This document shows positions 1-64,000 of a stretch of DNA of 64,000 nucleotides, piece by piece. The stretch's first letter is position 1; every line of letters begins with the position of its first letter. The notes under the pieces were generated by a model that did not search any database, was not told where the DNA came from, and saw only the letters and a list, made by a program, of their open reading frames with translations. The stretch is taken from contig NC_060253.1 in assembly GCF_921293095.1 (NCBI RefSeq), positions 75,925,992-75,989,991 of the forward strand, in the 5' to 3' direction. The DNA is from Ischnura elegans. Lineage: Eukaryota > Arthropoda > Insecta > Odonata > Coenagrionidae. A program made the translations under genes and the position numbers.

Positions 1-41
1 GGCTGCAGATATCTTACTTAATGACGTGACTTATATTCAAG
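1..41 (+). CDS. Partial exon, 3' end, unidentified gene
   Basis: The window opens with a short stretch that is open in frame 2 (reading AADILLNDVTYIQ and one further base) and then meets a strong donor, CAAG followed by GTGAGT, at 42. The exon therefore ends in phase 1. The next plausible exon, at 3714, begins with the two bases needed to complete the codon, giving a continuous reading ...TYIQ-E-KLADD.... Two independently seen splice sites with matching phase are the main support. I do not recognise the protein. The exon could also be chance, since only 41 bases are visible. Confidence 0.35.
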
Positions 42-439
42 GTGAGTGAAAGCAAAAGTTCTACATATTTATATTTGCTAAAAAGTGAGTCTCTATTCAT
101 CATTAGCACAGCAAAAAATTACTCAACATTTTCAAGGTTGAGAAAGGTGTGGAAAAGTAAATATTTATGATTAGAATGGGCGGAAATGTGGAAAGAATGT
201 CTTTGACTCGCAATGAATTGGAATCAAGGCAATTTGAACTACTACTGCATTTTGGAAGCTATCAATTTTATGGTATTCCACACACATCACATCTCTCGAA
301 GGTCGGTTGAAGATAGTGAATGGAGATACAATACGACGATGCATCGCACCTGTCAGTTAGTACAACGTTCCAGTCTGATGAAAATTAGATGAGCTTGGAA
401 GTCGGATACTTTTCTCGGAGTAATGAAAGATGCACGGGA

Positions 440-497
440 TTAATTCTAATTAAAATCGAGAGAAAAAGGGATTTCTCCCGATTTTAATTAGAATTAA
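440..497. repeat. 58-bp near-perfect hairpin
   Basis: Two 26-base arms, starting TTAATTCTAATTAAAATCG and ending with its reverse complement, differ at one position and enclose a loop of about 6 bases. It could be a tiny fold-back MITE or a hairpin-forming transcript segment. No target-site duplication is clear. Confidence 0.7.
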
Positions 498-2587
498 AGT
501 ATCAATTGCATCTCTTCAGTAGCTGATACAGAAATAATTCAAGGAGCAAAAGATATCTAGAGCTACCTTTACTTTTGTGGTAATGAATGACAAATAATTA
601 AGTCACATGCAAATTTTAAGAAAGGTTTATTTAAACTGACTATACACATATGCAATACAATGCCATCTTATGATATAAAAAAGTTACAATTGAGGTTCTA
701 CAATGTTCGGCAACGCGGGAAGCTCCGAGAGGGTTGGCGCCCCCCCTCCCATACATATCCACCACTGCATCTCTTCGAAATTGTTGTCTAATTTAATAAT
801 CTATTCTATTACATTTAAAGGTTTCTAAATCATGTAGGCAATGAAGTTAGATTAAAAATACAACCACATATTTATGAGAGCTGAGACAGCCACTCATTGA
901 AATATTTTCAATAGTATTTGTGCTCTACACCCAAAAATTCTTCACGTGTTATCGAGAGAAATTCTACAAGTGTTCTTCAGGTAATTCTTAGGTCCTTGAA
1001 TCTACCCCAAATCCGGGATATTGTTTTTCCCTGTTACATCTAAATATTTCTCGGGAAGCGATTAAATTTTAAAATTTTCTCCTTCCCCAAATGTAACCAG
1101 TATGTTATTTCAGCCGCCTAATCTCGTTGGCAGTGTGGCCACTCTTAAATCGTCGCAGATCTTAAGACACAGAAAGTAACTGAATTTAAATTTTGGACAA
1201 AAATGAAGTGAATTGTATTTTTCTTTCCTGAATTATAAAAAAATAGTTTTATGAGTGCAAAAAGATGAATGTGAGTAGAAACTGCAAGTTGTCTGAAGCT
1301 AAGAATAATTAGTAATTATAGTGTCATCCCCATGTAAAGTCACCAGTTTTGGATAGACCACCTCTGAAAATAGGAATGGCACCTTCGCTTTTAACCATTA
1401 CAGAATTATTGCATCTCTTTTCTGTCGTCAATTTTTTGCATTTTCGGATTTTTATAAGTTTATATATTTTTATGTATAATTTTCAATGTTTTACGAAGAT
1501 TTTAACGGAAATTTAACCTATTTACCCTGATGAAATTTAACCAATTTAGCCTATTCCTCGGGAAAATGCAATTTTCAAACAGACGTCTTTTATTGTTCTA
1601 CGTTCATTGTAATGAAGCTGCCCGCAAAACAGAAGGAGCTCCGTTATGGCAGAATAGCGTTCAAATCGGGGCGGATTATTTATATTATAAGCTGTCATTT
1701 CTGGTGTTTATAACGTTTTTCACTACTTTCCGAGGTGCCTTGATAATGGTGACAATACCTCTGGGAGATAATGCGTCTGCTTAGACAAGTGGTTTTTAGA
1801 GCTCTCCGATTATCATTAATTCTTTCATTAAATTATTCATTCTTTGTCGATCTGGTAAAGTAAAAACTTATGGAGAGCCACGTTAATAATTCCCATATTT
1901 ACATTTTTTCTAGGAATTACGAGGCCGACCCGCCCCCCTCCACTTAAACCGCTCCTGGTTAAAATTAGGCAAAAAAACTTCAAAAGCCGATCCAAGTGTA
2001 CTCGGATGTGTATAAGCTACTCCAAATAAGTATCTGGTGTCCACCAGAGAGAACATAAAGAGAAAACTTCATTGCAGACAGAGATTATTGGTTATAAGAC
2101 CCGTAGCTGTCCTGCTTGGTAAAATTTTTAATACAAAAAGTCGTATAATTCCAAAATGATGGAGAAAAAAACATTAACAATAAGTCCAACTTTACTTTGA
2201 ACTCTATGAGCGTGTAAAAGTAATCCATCCCGTTCACAGAGTATTAATGGCTGAAATGGCTTAAGCCATCGGCTGTCTCTTAAAATGTACATCTTAATGA
2301 ACGCAGAATATCTCCCTCCCAGTTACGTAACTTTGATGGAGCATCCAAGCGTCGCAATCCTCCAACCCGGGCATACCGACTTCTTATTGTGATTGCGTTG
2401 TGAGTTTCAAATGTTCCTTCCTTGGCAATATTGGGCGTGGCTTGAATATTACGAGATTCTCGTATTTTAAAACACTCGGTACCCCGCCCTTTTAATTTGC
2501 TACTCTTCCATCATTTTTTCAAAACTCGTTTCGGCAGATGCGTCCACCATAAAACTGAAAATGACTATCTGGCTGAGTGAATCATTT

Positions 2588-2650
2588 TTTCCAAAATTTT
2601 CCCCTCTGGTTTTGGACCCCTCTTGAACGAAATTCTTGGCTACGCCACTG
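2588..2650 (-). mobile_element. hAT-type MITE fragment (family 2)
   Basis: The stretch ending GGCTACGCCACTG is the reverse complement of the start of the MITE at 11298 (AGTGGCGTAGCCAGG, then a GTTCAA segment and CCAAAACCAG). Only one end is present, so this is a truncated copy in inverted orientation. Confidence 0.55.
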
Positions 2651-2942
2651 GCACGCGCCCACCCATGTATATCCGCGATTGGTCTAGTATTAAATATTCC
2701 ATGAATTTTGCTTGCATTTTTATACGTTTTTCATGGTGCTTCAATAAAAATTTTCATTTGAATTGAGAAATCAGGGTTACTTTCTGATATTCATTGTTGT
2801 AAAATGTATATTCTACGTAGAATATACCCTTCAAGGTACGTTTAAATGGAGCACTTTCATCGCCTGCCTCCTTCTCACAATTAACTTGTCTTTGATCTAC
2901 TAAAAGGCCTTTTTTTTCTTTCTTACTATAAATCCGATTACC

Positions 2943-3003
2943 CAAGTGGCGTAACTAGGAATTTTCTCTTGGGGAATGGGGTATGGGGTGGCGGGGGCGA
3001 ACC
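2943..3003 (+). mobile_element. hAT-type MITE end fragment
   Basis: AAGTGGCGTAACTAGGAATT followed by a G-rich run resembles the left terminus shared by the hAT-type MITEs in this window. It lies directly before a fuller copy of a related family, so one may have inserted beside the other. No right end was found. Confidence 0.35.
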
Positions 3004-3011
3004 CCTAAGGC

Positions 3012-3323
3012 CAGTGGCGTAGCGAGGGGGGGGGGGGTTTTTGGGGGTTAAACCCCCCCCCCCCCCTCAGAGCTCAGAGAAATATTTAAGTTTAATCCAT
3101 TTTACGTAATTGGATTGATATTACCAATAGAATAGTGTAAGGATAAATAAAATATCCCTCGGAAAGCCGTAAAACTCACCATTTTGAACAGTTTATCTTA
3201 AAATTCCGCAATATATTAATCTCGCACCTACCGCTTATCCTAGTGGGTATTCCATACCCCCACACACCCCGGTATTAGTTGCACATTATCCCCCCCCAGC
3301 CTTAATTCCTGGCTGCGCCCCTG
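3012..3323 (+). mobile_element. hAT-type MITE, family 1, copy A
   Basis: Starts CAGTGGCGTAGCGAGG and ends with the inverted form CTGGCTGCGCCCCTG. The interior is clearly similar to the element at 42517-42809: both carry an AGAATAGTGTAAGGAT segment, a CCATTTTGAAC segment and a CCCCACACCCC tract. The flanking octamers CCTAAGGC and CCCAAGGT match at 6 of 8 positions, consistent with a decayed 8-bp target duplication. Poly-G and poly-C tracts sit near the left end. No coding potential. Confidence 0.7.
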
Positions 3324-3713
3324 CCCAAGGTAACAGGGTCTCCTGGTCTCCTCACCTCAAAACTTTTCTTGAGTCATCTGGCATTATTCAGTGACTCTTA
3401 TCACTGCCATGACATAAATGATCTTTAACTTTAAGCAAATATAGTTATTATATGTCAAAACTAGACAGTAGTTTTAAGTAATTTTTTATATCTCTGAGGC
3501 TGTGGGGGGATCTATCCACCTCACCCCCAAGTTATGTTTTGAGTCTGAAATTACCTAGTTTAGAGCTGATTTAGAGCTCTAACACGAGTGAATGCATGAT
3601 CTCAGTTCATGGGAGACCAATTGATGCAAAATTAACATGGAATTCACGTGTACCTACTTTGATCTAACAAAAACCAAAAATACTTTTGTTCGATCTATTT
3701 TGTTACCTTTCAG

Positions 3714-3880
3714 AGAAACTGGCTGATGATCTCAGATTGTGGGGGCATGCTTTTGAAACACTTCAGAAAAAGGCAGTGAGGATTGAGAGTGGGTCATGGT
3801 CCAGAAGCCACTGTAGGCCTATATTCAAAAATCGACACATATTAACACATATTTTGTGCTTTGTAGTCTCGTGCATGTAA
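3714..3880 (+). CDS. Putative terminal coding exon, unidentified protein
   Basis: A pyrimidine-rich acceptor (TTTTGTTACCTTTCAG) precedes an open frame reading EKLADDLRLWGHAFETLQKK and continuing to a TAA at 3878-3880. The phase fits the donor at 41. An AATAAA signal at 3880-3885 overlaps the stop codon. The first 24 or so residues look like a natural amphipathic helix; the remainder (SWSRSHCRPIF onward) is less convincing. A GTGAGG just after the Lys-Ala codons near 3776 could be a donor, in which case the tail is intronic. I do not recognise the family. Confidence 0.35.
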
Positions 3881-5531
3881 ATAAAAAGCATCATGATATA
3901 TATCACCAGATCAGCAGTCCACACCGATGATTCAAGATCACAAAATCATCTTGACATCAGTCATGTTAGTTGTTAAAAATTTAATAATCCAGACAACATG
4001 GTACTAAAACTAAAACTATTCATCAAGCTGCCTTTTAGTGCCCCTCTCTGTGAGACTATATTCACTTCATTAGGCCTTTTCTGCCCTCAAGGCTCCTAGT
4101 TTGAGGTTGTAATAAGAGTGACCTTGGGAGATGGCAGGTCAGTGGAACTTGGTCCTTTAACCCGGGAGAGGATGTGCAGCAAAATATAACATTAGAAGGT
4201 GCATGGAGTGTCATCAACACCCCAAAGAAAATATTTTTTTCTCTTCCCTTGGAATGATATGTGTAGTTATGCTGTGTTCTTTTTTAAATATGTCTTCTGA
4301 ATTAAATTGGATTGATGCAATGCAATTGCAATATCCTTTTTTAAACTCAAAGTTCACATTAATAGCTTTTAAAAATGGTACACAGGGCCACATGTAACAG
4401 TTTTGCTATAAACAAACCAAAGATTTCTTCAATATCTTCAAACACCAGATTTGGCTGTTATAGTCTAATAATATTTTAACTATCCCTGAATCTCTTGCAT
4501 GTAAGTAATATGCAGCTGTATGGTACACATTACATTTTGGGGGTTGACCCTAATGAAAAGGAATTATTCACAAACTGTTACAGAAGTGTTTCTCGAAACG
4601 TGTTCAGAATCTGTTCCCGAAGTGTTCATGAACTGCTGGGGAACCATTCATGGACTGTATTTTGGCCCAAATGAAGTGTTATGAGCCGTTTCCAATAAGC
4701 CATTCATTTTATGGGCGTATTCCAGCTGTTCATGAGGTGTTCAGCTGTCCATGAAGTGTTCTCTAACTGTAGGTACAGGAAGCATTTAACGATTTGTGTT
4801 CAGAACCTTTTGCTGAAGTGTTCAAACACTATCAGGAGAGCCCCTTGACCTACCCAACCAATAAACCCTTACCCCATTCTTCTTTCCCATCCTACCCCTC
4901 TATTTCCATTGGCACAAATCCCTGGCTTTTGCTCCATTTTCTGAAACAATCACTACTCACCATTACTGTGCCCTTTGTATCTTATATTTACTGTATTAAG
5001 CACCTTTAGCTTGGTGCGCCACATGACCAACACTTTACATGGCTGTGTACTTTTCACACAATTGAATACTGATGTGTCCACATCAATATTCAATGGTGTT
5101 CATGTGACTTTACCCATTTACTTAAATCTCTAATGAATTATTTAAAAAAATAAGTAATACATATCCCATAAATATTTATATATATTTATTTATATAAATC
5201 AGTGGCTCCAAATCAATGATCTTTTCAAACAATAGATGGGCTGCAAGACCCTTAGGTGATGGTCTGGAGGACAAATGAAAACATCATTGTTATTGAAAAA
5301 GGCTGGGTTTTATTTGATGCAGCCACCAAATTTTCATGTATAATTATCTTCTCACACTTATGCAATGTTCTTTGATATACATTCTGCATCATCTATTTAA
5401 TTATGCATATCATATATAGCTATCTTTCGCTGATATTCATTATTTTACAGCTAAAATTATGACGTGATTAAGGAACTTTGTTGAGAATATCAGAAAAAAG
5501 TGCCAGCAAAGTGCTTGCTCTATCCAGTAGT
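3881..5531. other. Intergenic stretch, no gene seen
   Basis: AT-rich DNA with short unsupported open frames. The only structure I see is a degenerate direct repeat around 4571-4815. Confidence 0.5.
4571..4815 (+). repeat. Degenerate direct repeat of about 20 bp
   Basis: Variants of the words AAGTGTTC, GTTCATGA and AGCTGTTCATGAGGTGTTC recur many times. The clearest adjacent pair is at 4729-4770. The copies are diverged and irregularly spaced, so this is an old minisatellite-like tract at best. Confidence 0.35.
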
Positions 5532-6418
5532 GTTATAGGCAAGAACCCTACATAAGGACGGTAATGTCCTATCTGAAAGATGTTATCAATGGCTGCGCAA
5601 GTAATTCAAGTTCCTACTTTGGCCGCTGTGGCGTCGCCAACCGCATTCGAGGCATGTAGCAGACGCTACAATAGGGAAACAATGTTATTTTTCAATTTTG
5701 TTTAACCAAATTACGGCGAACAATGATGAGTTTTACCAATTTTTCTGATAGGATGAGTTAGATAATACTCATATCTCTATTGGATGGGATGGAATAAACC
5801 CAGATGTCTGTGATAGTACAGCGAAGTGAAATTATATTCGCACCGGTGCCATCCGTAAGAAACTGTTTTAACTGTCTGAAAAGGTCGAAAATCCGCCAAT
5901 GAATCTCAGGTGCACGATATAATCAAGGAAGGAAATCGATAAATGAATGAATATACAAGAAATTTGCAGCATGCAAGTCTGTTAGCCATCTATCTTGACA
6001 GTCTATTTCGAGAAAAGCTCAGGTGATAGTGCAGCCTACCGACACATTTGAAACATGGCGGATATTTGTTTACAATTTTTCGGTACTAGCTGATGACTTT
6101 AAACCATTATCTCGGACGCTATACAGACATGGAAGCGCTCACATTTTAGGTTTGTACAGTAAATGATTGATTTAACCCTCGAAATATAATATTTACGCTG
6201 TGGGAGCAGTGATTAACTTTACTAATTGCTAATTTTACACTCACATTACACTACGTCATATGAATGCATTACGAATTTATATTTATTCCTTCATTTCACG
6301 ATTGAAACAAATTGCTTCGATATCACTCATTAAAAAAGAGGTAAACACGGTCCATAGGTATCCACGATTGAATAAGTAAATGGTTCTGAAATCAAAGTAT
6401 ACTTAAACAACTGCTCCG

Positions 6419-6876
6419 CTATGCAAGATCGATGCATTAATGCAATTGTTGTTGACAAATTTTCATGCATTCAGTTCACTTTCTACGTAACTTCAATAAT
6501 TGCTGTGACCGGCAGAACATAGAATTAAAACGACAAAACCTTAAACTTTCTTACCGTCATTGCACTAAAAATACCTTAGCGGGCATTCTTTCACGTACAC
6601 AGACAGCATCGCCCATTGAAAATACAACACTCTCGCCCTCACTGATGCTATGCAAGATCGATGCATTAATGCAATTGTTGTTGACAAATTTTCATGCATT
6701 CAGTTCACTTTCTACGTAACTTCAATAATTGCTGTGACCGGCAGAACATAGAATTAAAACGACAAAACCTTAAACTTTCTTACCGTCATTGCACTAAAAA
6801 TACCTTAGCGGGCATTCTTTCACGTACACAGACAGCATCGCCCATTGAAAATACAACACTCTCGCCCTCACTGATG
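6419..6876 (+). repeat. Exact tandem duplication, period 229 bp
   Basis: The unit at 6419-6647 is repeated without a visible mismatch at 6648-6876. It begins with TATGCAAGATCGATGC and ends with CTCGCCCTCACTGATGC. Both copies lie inside the P-type element. The same small open frame therefore appears twice with an identical start. Identity suggests a very recent duplication or an assembly error. Confidence 0.9.
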
Positions 6877-7540
6877 CCGATATCGTGCGCACGGATTTTG
6901 TATCAAGCAATACTATTTCTTTCACCACAGGTACTAACCAAACACCTAAAACGACTTTATAAGATTTTCTTCATTTTAAGATCACCGAATACGTACCTTG
7001 CATTCCAACGGAATAAACGGGCAATAAACAGAATGATTGCTCGAGACAAAAAGAAATTTAATGAATTACTCATCTTGAAACAGCATACATTGCAGTAGAA
7101 CAAGGCAAAGTCTTCATACTTGCAGCGATATATCACAATTTTACCCTGATCCAGTCTATTCAGTAATTCAGAGTCTTATCCTTGCAAAGGCAGTTGAAGT
7201 AACATACGAATAATATCAAAAGGCAAACATTTACACTTCAACAATCGTTTCTTACAACACTGAAATTATAATCAGCAGAGAATTGTATCACACGAACTCA
7301 CAATCACAACACTCGATCATTTTTTCTCTACGAATTACCTTTTAATCGTCCCACATGTGATTTCAAGCAACAGAAATGTTATCTTACAACATAAAAACTT
7401 CTGCGGAAGTCGTAGATTCGTAGCGAACACTAAAGCAATCGATGTAAACAAGTCACGCTAAAAGATACACACCAACACAATAAAATCAATGCTGTCACTA
7501 CTAACCACAAAATAAAATAATTATACGCCTAAATAATTAA

Positions 7541-7667
7541 TTATGTGATGTCTTCAGGGCGAAAGTGTAGGTCACACATTTAAAAACACATTTGCAAACA
7601 CGGTAAGTGCTAAAGCGCAATCCTTCCTTGGAATAGCCTTCATCCATTTCTCAAGCTCGGACTCCAT
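7541..7667 (-). pseudogene. THAP-domain exon 2 relic of P-type transposase
   Basis: After an acceptor (ACTTTTGCAG) the minus strand reads MESELEKWMKAIPRKDCALA, containing the THAP signature of a Trp followed by IPRKD. After a frame change the motif CDLHFRPEDIT follows, corresponding to the conserved VCxxHFxPEDF end of the domain with its Cys and His zinc ligands, and then a TAA. The intron between the two relic exons is 7668-7815. At least one frameshift separates the two halves. Confidence 0.65.
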
Positions 7668-7815
7668 CTGCAAAAGTATCGTAATACCCTTTTAAATTTC
7701 GGTATTTATTAAAATAATGAGAATAATGAGACTTAACGCACAAAATTAGGAGCAAAATGACTTCAAATTTTCATGCAACCGCAATGGCGGACGACAATGA
7801 CTCACGCGTACTTAC

Positions 7816-7923
7816 TTTGTCTTTAAACAACCTCCTGATCTTCACACTCTGAAGTTTATTATTCACATTCGCAGATGAATTTCCGCAAAAGAATCCTGGC
7901 TACCAAAAATTACGTAAACCCAT
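7816..7923 (-). pseudogene. THAP-domain exon 1 relic of P-type transposase
   Basis: Read on the minus strand from an ATG at 7923, one frame gives MGLRNFW, a TAG stop, then PGFFCGNSSANVNNK and VKIRRLFKDK before a perfect donor (AAA followed by GTAAGT) at 7815. THAP domains start with a Cys-rich segment of the kind CxxPGCxNSS followed by VKLFRFPKDK, so the match in order and spacing is good. One zinc-binding Cys is lost at or near the in-frame stop. It is a relic, not a working exon. Confidence 0.65.
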
Positions 7924-8135
7924 TTCTTCCTGTGTAATCTTCGATTTTAGAAGAGACGCTCACTTATCTCCCATAAGAGGTAATGGCAAAATGGCTGTGA
8001 CGCTGCCTCTAATTGTTGGTCGTCGCTGCCATCGGCGGGATTAGGAACCATATTAACTTGCGACACGAATTTTGGACAAATGACGATCGAAGCGCACGAA
8101 GACAATCGTCCTTATACAGGGTTCTTGGTTATAGG

Positions 8136-8987
8136 TTTCACGCGAAATGCATCAAAGTAATACATATTGGTGCATGAGACTAATACAGAGGTAAAATAAC
8201 TTACTTTTTACTAAAACTGTATATCACGTGATTAATAGATTCACAAAATCATTATTATCCATATTTCTAATTTTATTATTCTTATCTGCCAGACTATATA
8301 TAATCGAGCCACTTAAAAGCTTTCCTTCCATACCTTTTATTTACTCACCTATACGTGGTTTACAAACTCTACGTACTTTAATAGAATTCCTTAAATAATG
8401 CATGTCCGAATATTCCACCTAAAACTACGAAATTCTTCAAGCACCAATTTTTCTTCATGATTTTTTTGGGGCCTGAGAAACCAAGGGATTCGTTTTGCGC
8501 GGTTTGGAATGAGAAAATGAGCATCGCAATCCGCCGTATTTTTTATTATTCCATCTGCATAATTAGCCATTTGAGTGTCATTTGGTGTCATTGGTTGGAA
8601 TAAAGGTTGTTGACCTCACTAATCTAACTTTTCCGTATTTCATAATTAGCGATCAAGATCAGGTTTGGCTGAGAAGGAACTTGTATAACTCCTTAGGTAA
8701 ATGTTGATTCTGCGCATTAGCCTAGTTGCGTAATATTTTCGTTGTTGTACAGAATGTTAGGTTCCCTTTTGTCTGCTTTAAAAAGAGGAAGTTTGTTTAG
8801 TTGGGTTGTCGCGAATAGAAGTGCCGTTATAGGAAATGTGAGCATTGTCGAGTGTCTTATGTATTGGTGTAAATGTTCTGCCGTGGTCGATCCTACAAAA
8901 CAATGCGTCATGCCATGAACCGGTATCAGTGATTTCTCTCGTTGACTAATTGCAATGCTGATTTTCGCTTTCCACTCTTCGTAGGTT
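8136..8987. other. Upstream region of msrA
   Basis: AT-rich sequence without a recognisable exon. It must contain the msrA promoter and 5' untranslated region; I see no distinct TATA box or initiator I would defend. A TTCGTAG just before the msrA ATG could be a splice acceptor for a non-coding first exon. Confidence 0.4.
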
Positions 8988-11889
8988 ATGAGCAGCATGA
9001 TGCACGAAGTTGATGTTGACACGAAGAAGGCTACTTTTGCTATGGGCTGCTTCTGGGAGCCCGATGTTCTATTTGGGTCTTTCAAAGGAGTGATTAGAAC
9101 GAGGGTGGGCTACACTGGAGGAACTAAAAAAGGCCCTTCTTACAAAAGCTTGTGAGTATGCTTATTTTAGCGCATCAAAAGTATTTCATGAATGTAATTG
9201 TGATGGCTCATCGCCTAAACCCTCGTAAACTATTGTTATTAGAGGAGACCACACCGAAGCCATTGACGTTGACTATGACCCTACAGCAGTTGACTACAAG
9301 GAGTTACTTGGTGTATTTTGGGAAAACCATGACCCGTCAATTCGGATGACTCGCCAGGTGAGATATTTATTTGTATTTTTACCTAAACTTAGCTAAGTAG
9401 GTACCTACTTTACAAAAGAGTAACAATTCATTCCACCCATGACTGTCTAATCGTTGTCATTAAATTTGCATAGCAGTAAAAATCCATTATCTCCCTTTTT
9501 AGTATTCATCTTTTATTTACTACCATGATGGTGACCAAAAGAAACTTGCTGAGGAGTCACTTGCAGAAAGAAAGGCCAAAGGGGCAGTTCTTACTCAAAT
9601 AGTACCAGCATCGGAATTTTATGATGCTGAAGGGTGAGTGGACTAGTTCTGTACACTAAGTTTGTATGAATTAATTATGTTTTGTGTGCTTTTTTAAGGT
9701 TAATCAATTATCATACGGTTGCTGGAAGTGCATTAGTATATGTTTATTGGGACTGACAACCAGACCCTCCTAATCGCCACAAATAAATTTCAATAATTGG
9801 ATCACGACAGCATTCAAATGATCATTTTAATGACCTTAAAATGATTACTAATTGCATTTGACCTTGACATTACTGACTGATGTATTCTCTCTTTTTCTTA
9901 TAAAGACATGTTTACATAAACATCCACTAATGCGGTTAGATACGTTAACCCTGTTAGTACAATCCAATTCTACCTGGGATACTTGTGAGAAATGCGGAGG
10001 GGATTTTCATAAAATGTAGCAAGTAGGAAAAATAAACAATGCAAAGCTTTTTTATTACATAGCCATGTACGTTTTTTTTAATTGACGAGGTTATACTGGT
10101 TAATTTTGAAAAAATATTTGTACATTTACTGGAATAAGTTGTAGCCATGTAATAAGTCATTGCAAAATAAATAATGTACTAGTACTTAAAGAGCGGATAC
10201 ATCGGCCTGCCGCACTAAAAGGGTTAACCCATTCACCATCAAAATTGCATCATGTAAACTCCTACAATTGTCCAAATGGACATCCATTTTAGTATAAGAC
10301 ACGTAACTAAAATATTTTTTTTGGAGCAAATACATAGTTTTTAAAACTACGTAATAAAGTGCTGTTATAGTTTTCTTACAATGTTGGTTTCATTCACCTT
10401 TTTCCATGCTTAAATGTTACAACTTGAGAAACCATGGCTTGCCCCCTCTCCACCCCCTAGTTTAGGTCGTGGGTATGCCCTTGCCTCTTATATTGTCGAG
10501 CCTCTATCTTAGTATTTTTTCCAGCCATGCACTTGCTTGGGTAAAAATGCATTGTTTAATTATGGCTGTTTTGCTGCCACTTTTTACTGTGTTTTTATTC
10601 CTTACAGTATTATTTCAATTAGTGGAATAGGTGATGTATAATGCCTATAAAATGCACTGTGAGAGCACAATGAGCACTGTAGAGAAGGTTATGGTACCTC
10701 AATGCAGAATATTTTCTCTCTCTGGTATATTTGATGTTAATTGGATTTACTTTGTGCAAGTTTTAGGATTTTATCTGTAAGTAATATTATGATATATTTT
10801 TGAAGCTCTCATTTTCATTTTGTGACAATCTGGATCCATTAGTTACTCATTGTTATGCTCTGGAGGCGTGATATATGAGTCAAAATCAAACTGAAGTAGA
10901 GTGCCCCTTTTCAAAATTGCTCCACTTTGATGTGCCAAAAGAGTTAATGGAGATATGTATTCTTCTCTGCTTTTAAGCAGAGCTATATACATATAAATCA
11001 ATCACCGCTCTCCAGAACTGAGCCAACTGAGCTACTATGTAGTTCTCAAATTTGATGTGGAGCTTTTTAAGAGTAATTGATGCTCCATTTCATTGGAGGG
11101 CATCTTACAGCTTGAATTGTCCCACCAAATTCAATGCAGAAACGGACAAAAATGTCCCCAGAGCCTTAAACATGTCTGAAAATCCAAAAATTCAATCCAT
11201 TACTTAATGGTTTTACAAACTATTGAATACAGTTGCATGCTAGCTTATTTTATTGAATAAGGAGGAGCAAAAGAGGCCATTAGTATTGTGTTGGACTAAG
11301 TGGCGTAGCCAGGAATTTCGTTCAAAGGGGTTAAGGAGGAGATGGTCCAAAACCAGGGTTGAACATTTTTGGAAAACGTGGTACTATGTATGTAGAGGGT
11401 TTTGCATTAATTTAAACAATTTTCATAATTGAAAAAACTTCGTTTGTATAAGAAATATTTTGAAAATTCATGTTTTTTCAATATTTTGTTTTCTTTTATG
11501 AAGGAAAATAATTTTGTTTTTATATTTTGGGGGGTGTCCGGACCCCCCCGAACTCTACCCTGGGCTGTACCACTTGTGAATTATCCCAGTTCTTCTGATG
11601 TATGTGCTCCTAATATGTTGTATTTGTTTTCATATCCATCTGCAGCTATCATCAGAAGTACCGGCTCCAGCAACATCCTTGGCTGGTAGAAGCAATAGGT
11701 CTGTCGCAAAATGATCAGAAATCTTTGACCCGCTCTCATGTTGCAGCCCGTCTCAATGGATACATATTTGGCAGAGGAGGCAAAGAACAACTGGAGGCAG
11801 ATATTGTTCGTCTCGGTCTAAATGAAAAAATAGCTGACTATGTGAGAAAGTACTATTTGAAGTTTGAAGGACGAGGACTTACATGCTGA
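8988..11889 (+). CDS. msrA: Peptide methionine sulfoxide reductase A, complete
   Basis: MsrA reduces methionine-S-sulfoxide in proteins and as free residue, using thioredoxin. Four exons, 8988-9151, 9243-9357, 9503-9633 and 11646-11889, join in frame to 217 residues. The catalytic motif GCFW lies at about residues 20-23 ([10 protein letters not shown]), followed by [26 protein letters not shown], and VFWENHDPS. All introns are GT-AG. An in-frame TAG lies two codons upstream of the first ATG; ATGs at 8997 and 9000 are alternatives. The C-terminal region ([25 protein letters not shown]) is of the animal type lacking the NPxGYC resolving-cysteine tail of human MSRA; a lone Cys is the last residue. 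No targeting peptide is evident. Intron 3 holds three MITEs. Confidence 0.93.
9949..10223 (+). mobile_element. piggyBac-type MITE (TTAA), copy 1
   Basis: TTAA (9945-9948) is followed by CCCTGTTAGTAC, and the right end ACTAAAAGGG is followed by TTAA (10224-10227). TTAA duplication with CCC...GGG termini is the hallmark of piggyBac-derived elements. The right end also resembles the element at 61023. It lies in msrA intron 3 and has no coding capacity. Confidence 0.6.
10330..10483 (+). mobile_element. hAT-type MITE, family 3, truncated copy
   Basis: Matches the right part of the element at 28638-28900: shared AGTGCTGTTATAGTTTTCTTA-like segment, CCATGGCTTGCC, and the terminus GGGTATGCCCTTG. The left terminus is missing. 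Confidence 0.55.
11298..11575 (+). mobile_element. hAT-type MITE, family 2
   Basis: Begins AAGTGGCGTAGCCAGG and ends CCTGGGCTGTACCACTT, its imperfect inverse. The interior matches the copy at 14623-14874 in opposite orientation (TACGTAG or TATGTAG followed by AGGGTTTT, and a long AT-rich core). No convincing 8-bp duplication. It sits just before the last msrA exon. Confidence 0.65.
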
Positions 11890-13508
11890 TTTAATTTTGA
11901 TTCATGAGTATTTTCAGGACTCTTATCTCGGGATTTTAACAAAGCTTATATAAAAATGATGCTTTTAATGAGTTTTAATTTTAACATTATGTTACGAGGA
12001 ATTTCTTTGCATTTTTTTTTGCCCATTTCAATACCTAGAATCAATATATGATTGGTATTTCATTAGAAAAGGAAATGTGGAATAATTTCCAGTGAAGCCG
12101 AAAGAAAAAAATTAGAATTTTTATTGTTTTTTACCTCCTTTCATTGCATATTTACTTTTGAATGTGTAGATGCATAGGTCGAAAAGTAACTTTACAGTTA
12201 TATAGTTGCTGAGTTTATTGATAGTATTGACTTTTACCTCAATATAAGTGACTTTTCTTTTTAAAGTTGTGACTTATTAATTGGTCACCTATATAATTTG
12301 AATTCAAGTTTATATGTAAGAAAATTAAAGAGGAGGGATGATTAAGTTATTTTGTATGGCACCTGAGTGTATTGAGTTGGCATCTACATAATAATTCATG
12401 ACAATAAGAGCTATTTGGTGTCCTACTGAACTATCATGGTATGGCATTATAGCTTTTCTCATGCCCTTTAGATATTTTTTGTTATAGGTTAATTAGTATT
12501 ACTTTGTCAGTTATTATTTTTAGACGGGTAGTATTTAGTGTAAAGGTATAAAATTGCATTATTTATGATGAATTTTAGCACATGATTTAATAGTCAAGGT
12601 TTACTTTATTCTGCTATTTATCTTTTGACATGAATTGCTCAATTAGGCTGTCATATGTTCATACTTCCTACTGCTCCTAAGTCTATATTAAGTGATAATT
12701 TTCGACTGGTTAAGAAGAATATGAGGAATATCAAATATTCTTCAGTGATGATTTCTTCATAATTCATTCCAAGTATTGCTACCTTTGCATAATCAGTTTG
12801 ATTTCTTAATTGATCAATAAATCAGAAGCTTTCATATTTTTTATGCCTGAGGTAGTGGAGAAACTAAAATGTTGGTCACAACTGTTCATCTGACTGAAGT
12901 ATAAAAACTGCAATCATTTATTTCTCTCCCAAATTCACGAGTAATTTGGACTATGTTGATAATAGCATAAATGATACCTCACACCATCACTTGCTGTATT
13001 GCATGATCATTTGAGTCATGATTGGGTTCATGTTTGGACTCCAAATCAAGGTTTGGAGTGGTTTTGCAAAGAGGCCGAAAAACAAAATCACTATTTCCTG
13101 CTTTGCTCTGATTGGTGTTTAGGATTTCACATGTGTATTCAGGTACAGAAAATGTGACATCCATTTGTGTCATTGCTACTGTTCTTGAACATGCATGTGA
13201 AGAATTACTATGTGATTCTAGCTTCACACAAAAAAATTCAGTTGCTTCAAATACCAACCAAGGCATGCATCTAATTTTAAGTTATGATATATCTGTTTGG
13301 TTAACATCCTGTTAATGAATGGGAAAGGTAAACTTAAAGCTTACCCTTATTTTTTATCATGTGATGTACGTGAAAGACTGAGAACTAATATTAACTACCC
13401 ATAGCAATATCCTATAGACACCAAAAAATTGTTAACAATTCCCTTATGTTCTACCATTTTTGCATTTAATTTGATTTAATGCAGTACAATTCCTTTAAAG
13501 TTCAAGTT
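11890..13508. other. msrA 3' flank, no further gene seen
   Basis: AT-rich sequence after the msrA stop. It should contain the 3' untranslated region; several AATAAA-like words occur but I cannot choose one. Opposing small open frames around 12979-13315 overlap each other and show no motif, so I treat them as chance. Confidence 0.4.
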
Positions 13509-13516
13509 TATCCTAG

Positions 13517-14048
13517 TGGGGATATGCGAGTTGTACTTTTTGATCTCGAGTCGAGTTGAAAACTACTCGCAAGTATCGAGTCGAGTCTGGTACTTTCTGG
13601 ACTAGGCGATACAACAATGCATGCCCCAGCATATTCTCTTTTTTCCAATTCCCTATCACACATTCTACTCTGAATGCTTATTCTGATATAGAAAGGAGAA
13701 AAAAATAATGAGGAACGTTGATGATAATTGTGTCAGCATTAGGAAATGAATGGAAATGATGTGTCTTAAACGGTTGGGGCACAGTCGAAATAAATTAACC
13801 CCTAGTAATATGTCGAAAATTTAATTAATATGTGGATCAAACGGCTTGGAAGAGCCCTGAGTAAAGGCATTTGCACAATAGTAATAAAGATTACATAAGT
13901 AAATTACAGAATTGCTGGCTTATTGGCCTCAATAGCTCTGTAACAGAAATGACTCGACTCAGCATTCGTTATTACTCGTTACTACTCGAAACACTTGAGT
14001 TGAGTACCAACTACTCGACTCGAAATTTCAAGTACTCGCGCATCCCTA
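13517..14048. mobile_element. hAT-type MITE with intact 8-bp duplication
   Basis: The octamer TATCCTAG flanks both sides (13509-13516 and 14049-14056). The left end TGGGGATATGCGAGT matches the inverse of the right end, TAGGGATGCGCGAGT, at 13 of 15 positions. Subterminal regions are rich in the word CTCGA/ACTCG on both sides, possible transposase binding sites. 532 bp, no transposase. Termini and duplication length fit hAT. Confidence 0.8.
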
Positions 14049-14056
14049 TATCCTAG

Positions 14057-14614
14057 GTGATACACTAAAATTATGCTTAGGTGGGACTATTCATTGCTTT
14101 AGGTGCTGGCATCCTGGAGAGTTTTAAAAGTATTTTAGGGTTTGGGTTTAACTATCACACCTGAGTATTCAAGATCACGATAAGAAGTTTATGTAATATT
14201 TTCCTTTTGGAGTGTTATATTACTGGGCTGCATTACTTTTTATAATAAAGATTTTACCTAAGGTAATATTGATAATACAAAGCCTGTAAATATTTTGTAT
14301 TGAAACTTTTAGATCATGTTAACATTGTATGTTTATTTAAAGAATTATTGTCATTTTCATAAGATAAATATCTTTGACAATGAAAGATGATATCAGTTGT
14401 TAGAAGTGTTACTGCTTTGGCATGGATACCTGCATAAAAACACTATGTAATAAAAGTGACCACCAATGTTCATATTTTTCTCTTCATTTTAATGGTAACC
14501 CTCTCATTAGGTACTGTATACATATGTCACCTCTTTTTAATGACTGACATAGCGAGTAAAAGTTATTAATTTTTTAGAAAATGCCCTTTAATGCTTAGAG
14601 CATATTTATGAGTG
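14057..14614. other. Intergenic stretch, nothing recognised
   Basis: AT-rich DNA between two MITEs. I see no exon or repeat. Confidence 0.4.
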
Positions 14615-14622
14615 ATTACAGC

Positions 14623-14874
14623 CCGTGGCATAGCTAGGGGGGAGGTTTAGGGGGCCAAACCCATCCGAAATAGGAAAACACAATTACTTTCCTTCATAAA
14701 AGAATACAAAATATTGAAAGATTGTGACTTTGCAAAAGATTACTTTAATAAATGAAGTTTTTTAGAATATTAAAATTAGTTTAAAACCCTCTACTTACGT
14801 AGTACATACCCTGTTTTTCAAAAATTTCCCCAGTAGACCTCCTTCCCCAAACGAAATTCCTGGATACCCCACTG
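14623..14874 (-). mobile_element. hAT-type MITE, family 2, inverted copy with duplication
   Basis: The octamer ATTACAGC flanks both sides (14615-14622 and 14875-14882). The right end ACGAAATTCCTGGATACCCC is the inverse of the start of the copy at 11298, and the left end reads CCGTGGCATAGCTAGG. It is therefore a second copy of the same family in the opposite orientation, 252 bp, no coding capacity. Confidence 0.75.
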
Positions 14875-15232
14875 ATTACAGCCTCTCCTATTTCCATTAG
14901 GTTTTCTGAAGGTTAGGCTCCTAGGCCATCCATCCTTTCTTAGAGTTGCGTAGTACATATTATGGCATTTTGACACGTAACTTATGAATAAACTATTTGT
15001 GCACCATACAAGCATTCCATTCAGACTTCAGAATGTTAAGGATGGAACTGGATGTGTTTAAACAATAAATTCATTCTGTGGTCAATTTTGAGATATTTCT
15101 TGGAATACCTTGTACAATTGAAGGGGAGTGAATGTACTAAATGTACTTTATTAGAAATGTGAAACTCTTATTTGGAGAATGCTTTTCAAGAAAATTAGTT
15201 CCAGTTTAATATAGTAATAATGCAAAGTGCTG

Positions 15233-15740
15233 TGTGATAAGAAGTAATGGCAGCAATCAAGGCATTTGGGGAACAAAGGAAAAATGGAGAAGTAGCCAGG
15301 AGGGCACATACTTCATCAGCTACTACCAGAGTTATAAAAAATATCTTGTAATTAAAGCAATAAAAGCATATTACAGTGGAGTTACAAGTCAATCTGATAA
15401 TGTGATGAAAATATCTTGGCAAAGAGTAATAAATTTAATAAAGTCTACGTCAAACAGAAGTGGAAAGTAGACAATAAAAAAAGAGAATGGGACCATCATA
15501 ACTGACCCTCTTGGAGTCTCAGAGTTTGCCAACAAGTTCCTTGCTAATGAGCCGCAAAATATAATAACCGATAGCAAAAGATATGATGCGGAGCATGTTC
15601 AATATATGGGATCATTCATGGTCCTCTTTCCCATAAAAGAAAATGAGGTCTTGAAGTGCATGAACAAATTGTTGTTGATGGTGTCTTCTACCTACCTTCC
15701 CTGTCGCATCTATGTAGATCTCCTCGAGGAAAATACAGAA
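15233..15740 (+). mobile_element. LINE (non-LTR) fragment, reverse-transcriptase N-terminal region
   Basis: Translated pieces in shifting frames read YKKYLVIKAIKAYYSG, then WQRVINLIKSTSNRSGK, then NGTIITDPLGVSEFANKFLA, then SFMVLFPIKENEVLKCMNKL. This order (YKxYxxxL...AKxxYY, WxxIN, an ITDP...FANxFF segment, then a TxxEV segment) is what precedes the catalytic core of jockey/CR1-type reverse transcriptases. The catalytic FADD region is not found, and frames change several times, so this is a short, old, dead fragment. Confidence 0.6.
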
Positions 15741-16084
15741 AATTGTCAAGAAAAACATGCCACATCATATGAAAACTTTAAAAAATTTAAACAATAATTG
15801 TTTGAGAAAAAAGAATGAAAATTGTAAAATCAAAAGTAATTTGCCGGACTTCATTGAAGGACCACATATTGGTTTGGCTATAAATGTCCCCTCTGGGAAA
15901 CCCAGACCTATGCACTATGCTTCATCCTCGCTGAATATAGCTAGCTACATTCTGATGATCTTGTCAATGTATTTGTTGACTAAGATTTCCTGAGAATGGG
16001 CTGTTCTTATCGAATTTGTGTTATGGTCTCATTGCCTAGCTTTCATAGTGCTTTCCTTTGCCTTTCAAGAAAGAGGAATGCTTT

Positions 16085-16642
16085 CAGGGGCAGTCTGGGG
16101 GCCCTCTGGGCTCATGATGGGGCCCTCCTCACTCGGAAAATTCTACAAAATTCCATGCCCAGAAATGGATGTTGACAATAATATGGCTCTTAAAAACTTG
16201 TTAAAAATTAATAAAAATAGCAATTTCGCAGGAGAAATACTATGAAAAGTGAGAACTTCACAGCTAATAAAATTTAGTAACGTTTTATGATTCTACTATC
16301 TATTTAGTGAATTATTTCCTTGAAACTGCGCTTAAATATAAAAGGCTTATAAAATAGCCTTTTCGAATAACCCATTCAAAAAAGCATCAGGTTCTCTTTC
16401 AACTTCTGGCACCTTTATTTTTTTATTTTGTAATATAATCTTTTTACAATGAATATGTTGTAAATAAAGCAACTAATGTGGCATAGAATTTTATAATTGC
16501 AAAAAACTCTGGTTCAAGTAATCTGAGTCTTTTTTTATTACGTATATTTACTCTTCACAATAGACAAGAGCATTGTGGGGGGCCCCCTAAGCTCGGGGCC
16601 CTCGGCAATAGCCGACCAGCTGACCTGGCCAGACCACCCCTG
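16085..16642. mobile_element. Possible hAT-type element with CAGGGG ends
   Basis: Left end CAGGGGCAGTCTGGGGGCCC and right end ...CCAGACCACCCCTG are inverted matches, followed inward on both sides by GGGCCC-rich tracts. The termini resemble hAT ends of the CAGGGGCGGTCTGG kind. No target duplication is visible and no transposase is encoded. Confidence 0.45.
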
Positions 16643-17062
16643 TACGCATAAGGTGTATAGCAAAGATAACCTAGAGGCAAACTTTATTTCAAACTATTAA
16701 AATTGCTTACATTACCATCCTTTATCTACCACTCAGATGTCACCACTTGGATCATAATTGTACTCTGAAAGTAAGAAATCATAACATGCCTCTCAATATA
16801 ACCACATTTAAGTGCTGGTTTAAAATTTTCTAAAATTTTTAAGTTTTCTATTTCACAGTGGAATATGGAGGGAAATTATCGCCTCGTGATTTACCTCTCA
16901 ACAAATGATATGGCTGAAGGGCTAGCATGCAGGGTAGAGAGTGTGAAATGAACATGGCCCACTAACAAAATTATGAATGAAGTGGTACTTGGTGATGGCT
17001 GGTCCTGGAATTCTGTATGGATTTTGGGTGCATTTGGTTGGTAATGTCATACAAACTGCTAG
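16643..17062. other. Intergenic stretch, nothing recognised
   Basis: AT-rich sequence between two transposons; no exon or repeat seen. Confidence 0.4.
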
Positions 17063-17066
17063 TATA

Positions 17067-18073
17067 GGGTCATTCCACGTCAAATCACCCAGAAATTTTC
17101 AAAATGACACCCACCGACTCGGATTTTAATGAAATTTTTGTCACTAGCTACTATCACCTATCTAATGACCCATGTAAAATATTTCCTCTCTCACTCTCAT
17201 AGTTAGCAAGATATGAGGAGTCAAAGTTTGATATGTTTGCTCAGAAGTGGCGCTAGTGGGAGTCAAATTCCAGAGTGCAGGGCACAGCGTAAAAATTCAT
17301 AACTCAGAAACCACATAATATATTTGAATGAAATTTTGACCCCTTGTCTATCCAAGTGCATAGCTTCCATAGTAATGTCTTTTATTCCCCTTGCATTGTT
17401 ATGTTAGCCAAAATGATGTCAACAGTTGTTAATTAATCGATTTTTTTAGCTCAAAAACATTACTTCATATTTTCAGAATTATCACCAAAAGGCAGAGCAG
17501 TTAACTCATCCAATTTTTTTTTAAATTGAAGGTTAATATGTGCTCCAATATACTGTGAAATAAAAATGGTGGTGTTTTGACTGCCACTATGAGTATTTCA
17601 GGTTTTACTTTTTTTTCTGCCCCCGTGAGAGGGATTTTGGACACGTACTGTAAGACAATAAGTATAAGTGTATCCATACCTTCATGAGGATATATTTGAA
17701 ATATTGGTCAGTAAATCTAAGACCAAACATGTAGTTTAGTGAATGTGGCTCTTGTTCATACAATTTTTTAAATAACAATACTTGGCTTGTGGCAGCTGAG
17801 GGGAAAAAGAGTCCAAATGGCTCAGAAATGTGAAATGATGCTTTTTCCTGGAATTTACCCATTTTTTCAAGTGTTTAGCATAGGGACAAATTGGTATCAA
17901 CATACATTAGACTCTTACTGTGCATTAAGAGGATAAATGGAAATACTAATTTAAATAAAATTATTTAAATAATACACTTCAATGTGTTTAAGGAATCTCC
18001 CGAACATCTCTGGAGGCTCTCTCGGGCAACTAAACGCTTTACAATACCACCAATTCCATCACATGGGGATTTT
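17067..18073 (+). repeat. Left inverted arm of fold-back transposon
   Basis: Reverse complement of 20740-21741. An 85-residue open frame (17605-17862, minus) is repeated identically in the other arm (20955-21212, plus), which shows how little the arms have diverged. The inner part of the arm encodes the SPCDGIGG segment of the transposase. Confidence 0.9.
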
Positions 18074-19808
18074 ACATGGCTTGTAGCAAAGAATGTCCAT
18101 GATGCCATTAAAGAGAAATCCTGGTAATGCTTGCTAAGATTGAGAAATGTTTTGCAGTTCTTGTACCGTCCTGCACAACCATCACTAAAGTAACTCAATT
18201 TTTTGACTCACGTAAAATTTTCCTTCACAAAGCAAAATATTATTCTTTGGGTTTCATAAACAAAAGCTACATCATGCTCCAAATCATCTGACAAGATGCA
18301 TAAACTGGAAATAATAGGCTGTTTAGTCAGGTGATCTCGAGTATAAATCACAACAGGGTGTACCGTACAACTATCCCTTGTCCAGTGATACCCTTGTGCC
18401 TCATCTTTGATAACATATGAGTAGTTCTCATTGAAGTCAAGGAGAACAACTGCATCATGGGGTCCAAGATTTTCTTTCATTTGCTTAAGGTAGTTTGCCT
18501 GTACCTTTGTAATAAATGAATGGGGCACCAGTTTTTCCACTCTTTCAATTAAAGTTAATCAGTACTCATCAAATGTCGCAGTGAAGTTCACCAGTTGAGA
18601 TCTGTCACGGGAAACCCACTGACTGTATGAAACTTCATCTCCGGGGTCACATTCTTCAAGCTTTTTCAGCAGTAAGCTTTTCAACTTTTCACGTGAAGGA
18701 CACTGAGAGCAATGTCACAGTATACAGTCCCTATTTTTTCTAGAGCACACTAAATAACCAATTAGGTCCTGGCTTGTTTCCTCTATATTACAGGCATTAA
18801 GCAGTAAGTTGACATTTTAATGAATTGTGCAAACACACACTGAATGCGTTCCAGGAGAACCTGCTACCACAAACCATTTTGGACCTAGGTTGCAGAAGTT
18901 AGAAAAGCCAATTTTAATTCTGGGGAAGTCAAATTTAAAAGTGGAATACAATTCCTTCAAGTTAGCAAGTAATAATATCTTCTGAACATGTACATTTTTG
19001 GAGATACTAATGGAATCTTTCTTTCCAGGTATCATTCTGGAGTACTCTTCACTTTTATAGAAAGTCCTAACTAATTGTAATGTTTTATATTTGCCTTCCC
19101 TTTTCTCAATTCAGGTGCAGCCAATTTTCCATTGTCTCTGAAAAGTTCTCTTGCTTGGCGGGCAGTGTACTCACTCACATGAAACTCTTCCATTACTTTC
19201 TTCCTGCTCCATGAAGTTGGTACCAATGATAACAGATGTACCTTTCCTTGATGAGTGCTTGATGTGTCAACTTTTTGTTTGATAAAGTCTATGAGCACAT
19301 CCATATCATGAACTTTCTGAAGTAGTTCTTTTGGCAGTTTTGGGTCATCCTTTTCTGGAGATAATTCTTTATCAAGAACTCTTTTAACTTTCCTTTTAAA
19401 ATTACTGCATGCTGACTCTACTTTCCTTTTAGCGTAGGTTGACCTTCTGTGAGATGATATGCCATGAAATTTTAAAGGTGACTCCACTCTATCTTGCAGC
19501 GTTCTGTTAAGTAGCTCAGTTGATTTTTCTTGGGATACTGTTGTTTCAAAACTCAAAATACTATCATTGCTGTCACTATCTACTGCTTCAACATCAGAAA
19601 GCGCATTTCCAAACCTGGAGTGTTTCTGTACTTCCTCCCTACATGGCTGGCATATTTTCATTCCTGGCACTAATTTCCGAAGAATTGGGATTTTACAGGC
19701 CTTTTCTGCAAATTCAAGACTTACATTTCTCAGTGATTTTGATATTTTCTTCTTGTTGCTGTTAAAAGGATCAAGACAATATATTTGGTAGGTTTCATAC
19801 TTTTTCAA
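17965..19808 (-). pseudogene. Dead transposase of the fold-back element
   Basis: On the minus strand, 19808-19071 encodes 245 residues starting MKKYETYQIYCLDPF, with a CQPC zinc-binding pair and a helix-turn-helix-like segment (SWSRKKVMEEFHVSEYTARQ). After a frame change the family continues with EEYSRMIPGKKDS, FSNFCNLGPKW and GTHSVCVCTIH. A TAA and two TGA codons then interrupt one frame carrying DLIGYLVCSRKNRDC, and the frame goes on with VVLLDFNENY (candidate catalytic Asp), SLCILSDDLEHDV, YFSDGCAGRYKNCKTF and SPCDGIGGIVKRL. One frameshift and three in-frame stops are visible, so it is not functional. The C-terminal part after SPCDGIGG lies on the other strand (20624-20740). Confidence 0.75.
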
Positions 19809-20623
19809 ATAGTATATTCTCTAATGTTCGCAGACATTGGATAGGACTTCCCCAGGTACACCACTTCTGAGAGATAACAGCTGTTTTTCAAGTATACTAA
19901 TGATCTCAATTTTGTTCAGTTGCACCACTGGTGTGTAGGTTTTTTTGAGGCAATCAGATGCAGTTACTTTTCGATGCTGCACAGTTAAAAAATTTGCTCA
20001 TTTTGAAGCATAGTGGAGACACCAACCTTTTTTAATGTTGAAGTTCACAATGAGCAGCTTCGCCTAACTCATTGCACACACAATTAATGTACAGGTAAAA
20101 ATACACGGATCGTACACACAGAATAAACTTGGACACCCATGGAGCATCTTCACACAAGAATATTTGGCAGAAGACTAAAAGTGGTACCCTAGAATCTATT
20201 TTGATTTATCATGCCCTCACTGTGATACATTGTAACATTTTATTCTTCCTAATGTAGAGGTTGCACTTAATTCTCTTATTCCTTGGGGAGATGGAATAAC
20301 ACTGAAAAGTGATGCTGAATAGGTGGGATTGTATTACCTTCTCAAGTTTGTCATGTAATACAATCATATGTGAGGCAGGGGAGAAAACAATGTGGCACAT
20401 AATGTCAGCATTATCTCTCCCAGTGAAATAGAAATTTAATACTCCAGTTGCCATCAAGGAATGTGGATATTGATGACAACCTGCTGCATATCTATAAGTA
20501 ATACAATTGCTCTGCCAGCTCTTCCATCACCAAGGGTTTGGAAGACCATACTTCTTCTGTGAAAGTGAGGCTAACTTTGTACAACTCCAGTTCAGTGGGA
20601 CTCATTTAATCACTTTTTCACAG

Positions 20624-20740
20624 ATCTTAACAAACTTGAACATTGCAAGTGCTTATGATGACCACTGGTTTTTTGGATTAGTGATTTCTAAACACGAGGA
20701 AGAACATGATGTGAAAGTGAAATTTATGCACCCATATGGA
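20624..20740 (+). pseudogene. Transposase C-terminal fragment in inverted position
   Basis: After an acceptor-like TTTTTCACAG the plus strand reads NIASAYDDHWFFGLVISKHE and then HDVKVKFMHPYG. Related transposases carry this W(F/Y)xGxVxxxxEExDVxVKFMHPxG segment downstream of DGIGG. Here it points away from the main transposase relic and runs straight into the right arm, where SPCDGIGG follows in the same frame (open frame 20507-20866). The order of the two segments is reversed relative to the family, so it marks a rearrangement junction. Confidence 0.6.
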
Positions 20741-21741
20741 AAATCCCCATGTGATGGAATTGGTGGTATTGTATGTAAAGCGTTTAGTTGCCCGAGAGAG
20801 CCTCCAGAGATGTTCGGGAGATTCCTTAAACACATTGAAGTGTATTATTTAAATAATTTTATTTAAATTAGTATTTCCATTTATCCTCTTAATGCACAGT
20901 AAGAGTCTAATGTATGTTGATACCAATTTGTCCCTATGCTAAACACTTGAAAAAATGGGTAAATTCCAGGAAAAAGCATCATTTCACATTTCTGAGCCAT
21001 TTGGACTCTTTTTCCCCTCAGCTGCCACAAGCCAAGTATTGTTATTTAAAAAATTGTATGAACAAGAGCCACATTCACTAAACTACATGTTTGGTCTTAG
21101 ATTTACTGACCAATATTTCAAATATATCCTCATGAAGGTATGGATACACTTATACTTATTGTCTTACAGTACGTGTCCAAAATCCCTCTCACGGGGGCAG
21201 AAAAAAAAGTAAAACCTGAAATACTCATAGTGGCAGTCAAAACACCACCATTTTTATTTCACAGTATATTGGAGCACATATTAACCTTCAATTTAAAAAA
21301 AAATTGGATGAGTTAACTGCTCTGCCTTTTGGTGATAATTCTGAAAATATGAAGTAATGTTTTTGAGCTAAAAAAATCGATTAATTAACAACTGTTGACA
21401 TCATTTTGGCTAACATAACAATGCAAGGGGAATAAAAGACATTACTATGGAAGCTATGCACTTGGATAGACAAGGGGTCAAAATTTCATTCAAATATATT
21501 ATGTGGTTTCTGAGTTATGAATTTTTACGCTGTGCCCTGCACTCTGGAATTTGACTCCCACTAGCGCCACTTCTGAGCAAACATATCAAACTTTGACTCC
21601 TCATATCTTGCTAACTATGAGAGTGAGAGAGGAAATATTTTACATGGGTCATTAGATAGGTGATAGTAGCTATTGATAAAAATTTCATTAAAATCCGAGT
21701 CGGTGGGTGCCATGCCTGGGTGAACTGACATGGAATGACCC
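20740..21741 (-). repeat. Right inverted arm of fold-back transposon
   Basis: Reverse complement of 17067-18073. Homology stops inward at AAAATCCCC (20740). Relative to the left arm it has four extra bases after the GGTATTGT word near 20768-20775. Confidence 0.9.
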
Positions 21742-21745
21742 TATA

Positions 21746-24700
21746 ATGTCATTCAAATTTCACCAATTATTACTTTTTCAGCAAGTTGATTAACTATTTT
21801 AATTTTCAAAAGGCTATTTGCATGGAAATGTGCATGGTAAAATTGCAATTTTCATGATGATATAAAGGATAACTGTAAATTTTTTGTATTTTATTTCAAT
21901 GCATTATGTTTCACCTGTTAAACCATCATTAGCCATGGTGTACATCAGGAACTTATGATGGCATAACTTACAAAACATGTATTGCATTAATGCCACAAAT
22001 TGTATTTCAGGAATTACTTGAAATACAATTCGTGGGAGTGATGGAGTTTTTGTTTACTGGATTTGCAGAAAAAGTAGCTCTTTGCAGAAAGAAGAGATTT
22101 AAAGAGGATGTCTTTGTCAGCATCAACCCATCTCTGCTTTGCTGACCATTTTAATGTAAGTAAATGAAACATTTTTTTTCCAATCGATAGTAAATCACTG
22201 AACTTGTTTATCTTCCCTTCAGGAGTAATACAATTAATGAACTACTAGGAAATTTCAATTCAGTAATTATTTAAGATTATTCATCTCTACATTCTCATTG
22301 TAATTGCAATTCAGCATCATCTTTGCTTTTGCTGGTAATGTCAAATACAATACAATCAGACCGAAATATTAGTCTTACAGTAGAATCTAAATTTCACGCA
22401 GTTCTTCATGGCATTAAAGTATTAGTCTCACTAAAAAATAATTGGTTCATAAAGTGTTTTTCTTGAAAATGATAGAAAATATTTCGAAACATTTTAAGTG
22501 ACTTAAGGTACTAATTAACTGTTATAATACGTTACATTTCTCATTTTCCAGGATTGATGGTGATGGACACTAGGCATTTTCCCTACTACAATAAATTTTA
22601 TATTGGATGTATGGATTTATTTTTTCCAAAGAAAATCATCAGCCTCATTGCGAATCCTAAATTTCATTTTAAATAGGCAGAGGAAGGGTATTATTATTAC
22701 CTGATGAGAGTGTTGCGGGAGATTTGTTATTGATGGTTTGCCATTGGTCATATCCAAACATGTTTTTATTAACTTGGAACTCTGAAGAGAGTTCACAGCT
22801 GAAATGCAGTTGCCTTGTGTGAGTAAAATGAATATCTTACCATCAGGTTGACAATTATTAAATTAAGCATTTCATTTGCACTCATACCAGGATAATCTGG
22901 AAATATATCGATTCTGAGCTATGAATTGTAGTAAGAATTACTTTGACTTTTCTTGCACCTTTCAGCTGCACACATCAATAGAAATGTATGGTTCCTTTTA
23001 AAAATAAACCATAAATCATGTTGATTATGAAATGAATGCTATTGTAAAAGATTGAAGGACGATGCTATACAATCCATCTTTGGAATGATCTGTCGTGTCC
23101 GGCTGACTGGGTATAGTCTTAAGCTTGCTTCTCAATTTATTTGCTTAGGCTGTTCCCTTTTCCATACCAGCTGAACTGAACCAGTCAGATTGGAGAGATT
23201 GACTGGTCTTTGAGTTATCCCAAGTCTTAGGTTAAGTAGTACAAACCAGCTAGACACTGTAACAGATTAGTTCCAGACTGCATAGACAATGTTGTGCCCC
23301 TATTGTGCGTGGCAAAAACTCTTAATCAAACCACGCACTCCTAGTGACATAGTTCCCCCCTCCCAGTATCAAGCTGCATTGCTAGTCTAATTGTTCAAGG
23401 GAACTTTAATTGTTGCCAGTACACTGTCTCACGCTCATAGCCGAGTGCACTCATTGGCCTGAGGGTCAGCCAAGGACGGAATAAAACGGATCCTCCTCGC
23501 CAGGGAAAATGAGAATGGAGGAGAGAGTTGAAGGGAACACATCACAGTGAGCATATTCTCAGTGTCTCCCTTCCACTCCCTGCTTTAAAGCAGGAAGGTC
23601 ACAGCGAGGATATCCTCAGCCTTTCCCCGCTTTCCGGGTCCAGAGCCACAGTGAGAAAATCCTTGGCCTCTTCGCCTCCTTCACGACTCACCAGTCACCG
23701 CCGTACCAGAGTCGCTGCATGCCCGGCCCTCAGTGGAACTGCCGTCGGAGCCACTGACCCTTCATCATCAGATAGGAGAAGCCAATGACACGTCTTCCTC
23801 CACGTCTCCTCTACTTCCTCCCCTGCAAATCGGCCAACACGCTGTTCCCTGGAGTTACCATTTTCTCGCCACCTATGAAATTCACTCCACTCCTAACTCA
23901 TCGATTTCCCCCCTTGGATGCCCTTCTCGGAGTCTGTCTCTCTTGAGATTCAACCAGAGAGCACAACTGATGATCCTCAGAATTGTGTCCTTGGTCTGAC
24001 TGGTTGTGGAAGTCATCGAAGGATTGTCTGCTCTGAGATGGTGGGTTATAATTGAAATACATTGACCACTTGCATGATCTATGTATATTATGTGGAGTTT
24101 CCCAAATTTGTTGTTACTGGCAACAACTATGTCTTCTTCAACAGGGCATAGCAGTAACACATTGACAGTTGAACAAATTTAGCCTCACTTCCTTCAAAGA
24201 GAATAAGCTCATTTCTTCATGAAATAATTTCTACCAAGGCTTTAGCCACTTTTTATTGGCTAACAAATTTCAAATACACATTGCAATCAACTATGAAGTA
24301 TAGGTCTCATTCAAACAGGAGCTGAGAACAAAACAAATAAAGCAAAGAGAAAAAATTTTGTGGTGAGAGAAAATTTAAGAGACATATACTACCATAAAAT
24401 CAAGATGTACAAGAAAAGGGGATTCTTGGCGTCTACACCTTACATCATGAATAACTTCCTCTTAATGCCCATGGGGCATGTACGAAGATCCCAGACGTCA
24501 TGAATTCTCTCACCATCTATACACCTACAGAAATCTGCTAGGGCCAACAGAGTACAGTTTTCTGAAGGAAAAGGAAGTCTTCAGTGAAATATTTTCCTCG
24601 ATCAATGAGTGATGCAGCTCAGCTCCATTCATCCACAGATTCTAAACAAAACTTATCACCGGGTTAGATACATACAAGGGAGAGATGACTCATTCTATTT

Positions 24701-24940
24701 TAAGCATCACAAATAGGATGGAGGCTCAATCTCCGAAGACTATCTCTCTTCCAATTGGCAAACAGCATCACAAACCCAAAGACTGTTATTTCAACTTCAT
24801 CAATAGATAACTTAATTCATACATTAAATTATATATTTCCAGTCATTATACCGAAAGAATTCATTTAAAAATAACAGCACTATTCCAGGAATTTCCATCC
24901 CCATACTTTAAATACTTTGATCACTTATGCGTCCGCTAAC
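21746..24940. other. 3.2 kb intergenic stretch, no supported gene
   Basis: From 21746 to about 23080 the DNA is AT-rich with nothing recognised. From about 23440 to 23980 it is more GC-rich, with overlapping Ser/Pro-rich open frames on both strands that show no domain and start or stop arbitrarily. From 24180 to 24940 it is again AT-rich. The last part should contain the mRpL36 3' untranslated region. Confidence 0.4.
23541..23690 (+). repeat. Three degenerate copies of a CACAGTGAG unit
   Basis: CACAGTGAGCATATTCTCAG, CACAGCGAGGATATCCTCAG and CACAGTGAGAAAATCCTTGG follow one another at about 57 and 47 base spacing, each followed by a pyrimidine-rich segment. This looks like an old direct repeat. 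Confidence 0.45.
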
Positions 24941-25318
24941 CTACCAAGGTCTTACTGGACTTTGAGTTGCATGCGTGAGGATCCTCTTGTACTTCTCTTT
25001 TTTCTGGAGGGCAGCTTGCTTATGCCTCGGGTGAGTTTTGCACATCACATACATTCTTTCGTCACGAACAACAAAGTAACAATCTTTACACCTCTTCTTC
25101 ACAACACCCTTGTATTTCAACCCTCTATCTGGCTGCACTAATACAGTCCTAGGCAACAGAAAGGCATCTAAGAATTTCCTTTCAGGTAAAATGGCAGAAT
25201 TACAAGCAATAATGCCATGAAATGCTTTCTTAGAGCAAAAGTTCCATAAACTTAATTGTTTCTGAAGACATGGAACACCGCTTCTAAAAATAGTGGACAG
25301 CATTGAGGTGATGCTCAT
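24941..25318 (-). CDS. mRpL36: Mitochondrial ribosomal protein bL36m
   Basis: A structural zinc-ribbon protein of the large subunit of the mitochondrial ribosome. From an ATG at 25318 the minus strand encodes 125 residues. The first ~65 residues are basic and hydroxylated with few acidic residues ([14 protein letters not shown]), fitting a mitochondrial targeting extension. The C-terminal part is the bL36 core: [20 protein letters not shown] followed by [13 protein letters not shown], with the three Cys and one His zinc ligands (C-x2-C ... C-x4-H) in place. A tail of about 20 residues follows, common in insect versions. An acceptor (GTGTGTTTTAG) at 25328-25327 lies 8 bases upstream of the ATG, so a non-coding first exon is likely. 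TPR starts 335 bp away on the other strand. Confidence 0.93.
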
Positions 25319-25326
25319 GACTGTAT

Positions 25327-25652
25327 CTAAAACACACAATAAAACATAAAATATAGAGATATATGTAATGCAAGCATTAGAGATCAAAGCAAGTACTCAT
25401 TCAAGATTTACCATTGAAGTTGACACTATAAAGGCAATTAAACTAAATGGCACCCTGTTACTCTTGTCTACCACATCCAAATTCACAAAATCCGGTGGCT
25501 TGCGCATTCACGAATAGCGAACTCATTTGTTGTTTTGTTTTTTCGTTGCATCTCTGGATTCATCTTTATAGATGTCGTTAGCATCCATGGCCGCAAGTGC
25601 ATAAATGCCCGCCGTTAGACTTTGAGAAAATTAGTAGAAAATAAGGAATGCC
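25327..25652. promoter_or_regulatory. Likely bidirectional promoter of mRpL36 and TPR
   Basis: Only about 330 bp separate the mRpL36 coding exon (-) from the TPR start codon (+). On the minus strand a possible donor (CAATG followed by GTAAAT) near 25413 could close a non-coding mRpL36 exon. The stretch 25490-25620 is the least AT-rich part and contains no TATA box that I would call. Inferred from geometry rather than from factor sites. Confidence 0.5.
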
Positions 25653-25656
25653 ATGA
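25648..25656 (+). promoter_or_regulatory. Two-codon upstream ORF overlapping the TPR start
   Basis: ATG-CCA-TGA starts 5 bases before the TPR ATG at 25653 and its stop overlaps both that ATG and the second ATG at 25656. A ribosome starting here would terminate on top of the TPR start. The context GGAATGC is weak; that of the TPR start is TGCCATGATG. Confidence 0.5.
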
Positions 25657-25800
25657 TGTTAGTGCCGTTAATTTTAACTGAAGACGAGTATGCTCGTGTG
25701 CCTGAAGATATCGCCAAGAAAATTGATGACTACATTACTACCAAAGCCAATAATTTCAAGAGATTCAAAGAATTCCATGACACGAGCCAAAGTGAAAACG
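25653..25800 (+). CDS. Tpr: TPR exon 1
   Basis: Encodes MMLVPLILTEDEYARVPEDI and then a KKIDDYI...RFKEFH segment, corresponding to the short pre-coil region of TPR (human LNKLPKSVQNKLEKFL). Ends in phase 1 at GTAAGT. The next exon begins AG at 25968, completing a Glu codon. Confidence 0.88.
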
Positions 25801-28800
25801 GTAAGTTAAATAGAAATTTTGGTCCATAATTGTGTGAAAACAGTTACTTCTCTGGGGAATTTCAGTTATCGAAACGTATTCTATTGAATTACAAATATAT
25901 TGTGGTGATTAATTTTTGGCAACATTTTATTTGGGCGGTGTGCGAATGGGCCACTTACCCATCTTAGAGGAAAGAGTAACCAAACTTGAAAATGACGTGT
26001 CGGAGGCACATAGGGATCTTGCAGATGCGAAAAAGGAGGCAGAAGTTGCCGAAAATAAAATACAGGAGCTGCAGTCCAACTTGTCAGAGGTGAAAAGTAA
26101 ACTGGAAAGTCTTCGGGAAGTGTCAGAGAGGTTGGTAGTTTTTGTTTAGTTAACATCTTTTGTGCTTTTTTGCATTAAATTTTTCAAGTTAATGTAAGAT
26201 TTAATACCACCTAACTGGTTTAGTAGATTTAATACTCTATTGTGGCGTTGTACACTAATCTCTATCGTAACTGTTAGCCTCGGACAGTTCTTAACGATTG
26301 TGATTTTATAGTGGCTATTACGCGAATGTCATTGCATTATTTTTAATATTATCTGAACCATATCAAATCGCCAGGTTGGAAGCAGAGAATGCGTCTCTCA
26401 ACAGAAAGCAAACTGCCTATTGTGAGGAGAGAGAAGATCTTCTTAGGCGGTTAGAGAGGCGTGATAATGAAATAGAGCGCCTCAATGTTGACAATAAGAC
26501 CCTCTCTGATCAACTTCTGGCAGCATCTGCTGCCAAATGTGAGGCACTGGCGCATGCAGATCAGATCGAGGCTAAGGAGGTTGAACTTCTTAATCGGTAC
26601 GTACAAAGCTGATATACTTGCATTCTGAATTTTTTTTTCATTGTTCCCATAGCAAGGCCAGTACTTGGCGAGGTTAAATGAGAGATTGTTTTCATTTTAC
26701 GGACTCCTCATGTCCGTAACATATTCTTTCGGTTGATTCCAGTGGCAATGTGTGTGGACTAATGTTGTTCAGTATTTTCATTTTAGGCCTGTTTACACGA
26801 TAAATTAACGAGTAAAAGTTTATGTTTTTTTGCGTGAATGATTTTTTTGGACTAGAACGGAACATGTATAAATGTATGAACTAAATTGGATCAGGTTCTA
26901 TTTTTCGTTCATGCATTCGCACAAGTTGGGTGTCTACACGCTGCATTTTCATGTTCATTCTCGTGTTCATACATTTGGACATTATCTTGTATGGGTTAAT
27001 GTACCGTATTCACAGGCCTTTTTGCCTTGCTTTTTATGGTGACACAATTCCTTGTGCCATAGGTGTGTGCAGGAATAATCATATTCTTTATTTCATATCC
27101 ATTGTTTATTGTGAAACTAGCTATTTGTCATTTTTAATTGATATTCACTAATTGAATGATGGTCTATCATATATGTTTGTTTAACTACATTTCAGGGAAA
27201 AACGAATGGAGCAAGAACATAAAATACTTACCAGTCGCATACATGACTTGACTGAGACTGTTAACAGTCATTCCACTGATTTGGCAAATGCTCGTAGAGA
27301 GTACACTACTCGTCAAATAGCACTGGAAACCCAACTAAGCGAAGCTACTCAAAAGGTAAATAGTCATGCATGTTCCTGCAGTAGTTATTTCCTTATTAAA
27401 GGATCTCAATACACAAGTGATTCTGGGGCATGTAGAGTAAACTTACACATCCTGAGGTAGATTGCATCCAAAGGCAAGCCTCTTAAAGCCAGATCTTAAA
27501 ACTGTTTACTGTCTGGATCTTATCCAACTGTTTCAGCACCATACTGGCAAGGTCATCATCCTGGTTAGAAGCAGAAAATGCTCACTTCATAGAAAGCAAA
27601 TGGCATGTTGAGGAAAGAGATGATCTAGCTGTTTCGTGTAGGGAATATTCAATGATAGTTTTGTATCATTTTGGAGTTCTCAGCTGCCGAACAAATCACT
27701 TTTCATTCTACAGGAATTGTGTTGTGCATGAAAAAATATCATTCATCGCAAGTTGCGGCACTGTAGGGGTGATTCCCAAATTTCAATTGCTCTTATTTCA
27801 TAAACTATCGATGCTTGTGGCTTAAAATGTTATGTAATTTGTATTCATACCAAAATGAATGTCCATCACAAGTTTCATGAAAATTTGAGTCAGTGGATGT
27901 GAGGGCCTGGTTGATTCGACAAGGAATGACCCTTTCTCCAAGTTTTAAGTTTAAGTTTAAGTTGTTGAGTGCAATGGATCTTACAGGTGCAGCACGTGTT
28001 TTTTTCCTTTCTTTGCATTACTAGGTGGCATAGACCCTTGGCGCTTATTTTAGTTGTTTGTTTTGACATGCTCTAAGCAGCTTTTTGCTTTTCGCATTAA
28101 TGCCAACATCAGTGGTGGATAATTTAGCATTGTTAAGCATAGTAGTGGCACATTAAGTACAAAAAAATCAATATTAGCTAAATAAGTTTGCAAAATAAAA
28201 AACACTGATCTTATAGATTTTACATGCTGAAATGCATTACATATAATAATACTTAGTGGCCTAAAGAGCACTTTAAATAGCACCTTGCTGGATCGGTCCG
28301 GGGCCATATGATGTTATGTAAAGGGATATATACATAGCAAACAAGTGTTTGTTTACACTGAGCAATGGTGTTTTAAACTTTAAAGGTATACCACTGGGCC
28401 ATGCTAGGAGTTAATAAGGTTTTTTCACATCTGTGCCTGTCAGAGACATTGCGCTTGAACTCAGCAATTCCAATATTGCGTCTGATGGAAGGCTGAGCTA
28501 ATCATAACTTAGTGTGTACTAAATTTTAAATTCCTTTGAAATAATGATTTCTTCATTATCATTATGCATAGCAAAAGTAATTGAAACAATTATAATCACG
28601 TTATTGTGATTGGGAAGAAAAATTAAGATGGCTCTCACATGGGCGTACTCAGTGAGGGGCAGGAGGGTGCAGCTCCCCTCCCTTTCCCCCCCTCCCAAAA
28701 CCAAAAATCGCAAAAGTCTTAAAGGAAAATTAGGACTGGATTAAATGAGTTTTCATCAAGCAAATAATTTAAAACACTAATTAAGCACTGCTATAATTTT

Positions 28801-31800
28801 CTTAAAATAATGGTTTTATTCGCCTTTTCCATGCTTAGGTGTTGTACCTTGAACGACCATGGCTTGCCTCCCTGTAGTTTTGATCCTGGGTATGCCCTTG
28901 GCCTCTTATGCATTCCCAGAAGGCTCATTTACCCAGTATCACAGTGTGCTTATTTAGCATTTACCAATTTGAACTTCTTCTAAGTACTCACTAAAAATCC
29001 TAGATTTCAACAATAATTTTTTATAATCTTGCATCACATAAGGTTGATGGTAATCCTTGTTGTACTTTTTTATTCTGTAAATAGAAGAAATTTTCACCTA
29101 CACACACTTTATTTTTAGACCTACACAAGGGTTTGGTGTCTTAAAAACTAGCCATTTAGTAATAAATTATCTTTGTTCACCTCTGTTGTATAGACTTAGT
29201 ATCCATTTCATGTCCCATATTTTTAAGATGTGAATGTAATTAGAGCAAGTTTACACTCTTACTTTAAATATTTTTTGCAACTATTGAATATAAATAGGAA
29301 GAATTAAATGCACGGACAACTAGGCAAAGAAATGCTTTGAATGTTGGGGCTTTCGTGTTATGAAAAATTTTGAGAAAATATCAAACTACCTACATGTGAA
29401 TGTGCCCTGGTCTCTCTTCTGCATTAAAATTTGGCATTGCCTCACTGACTGTCTCTATCTGTGTAAGGTTCTTGAGTGGTTTTTCTTACTTTCCAGTTGC
29501 AAATTGCTGAGGAAACAATTGGTACCCTGAGGAAGTCATGCAAGGAGCACAGTACAAAAGCAGAAAACCTGGCTCAACGCTTGAAAGAGAGTAGAGATTC
29601 TGAGATTAAAATGCAAGAAGCTTTTGAATTAGAATTGAGTGCCCAGACGCGATTGGCAGATCTTTACAAAAAGTCTAGTGAAAGTGCTGAAGCTAAATGT
29701 ACAGAACTGATGTCGGCAATTACAGAACTGAAAGGTCTTTTAAGTGAGTCTTCTAAGAAGTATGGTGAATTGGAGGCTCAGGCTCATAAAGAAAAATCTG
29801 ACTTGGAAGGAAAACTTAACGAGAGTAAAACTGTCATTGAACTTCTCAAAAAGGAACTTGCTGAGGCCAATGAGCTTCTGAAAGCTGCTAAAAGAGGTAA
29901 AGACCTTTACATTTAGTCGTGCAAAGTATATTTAGAGTCATATTATTAGCATTCCTTTTCATTAATGGATGCAAGAGGCCATATTTTCGGAACTTTTTTT
30001 TCAATTGAAGGAGGTGCAACAATATTTATATGATAATTATAAATTTAAAGAATTACAGAATATGTGTCAGCGTAGTTATCATCTGAGCTTAACTGAATCC
30101 CATAAGTTTATATTTTTGGGTCAAATATTTATCAATGAAACTGTGGATTTTGAGCTTATAATTTTTGTGTGCTAATTATTGTTTTAAGCTAGTTTATAAT
30201 TTATGCAGTAAAGTGAACATACTGTCAGTATACCTTGATATCACTGTTGTTCCAATATCACCTTTTCCTTTTCATCCTGTCTGCTGTGTAGAAATAACTG
30301 AAGAGCAGCTTGAGATGCTGAGCCCCTCTGCAGCAGCAGCTAGTCGTCTTATCAAGTCAGGATTGAGTTTAACTCAAATATATAGCCAATATGTAGCAGT
30401 TTCTGAAGAACTTTTTGTGGAAAAGCAACAGAGTAAAAAGCTCAATTTATTTTTGAATGCCATCCTTACGGTAAGCCAATTATTTATTTATTTATATCAA
30501 TTTATTGCTTTTTAATGTAATTTTCGTAGAATATTCCTGGTTTTTTTTCATTTAAGCCATCAGTATTGTTTTCATGTGGAATAATTTTTTATAATTAAAT
30601 TTTATTGCATTTTTCCCTGAGAGTACTGTGAAAGGATTAATTAATCTGAAGCACTAGAGTCCTAAACTGCCATTTTTGATGTTGCAACCTTTCTCAATAT
30701 CGTAATTCCAGCATATTTTTTTGTATTACCACAATTTTTTAGATTGATCATCACTTGTTGAAATCACTCATTTAATGCTCCTAAACATCCATAATGCTCC
30801 TAAATAATCCATGAATTTTCCTACAGTAAGGATCTTATGGCTATAGAGTCTTTGTTTGTCAGTAACTATAGTAATTGGTATTGCCCCCTAGATCATTGTG
30901 TCTCCCGAAATGAGAGACAGTACTTACAGATAATTGACCAACTATATTTCTGTCAGTATTAATTCAAGTGGTTTTTCATTAAAACTGTTAAGTTTAGAAT
31001 AATGAGGGTGCTTCAACTCAAAGGTTGCTTTGGATAGCTTAGAAAAAATGACAGAGGTGCAACTTTTGAAAATTCATGATGGTGGAGCCAGATCTCTTTG
31101 GGATACCTCCTAATGCACTTATGTCTGTGATAACTTTTCTTATAATATGCAAATTTTTTATCTATTGATTAAAACCCCTTACGTGCTCCCTCAGCTTGGA
31201 CGTTAAAGGAATAAATGTTTTTTTTTTCTTTTTATGATAGGAATTAGAAGAGAGGACTCCTCATTTGAAACTGGAACGAGAAAATTATCACAGTGCTATT
31301 TTAAGCATCAATCACCTTTCGACCCGTTGTGATGAGTTGCTCTTGGAAGCACAACAGCTCCGTGAGGAAGCATCGGAGGCACGCAAAGCACATGGCCATT
31401 ATAGCAGGGAGAATGCCAGGTTGAAGGTTGAAGTGAAAGATCTTAGCCGACAGGTAAAGCCACCCTTTCTTCTTGCTGGTTAACTACTATTAATTGCCAT
31501 CACACTAGTTTTTTTCCCATGAATACTGTAGCAAAGTTTCATCGCAAGTTTTTGTTGATACAGAAGCAAACCCATTGAGAATGATGAAGGACATATATCT
31601 CCCTCCCTTAAATTTTAGATTAAGAGATGAATTTGACATTTTATGGTAATCCTGTGTTGGGATTTGGTATACAAATATTCCCCTAAGATTTAATATCCTG
31701 AGTTTGCCCCTGCATTATTGATTTGGGTCAATAAGAAAATAATGAGGATTAAAGGGAATACAGTAGACTCGTTATTACAAAGTTCCTATGAACGCATCTT

Positions 31801-34800
31801 TCAGGAATCTTTAGTTCATGAAGCTATGCAAGGCATCGAGAAGTTCGTTTATCTTGCAGAATGCAACACTGCATTACAATTGTGAATAAACTCTCTTTGT
31901 GACGAACTGATCTAGCTGGGCGTGCAACGCAGCCGGAGCCGAAAAAAATCGTTGTCCGCGGGAAGGAGGAACGGGTGAAATGCTGAACAGTTCCTGAATT
32001 CATCTCAGATTAAGTAATACTTTGTTCAGATCATGCCCAAAGTGCGAGTTCCTTTACGCCACACCTTGTCGCATCGGCCTACTCGAAAGGTGCCAAATTT
32101 GAAATTTCGGGCTCCCTTGAACTTTTTCCTATATTAGTATCTCTAAAAGTTCTTAAATCTTATATTCATAAGTAGAGGACTTACTTTATGCCCAATGTAT
32201 GAGTGGTAATGAGTGGGTCACCATGATTCAGGCATGAAGCTTATCATATGATGCTGCGTGCATACTGAAGTATCTCTGACTGAAGAAAGAACCATAATTG
32301 ATGCTCTTGGGCCCAGTACACAGGGAGAACTTAAACGTAGCTAAATGATTATAACGTAGCGTTCTGTATATCCATCTAAATGCCGTTGCTTATACGTGAA
32401 ACTTTGTTATAAAGTTTACTTTGTAACTGCCTGTTTGTTTGTAATTTTGTAAAAACGAAAATTTCGTAATAGCATTTCTTTTACCATAGTTTGGATAGAC
32501 TGTATCGTAGGGACCAACGATTTGCTTCTTAATTATAAGAACTTCGTAATAAGGCTGTTCGTAATGGCAAGTGTCTACTGTAGTTGCCTCCCTGCTTTTT
32601 GGAAGCTAAATTTTGATATTATACATATTTTTATTAGAAACTCTTAGTGCAAAAACTCAGGAAAATGAAGATAAATTTTAGGACATCATCAAGCATATGC
32701 TCTAATCTTTAATTCATGGAGTTATTTTCCCTAGACCCTGCTGGAATAACTGTCTGTGATGTTGCCCCATACTCCACTCTAAATTTTTTCCCTGGAACAC
32801 TACTTTTTGGGGTTATTAATTCGGATGTAAAAATATAAGTTTTCATTAATTCTATTGCCTATTTCTCAGTACTACTTGGTCTTTAATATTTGTGGCTTTT
32901 GCTTTTTTTATATTTAGAAGCCCCTTGATATTTTTTCCATATCTTTCTTCAAATATTACCAATGTTGGTGCTACATTCAAGATATGTTTCAATTGGTCTT
33001 ATTTTAATTCAGTTTTGGTGGTTCTTTCTCACCAATAACCACCCTTAACTTCTGTAAATAGAATATTTTGTAATGCTGTCATTGTTTAATACCTTTGTTT
33101 TGTATATTTATCCTTCTTAATGTGTTGTCATTGTTAATATATCATTATTTATATTTTTAGGTTTGCACTTTGCTGAAAGAGGTCGAGGAAGCTAGGGGTG
33201 GCTTTGTCGCTCCATCACGAGATGATCAAATGGTCACCTCCACCATGGAGTCCTCGGCTTCTCAGGTAAGTTTGTTCCTTTCCTGTATTTCAAATGGAAA
33301 AAATAATGAGTAATGCTTTGATTCTGTTGAAAATTTCATCCCATCGCATGATCATTCAAAACTTGGTTGATACTCTAATAGACACGCTAATCATTCTCAC
33401 GTTCTCAGTTAACATCTTATTTAGTGTTGCTATGTACTCTGGTGCTTTTTCTATAGAAGGTTGAGCATAACCTAATCCAGAAGCTACAGATTTGAGGCCA
33501 TTTTAAACTGCGTAGACCACTCTTTTTTATGTTTAACCCATACACTATATACCATTCACCTAAAGCCTTGTGTGTCATTTCAACAGTTACTTTTTTTTTC
33601 TTTTTTTTTAAGTTATGAGCTTAGCTTGATGCAAATTCATGGAATTGTTTTCTTCGTCATTGGTAACAATGGCATGGTAAAAGAAAATTTTTATTTTTTG
33701 TTAAAGTAAAATTCTGATGGTTACCTTGAGAAACCCATGAGTTATTGAAGAGTTTCTGGTTATACTCATACCTCTTTGAGGTCACTTGAATGTTCATATG
33801 GAGAATTATGAAGGGAGGTGGTATACATGTGGGACTGACCTTGCAGTGAATAGCCTCATTGAAATTTTTACTATAGGGGATGCATACTCTATGGGGAAAC
33901 ATACCTAGATCGTGTGGTTCTGCTCCTTATGTTTTGTTGGTATGGTGTCTATCACACTTATGCCTTCGGCTTCTTTTGTGAAATGCTCCCTCTAGAAATA
34001 ATATTAATAAATTTATTGTCCTAGGACCTTGTTCTATGGAACATAATACATTTTACAAATAAGTCTCAGCAGTGAACAACAAAGAAAAAGTAAAATACAA
34101 TTTTACAGAATTAATTATACATGGTATTACATTATTTCAATTACAATTGTATTTTTCAAGTATATAAATGTACATTTTCATTTTTCATTGATTTACAGTG
34201 TTACGATGCACAAAGGTTAAGAAAACACTTAGCTGTTTCACAAAATAAAATATATTGCGGCCGGTTTCGATACAGCGTATCAGATGATGATACGCTGTAT
34301 CGAAACCGGTCGCAATATATTTTATTTTGTGAAACAGCTAAGTGTTTTCTTAACCTTTGTGCATCATGAAGGAGTTTCACCATGTTACGCCAACCACCAT
34401 CGCATTAACAGTGTTACAATTAATAATGTCGTCCGGTATTTTATTCCATATTCTTATCGCAGAGTTTAAGGTTGACAATTGGTACATTGTAGTTCGGCAA
34501 TTTGGAATTCTAAGTCGTCTTCTAGCTCATACTATTCTACAAGTTTCACTCTGGTGACATATAATCACTTTATAAAGATTATCAGGTGTTCTGGATGATT
34601 TTATATACAAACACAGATAGCGGGCTAAGTAATTCCTATAGCTCCCCTTAGTCCCAGTTAACATTAGGAGGGTGATTTTTGTTTTTATGTTATATGATTT
34701 GAAGTGTGCATGTATTTTGTGTAATTACTTTAAAAAAGGGTGAATGATCTTGTGGGAATTACAAGATGTCCCAGACGGAGTTAGTCTTGGATTAAGTGGA

Positions 34801-37800
34801 TTCCCTAAATTAAATATGGAATTGCCGACTGCTTTTCAGAGAGCGCAGAAAAGTTGTGCGATATTTCCTTACAATACCCTTCTTCTTAATGTCTGATCAT
34901 GTGTTGACAGCGTAACTTATCATAATGGCCTAATTTTCGAGACATACAAATCGAGTGGCATAAAGTACTATTATTGCACAAATGTGTGCTTACATGACTG
35001 AAGCACAGTTTGTGTCACATAATGTCTCTTGTGAGATATTATTTCTGGTGAAATAAAGTGAATAAAATTGGTAGAAGTGAAAATATCTTTGGTTTTGGAA
35101 TTCTTGCTGATGTGTTCCTAAAAATGTGAATAACTGTTGGTAAATTCTAGGTTCTTTTATAGCATTGGTTGTTTAGTGATGTAAACAGTTTCAAAAGCCA
35201 TCCTGCTTTTGCCTTTATCCCAAGGCTTTCAAATTTGTAGTTGTAGAAAAAATTCACTGCCTTGGTTTTGGTTGTTAAGTGACGCATCTGATGAAAAATA
35301 TGAGATTCCCTTTGACATTGAAAGTTAAGCTGACTCTTTAGAACACATGCATTGTGATACACGTGAATATATTTCATACCCTTCAACATTTTTAGCATCA
35401 AATTCTAAATACTGAAACTTGAGTATGCCCTAGCGGTGACAATAATAAATGGCAAAATGTTGGGATGGATAAAAAATTTCTCACAGAGAAATAAAGTGAC
35501 CAGAACTTCAGAGAAAGAAAATCTGGAGTTTGAATCTTGCTTCAAGATTCAAGATTTTTTCATTTTGATTCTCGCTTGATATTGCTCGATGGAAAAGACC
35601 ATGCTTTCACAGTCCTAATAATTTTTTACTTATTGGTAAATATTTCCATTTTTTTTTACCTTTATCTTAGGACCTTATTAGTTGATGTAATCTTAAATAG
35701 CAAAGTACATGTTTAATTGATGCACTGTTTCAATTGTTCCATTTGTTTTTTATTTTGATTTTTAATTTTCAAATTATCCTCTTTAGGTAATATCAGAGCG
35801 TCTGGTTACATTCAGGGATTTTGAAGAGTTGCAGACTAAGAATATGGAATTGCTCTGTGCTTTGCGTCAGCTGAGTGAAGAACATGAGGAGATGGAACAA
35901 AAGAAATCAGAATATAACATTCCTATGATGAAGGTATGTCAGATTTTGTATTTTTAAGTTGATACTCTTGATGTCATTGGAGTGGGCATTATGAAAAATT
36001 GTTATGATTGTTGGTCATTCATAGTCTTGATCTACATAATTGATATTATTGTCACTTCTCTCGGCCACACTATATTTCAATGACTAATGTAATTCTCTTA
36101 TTTTTGTGGTTTTTTGTCTCATGAGAATTATTAATGTAAGTCAGTCATGATGTTTAATTTCTTCCTGATTCTATCAATCGTGGTAATGTAATTTGGAAGC
36201 TGATTGGGAAAAAGGTGGATGGTGACAAATACATTGACGGTTGTGTAATTGGGTCTAGGAATTATATACAGGTTGTCCACAATCCGGAAAATGTGGAATT
36301 ATGTGTGAATTTTTAATCCCTGGAATAATGCATGAATTTTTGCTCCAACTGGGAATTTCTTAATTTTTAATTAAAAATTATTTTCCATAAAATTTTGCCA
36401 GTTCAACTCCCATTTTCTGGCCTAAAATGTGTTAGTCATATATTAAGTGTAATAGTAGAGTAGAATTTTACATCCTCATTTAAACGTTGAATCTCAGAGG
36501 ATACTACAGAATCAAAATGTCTTGCACTCTCGACTCGAGTGCCTAAGATTCAAAAGGACAGAATAGAATTCCAGGTGACGTCAACATCTAGTTGAGAGGT
36601 TGAAGCAGCTTCTTGGCTTGCATTGAATAAATTTAAATTTTACATACAATAGGTTAACTAACCTGTTCCTTACATAAATATAATACAGTAGAACCTCTGT
36701 TATACGACCCTCAGTTATACAATGACCACACTTATACACAGATTTTTTTGGTCCGGTGTAGAACCCCATATGAACCCATTTTATTTCCAACCTCACCTAT
36801 GAAACTGTTTTTGGTTCTCCGCTGAAAGTTTCATAAGTGAGGTTCTACTGTATGTATTATTTTAAATTATTGAAATAATTTTGGGTGAAGTTTAAAATTC
36901 TTATCCATCGCAGTAATCGTATAAAATAAACCTGGAATGTTGTAAAATTTCCGTGGAAAACAGGGAATTGCACATGCATTTTCTGCTTTGATAGGCAAGA
37001 CACCCTGTATTACCATTCAGTGACATGCTTGTGATTTGTTTTGGAACTATTTTAAAAGTATAATTAACATTTTTAGGAAAGCCTTGAAAGGGCAACAAGA
37101 CAACTAGAGCAGTTGAAAGAATCTGAGGAGAATAGTAGGAAGATGCTTGAATCCTTGGGCCGCCAAAGGGATATGTATCGTGTGTTATACCTGCAGCAGG
37201 TTGGAGCAGTGGATGAGGAAAGGGGTACTGGTGATGGAGAATCCCCTGAGAATGGCATTACATCTGCAGAAAATAATTTAGGGCCTTCAAAAGACCACCC
37301 TTCTACGCCTCAGCCCTTTAAGGTGAGAGTTCGGTTCTAGTATCATGGGGTTACTCGGTTAATTTTCTTAATGATTTTGATATATGAAAATTTTACCTGT
37401 GAACTTGCATTTAAGATTTTAATTGTGAATTGTATAGTTCATTTCATAAGATTTCAAAGGCTGCTAGCGTAACAAACACAAAAATGATCCTTGCATAGAA
37501 AATTCTTAGCACCAATTTTAATAAGACCTGCTGAGTATTTGAAGCCATAGTATAAGGAATCTCCGGAAATTTGAAATCCTGAGGAATTAACCACTGAAAG
37601 TTATAACAAAGAATTTGCTGATAATATTTTTTTAAGTACTTAAATATAAGGTTACATGATATTTTTGTAAAATTTACGCCTTTCTTCTTTGAGCAGAAAG
37701 TGCTGCAATCGAGAATGACCACATCTACTCCATTAGGTCCCATGGCTGCTTCTGACCGTGGCTCTCAGGAATTGAATGAGGTATAGGAATGAATTTAATC

Positions 37801-40800
37801 TTTAAATTTTTAGCGTGTTGTAATTGCTGAATTAGTGTTCACGTGAGTTTTATTACCTCTGTCATTTTTTTTTCTTACAGCTTAAGGCAAAACTGGCTGA
37901 GTCCAAAAATGCTCTGAAACAGCTTCAGGAAGAGTATGACAATTTTGCAAAGGAAGCAAAAATTACCAGCAAAATGATGACGGATGAACATGAATCACTT
38001 AAAAAAGAAATCTCTGAGTTGAGGTACGTACATGTCAGCCATTGGTTATATCATCAAGTGTTTTGCACCAAGCCTACTGCATTATTTTAAAGTTTGTTTT
38101 ATGTTATCCTGTGTTCAAGAAGATTAAATCATTTACATGACCCAAATTTATTAGTAGCAAATGTGGTTGTATTCATGAACAGGTTTTGTTTTTGGTATGT
38201 AGTATAGATGGGTCGAATTGCATTTTTCTTGAATTCGAATAACGAATACAAATATGTACTTTCCGAAATTCCAAAAAAAAAAATCAGGAATTTTTTTTTC
38301 CGAATATCTTACTCGAATATCGAATACTCAATCACTGAATACTGAATATGCATTTTTTTCACCAATTTTAAGTACAAATGAAATTAAAGATAAGAAAAAT
38401 GCTGAACACCTTGTGAGTCAATGTACTTCAATACAACTCCTAAATCCTGATGCATCTATCACCCACGATTTTGTAAAACTTGCATCCATTGAGATCTGCA
38501 GTTCTTTTGTTTTTATTATATGCCTATTGAAGGTTTTATTATTATTAATGCTTTATTGCATTATTCAAAACTTAAATAGAGAATTGAACATTACTTTGAA
38601 ATTAGAATATGTAAAACGTAAATTTAATAATGCAACAGGGAGTCAGAAAAGGGACAAGCACAGGGAGTCAAGAAAGGAAAGAAGGGAATCTCGCGTGCAT
38701 TTGAACCTATGCATGCATTCTTCTTAGTGTTGTTCTCGTGGAGTATTTTACATATTTTAGCACTTACTTGATAAGTTTTTGTCAAAATATTGTTAAAGAA
38801 TTGAGCCAACCAAATTTGCAAACTTTCTTGTTAGGCCCAACCATTTTCTACGGATTTGAAGAGAATCACGGATGATATGTGCTGTGTATTCGAAATTCGA
38901 ATACAGTGGAACTTGGTTAGTACGTTTCTGAAGGGACCACGAAAAATGAACGTACTAACCAGGAAAACGTACTAACGAGGAAAGTAAATAATAGCAGTTG
39001 TTGCAATCAGTGAAAAAGTCGTCATAATTACAATTACTATCAGTAGTTCTCATAGGATCGCCTTCCTGAACTCTTTTCACATTTAAAATCAAGAAAATGA
39101 GCGCTACCATGAAAAACAATACCATGTGAATAAAAATCGCAATTTTTCATGGACATCCCGGAGAGGATTTCATGATTACGGCGTCTATCTCCCGTGATTT
39201 ATCCTATATCTATTTACAGAACGAGGACGAGTGAAGCTCAGACAAGCGAAGACAAGTCATTTTTCTTTCTCACAGCGTACTCGGAGAATATAGCAACAAC
39301 CCGGAGTAAGTCAACTGGTTTTTTAAACATCATAAAAATTGGGCAAAATTATATTGACTTTCAAATTACGGCAACAGCCGTAGACATTCGCTTCTGGAAT
39401 GATACCATTTCGATTGTAAAATCGATCGATATATCAACTGATGACACGCAAGATTATTAGATTACGACGTAATTACAAGAAAATTTTATATTAAACAGTT
39501 GAAATTTACTTTCAAAATTTGTCTAATGTCGTCTGCTTTCGTTCCGAGATCAAGTATTTTTAAGCTAAGCTTCGCGTGGAGATCCAGAGGATCGTCTGCT
39601 CCCGCAACAGTAGTCAAGTAAATACGCACGACGTCGAGTTTATGGAGCAGTACTGTTTTAGATAATGTGGGAATTGTCTAATACCGTTAAGACTCATTTC
39701 TTCATCATGATAACTCGTGCAATAGCAACAATTGCCCACTCATGAACTTTGTGCGCAGCAGTGGGCACTCCCAAGCTCCAAAGGCAACAGAAGGTGAGGA
39801 GCTCGGGGTGGGGAAAATTGGGGCTTCTTATTGGCTGTAGTTTTTCATAGTCAGACATTCCCAAAAAATGGCCGCATTTTATTTTTCATCACGTCACAAG
39901 AATTTAGAAATGCATTTGGATAAATTACGGTAGAAGAAAGAGATGTGGAATGAATGGAAGAATGTTAATGGCTAATAATAATAAATTAAATCATGAATTC
40001 AGACGTTTGCGACCCTTAACAAGACATTAGAGAACGAATTGCGGGTTGCGTCACGGCAAGCAATTGAGCGTACTAACCAGGAAAGCGCAATTTTTTCAAA
40101 CGTACTAACCAAATTCTTTTACCTGTATTTTGTTCGGATGGTACCGGGACCGAGGGAAATCGCCGTACTAAGGAGGAAAACGTACTAAGGAGGAACGTAC
40201 TAACCAAGTTCCACTGTAATTGATAACTTTGTGTCATCGAATACCGAATAGTGTAAAAAGCTCATTATTTGAGATATTCGGTGATTCGCCTATTCGAACA
40301 GCCCATCACTAGTATGTAGCCTTTAAAAAGTAGCAATATTGGTTATTTTCTTTTGTGTGATTCATTGATGCTGTCTACAATTCTTTCTTTTAAAGCAGCT
40401 CTGCTTCACCATGAGCCTTTTTTTGTATTTAGTTATTTTATTGAAATATCTCAGACAAATATACATACCGTATTTGTCTGAATATAGTCCTCCTTTTTTC
40501 CAAAAATGCCAATGATAAAAGTTAAGGGGGGACTATATTCAAAACCATTTTTTAAATATTTTCCTGAAACTCAAGCCTCAAAATTATAGGGGGGGACTAT
40601 ATATGGAGAAATACGGTATGTACTTATGTAATATATAATATCTGTGTATATTGTATAAGTACATATATAATATATGGATTTTATGAAACATTTTTTTTGA
40701 TAATGTCTTGATAGCACTAGCATGGTGATTATTCATTTCAGGGCTCAAAACAGTAAATATGCTTCATTGGCTGAATTTAATGATGAGAGATTCAAAATTC

Positions 40801-43800
40801 TGCAAGAGAACACGGTTTCCTATAGGACCCAGATAGATGCTCTAGAAAAGAAAAATCAAGCCTACAATTCTACCATTGTGAAGCATGAGCAGACAATTTT
40901 ACATTTGAAAGATGTAAGTATAATAGTTATGTATCTATTCGATGACATTATTTACACAAGTTATGGGATTGTCTGTCTTCTAATAAAATTAGGGATGGTC
41001 AGATCGGGTACCTTGGATCCAAATATCTGCAGATATTGCCCTTCACTGGATACTTTGGTTTCAAATTTTCTGAAGGCATCGGATCTGGATCAGAAATTTT
41101 AAATTAATGCTTCAGTGAATGCAGCTTCCCTTTATAGGGAGCGGAAAGAGTTCTGATCCTCTCTTAGCATGTGCTGTTGCACTGCGGTGCTTGTCCTACT
41201 CATGAACCATTTTGTTTAAAAGCTCTCGTAGGAGTTATGCTGTAGAATTTCATAAAAATGAACGTGGCATCAGCACCGTCAAACAAGAAGATACGGCCTG
41301 GAAATGCCAGCTGTGTATATCACATAGCTTGCCCGGCTTCACTTTAAAGGCAAAGGCATCACAAAATAGCAGGATCTGATATGTTAGTCCTTGACCCCCT
41401 CGTTTGTAGCCTCATTGCTTGAAAGATGGAGGGAGCGTGCTCCTTCCCCTCCACCTTTCCTTTATGTGCTTCTGCTTCCCTTTTTCCTCTCGCTGAGGGA
41501 TTGTCTCGTTCTGTTCCCACAATTCGTCACTTGTTATGTTAATGTTGTTATAAAGATTGATAATAATGTGATGAGAAAGTGATAAGATTCAGGGGAAGCC
41601 TATGTGAGGAGAATTAAAATTCAGTCAATGGTTTATCTTAAGATTGAAACTTATTTTCATCACCAAATGCAAGTGTCTCAGTTTATTATGAGCGTTAAAA
41701 GATTTAAGTGTGTAAAAAAAATAACTTGAAAGCTTATAAAAATTATTTTTAATCAGTAAAAATATTCAAATGTGTATGAAAATCTAAATAGCATTCTGTG
41801 ATTGTATGGACCCAGAAGAAACTTGAATAATTTCTTTGTTGCATAGCAGGACATTGAAAATGCATTTGGATATGAAAATATTTAAAAAAACAACACTGAA
41901 ATCAAGTATCCGATCCAGATCCATGTCCAAAAAAATCCTGGATCCTCTCATTCCTAAATAAAATCTTAGAATATGGTGCCTCCTTCTCAGAAATTTTAGA
42001 ATTTCTTGCCTTTCGTACTCGTTTCTCTATTACTGATCCAAGATGAAATGGATTTTTTATCTAGGAATAGCCTTACAATAGAAACAACTTCAGAAAACCT
42101 TGAATTTCATTTGATGCTTCCAGACTTTCCTGGGTGAAGTTTACTCGGTTGACATCCTGGGTCTTTTGTTCTATCTTCTCCTATGTTTAGACAACTCTAC
42201 ACTGCTGTCATCCTCAATCAATCAATAAAGCCTTAATTTACCACGTATCAAACTATCCACACATCTCTTCCCTAGCCAGTCCATCCAAACACTCAACAGA
42301 CTTTTACTCACTGTCATATCATTCTCTATGTTCAATTTGCAACCATTTCCTTTACTAACCGCTTAAAAACTATCTGGAGTAGATGCAGAGAAAGCACGAA
42401 ACTCAATCGGAAGTAAATAAATGCTGTGGAAAGAATCTTGAATGGTTATCTGTCTCTTTTGAATATCTTGTTGGACTTTCCTTCCATTTGAAAGGATAAT
42501 AATTAATGCTGGGCTGCAGTAGTGGTGCAGCAAGGGGGGGGGGGTTTGGGGGTTAAAACTTAGAAACTTTTAAGTTTAACTTATTTTTCTTATTTGGATC
42601 AGTATTACTAATAGAATAGTGTAAGGATTAATCAAATATCCATCAGAAGGCTGTAAAACTTGCCATTTTGAACCATTGTTCATAAAATTTTTCTAAAGGA
42701 GGGCCCTCGCAACTCCTGTTTACCCTGGTGGGTATGCAATAACCCCACACCCCAAAGAATTATTTGTGCCTAAAACCCCCCCTAGCCTTAATTCTTCGCT
42801 GCGCCCCTGCTGGGCTGTATTTTTAACATCATGGAAAGTTGAAATAAGTATGTAAGGGAAAGTCAGGGAATTTGTCTTAGATATCCAAGCTACTCTGGTT
42901 GTGCTTCAAGTTTTTTTTTTTACTTGAGATGTTTGCAATTGAATCATATTTTCATATCATTATGCATAGTAATGTGCTATTAAATGTATTGCCTTTCACA
43001 GATGGCTTTTGAAGCTCAGTCAAAATTGTCAAGGGCCGAGGTACGACTTGAAAACCTATATTCTGAGTGTCAGCTGCTGAGAGAATCTGAGGCTCGCTTG
43101 GTTAAGGAGAGGGAGTCGCTGGAGAGAGAGAGGAGAGGCCAGACGTTGCTGATGACCAACTTGGAAGCGATTCGAGCCAGTTTTGAGCGTAGTGAAGGTG
43201 AGGGGCGTTGCAGACTTGAGGCCAGGATGGAGGAGGCACGCAAGGAAATTAACCTCCTACGCAAGCAGATAGATGCAGAGCGGGAGGCAGTGCGCACTGC
43301 AGTTTCAGAAAGTGCAAGCTTGAAAGGTGCATTGGAATCAGAAAGGGATGCACGAAAAGCTGCGGAGAAAGACAAGATGGCAGAGCACGATACAGCTGTT
43401 GCAGCCAAGGCAGAAGTGGAGAAGTTGAAAGCAAGAATTGAAGTAATTACTGCAGGAACCAAAGGCCTGACTGAACGTGGTGCTCAGACTTCTATAATAG
43501 GTAAATATCCTTGATATTATCACTTTTGTTAATATAAGTAAAATGTTCAGTGTATGAGTTGGTAAAGGTAGTGGCTTGTGAGAAAGGGGTCCCCCCACAT
43601 AACCCCCAGAAATTTTTGTGTCTCTATGGCCAATAGGATCCCAGGGAATGTTACCGTGTCTGGAAAGTGAGATAAAATGAAAAATTACTCAGCAAAATCC
43701 ATTTTATTTTTGGGTCAAATTGTAATGGTGATACAAGCGGTCCTCGACTTTCGTACACTCGTACTTTCGTACGTTCAAAATTGACACCTTTTACTTGACT

Positions 43801-46800
43801 TTCGTACGCTAAATTCGGACTTTCGGACGTTGGTCTGTAATTTTTTAAAGTTCCCGCGATGTTTATTGCGCATCCCAACATTCAATTGTTTCAAATGGCA
43901 GTATATGCGAACAATACGAACGTATATAATGAAGGGAATTGTTGGTAGTTGACTCTAATCTAGGTGATTTATTTGGGAGAGAGACTACCTGCTATAGGCT
44001 CCTTTATCAAGAGAAGAAGAAAGCCTTCATTGAAGATATTTTTCAAAAGAAGTTGACTAGACATCAGCAAATAGCTTTCAATAAAACTAGTAAGATCTTC
44101 TTTCTAATTGTGTTTTTTCGTTTGAGTGCTATTTTATTCATATACACCTTCAGAAACGTTATTGCACGAAATATCACCCGAATTCTGTTTGTCTTTTGCC
44201 TTTTTGAATAACATGCGAAATATACGCGATCACGAATGTCACCTGCCAAATGTCGAATTTTGGTGTAAAAATTAAAAGGTATCCAGAGTGTGAGTTCAAC
44301 AACTACATTTTGTTATGCTTCTTGATATGTCTTTTTATTCATAGTCGACGTAATAAGTGGAATGTCAACTTAACGCCAAGAGGAAGTTTCACTCGATAGC
44401 CAACGGAGTTCTTGTTATTTAAACTTTTCTTAGCATTTTCTGCGTATTTTCGAAAGAAATTAGATGATTTGAGGAGTTTTAATAACATATTTTTAAAATT
44501 AAGCCAATTGTAATGAATTCCATGAAAAAAAAGGTTTTAGTACGTATATTCCGCTCTTTTGGAACGTAACCCCTAATTAGTATGGAAGTCAATGGTTCGA
44601 CTTTCGTACAAGTTTTCGGGAATGCATTGTGTACGAAAGTCGGGGACTGCCTGTATGTATTTCCTGACCCTTGTATGCATTGGAATATCTTTGTTATTAT
44701 AGCATCCCTTTCTTTGCTGTAAGACATGTTGATGAATCAAATTGTTCACTTAACCATTGAGACATAGCATATGTTCTATCAATAGTCTCATTTGGAATGA
44801 AATTGGTGTTTCTTTTAGGGTGATAACATTATCATTACATTAGTCACATAAAATTTGTTCTGGTCTTCACTTTAATGTTTTCTGCATTTAATATTTAGTT
44901 TTTGAGGTCCAGATTTATTCCCTATGAGAACAATGTAAAACTTGCCCTTATTTAGTTCTCTGCATTCTGCCATTTTACACATTTTTAGGTTGGCGTCTAT
45001 TTGCTTCTTACCTTAGAGTCAAATGATAAGAGTCACTTTGGTTTTATGAATACATTTCATTTTGAACATGGTACTTAATTTTTTCATTTTGTCTTTCTTT
45101 AGGCTCTTCTGGAGAACCAGGCCAGGCGAGAATTCTCAAAGATGCACAGCTTAGAGCTAAAGAGCTTGAAGAAGAACTGTCATCTCTTAGACAGCAAATG
45201 ACAGTTTGCAAGGGGTATATTAACCAATATTCAAACATTGCCAATGATACAGAACTGCAGTTGAAAGAAGTCAAGGCTGAGCTAGAAAAGACCAAGGCTG
45301 AAGCTGAAAGAAGGTACAGTAAAACCTTAATAATACGAAGAAGGATAATTTTCCATTATCATTTATGATTATTTAGTATCATTAAACATTCTTGAAATTA
45401 CAAAATTGGATGTTACAAAGTGCCGATTTTTCAGTCCTGATGACTTGGCACTATCAGTTGTTAACCGTTGGTATTGAAATTTGGGAGGAATTTTTATTAT
45501 CAGTAGGTCTTTGGCTGTGTTTTTTTATATTGTGCTTGTACATAATTTGGAATTGCCGAAGCTTGCAAGATTCTTTGCTAAGAAGTCAGATTAAAAAATA
45601 AATACTCAGTGGTGTCCTAGCTTGGAAATAATTTTTTATGAAGGCGATGGCATACGGTAATATTATATGACCACTCTTCTTCTTAATTAGGTCGAAGAAA
45701 TGTAAAAGTAACCCAATTGTTCATAATGAATCCATTCTGTTTGTGAGTAAAGTGTGCAAGCGGTGATGTTAACTTCTTTGACATGAACATATTTATCATT
45801 TTCATACGTTAGACCTATTATTGACCATATGTTACTGTCCTATTTTTTGTTTAGGTCATACCATTTTTGGCACAAATTTACGTAGTTTTGAGTTTTTCAT
45901 TCTATTTATCTATAGAAGTGAAGAAGCAGCTGCCATTGAGAAAGAACTGAGAGATCGAGTTACTGATTTGGAGAAGGAAATCACAGAGACAAGAGATCAG
46001 GGGACATCTGAAGTTGGTCAATTGAGGGTCCAGTTATGTAGAATACAAGATGAGCTTACATCTGCAATGGCTGAACTTGAAACTGCGAAGAAGGAAGCAG
46101 CCATTGCTCGTGAAGATGCTGTTAGCCATGCAGAGGTGGCTAGACAGGCAGAAGACAAGTTTGCCAGACAAGTTGTTCTTCATTCAACCGACCTGCAGGT
46201 TTGTCTTGGATTTAAATGTTTGCCTCCTTAAAAGCGGCCATTGCAGTAATATTTTCTATAAATGAGAGGAGACTAGATGCATTACTAGATGCACTCAAAG
46301 TGATGGGGATTATATAACTTACCCTAAATAAGTGTTGTTCCATTGGAGTACATGTAGTTAGTCATTTTCCTTAACCAAGTTGTTGCAAAGAAATTATGAT
46401 TGTGGGCTATGTCAGTAACTCAGAAATCACTCATGAAGAGGAAGTAAGCTTTATTTTTTTAGCTGAAAAAAACTAATGTATTCAAACCATCGTATTTTAC
46501 AGTGTATGATTTTAATTCTTGTATCATTTCTTTTGGAGAACTTAAAGCCATTGTCCTCTCTAACTCACTAACTCAATGATTTTTAATGGAACTATGCCAT
46601 TATAAATATTTACTTCTCTTTCTTAGGCTCTTCAAACAGTACGGGAGGAACTGACAGCAATTCGTGCATCTTCTGAGCAAATGCGATTTCGAGAGGTCGA
46701 ATTAGCAGAAGCATTGTCAGTTGGGAAAAAGGGTTGGGAAGAGAGGGAAAGGCTGATCATGTCTGAATTGGCCGAGTCCAAGAAGAGAATGGAGGATTTG

Positions 46801-49800
46801 GAAGCCCAGAATTCTCTCCTTCATGACCAACTAGAAGAACTTGGGAATCGGACTACTCGATTACTGGCTGAACAGGAGCAAAGTAGGGTAAGTGTGGTTC
46901 TCATGAAGTCACCATCTTCCTTTCCTAATATTCTATGTATGATTTTTTACTCGGTTAATGATAGATGGTAATCACCTTCTCACGGGTAAATGGTTCATCT
47001 AACCCTCCTAGAATCCTCAGAAACTGGTGGCAATTCCTTGCTTTTTCAGAAGTGAGTTTCTCTAGGCTTCTATTTGTAGATATGCCTCTCTTAATTTTCC
47101 CTGATATTTTGGTACTTTATTGTTACTTTTATTTTTGTAACTTCTTAAATTTAGTGTTTTCTTCTCCTCCCCTCCTCCCATATCCGATGGTAGACTTCGC
47201 CATTATACCCATCGTTGAGCTAACAACTGGAAATAGAATCAGAACCAACAAGAATTGTTGTGAAATAAATTGTTCAAATCCAATTTGAAAACTTTTCTAA
47301 AGCATAATTTACATTAATCAAAAAGAGGGATGTAATCAATCCAGTCACTTTTGAGGTAACTTAATGTATTATTATTGGCATTTTCAATGGTACCTTAATA
47401 AATATTGTTAACAGGTTTAGAAAATTATGCCATGAAAATGAAACTCTTCATTGAGAAATTAGATCTTATGTAAGCAACTGAATTAGAGTCGGAATCAACA
47501 AAAAAGTGGAACCAACCCTTCATTATGTAAAAACAAGAATTGTATTCTTGAAATGCTTTAAAAAACACCGCGGTTCCTAATTTTTTCTTTATTCTCTCTT
47601 AAAAGGATCCAAATGTGTCATTAGACTCCTCTGTAACTGAAGGAGGTGAGCCTAAATCTAGTGAGCAGCTTCTGATGGTGATTCGTTACCTGAGGAAGGA
47701 GCGAACTATTGCATCTACCAAGTTTGATGTGGCAAATGCAGAAAATGCGAGGTTGCATTCCCAGCTATCTTCAGTGGAAAGACAGCTTGAAGATGCCCGA
47801 AAGAACTTGGCAGAGGAAAGGGAGCGTGCGGAAACAACTGTCCTTAATGCTGCTCGCCAAGGAGAACTTTTGAGGAAGGTAATACTTCTCCCTTTCTTTT
47901 TGTTAAAAATTTTTGACTCAGGGTGGTGTCTCCTTTGGAAAGACTGAATAGAAAATTTCACTGTCTGGAATGTTTGGGAAAATGGCAAAAAAACCTTTAC
48001 AAATAATCTTCGCTGTTAAATTCAAATGGTCCATTTTCCACATCCTTTTGCCCTTTGATATTTTTCAGAAATCTGTGGATGCTTCAATGATACGGTATCC
48101 ACATATTCTGGGTCGTAAAAAATATTGAAATTCCCTGTAAGTTTTTTCTTCCTGATATCTTTCATTCACATTATTTGGTTTTCCAAAAAGGTGGAGACCC
48201 TAAATGCATTGACTGATAGCAATAGAGCATTGAGAGCTGAAAGAGATGACCTGCAGCTGAGGATCAGAGAGTTGCAAGCATGCTATGATTCCATGAAGGA
48301 GGAACTATCTCCGTTACAAGCCAAGAACCGGGATATTCAAGCCAAACTTGATAACATCATGATGGAGAATCAAGCTTTGCGAGGTGAAGCTGCTCGCTGG
48401 AGAGCAAGAGCCAACACATTGCAGGAAAGAGCCAATCGTGTTGCTCCAGAAGACTTGAAGAGGGCTCAGGCAAGTTCCAAACATTATTATGCTTACTTTT
48501 TGTGTACAGGTGGGTTGATTTTTTTAGGAAGACTTCTGTGATGTCATAGAGGTGTGATTGGTCCATTGTCCAATATTCACTCAAACCACCCCATCAAAGG
48601 CCCTTCTGGTTTTAGCATACCTCCATTTTGACACCTTGTTCAAGGAAGTTGTGATATCAGGCTAAAGTTGCCAACTTATAACAGATTTGAATATCTTCCT
48701 AAGGGATTAATGTTTGTCAGAATTTTTACATCATTATTTTATTTGATTTGTTTTAATTTCTGTATTTGAGAGGGCAAAATTACAGTTGATCTCTTCTAAA
48801 GATATTTGGTGGAATACATGTTTGGAAGTTGGCAGAAATTAAAAAAAAATTGTCTGGGAAAGTCATCCGGGAATTACTTGTGATCAATTGTCATTCAATT
48901 CTCTTCAGGCTGAGAGGGATAATGCAATGAGGCAACTGGCCCAGGAACGGGAGGAAGCAGCCAAGAGGCTTCGTGCAGAAAGGACACGTCTTGAAGAGGC
49001 AGCAGCTGTTGCAGCCAACCACTTAGCTACGGCCCGCAATGAGCTCAGAGAACTCCGTACAAGTGTCGGAGCTAAAGATGAAGAGTTAGCCCGTATTACT
49101 GAGGACTTGGGAGCCAAAGAAGCCTTGCTCACTGAAGCTCGTACCAAGGAAATTCAGGTGAATTGAAAATTAGCTTCTATTGGATCCAAACCATTAAGCT
49201 CTATCAAATTATGTTTCTATCTGCTCACAATGTAATGCCATTATGTTTCCCTGTTTGGATAGCATGGTTACATGAGAGCATTGTCTGCTATCAAACTGAT
49301 TTAAATGGTAGAGATGTTTTAAAGTTAGCCATTCAGCATGTAAAAGAACTTGGACCTGATGTAATTTAAGGTGCTAAAGATCAGTAATATTCTTGCAGAC
49401 CACAACTATTGTGGAGTCATATGGGTGGTTATGTGTGAAATAATTTCTTTCGCACCATGTGTTTTATTGTTCATATTTAGACTTGCGCAGTAAAGTGCTG
49501 TGATAAGATGTGTGGTGGGAATAAAATTTTCCACATAAAGATACATTTTATGTTCATTATGTTTTAGTAGATACTTTAGTGAATAGTAATATACTTTAAA
49601 GTGCTGCATTATAATTCCATCACTCAATGTCAGAGGTAAGTTTCCTGGGTATGGAAAAATATTTTAGGCCTAGATTTAGATAGAAGAGAGCACGGGAAAG
49701 AACACCTTGGTAATGTTGTAACTGATTGATTGCAGATAAGAAAAATTGCCAAAAATTACAAGACCAAATATGAAGAGCTTCATAAAACTATGGAGGATGA

Positions 49801-52800
49801 AAAGAAGAAGTCAGAGGAGGCTGCTGCCGCTGCAGATGCAAGTGCTTCCGGGGAGCCTTCTCAAGAGGTGAAGGATCGACTTAAGGATGAGGCCAAGAAA
49901 GAGATGGAGCTGAAGGTGAAGGACCTGAATGAGAAGCACGTGGAGCAGCTCAAGGAGGCATCAGAACAGGTCGGTCTGAAAAACTGTTACCCAAAGAGCT
50001 CTTCAGAGCAGGACATTCACTAGTTCACATGAAATTAAAGGGGGCCACCCTTTTTCTGGTGATGGCAAAAATAATAGCACTGAAAACGGGTCCACAATGC
50101 TTATTTCACCAGCCACTTTTTTTTAACAGTCGCCGAAAGAGGTAACATGATACAGTGCAACCTCGATATAACGACACCCCACGGTGCACTAATAAACACT
50201 CGCTATAGCGAATTGTCGCTTCACCGGAGGTGGAGCAAATAATAGCCAATATACCTGTTGCGAACAGATATACAGGAACAGGAGTGGTGCGGCGACAGAT
50301 AAACATCTATCCGATGAACGTAAGCATAAATCCAGGCGAAAGGCGATGTTTTTTTGCATCACTAAATTTCCTTACTCAAATAACGACTAACTATTCAAAC
50401 AATTTACAAGCGCCGCACTGAATAAAAATCATGCAAAGCATTGTTTCGTCAATCATTATATTTATCGAACGACAGTTTACCACATAAATTTGAGACTGAG
50501 CACTCCATTAACTTCATTTCTAACAGATCGCTAGCAATTACAGAGGTTAAGGAGTCTTGATGAAAGTCTTCCGGCGGTGAAACCCTCGCTATGGCGAGAG
50601 CCAACACCATAGGGTCTCGTAAAAACGAATTTTTTAACACGCTTATTATAGGGTCAATTGGCGGTGCATCGGCTATCCCTCGTAATAGCGGGGGTGTCGC
50701 TATAGCCCGTACTCGCTTTAACGAGGTTCCACTGTATTCCATTTGCTAAATTATATAGAAATACTCAAGTTATCGCAAACGCATGTATTATTTGTCTGTG
50801 AAATAGCACTGATTCAAAAGAAAAGCAGTAAGTAGTGATTAATATGGAAGTTGAAGGTCTTCATCTCTCACCTTCAGATATAACAAATGACATTTAGTGG
50901 ATTATGAGCCCTCATTAAAACCCAGCTTTTACTGTATTAGTATTATTTTATACTGCTAATTTCTAGCAGTGGAGCCAATTTAGGCTATAATTTGCCATAT
51001 AAAATAATTTTCCTACTTTTAAATAACCCCCTCTTTTCTCATTTCAGTATTTCATTCTCTGTTGCTATGGCTTCAAACTATTAGCTCATACTCAGCCCAT
51101 AGTGAGTATGAAATCACAGCAATTGTTTATCAGTACATGTAGTTTTGGGTCATTCCTTTCCACTATACACAAGGCTTCAATATTTTCTGCAGTTTTCAGA
51201 ATGAAAGCGAACCCATTTTTATTAAGTATAATTCATATAATAACATGCATTGTAATCAAAAATCGTTTTTCACTTTCTTAACAGACTAGTAATCTGCAGA
51301 AGGAGCTGGATTCAATGCGTCAGGAGATGGAAGCTCTTAAATCAACGTATTCAGAGAAAGAAGAGCGGTCAAAACAAATGCTGAAAAGTGCACGAATGAA
51401 GATTATTCAGCTGAGTGAAGCCAAGGCTACCATGTCAAGGGAGCTTACGGATATGCACAGCAAAGTTGAAACAATGGAAATCAGCAAAGGTAATTGTCCA
51501 TTTGGAAGGAGTGTTGGGAAAGAAGCCTATGAATTTACCAAAGGCAGAGAAGTACTAGTTTATGTTGGTTCAGTTATTTTCATTACTTATTTTCAATTAA
51601 TAATTTTGTTGCCTGAGATCTTTTTTGGAAAAGAAAACATTTTATAATTAGTATAGGTTCAATTTTTGGTGAAGAATTATTTGATGATAGAAATTTTGGC
51701 TTGCATGAAGGCCACTCATTGTTCTTCTGGAAATGGGTAAATTTGATGACTTAAATAATTTCGGGAAGCAATTTATGATTTTAGAAGTTAATCGAATCAT
51801 GGTGCAACTAGTGCAGGCATCTCCTGAGTTACGTATGTCTCAGCTTACGTAAATCCGTACTTTCGTAAGTGATAACTGTGTTTCGAGTGATTACGTTAAT
51901 TTTCTAATGCGAGCGCGAAGAAGTAGATATTCGCTCGTATACCCAATGGCAGAAAAAATATCGAATAGTTATCGAGTTTCTTACGTAATAATCAAAACAA
52001 AGTGACCTCGAAGGAATTTTCATTAATTTCTGTAGCAAAATCGCTTATAAATCTCAAGTCACCAATTAATGTGAAAATTTGCAGTTATAGCAATGGAAGT
52101 GATTGCGTTCACTCCTGTATGATACAGCTGGCTATTAAGCATTTTTTTATTCATCACTGGCGGCATGACGGCAGCTGCGCTGTTATTTAAATAGCTCACT
52201 TAAAAAAAGTGATCTTAACACCGGAAAAATCTGGATTTCAGAATATCCTGGGCCCTATGTGCTCTGTATTATCTATGGTATGCTATTTGGAAGGAGGTAA
52301 CCGACAGCTGGAATAGGGCCATCTTTGATAAGTTTCTGCTATTGCCAGAACTTGAACCCAGGCCCACAGGGTGTAAAGCTTTTGTGATGTATTAGCAAAT
52401 TTTTGCTCCCTGTTAATGGGGTTAATTTGGATGACTATACTTATACCGTAAAACCTCACATATGAGACTTTTTCTGGTTCTGGCTTAAATAAGAACTTTA
52501 CAAAAGTGTATGACTAAGCGTTCTAAAAATAATGAGCAAGTGGTATCCTGAAAAATATACTCCTCCTCAATGCCAACTCTTGATTTTACACGCTTTGATT
52601 TTACACAGTGCCCATATTTCGGTCCCTCCAACTGCGTAAAATCAAAGTTTTACTATACATAGAGTCTGCCGGAAAGCATCTTATGTAACCCGGGGGATGC
52701 CTGTAATAGTGAAAATAGGAGTTTTATTAAGATCCACCCAATAAGGGAGAATCTGATCCTGGAAAAATTTTGCCTGGCTTGCAAATTTGGGGAGTGTGAA

Positions 52801-55800
52801 CATTTTATATCCCTCTCACACCACTACTGATATCTTGTGTCATTGGTGCAGACTTCATCAACCATTAACGATATTCTGACTTACTCTCGTGCAATTTTAG
52901 AGGAGGGAAGCTCCAGGTTTACTGCTCTGCGTTCTCAGTATGAGGGTAGAATATCACGGCTGGAGAAGGAAAGATCTGAAGAGCAAAGAGAACGCACTGC
53001 TGAGAAAAACAGATTAACCTGGGAGATAGAGAGGCTGGAACAGAAAGTTGAACTCCTTCAGCGTGCCTTGGAGATCAAGTCTGAAAGACAGGTAAATGTG
53101 ATAAAATGATACTGTTATGGGAGCTCATATTGGCTGTAAAAAATTGGACGTCTGTAAATTTCATTCCCAGGAGTAACCAAGTACAATTTTAAGTTTCAAA
53201 TTCATATAGGTATATTTTCCTGCCAATGACAGAATGCCTCTAATAAGTTGGTTGTGGAAATTATTTTTGCTGTAGAATTCATCCTCTTTGTATCTATGAG
53301 AATGGTTAATGAATTTAAGGTTAATTTTTATAAATTAAATTATAAAGTCCTAAGGCATATTTTTCAGCTTTGGCTCAAATAATTGTGACTTATTTTATAA
53401 TTTTTCATTCTGTGATAAATATATAGGTTTTTCTTTTTCTGTGATAATATGGGTGACTTCAAGTATATTTTGAGGATGCCTATGTCTTCAGTTCCACTTC
53501 TTTCAATGAAATATTGTGTAGAACACCCATATTTATTTTCTTGCCATTGGTCTTAATTTGTTCATTTAGAAAGTTGTGCGAAATAGATTGCTCATCTGCT
53601 TCTTTTCATCGCTTGTATACAGGGATCCAAACCTTCCACTAGCTCTGGTTTAATGGACAAGGGAGGTCTTGAGCCACCTCCCACTGCTAATATCAAGCCT
53701 ATGGCTGGATCACCATCAGTGTCTTCCAAATCACAGCAGGTAAGGCTTGTGGATAGTTTTTTTTTCAAATAATTTGATGTGGAAATTTCTGTGGAAGTGG
53801 AAATGGTATTTGTTGGCATAAAAGTCAATGTGGTTATGAAACGTGGCTTTTCACCGGGAAAACCTGTAAAAAAATGGAATATGAATGAAAATTACAATAA
53901 ACTCTGTAAAAATTATCTTATCTCTAAAATTCCATTGGCTAATTTTCTTCATCCTTTTATACAGAGGTATAAGATCAATGTGTGAGCATATCCAAATTGT
54001 CATTCAGATGATGCTTGATCATTGTTAACATGATAACCACCATTGTGATTTTGTTCACTATTGCTGGCTATGGCAGTCAATTTTTTAAAATGCATTTCAT
54101 CTGATAATTTTGTGCAATTTTCTTTGAGGTTAATCTTTTCCATCTCATAGTAGTATTTTTATCATAACTAGAGATGAATATGTCATCAAGAGTTCTGGAA
54201 AGTGTGAAATTAGTCTGGAAAAGTCTGGGAATTTGTTTGATATTTTAGTGGCTACCCTGGGAAATTTATTTTCTTGTGCCTAGATGTTCATAATCCTGGC
54301 AAAAAGTTGTTGCTTCATCTAATTTAAAGACTGATCAGCGAATATTTCATTGTAGACCCAGCCATCTGTGACGATTGCTCCATCTCGTGCCACACCGTTT
54401 GCAAGCATCAGGCCAATGGCCCTCCCAACTAGAACTGTGGCAGTGCTACCAACTGCCCAAGCTGGTCCAGGTGGAAGTGCTGTCTCTGTATCGCATGCCA
54501 GGTGTGTCCTGGCCCCTGGGTACTTGTACCTTAACACTTATTGATTTGAATGTCGTGGTTGTAGTGTTTTTGCTGTTAGTGCTTCTTTGACTTGCATCAA
54601 AGTACAGTAGTGCTTCGATTGTCTACCCTCAAGCAGGGCAAGCATAAAAGAATAGTCTGTTGATATGGGTAATCCATTCATGATAATGTTACAAGTGAAA
54701 GTTACTTCGGTTTCTTTGAATCTTTTGATCCCATTTTTAGAAATACTACTTGTTTTAAGGTGGAGAAAGGTGGATGAGGGAGGTAAGAGTTTGGGTAAGA
54801 AAAAGGGAATGGGATAGTGTTAGGTAGGACTGGCTCTGGAAGCAATAGGCAGATACAGTTAAACACCTGGCATCTAGCACTATTGGAACTTAGGTGATGC
54901 TGGATTTGGGATTTTGTCAGATTTTCAGTGCTGTGGTAGTAACTAGTATATTTGGAGGTCGGGTGTTTTTATTAGAGGATTTGATAAGTTATAACAAAGT
55001 GAGATGGTTTAAAGGAAATATTTAATTTACATATCATTCATGATTAATAATAATGTAATTGTTTCTAAAGTTAAAAACAGTCAGGTTAAGCCATTGGGTA
55101 TTATCGCAAAATGGATTATTGAATAGAAAGCTCGTAATGTGTATAATAGAAGTTAATGAGAATGTTAAACATTATATCTCATTTTTCGAAAAACATAGTA
55201 AATACAACATTTAAAATATATTTCAAGCTCTTTGTAATATGTACTTACATGCCATAGTTTATATAGTTCAATGAGCTGTCTGCTATCTATATCGTCAAAG
55301 CTGCCGTGATCAGTGCAAGGCAAACAGTCTCTCCCCATTTCTACTGCTCTATCTATTTGTGCCTATCTCTGCGATGTGACACATACGTATCAGCAGAGAG
55401 GAATTGATGTAATGTGCTGTGCAAATAATAGGCAATAGAGTGTTATGAGAGTAACTATGTGTCCTATTTTAGTTAGATTCAACAGAGAGTAGTTTTGCAA
55501 AGAGTAGGAAAGAATTTCGACTTTTGAAGACAAATGTAATTATTCAGAAAAAGTTGTCTCCTATGAAGCATGCCTTGGAAATGTTGCCCGAGTACAGATG
55601 TTCCCAGATTAGGGAAATTGGATATAGGGTGCTCAGTTGTAATAAAGTGGTTTGTTAACAGACTGATGGATAATTGAGGCTCTGCTGTACTTAAGTTTGC
55701 TGCTTGTGCTTTGCATCCGAGCAATTGCAGGAAGTTGTGTGTCTTTTAAAGTTGAAATGCATGCTGCATTTCTTTTAACTAATCACTTACCCTTACTTTG

Positions 55801-58800
55801 GAGAACAATCAAATTCACATCCTGGAATTCCACCAAAAATGTTGATTTGTTAGTTGATTTTATTCTGAAAGGGATGTAACTCAAGGTGATAGCCAGTGAT
55901 TGTCATACTGGTGGTTTTTCTTACTGTTGGTTATTGGCAGGGGGATTTTCTTGTATGATATGTAAATTTCTCCATTTGAACCTTCCTTATCTGGTAGAAT
56001 ATGATAAATAATGAAACATTTTTATTTGAAAGTCAAATTCATGGAATTGAATCTTGCGAGCATGTGCTTCTGCTACAGGGATGCATGAAGAGGTGATGGA
56101 TATTTTCGTGCTTGGTACCTAGTTACACATGTATGTACTCCTTATGCAATTTTGTAAGATACTAATGAGTGATTTTTTTATTTAATCTGCTGACAATAAT
56201 ACCGTCACTCTTGTATTGATTATTTTTTTCCAATATTTATTTACTTTAATATCCAAGCATTCAAATAATAACCAATTTTACCCAATTATGGATGGTTAAA
56301 AAATTTTATTTGTGAAGTTAACAGCATTTGCTTTGTTTAGTCAATCAATTGAGGTTTTGACTTGTTCTGCTGGAAGGCTCCTGTTCCAAATGTCATCCTC
56401 AATCATAGTTTGAATGTTGCTTTTAATAATTAAAGGCTATAAAACAGAGTCATCAGCAGGCCAAGTATAAATCTAGAATGACTTGAAATGGAAGCATGGA
56501 TTTATATATTTTTAATGGAAGAAAGGATGTAAGCTGAATTCTGTATTGAATGTGATGCTTGCATCATTTTTTCCTTGAGTAAAGGCCGCCATGCACGGTG
56601 AATGATCTTGCGAATGATCATGCTGAATGATCATGTGAATAAAATCATTCGCCGTGTATAATGGAAAAATTCACAAATGGACCGTCATGCGCATGATCAT
56701 TCAGTGAAAAGTAGAACATATTCTATTTTGCTCGCATTATCCAGTAAATGTTCACGTGATCATTCAGCATGATCATTCACCATGTATAGCAGCCTTTACA
56801 CTTCCTATCATTGCTGCATGTTAAATTCCGATTCAGATGATCGCTTGATTTTTCACCCATAAAATAATTGAATTTCAGTCAAGGACCAGTATCAATATCA
56901 CCCCAAATAGTGCAGCCTCAACCCATGGCAGCAGTGGTTTCAGAGAATGTACCTATATCAGGTTCTGTTGCACCCATTAGGCAAGCAACTGTACAACCTA
57001 CTCCTGCCTCATCAGTGGCAACAGTTGGCACTGTTGGCCCTACGGTCTCTGATCCTCATGAGCAGGGCATGTCTCATGATGAGGGACAGGTTGGTGTTGG
57101 GATGCCTCACCACTCAAGTGGAATGGATATGGATCGTCCTGTGTTGGTCGTACATAAAAACCAGGTAAGGAGTGTGGCTTTAGGCTCGCACAAGGTTGAT
57201 ACCAATTCATGCAAAATGCTCTCAATATTATGAAATTATGTAGAGCTAATGGTTATAATTAGAACAACTGTGTAACAGGTTACAAGATGATAAAAATTAT
57301 AAACTAACATTAATAAAATTATAAACTTAATAAACTTTTTCGAGAAGATTGAATGTTTCAGGTTTTGTCCCAACATTTCTCGACCCCTTGGTTATGAAAT
57401 GACCAGCAGGAGTCGTGAAACGTCAGGACAAAACCTGAGCCATGTAGTAAAACCTGAAAATGTTTATTATTTTTATCAATCATGTACTGTGAAAGCTTCA
57501 AGGAAGAGGTTACATAATCAGTGTGTCCAGCGACCAGGAATATTGGGAATTGTACTTGAATCTATGTAATCTATTATATACGCACATTTTCTGTCATTTT
57601 AGATTACTTTCTGGAATCATTAAGAGCTTTCTTTTCCTGACAGGGATCTTTTTAGCGGTGATAATGTGATTATGCTTGTATTCCTACTGCTCCATGTAAG
57701 ACCTTGTTTCCAGAAACCACGCACCTATGGCTGTGAGATCACAGATTCAGAAAAGTGGTTTGCACCAATGCTTCAAAACCGCTTTGTGACGTCAGACAAC
57801 CATTGACAATGGACATCTAATTTAAAATCTTGGACATCAAATATAAAATAATACATAATTTATTCTATGATGGAGTGGTTCCATAACATCACGTGATTTA
57901 CAGTATTCATTTTAAATTAATCTCACAGAAAATTTTCAGTCTGGGTTTCAAGTGAATCATTTCACTTCTGATTCTTTTACTTCTTTTTACATTTTTAAAC
58001 TCAAGAACTGGTGGTAATGAGAACAAAAGAACTTAACCGGCCTATCCTTTCTTCCATTTCCTGCAATGACTTGAATCTTTCTGTCATAGGTTTCAGAGTC
58101 TGTCAGTGTATCGGAGGGCCACGATCCAAGTGAAAGTATCCAGCCCACTCCTCCCCTTGGCATAATATCAGGCTCGAGTGGAACTCAGACGCAGGTGGTA
58201 GCTATGGTGAGTCCACGGCAGCAGCAGCAGCAAGTTGTGGAGGGAACAATGCCTGGGCCATCTGGCATTGCCACCATTGGCAGCGTCCATGGAGTGAAGC
58301 GGTCTCGGGAAGTCGCAGTGGAAGGAAGCGAGGGCCCCAGTGTCCTGGTGGGTGGAACTAGGAAGCAGGTGAGGATCTCCTCGCCTATTGTTGACTCATT
58401 TTTTTTGTTATACTAATTTTCATGGTGGCCACTTGTATTGAAAACCTGTAAATATGGAAATTTAATCATATCCGGAAAGAATAGTCACTAGTTATTGCTT
58501 CATTAATGTGTACTAATGATATAAAGTACAGAAGTATTTACAACTAAAGCCTTAAGTTGCCCATAAGACTTTTTATAGGTAGGAGCACCTTAGGGACATT
58601 ACTATGGTGTTAGCATTACTTTGATTGGTACAAAATGTCTTAAGTTGGAAAAAAGAAATCTTGGTTCAAGGAATCTTGGAGGAATGAAGGAAGGAGTCAA
58701 AGGAATCTTGGTTACAGAAACGGAAGTTACACGTTAAATACAATGGAATGTTGTGTAACGTCGGTGAAAATGTCAAATAAATCCTCGCAATGATGTAATA

Positions 58801-59919
58801 GTCAAATTCTGATGTTTGCTATCCTAATCTCTACCTCTCTTTCAGAGTTCTCCATACTTGTTAAAAATAAATTAGTGTTGTAATTTTACTTGTTTTAAGG
58901 TTAATAGTTAACTATTCACAATTATGTATAGATAAGTATCCTCCAAAATACCAATTATATATCAGTCTGGAAAATTCAGGCTGAGTGGCCACTGTTTTTA
59001 TGCAATTGTTTAAATTCATTTGAAAGAGCAGTGAAAATTTTTATAATTTTGGAATAGTCAAGAATGTTCAAGATTTTGAGGTTAATCATATCTCTTCAAC
59101 ATAAATTATGTGGCTGATAAGGCTTCTCCCAGAGAAATTTAAACTTGCCTTTTTTATAATCTGCCTTTGAGTACTAACCTGAAGTTATTTCTTTTGAGGA
59201 CCTCTTGGTTTTGCCATTTTACCTTCCATGTTTTTCTTGCTATGTTGAGTCCATTAAGGGTATATGTTTGGGTGTTGAATTATAGTGGACTGTATTAAAG
59301 TGCTGGTTTGGTATCAGGATCCTTTTAATGAAATTACACTTGTAAAAAGAGCACAAAGTAAACTAATGGATCTTGAAAGGATCGGGAATTGTCCCACACG
59401 TTCACCCGAGATGATTGTGCGAAGCTGACTGACTTCCTTGGCCGGCTGGAGTGAGCGCATGGATACACAAAAGAAATAGTTCCCCAACAGTATACATATT
59501 TCATTTTTTCTCTGATTTTTCTGTGTAATGTATCATTGAATGAAGTTTTCAATCATGCCGTATTATTTTGTATGAAGAGTTATACCGTACTGAAGATAGT
59601 CCTCATGATGTTACAGATAAAACGGAGTCGAATGGTACCTGCCGAGAGTGGAACGTCGACCTCCAGGGAGGAGCCTGAGGTGAGGGAGGCCACTTCATCT
59701 CAGCGTCCTGAGCATGAGGAGGAAGATGATGAGATTATCATCGTGGACTCGGATGAGGTGGAGGGTGTGGAGGAGGAGGCAGAGGAGGGCCTTGGGGAAG
59801 AGGACGATGATGTGGCTGAAGTTGAGGAGGGGGAGGAGGAGGAAGTGGAGGAAGACATCGTGGAAGAAGGAATGCAGAGGGGCGATGCTATGGAGGGAGA
59901 GGATGAGGAGAACCTAGAG
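25653..59919 (+). CDS. Tpr: Nucleoprotein TPR / Megator, 28 exons, 3' end outside window
   Basis: TPR forms the filaments of the nuclear-pore basket and anchors export and spindle-checkpoint factors. Exons: 25653-25800, 25968-26130, 26375-26596, 27196-27355, 29497-29896, 30292-30470, 31241-31453, 33161-33265, 35787-35933, 37077-37322, 37697-37780, 37881-38023, 40742-40913, 43002-43500, 45103-45313, 45916-46198, 46627-46887, 47606-47878, 48191-48469, 48909-49157, 49736-49969, 51285-51489, 52901-53091, 53623-53739, 54356-54501, 56879-57164, 58090-58368, 59617-59919. All phases agree and give 2066 codons without a stop. Residues 1 to about 1690 are almost continuous coiled coil; the rest is Ser/Thr/Pro-rich then acidic. 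Diagnostic matches to human TPR: RQRDMYR, TNLEAIRASFERSE, NVSLDSS, SQYEGRISRLEKE, TANIKP, ASIRPM, IIIVDSDE. An in-frame TAG at 25635 fixes the start at 25653 or 25656. Confidence 0.95.
27562..27632 (+). pseudogene. Ghost copy of the start of TPR exon 3
   Basis: GGTTAGAAGCAGAAAATGCT and the following bases align with the first 70 bases of exon 3 (26375 onward, GTTGGAAGCAGAGAATGCG), including the AGAAAGCAAA and GAGGA(A/G)AGAGA(T/A)GATCT blocks. Exon 3 encodes LEAENASLNRKQ; the copy would read LEAENAHFIESK before drifting. It has no acceptor of its own (TCATCCTG instead of a polypyrimidine-AG). It looks like a decayed partial exon duplication within intron 4. Confidence 0.7.
27760..27932 (-). 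mobile_element. Remnant end related to the fold-back transposon
   Basis: AAATTTGAGTCAGTGGATG followed by GGCCTGGTTGA and AAGGAATGACCC matches the terminal 60 bases of the element at 17067-21741 (GAGTCGGTGGGTG, GCCTGGGTGAA, ATGGAATGACCC). Only one end is recognisable. Confidence 0.6.
28638..28900 (+). mobile_element. hAT-type MITE, family 3
   Basis: Ends CATGGGCGTACTCAGTGAGG and CCTGGGTATGCCCTTG are inverted matches. Flanking octamers GGCTCTCA and GCCTCTTA agree at 6 of 8. A truncated relative sits in msrA intron 3 (10330-10483). Confidence 0.65.
29497..29896 (+). CDS. Tpr: TPR exon 5, pore-binding coil region
   Basis: Codes for 133 residues including FELELSAQTRLADLYKKSSE and AEAKCTELMSAITELKGLL, colinear with human [20 protein letters not shown] around residue 280-330. 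The coil arrives at about residue 231 here, so no exon seems missing between exons 4 and 5 despite the 2.1 kb intron. Ends phase 1; exon 6 (30292-30470) continues EITEEQLEMLSPSAAAAS, the conserved LSEEELAAMSPTAAA block. Confidence 0.92.
31761..32580. mobile_element. Tigger/pogo-type MITE, 820 bp
   Basis: Flanked by TA (31759-31760, 32581-32582). Ends CAGTAGACTCGTTATTACAA and its partner CAGTAGACACTTGCCATTAC in inverted orientation, with a further shared TACGAAGTTC / TACAAAGTTC word inside. TA duplication and CAGTAGA(C)NCTCG-like ends are typical of pogo-like Tc1/mariner derivatives. No transposase. Confidence 0.7.
34205..34365 (+). repeat. 161-bp palindrome with hammerhead-like core
   Basis: Two arms of about 77 bases, starting GATGCACAAAGGTTAAG, are inverse copies with two mismatches visible near the centre. 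The centre reads CCGGTTTC, stem GATAC-AGC-GTATC, then AGATGAT, stem GATAC-GCT-GTATC, then GAAA and CCGG. This is the layout of a hammerhead ribozyme (stem III closed by CCGG, stems I and II hairpins, GAAA) except that the core reads CAGATGA where the consensus is CTGATGA. GAAACCGGTCG after a CTGATGA-type core is common in Penelope-like and related non-LTR repeats. It may simply be a fold-back MITE. Confidence 0.75.
36686..36850. mobile_element. Tigger/pogo-type MITE, 165 bp
   Basis: TA on both sides (36684-36685, 36851-36852). Left CAGTAGAACCTCTGTTATAC; right is the inverse of CAGTAGAACCTCACTTATGA. Very short, no coding capacity. Confidence 0.8.
37077..37322 (+). CDS. Tpr: TPR exon 10 with RQRDMYR signature
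   Basis: Contains SLGRQRDMYRVLYLQQVG, the best-known TPR family signature (human VRQRDMYRILLSQTTG). It is followed by an acidic, Ser/Pro-rich linker that breaks the coiled coil, as in other TPR proteins. 82 codons, phase 0 at both ends. Confidence 0.93.
38203..40311. mobile_element. hAT-type element interrupted by a Tigger-type element
   Basis: The octamer GTATGTAG flanks both ends (38195-38202, 40312-40319). Left TATAGATGGGTCGAATT and right, inverted, TAGTGATGGGCTGTTCGAA; both subterminal regions are rich in CGAATA. Removing the insert at 38904-40216 leaves about 0.8 kb with no transposase. Confidence 0.8.
38904..40216. mobile_element. Tigger/pogo-type element nested in the hAT element
   Basis: TA on both sides (38902-38903, 40217-40218). 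Left CAGTGGAACTTGGTTAGTAC and right its exact inverse. Subterminal repeats of CGTACTAAC/CGTACTAAGG occur several times near both ends. 1.3 kb without a recognisable transposase. It is younger than the element it interrupts. Confidence 0.85.
40468..40616. mobile_element. Short TA-flanked MITE, 149 bp
   Basis: Ends CCGTATTTGTCTGAATATAG and, inverted, CCGTATTTCTCCATATATAG, with TA outside both ends. An internal GGGGGGACTATAT word occurs twice. Tc1/mariner-type by its TA target. Confidence 0.75.
40990..41956. mobile_element. hAT-type MITE, 967 bp
   Basis: Octamer AATAAAAT flanks both ends (40982-40989, 41957-41964). Left TAGGGATGGTCAGATCGG; right inverted TAGGAATGAGAGGATCC. GGATCC/GGATCTGGATC words recur near both ends. 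No transposase. Confidence 0.75.
42517..42809 (+). mobile_element. hAT-type MITE, family 1, copy B
   Basis: Octamer CTGGGCTG flanks both ends (42509-42516, 42810-42817). Left CAGTAGTGGTGCAGCAAGG followed by poly-G; right ends CTTCGCTGCGCCCCTG. Second copy of the family at 3012-3323, same orientation. Confidence 0.85.
43002..43500 (+). CDS. Tpr: TPR exon 14, longest coil exon
   Basis: 166 codons plus one base. Includes ERRGQTLLMTNLEAIRASFE, matching human [20 protein letters not shown]. The rest is highly charged heptad repeat. Good acceptor (GCCTTTCACAG) and donor (GTAAAT). Confidence 0.93.
43734..44653. mobile_element. Tigger-type MITE, 920 bp
   Basis: TA on both sides. Left CAAGCGGTCCTCGACTTTCG; right inverted CAGGCAGTCCCCGACTTTCG. 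The CAGGCAGTCCCCGA terminus is characteristic of Tigger elements. The word CTTTCGTAC repeats near both ends. No transposase frame. Confidence 0.85.
48191..48469 (+). CDS. Tpr: TPR exon 19, ends at a GC donor
   Basis: 93 codons in phase 0, from VETLNALTDSNRALRAERDD to PEDLKRAQ. The exon ends CAG and the intron begins GCAAGT, the standard form of a GC-AG intron. The next GT in a donor context (ACAG then GTGGGT at 48509) would add 13 residues including KHYYAYFLC, unlike the coil, and leave the wrong phase for exon 20. The GC donor is therefore preferred. Confidence 0.8.
50153..50734. mobile_element. Tigger/pogo-type MITE, 582 bp
   Basis: TA on both sides (50151-50152, 50735-50736). Left CAGTGCAACCTCGATATAAC; right inverted CAGTGGAACCTCGTTAAAGC. 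CGCTATAGCG and CTATAGC words recur inside. No coding capacity. Confidence 0.85.
51814..52703. mobile_element. Tigger-type MITE, 890 bp
   Basis: Left CAGGCATCTCCTGAGTTACG; right inverted CAGGCATCCCCCGGGTTACA. TA follows the right end; the left flank is TG, probably a decayed TA. A second small element may sit inside it (52446-52655). Confidence 0.75.
52446..52655. mobile_element. Possible nested TA-flanked MITE
   Basis: CCGTAAAACCTCACATAT at the left and, inverted, TAGTAAAACTTTGATTTTAC at the right, with TA outside both. The match is imperfect and could be part of the surrounding element. Confidence 0.35.
52901..53091 (+). CDS. Tpr: TPR exon 23, start fixed by reading frame
   Basis: Exon 22 ends in phase 1 (AGC AAA G, then GTAATT). 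The acceptor at 52900 (GTGCAATTTTAG) restores the frame and gives SKEEGSSRFTALRSQYEGRI, colinear with human DVRITALKSQYEGRI and with the same spacing from the preceding MKII/SKIA block within one residue. The more upstream acceptor at 52851 (TTGGTGCAG) would read DFINH and then stop. Confidence 0.82.
54605..55687. mobile_element. Possible Tigger-type MITE with nested insert
   Basis: TA-flanked ends CAGTAGTGCTTCGATTGTC and, inverted, CAGCAGAGCCTCAATTATC; the latter is close to common Tigger termini. Similarity of the two ends is only about 70%, so the pairing is tentative. Confidence 0.4.
54856..55639. mobile_element. Possible inner Tigger-type MITE
   Basis: TA-flanked ends CAGTTAAACACCTGGCATC and, inverted, CAACTGAGCACCCTATATC, inside the previous element. 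Imperfect ends; tentative. Confidence 0.35.
56582..56797. mobile_element. MITE rich in TGATCAT palindromes
   Basis: Ends AAGGCCGCCATGCACGGTGA and, inverted, AAGGCTGCTATACATGGTGA, with TA just outside each. The words GAATGATCATG and TGAATGATC recur six or more times near both ends. 216 bp, just upstream of TPR exon 26. Confidence 0.75.
56879..58368 (+). CDS. Tpr: TPR exons 26-27, unstructured Ser/Thr/Pro-rich tail
   Basis: Exons 56879-57164 and 58090-58368 encode a low-complexity region rich in Val, Pro, Ser and Thr, including SPRQQQQQVV and a basic patch GVKRSREV that corresponds to human LPKRTREEEE, part of the nuclear-localisation region. No folded domain expected. Confidence 0.85.
57358..57438. 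repeat. 81-bp hairpin with 13-bp perfect arms
   Basis: TCAGGTTTTGTCC and GGACAAAACCTGA enclose a segment containing TTTCTCGACCCC, ATGAAATGACC and GTCGTGAAACG. Such AACGTTTC...GAAACG arms with GGACAAAACCT are seen near the 3' ends of arthropod retroelement repeats. A hammerhead-like reading is possible but weaker than at 34205. Confidence 0.5.
59617..59919 (+). CDS. Tpr: TPR exon 28, acidic tail with SUMO-interacting-like motif
   Basis: Begins IKRSRMVPAE and runs into a long Glu/Asp region after DDEIIIVDSDEVE. Human TPR has DDVIVIDSDDEEEDDD at the same place. IIIVDSDE fits the SUMO-interacting motif pattern of a hydrophobic core followed by acidic residues. The exon ends in phase 0 at GTTAGT. 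No following exon was found in the remaining 4 kb. Confidence 0.9.
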
Positions 59920-60462
59920 GTTAGTTCGATATTGCCCTTGAATGATCCCAAGTGACTACTTCAGTAGTCTACTATTGATTATCCTGCTCTTTATTATTTG
60001 GTCTTATATTAGAATTTAATATTCGGTTTAGCCTAGCTTCATGTGAAACAGCTTTAGGTCCACATGAAGAATGATCTTTCGAATTAAAAATCATTCCCGT
60101 GATCACTTGAAATGCCTGCTACATTGTGAGTGAATTCGGCAAATTTTTGGTGCAGAAACGATGAACACTGGTGCGACTATCGATAGAGTTGATAGTACAT
60201 GTCGATTCTAATAATATTTCCGACCACATGCAGTAAGAGAATAGAAATCTATGGAATTCTTGTTGTGAAAGTTGCAGACAGCAAAATGGTCTGTTTACAT
60301 GTGAGCTTCCATATAATTTTGTATTGCTTTTACCAATTTGGTGGGGTATGACGTACAAAGGAATGAAAGGTATTCAAACCAATGGATTGCAGGCAACAGT
60401 AGTGATGGAACTCTTAAAAAATCACGTATCTAAAAAAACACGTAAATGTGTGTGTGAATATT

Positions 60463-60841
60463 CAGGGTGGAGAAAAATTGTCACGAAATTTTAACCCTGG
60501 ATAGCTGATGCCAGAAGGTCCGAAAATTATTAATGATATTTGACTCAAAAACACACCATTTTTAAAATACAGAAACCATAAGCCAAGCACTCTGATTGGT
60601 CACGAGCTTTCTCTGTTGCCAGATGCTTGGACTACATTGTGATCTCTGGCAGGCAAAGCATTCCAAGTCGTGAGTTATCCAGGCAACAGGGCAAACTAGC
60701 ATCCAATCGGACTGGTTGGCTCAAAGTTTCTATTGTTTAAAAATGGTGCATTTTCGACGTGAACATCATCAGTGATTTTGGTTCCTACTGATATCAGCCA
60801 TCCACAGTTAATATTTTGCAACACAGTTTTTGTCCACTCTG
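60463..60841. mobile_element. MITE with ~125-bp terminal inverted repeats
   Basis: Left CAGGGTGGAGAAAAATTG and right, inverted, CAGAGTGGACAAAAACTG. The two arms remain alignable for about 125 bases (TGGATAGCTGATGCCAG against TGGATGGCTGATATCAG; GCACCATTTTTAAA against ACACCATTTTTAAA). Target duplication unclear, superfamily not assigned. Confidence 0.65.
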
Positions 60842-61022
60842 CATAAATTACCTAATTATTTAGTCATGTTTCGGTAAAGCAAGTGGCTGGTAGTGATAGC
60901 AGTTTTGTTTCATCATTGGTGTGGTAAGTTAACATTGTTAAAATCCTCTTTTGTGCCCTGCTTTTCCTATTCTGATGATTATGGCTAAAAAAGGAGAGAG
61001 CAGTGTGCCTTCCCATTGTTAA

Positions 61023-61327
61023 CCCTTTCAGTGGGGCACGCTAATATATCGGCTTTTACCGCTCGGCTGAAAAGTGCGGTGTGCCGATATATCGGCTTTT
61101 ACATTATTGTTGTTAAATTTGAGGACATAAAAAAAAACTTACATATCAGTAAACGTAAAAAAATGTTGTGATTATTGTCCAATTTAATCTCGTTAATTAA
61201 AAAAAATGCTTGAAGATATCTAAAATATTAACTATATAATGTTTATTTTTCCTAGTTGCTACATTTTATTAAAATACCCTCCACATTTTTTGACTGTACC
61301 CCGGGAAGAAGGATAGCACTTAAAGGG
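61023..61327 (+). mobile_element. piggyBac-type MITE (TTAA), copy 2
   Basis: TTAA (61019-61022) then CCCTTTCAGTGGGGCACG; right end CACTTAAAGGG then TTAA (61328-61331). Related to the element at 9949-10223. The word CGATATATCGGCTTTTAC occurs twice near the left end. Confidence 0.7.
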
Positions 61328-62011
61328 TTAAGGAACTAGAATTGATGCAAGGATTGTTAAAGGACAGTGTGTGCAAGAATCATCCAAAGAATATGGTTTG
61401 GGATTGCAAATGGGTTGGAGAGTAATAATGAATAAATAAAAACTGCCTAAGAAAAGCCTCGTGACTAAGCTTACATGCACCAAGTGCATCCACGGGGTTG
61501 AGGATGGTGGGTTGACCTCTAGATGTAGAGGTTAGTTGCGATAAAAACGGGTTTGCTCATTGAATAAGCACTTGCGTACAAAAAGTGGTGGCATTCTGGG
61601 TGGAATGGGTCTGCTCTCAGCAAGATAGGTCATCTAAGTGACCCTTGAAGCCTGTGAAGATGCTGTGACTTGGTGATGGGAGGCCACCAACTATTATGCT
61701 TCCCATCACCCTTTGGGAGAGGATAGCAGTTATTCTTCATTTGGGTGCATGTAGGGACCGCAATGGTCTGTACAGCAACACTCATTTCAGTCCAGATATG
61801 GTAACATAAACTTAATTGGCTGTAGTACTACGATGTGGAAGGCAAGAGGAAACTACCACATTACTATCTGGAGGCTTGGCAGCTACTCTGTTCATTATTT
61901 TAAAGGCATGATAGCATTCTCTTGAGTACAATATTCTGGAGGTAAGCTAGAAAAAATGTAGATCGTTGAAGACCTGTGGAAGGCTAGAGTGGTGAAAAGC
62001 TTTCTGCAGTA

Positions 62012-62195
62012 CAGTGGAACCTTGATCTATCGTTCCTGCATTCATCGTTCGCCGTTCTTGGTCCCAAATAAAGTCCGATTCAGGCACTGTCATTTTTTTT
62101 CTCATCTATCGATCCCCTATGTACTGTTTTCTCGCATTGATTGTTTGAAGATCGCTGTCCTGATGTATTGTTTTCCTGCATCCATTGTTTGACGA
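62012..62195 (+). mobile_element. Tigger/pogo-type MITE, left-end fragment
   Basis: TA then CAGTGGAACCTTGATCTATC, with CATCGTTCG and CATTGTTTGA words repeated downstream. I find no right terminus, so it is truncated; the given end is approximate. Confidence 0.5.
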
Positions 62196-62999
62196 AAGGA
62201 GACAGTATTTACAATGTGTCATCTATTACTAATAAAGACAGAAACATATTTTGAGTATTCCCCAAGAGATGGAACTACCATAGGGAGAAACTCAGTGCCA
62301 TGGGATAGTATCTACAATGCACATTTACCAAATCCACTTTCCCCCTCCCATCAGCCCTCGGCCCCCCTTCCCGAAATTAATCAAAAGGCCCCAGCTTGCA
62401 CAGGCTTTGTATTATGGAGATATCAAGTTACACGAGAATAATAGAAATGTGTTTCACCCTTCCTTCTTTCTCCAACACTGACCATTTTCAGCCTACCTGC
62501 GTCTAAGTTTCCAGTTTCTGAAGTTCAACTGCTGCTTGAGTTATCTATTAGCCCAAAAGGTGTCTAACAACGACTTTTGGCAATTGGTATTACACTTTTA
62601 TTGGATTGAAATATTAGCAATGTGTACGTAATTAAAAAAGAATGAGACCAAAAACGACTTATTTCTCTCATTATTTAAGCATTTTAAGCAAGGAAATGGC
62701 TGGCAAAATTCGACGGAGACTTAACATTCTGGCAAAACTCAATATCCTTGCAGCTGAGCTTCTCAGCAGTTGATGCAGCATTTTTTTCCAAAAACAGATA
62801 TCAAGTTACAATTTAAGAGTTGTACTATAAATTTCCCTTTTCACAGTCACTGACAAGAGGATATCTTCTCTGGATATATATTTTGTTTCTCCCTACTAGC
62901 CATTTGAATTCACCTTCTTATCTGGTGCTAGGATACTTGGAACTGAGTGTGTAAGTTGCCTCACTTTAGAACGAAAAATTATGTGGTGCAATCATGAGG

Positions 63000-63060
63000 T
63001 CATAGGTGGATTTAGGGGGGGCACGTGCCCCAGTGCCCCCTCCAGACGCTTGAAAAATAG
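63000..63060 (+). mobile_element. hAT-like terminus fragment
   Basis: AGGTGGATTTAGGGGGGGCAC followed by GTGCCCC repeats the common hAT end CAGGGGCGGATTTAGG. No partner end was found. Confidence 0.3.
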
Positions 63061-64000
63061 GCAAGATTTTTAATATGGTTACCATTACATTCGTTTTTGT
63101 CTATTTGGGAGCCTCAATCATTTAATTTAATAATTATGACTCTTGTTAAAATAAAGAGAGTACCGTATAAGCGTGTGTAAGAGGGGCACCTTTTTTCCCA
63201 GAAATTGCAGCCGAAAGTGAGGGTGTGCCTCATACACAAACTTCTTATCTTCCCCCCTCCCCTTCACTGGTCGCAAGTCCAAGGGTAACTGAATGGCCTT
63301 AGTTTTCCACGTGAGTCAGTCATCTGAAACCCTAGGTCAAAAACAAGGGGAGTTTCTCCCTTAGTGACGTATTTTTAAAATGCTCCTGTTTGCTTTTCTT
63401 GTAAGCATCGCGCCGTCACGTCGGTACCCCAGATGTGAACATGGAAAAGATCACGCGGGGTTTTTCGCTCCGGAGGGCGCGCTAAATTTACTGCCACGAG
63501 TGGGCCTCCCACGGCATTTAAACTGCATATAGTAATCGCTTATCAAACGTAGAGGAACGCGTAGTTTTGAAGGACATACCTGGTTGATAGTTAACATCTG
63601 TCTATCCGAGCAGTTTCCATTACGCTGAGGACCTGATTTTTCAAAAATCATCTACAGACGCTAATATGAGGGTTATTGAAACTGAAAATTATAATGGTGT
63701 CAAAACCTGTGGTTTAAAAAATTCGAACGAGTGTGTTCATTGTAAGACTAAATGGTGGATAGAAGAAATCGGAAATGCTTATAAGTGAAGAGCGTGGAAG
63801 GAGAGGTCGAGGGGAAGGAGCGCGATCCCTCCGTCTTCGAAACAACGAGGCTATGAGCGAAGGAGCAAGGGAACAACACGTCCGATCTTGCATGTGACGC
63901 CGTTGCCTTCATAGTGAAGGGGCGAAGGCGCAGCTATGTGATATACGCAGTTTGCATTGCCTGAAGTTTCCAGTCCGTCACGTCTTGTTTGAATGCGCTT

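What the first reader, a model, noticed from the sequence alone, without database searches (positions are those of the whole stretch)
34205..34365. Hammerhead-ribozyme-like core at the centre of a 161-bp palindrome in TPR intron 8
The centre folds on paper into three stems in hammerhead order: CCGG/CCGG (stem III), GATAC-AGC-GTATC (stem I), GATAC-GCT-GTATC (stem II) with TTTC before stem I, CAGATGAT between I and II, and GAAA after II. Only one core position (CAGATGA for CTGATGA) departs from consensus. Hammerheads of the CUGAUGA...GAAACCGGUC kind are known from Penelope-like elements and retrozymes. Here the motif is locked inside a long inverted repeat, so it may be a fossil ribozyme captured as a fold-back element, or coincidence created by the palindrome.
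Basis: partly seen in the sequence, partly recalled or inferred. Interest (0 to 1): 0.7.

Follow-up and report, generated by a model that had tools for sequence, protein, structure and literature searches.

The report
Two-armed Penelope insertion with hammerhead relic
The palindrome is a short insertion of a Penelope-like retrotransposon, probably copied once from each side of the broken chromosome, and it carries a damaged self-cleaving RNA motif that belongs to that element rather than arising by coincidence.

Summary
Confirmed: 34205-34365 is an almost perfect palindrome (78-nt arms, one mismatch). It is part of a 203-bp insertion (34205-34407) with a 10-bp target duplication. The genome (1.72 Gb) has 235 places matching this palindrome's centre pattern. 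Longer copies exist, and one read here leads up to a GIY-YIG coding region, so this is a Penelope-like element (PLE). The unit is a 5' leader below a TATA box plus a 42-bp 'tail' that reads as the start of the ORF.

The hammerhead is real but not as drawn. It lies in one arm (34281-34311, + strand). The family core is CAGATGA: 100 of 100 listed copies have A, and no exact copy has T. The window copy also lacks the upstream strand of stem I. The genome has 1,727 CTGATGA...GAAACCGGTC motifs, mostly of sister families (reversed control: 1).

Of 70 two-armed insertions examined, 67 have exactly one tail, 0 two, 3 none. In 14 of 39 short events the tail-less arm reaches further into the centre, and 9 of 39 centres have no loop. 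This contradicts simple snap-back and favours priming from both chromosome nicks at two RNA sites. That fits published PLE biochemistry and differs from the self-priming proposed earlier.

The parts
34195..34204 (.). left target-site duplication ACAGTGTTAC
34205..34282 (-). tail-less arm: inverted copy of unit positions 85 to 8, outer end at GATGCAC
34281..34365 (+). tailed arm, unit positions 1-85: 5' leader (pLTR) of the Penelope-like element; overlaps the other arm by 2 bp at the centre
34281..34311 (+). hammerhead relic CAGATGA-T-GATAC/GCT/GTATC-GAAACCGGTC (U4 changed to A; upstream strand of stem I absent in this copy)
   Evidence: model R1 hit 34273-34319, 38.1 bits, E 1.3e-8; sister families
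34251..34291 (-). second, weaker hammerhead relic in the tail-less arm (5' core missing)
   Evidence: model R1, 16.9 bits, E 0.029
34366..34407 (+). PLE 'tail', 42 bp, reading MKEFHHVTPTTIA(L), taken as the start of the PLE ORF; right end of the insertion (1-2 bp uncertain because it merges with the target duplication)
   Evidence: sister tails
34408..34417 (.). right target-site duplication ACAGTGTTAC

Best explanation
The window holds a short two-armed insertion of a Penelope-like retrotransposon. A transcript starting about 30 nt below a TATA box (near unit position 1) is copied by the element's RT from two internal start sites about 40 nt apart: position ~124-128, inside the ORF start (gives the tail), and position ~85, just before the ATG (no tail). 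One chromosome nick primes at the first site and the other nick at the second. Both cDNAs run towards the 5' end of RNA from the same source. Their free 3' ends are then joined head to head, often through 2 bp of homology or with a few filler bases, which gives TSD - inverted arm (85 to 1) - direct arm (1 to 128) - TSD. The hammerhead sits at the 5' end of this leader because that is its place in the element. In this family its core carries A instead of U4, and transcripts starting at position 1 lack the upstream strand of stem I, so it is most likely inactive in the inserted copy. Shown by sequence: the anatomy, the family, the two end positions, the one-tail pattern, the junctions. Inferred: the start site of the RNA, priming from both nicks, end joining, loss of cleavage.
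For: Identity: GIY-YIG ORF directly upstream of the leader in one copy, L107/L071 (PF01541 E 1.4e-4, 22.5 bits, just under its cut-off of 22.6). Exact target duplications of 8-17 bp in 39 of 40 palindromes (the search let the ends slide a few bases) and of 8-14 bp in 13 of 14 long copies (those of L110 and L111 sit at odd offsets and may be chance).

Two outer ends: 40 of 40 palindromes retrieved with a tail-free query have exactly one tail; 8 of 8 in sister families; 13 of 14 long two-armed copies (L109 has none); 6 of 8 in a further set (L126 and L127 have a truncated arm and no tail). Total 67 of 70, and none with two tails.

Inner ends: of 39 short events the tail-less arm reaches further in 14, the tailed arm in 15, equal in 10. 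Of 14 long copies, 5 are continuous palindromes with inner ends 13-19 nt apart, the tail-less arm being longer in all 5.

Zero-loop centres CATCTGGCCAGATG: 9 of 39. 31 of 39 have at least one arm reaching position 1 or beyond. 2-bp overlaps in 22 of 39 against 20% expected, or 13 of 30 without the nine symmetric ones.

Close hammerhead pairs are head to head: 20 of 20 (listing) and 20 of 21 (listing), 0 convergent.

Same source for both arms: 3 insertions carry a private substitution in both arms. [quoted passage not shown]
Against: No transcript or enzyme data exist for this species here; start site and priming are inferred. PMC11167929 saw no difference in RT start between top and bottom strands in vitro, whereas the one-tail pattern needs the two ends to differ.

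Nine of 14 long copies have a central segment of 193 nt or more present only once. In the clear cases (L110, L111, L112, L116, L119) it continues the tailed arm. Snap-back with a long loop would give that too, so these copies do not decide, and they differ from the even split in the short ones.

Centres can be altered after insertion by hairpin processing, so inner-end asymmetry in short palindromes is weaker evidence than outer ends. The held-out set met the one-tail prediction in only 6 of 8. In one search, substitutions confined to one arm outnumber shared ones, which fits later mutation but does not prove a single template. The 40 palindromes are the best-scoring of 583 candidates, not a random sample.
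Confidence: 0.72

Rival explanations
1. Snap-back of a single cDNA: the first-strand cDNA reaches the RNA 5' end, folds back on itself and copies itself, giving a hairpin that is sealed into the target.
For: It gives head-to-head inverted arms. The window centre itself (TATCA GATGA TGATA, tailed arm longer) could be read as a 5-nt loop primed by 2 bp. In the long copies with a large central single-copy segment (9 of 14) the clear cases have the longer arm on the tailed side, as a long-loop snap-back would.
Against: The copied arm cannot contain more than the first arm, and a tail cannot be copied from a tail-less arm. Yet the tail-less arm reaches further inside in 14 of 39 short events and in 5 of 5 near-equal long ones. 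Nine of 39 have no loop at all. It gives no reason for the copied arm to stop at position ~85 instead of copying the tail.
Confidence: 0.13
2. Self-priming on an antisense transcript, as proposed for rotifer Penelope palindromes (PMC3846280, Discussion).
For: It explains head-to-head orientation and palindromic junctions; the authors noted possible antisense promoters (PMC3846280).
Against: Both arms would come from one molecule with one outer end, so tails should be on both arms or on neither. Observed: exactly one tail in 67 of 70, two in 0.
Confidence: 0.08
3. A foldback DNA transposon or MITE with long terminal inverted repeats.
For: Near-perfect inverted repeat with a target duplication and high copy number.
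Against: The insertion is asymmetric: one end carries a 42-bp tail. Single-armed copies and a GIY-YIG-linked copy exist. Centre and arm lengths vary by insertion, and target duplications vary in length.
Confidence: 0.02
4. The palindromic copies are offspring of one palindromic master RNA copied as a unit.
For: Nine of the 39 share an identical symmetric centre, and the same centre recurs in the listing.
Against: Many different centres with fillers of 1-6 nt and different inner ends need many separate joining events. Single-armed copies of the same unit exist.
Confidence: 0.05

Closest known systems
Canonical EN-containing Penelope-like elements with inverted pLTR and optional tail (Adineta vaga Pen families; PMC3846280, passages and Discussion read)
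   Same: Head-to-head inverted pLTRs, palindromes at the junction, TSDs of 8-10 bp, a 31-bp tail optionally on one of the inverted pLTRs, tail reading into the ORF, TATA box in the pLTR.
   Different: Here short two-armed copies number in the hundreds (235 places), whereas that paper reports very low copy numbers; and the ends found here do not fit the self-priming origin proposed there.
Poseidon of Anolis carolinensis, PAc (PMC11167929, parts 1-2 of 4 and passages read)
   Same: Two adjacent internal RT start sites near the ORF start defining the tail; both target strands cut and extended; hammerhead near the start codon; insertion does not need the hammerhead in vitro.
   Different: There the main start region lies 111-118 bp into the ORF and no strand difference was seen. 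Here the ends lie just before the ATG and about 40 nt in, one at each end of an insertion.
Minimal type I hammerheads of PLEs and metazoan retrozymes (PMC7229834 and PMC6155905, passages read)
   Same: Type I layout, minimal form without a looped helix III; here GAAACCGGTC offers the self-complementary ACCGGT, which would suit a dimer (inference).
   Different: U4 is A in every listed family member; metazoan retrozymes are described as tandem repeats going through circular RNA, these are dispersed head-to-head pairs with TSDs.

Membership tests
Penelope-like element (EN-containing) | GIY-YIG endonuclease in the element ORF | tested here: met
   One copy: L107 ORF of 178 aa followed by the family's 3' region and leader; PF01541 E 1.4e-4, 22.5 bits, cut-off 22.6
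Penelope-like element (EN-containing) | Penelope-type reverse transcriptase | not tested
   No full-length copy was read
Penelope-like element (EN-containing) | pLTR with optional 30-40 bp tail, inverted arrangement, TSD around 8-15 bp | tested here: met
Penelope-like element (EN-containing) | Hammerhead motif in the pLTR | tested here: met
   Model R1 from sister families finds it; core departs at U4
Hammerhead ribozyme (catalytic) | Core CUGAUGA...GAAA complete | tested here: not met
   CAGATGA in 100 of 100 listed of 353; 0 exact copies with T
Hammerhead ribozyme (catalytic) | Stems I and II, with covariation across the sister families | tested here: met
   Sister alignment of 12: covariation score 0.419, shuffled mean 0.223, 0 of 500 shuffles as high; stem I ATTGC/GCAAT in longer copies of this family, though the 47 nt are no more stable than shuffles (z 0.34). 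The window copy lacks the 5' strand of stem I
Hammerhead ribozyme (catalytic) | Rfam hammerhead covariance match | tested here: not met
   None in the window or in the longer copies scanned; none either in sister-family loci with CTGATGA cores (gathering threshold), so uninformative
Hammerhead ribozyme (catalytic) | Self-cleavage | not testable with these tools
   Needs an RNA assay
Retrozyme | Tandem repeats of a hammerhead-bounded unit | tested here: not met
   Close pairs are head to head: 40 of 41 in two listings, 1 tandem

The most novel reading that the evidence does not exclude
Penelope-like elements insert by two-sided target-primed reverse transcription: each nick primes its own cDNA, one at each of two fixed internal RNA sites, and the two cDNAs are joined at the RNA 5' ends. 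The 'optional tail' and the inverted pLTR are then two faces of one event, and a family whose hammerhead core is broken has still spread to hundreds of copies, so cleavage is dispensable in vivo.
Probability: 0.52. Interest if true: 0.65.

Novelty: new member of a known kind. Interest (0 to 1): 0.5.

Why it matters
How Penelope-like elements complete insertion after first priming is described as not yet validated (PMC11167929). The very short two-armed copies in this genome act as a natural record of both ends and the joint of single insertion events. They help separate two-sided priming from self-priming by sequence alone, and the spread of a family with a changed hammerhead core suggests that cleavage is not needed.

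Tried and rejected
Rfam scans of the window and of 9 loci gave no hammerhead; most matches were miRNA-type hairpin models below their gathering scores. A scan of 12 loci, 10 of them sister-family loci with CTGATGA cores, also gave none at gathering thresholds, so I built a model from the sister families instead.

Folding the isolated 47-nt hammerhead region gave no unusual stability (z 0.34), although stems I and II appear in the fold.

A tandem pair at C1:92842143/92845802 looked like a full-length element, but no PLE reading frame was recognised in the 4.2 kb (L085, by eye). L106 likewise.

Considered and dropped: hammerhead cleavage as the source of the common 5' end (the cleavage site would be about 30 nt further in); template jumping to a second RNA (gives direct, not inverted, repeats).

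Corrections: the two L020 insertions carry the same target sequence in mirror image and were counted once in the 39 events. In one search, L022 and L026 failed the anchor and L034 was misread; one search replaced that junction analysis. In one search the random tail-score control is spoiled, because random positions sometimes fell on real tails. For the pair counts I left out one row (C1:73154745) that overlaps its neighbour.

Paper searches touching two-sided or twin priming in Penelope: no title or opening of an abstract in the listings proposes it. Most listed papers, including the three, were not opened, and the library lacks most subscription journals.

Full report
Observation. The palindrome is real: two 78-nt arms, 99% complementary, 5 nt apart, at 34205-34282 and 34288-34365. 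As RNA it folds into one long hairpin, -134.3 kcal/mol against a shuffled mean of -29.9, not into three stems. It is flanked by ACAGTGTTAC on both sides, but the right copy lies 42 bp beyond the palindrome (34408-34417). The inserted unit is therefore 34205-34407 and is asymmetric.

Family. The whole genome in which the window lies (1.72 Gb) has many copies (only 40 of 583 candidates scored). I fetched 38 regions holding 39 further palindromic copies. No two of these loci share flanks by megablast over 300 nt on each side; the two copies inside L020 are mirror images with the same target sequence. The basic unit is 128 bp. Some copies have a single arm with no inverted part beside it (for example L048, L051, L056, L058 among the 20 loci). 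Genome-wide, 235 places match a symmetric centre pattern of this family (235 on each strand, control 0).

What the unit is. Longer copies continue upstream of position 1 through TATAAATTCTGTGTACTGATACTTGTAATTGC and, in several, about 300 nt of further common sequence. In one copy this leads to a 178-aa reading frame with a GIY-YIG domain (L107). The 42-bp tail reads ATGAAGGAGTTTCACCATGTTACGCCAACCACCATCGCA..., MKEFHHVTPTTIA. Two sister families end in the corresponding MKEFHYVSPDTIEF (L078) and MDFQKVKPETIEF (L080), with third-position differences between the first two (read), as expected of coding sequence. No complete ORF was read. This is the pLTR-plus-tail layout of Penelope-like elements described in PMC3846280, including the TATA box in the pLTR. 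The T of TATA lies 31-33 nt above positions 0 to 2 (counted by hand), a normal promoter distance (recalled), so the 5' end of the unit is best read as the transcription start.

The hammerhead. Longer copies show ATTGC-CAGATGA-T-[GATAC GCT GTATC]-GAAACCGGTC-GCAAT, a type I hammerhead with stem I of 5 bp, stem II of 5 bp and a self-complementary ACCGGT in place of a looped stem III. The genome holds 893+834 exact CTGATGA-N(6-30)-GAAACCGGTC motifs (reversed pattern 0+1) of several kinds. Across 12 sister sequences the two stems covary (score 0.419 against 0.223 shuffled, 0 of 500 shuffles as high; slid versions at most 0.125); relatedness can inflate this. A model from those 12, none of them from this family, was run on 18 sources. 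Of the 14 long-type loci of this family among them, 12 score 50.0 bits (E 3e-12), L076 48.3 and L034 43.4; the window arm scores 38.1. In this family the core reads CAGATGA: 353 places match the extended pattern with any base at that position, all 100 listed have A, and none has T. The extra T after CTGATGA is shared by most sister sequences and is not a defect of this family. U4 is part of the uridine turn of the core (recalled), so cleavage is expected to be lost or weak; this was not tested. The CTGATGATGATACGC row of the listing is a by-product of a shortened palindrome centre (L103), as are L023 and L033.

How the palindrome forms. Three facts bear on it. (a) Outer ends: the tail-free query led to 40 palindromes, and 40 of 40 have the tail on exactly one arm, the other arm ending at about position 85. 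The same holds in 8 of 8 sister-family pairs (L077-L084) and in 13 of 14 long two-armed copies (L108-L121; L109 has none). For a further test I wrote the prediction down first. Of the 20 places chosen, 8 could be fetched. Six have exactly one tail; in two (L126, L127) an arm is cut short before the tail position. In L123 the tail-less arm starts at about position 37. L122 has the same 12-bp duplication as L044 and is not independent of it. In all, 67 of 70 have one tail, 3 none, 0 two. (b) Inner ends: among 39 short events the tail-less arm reaches further in 14, the tailed arm in 15, and 10 are equal. Of the 14 long copies, 5 are continuous palindromes whose inner ends differ by 13-19 nt, with the tail-less arm the longer in all 5; 9 have a central segment of 193 nt or more that is present once. 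In the clear ones of these nine (L110, L111, L112, L116, L119) the segment continues the tailed arm; L109 has no tail, and L118, L120 and L121 are rearranged further. (c) Joints: 22 of 39 overlap by 2 bp (20% expected from all breakpoint pairs; 13 of 30 when the nine symmetric centres are left out), 3 by 1 bp, 5 are blunt and 9 have fillers of 1-6 nt. Nine have the symmetric centre CATCTGGCCAGATG with no loop.

Snap-back of one cDNA cannot give a tailed arm shorter than the tail-less one, nor a centre without a loop, and it gives no reason for the second arm to stop at position ~85. It could, with a long loop, give the nine long copies with a single-copy centre; those do not decide. Antisense self-priming, proposed in PMC3846280, predicts equal outer ends. 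Template jumping gives direct repeats. Priming from both nicks, each at its own RNA site, followed by end joining, fits all three facts. It also matches the purified Anolis enzyme: two adjacent internal start sites bounding the tail, and extension of both target strands (PMC11167929). That paper saw no start-site difference between strands, which is a point against a strict rule. Three insertions share a private substitution in both arms (L012, L021, L032), so in those both arms come from RNA of the same source.

Orientation in general. In two genome-order listings, neighbouring hammerhead motifs within 5 kb are head to head in 20 of 20 (99 places entered) and 20 of 21 cases (100 places), with one tandem and no convergent pair. 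The head-to-head arrangement is therefore the usual one where PLE hammerheads lie close together here.

Standing of the claims. Identity of the insertion is close to certain. The relic hammerhead is very likely by homology. The two-sided mechanism is an inference from ends and joints, without enzyme or transcript data from this species. Hairpin processing after insertion could have altered some centres. The host gene label TPR was not confirmed, and the organism was not identified.

Noticed in passing
L108, L113, L114, L115, L117: In all five long palindromes with nearly equal arms, the tail-less arm reaches 13-19 nt further than the tailed arm; a constant offset may reflect an enzyme footprint at the RNA 5' end or break.
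   Followed up: partly
L110, L111, L112, L116, L119: In long two-armed copies with a large single-copy centre, the longer arm is the tailed one in these five clear cases, unlike the even split in short copies.
   Followed up: partly
L077-L084 and the listing: Several sister Penelope-like families with CTGATGA cores and head-to-head pairs, one tail in each of the eight read, are abundant in this genome.
   Followed up: partly
L020:2005-2169 and L020:7761-7925: Two copies with the same target duplication in mirror image 5.6 kb apart, pointing to an inverted duplication of the host segment.
   Followed up: partly
L044 (C4 near 76.7 kb) and L122 (C1 near 305 kb): Same 12-bp target duplication and neighbouring sequence near the ends of two contigs, suggesting a shared subtelomeric segment.
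   Followed up: no
L023, L033, L103: Shortened palindrome centres recreate CTGATGA by accident at the joint, giving a false intact-looking hammerhead core without stem I.
   Followed up: yes
L118, L120, L121: Long two-armed copies with further internal rearrangements (extra inverted or missing pieces) not resolved here.
   Followed up: no
window:24941-25387 (-): ORF ending resembles mitochondrial ribosomal protein L36 (recalled, not searched).
   Followed up: no
window:19071-19808 (-): 245-aa ORF with only weak zf-AD and helix-turn-helix matches, possibly transposon-derived.
   Followed up: no
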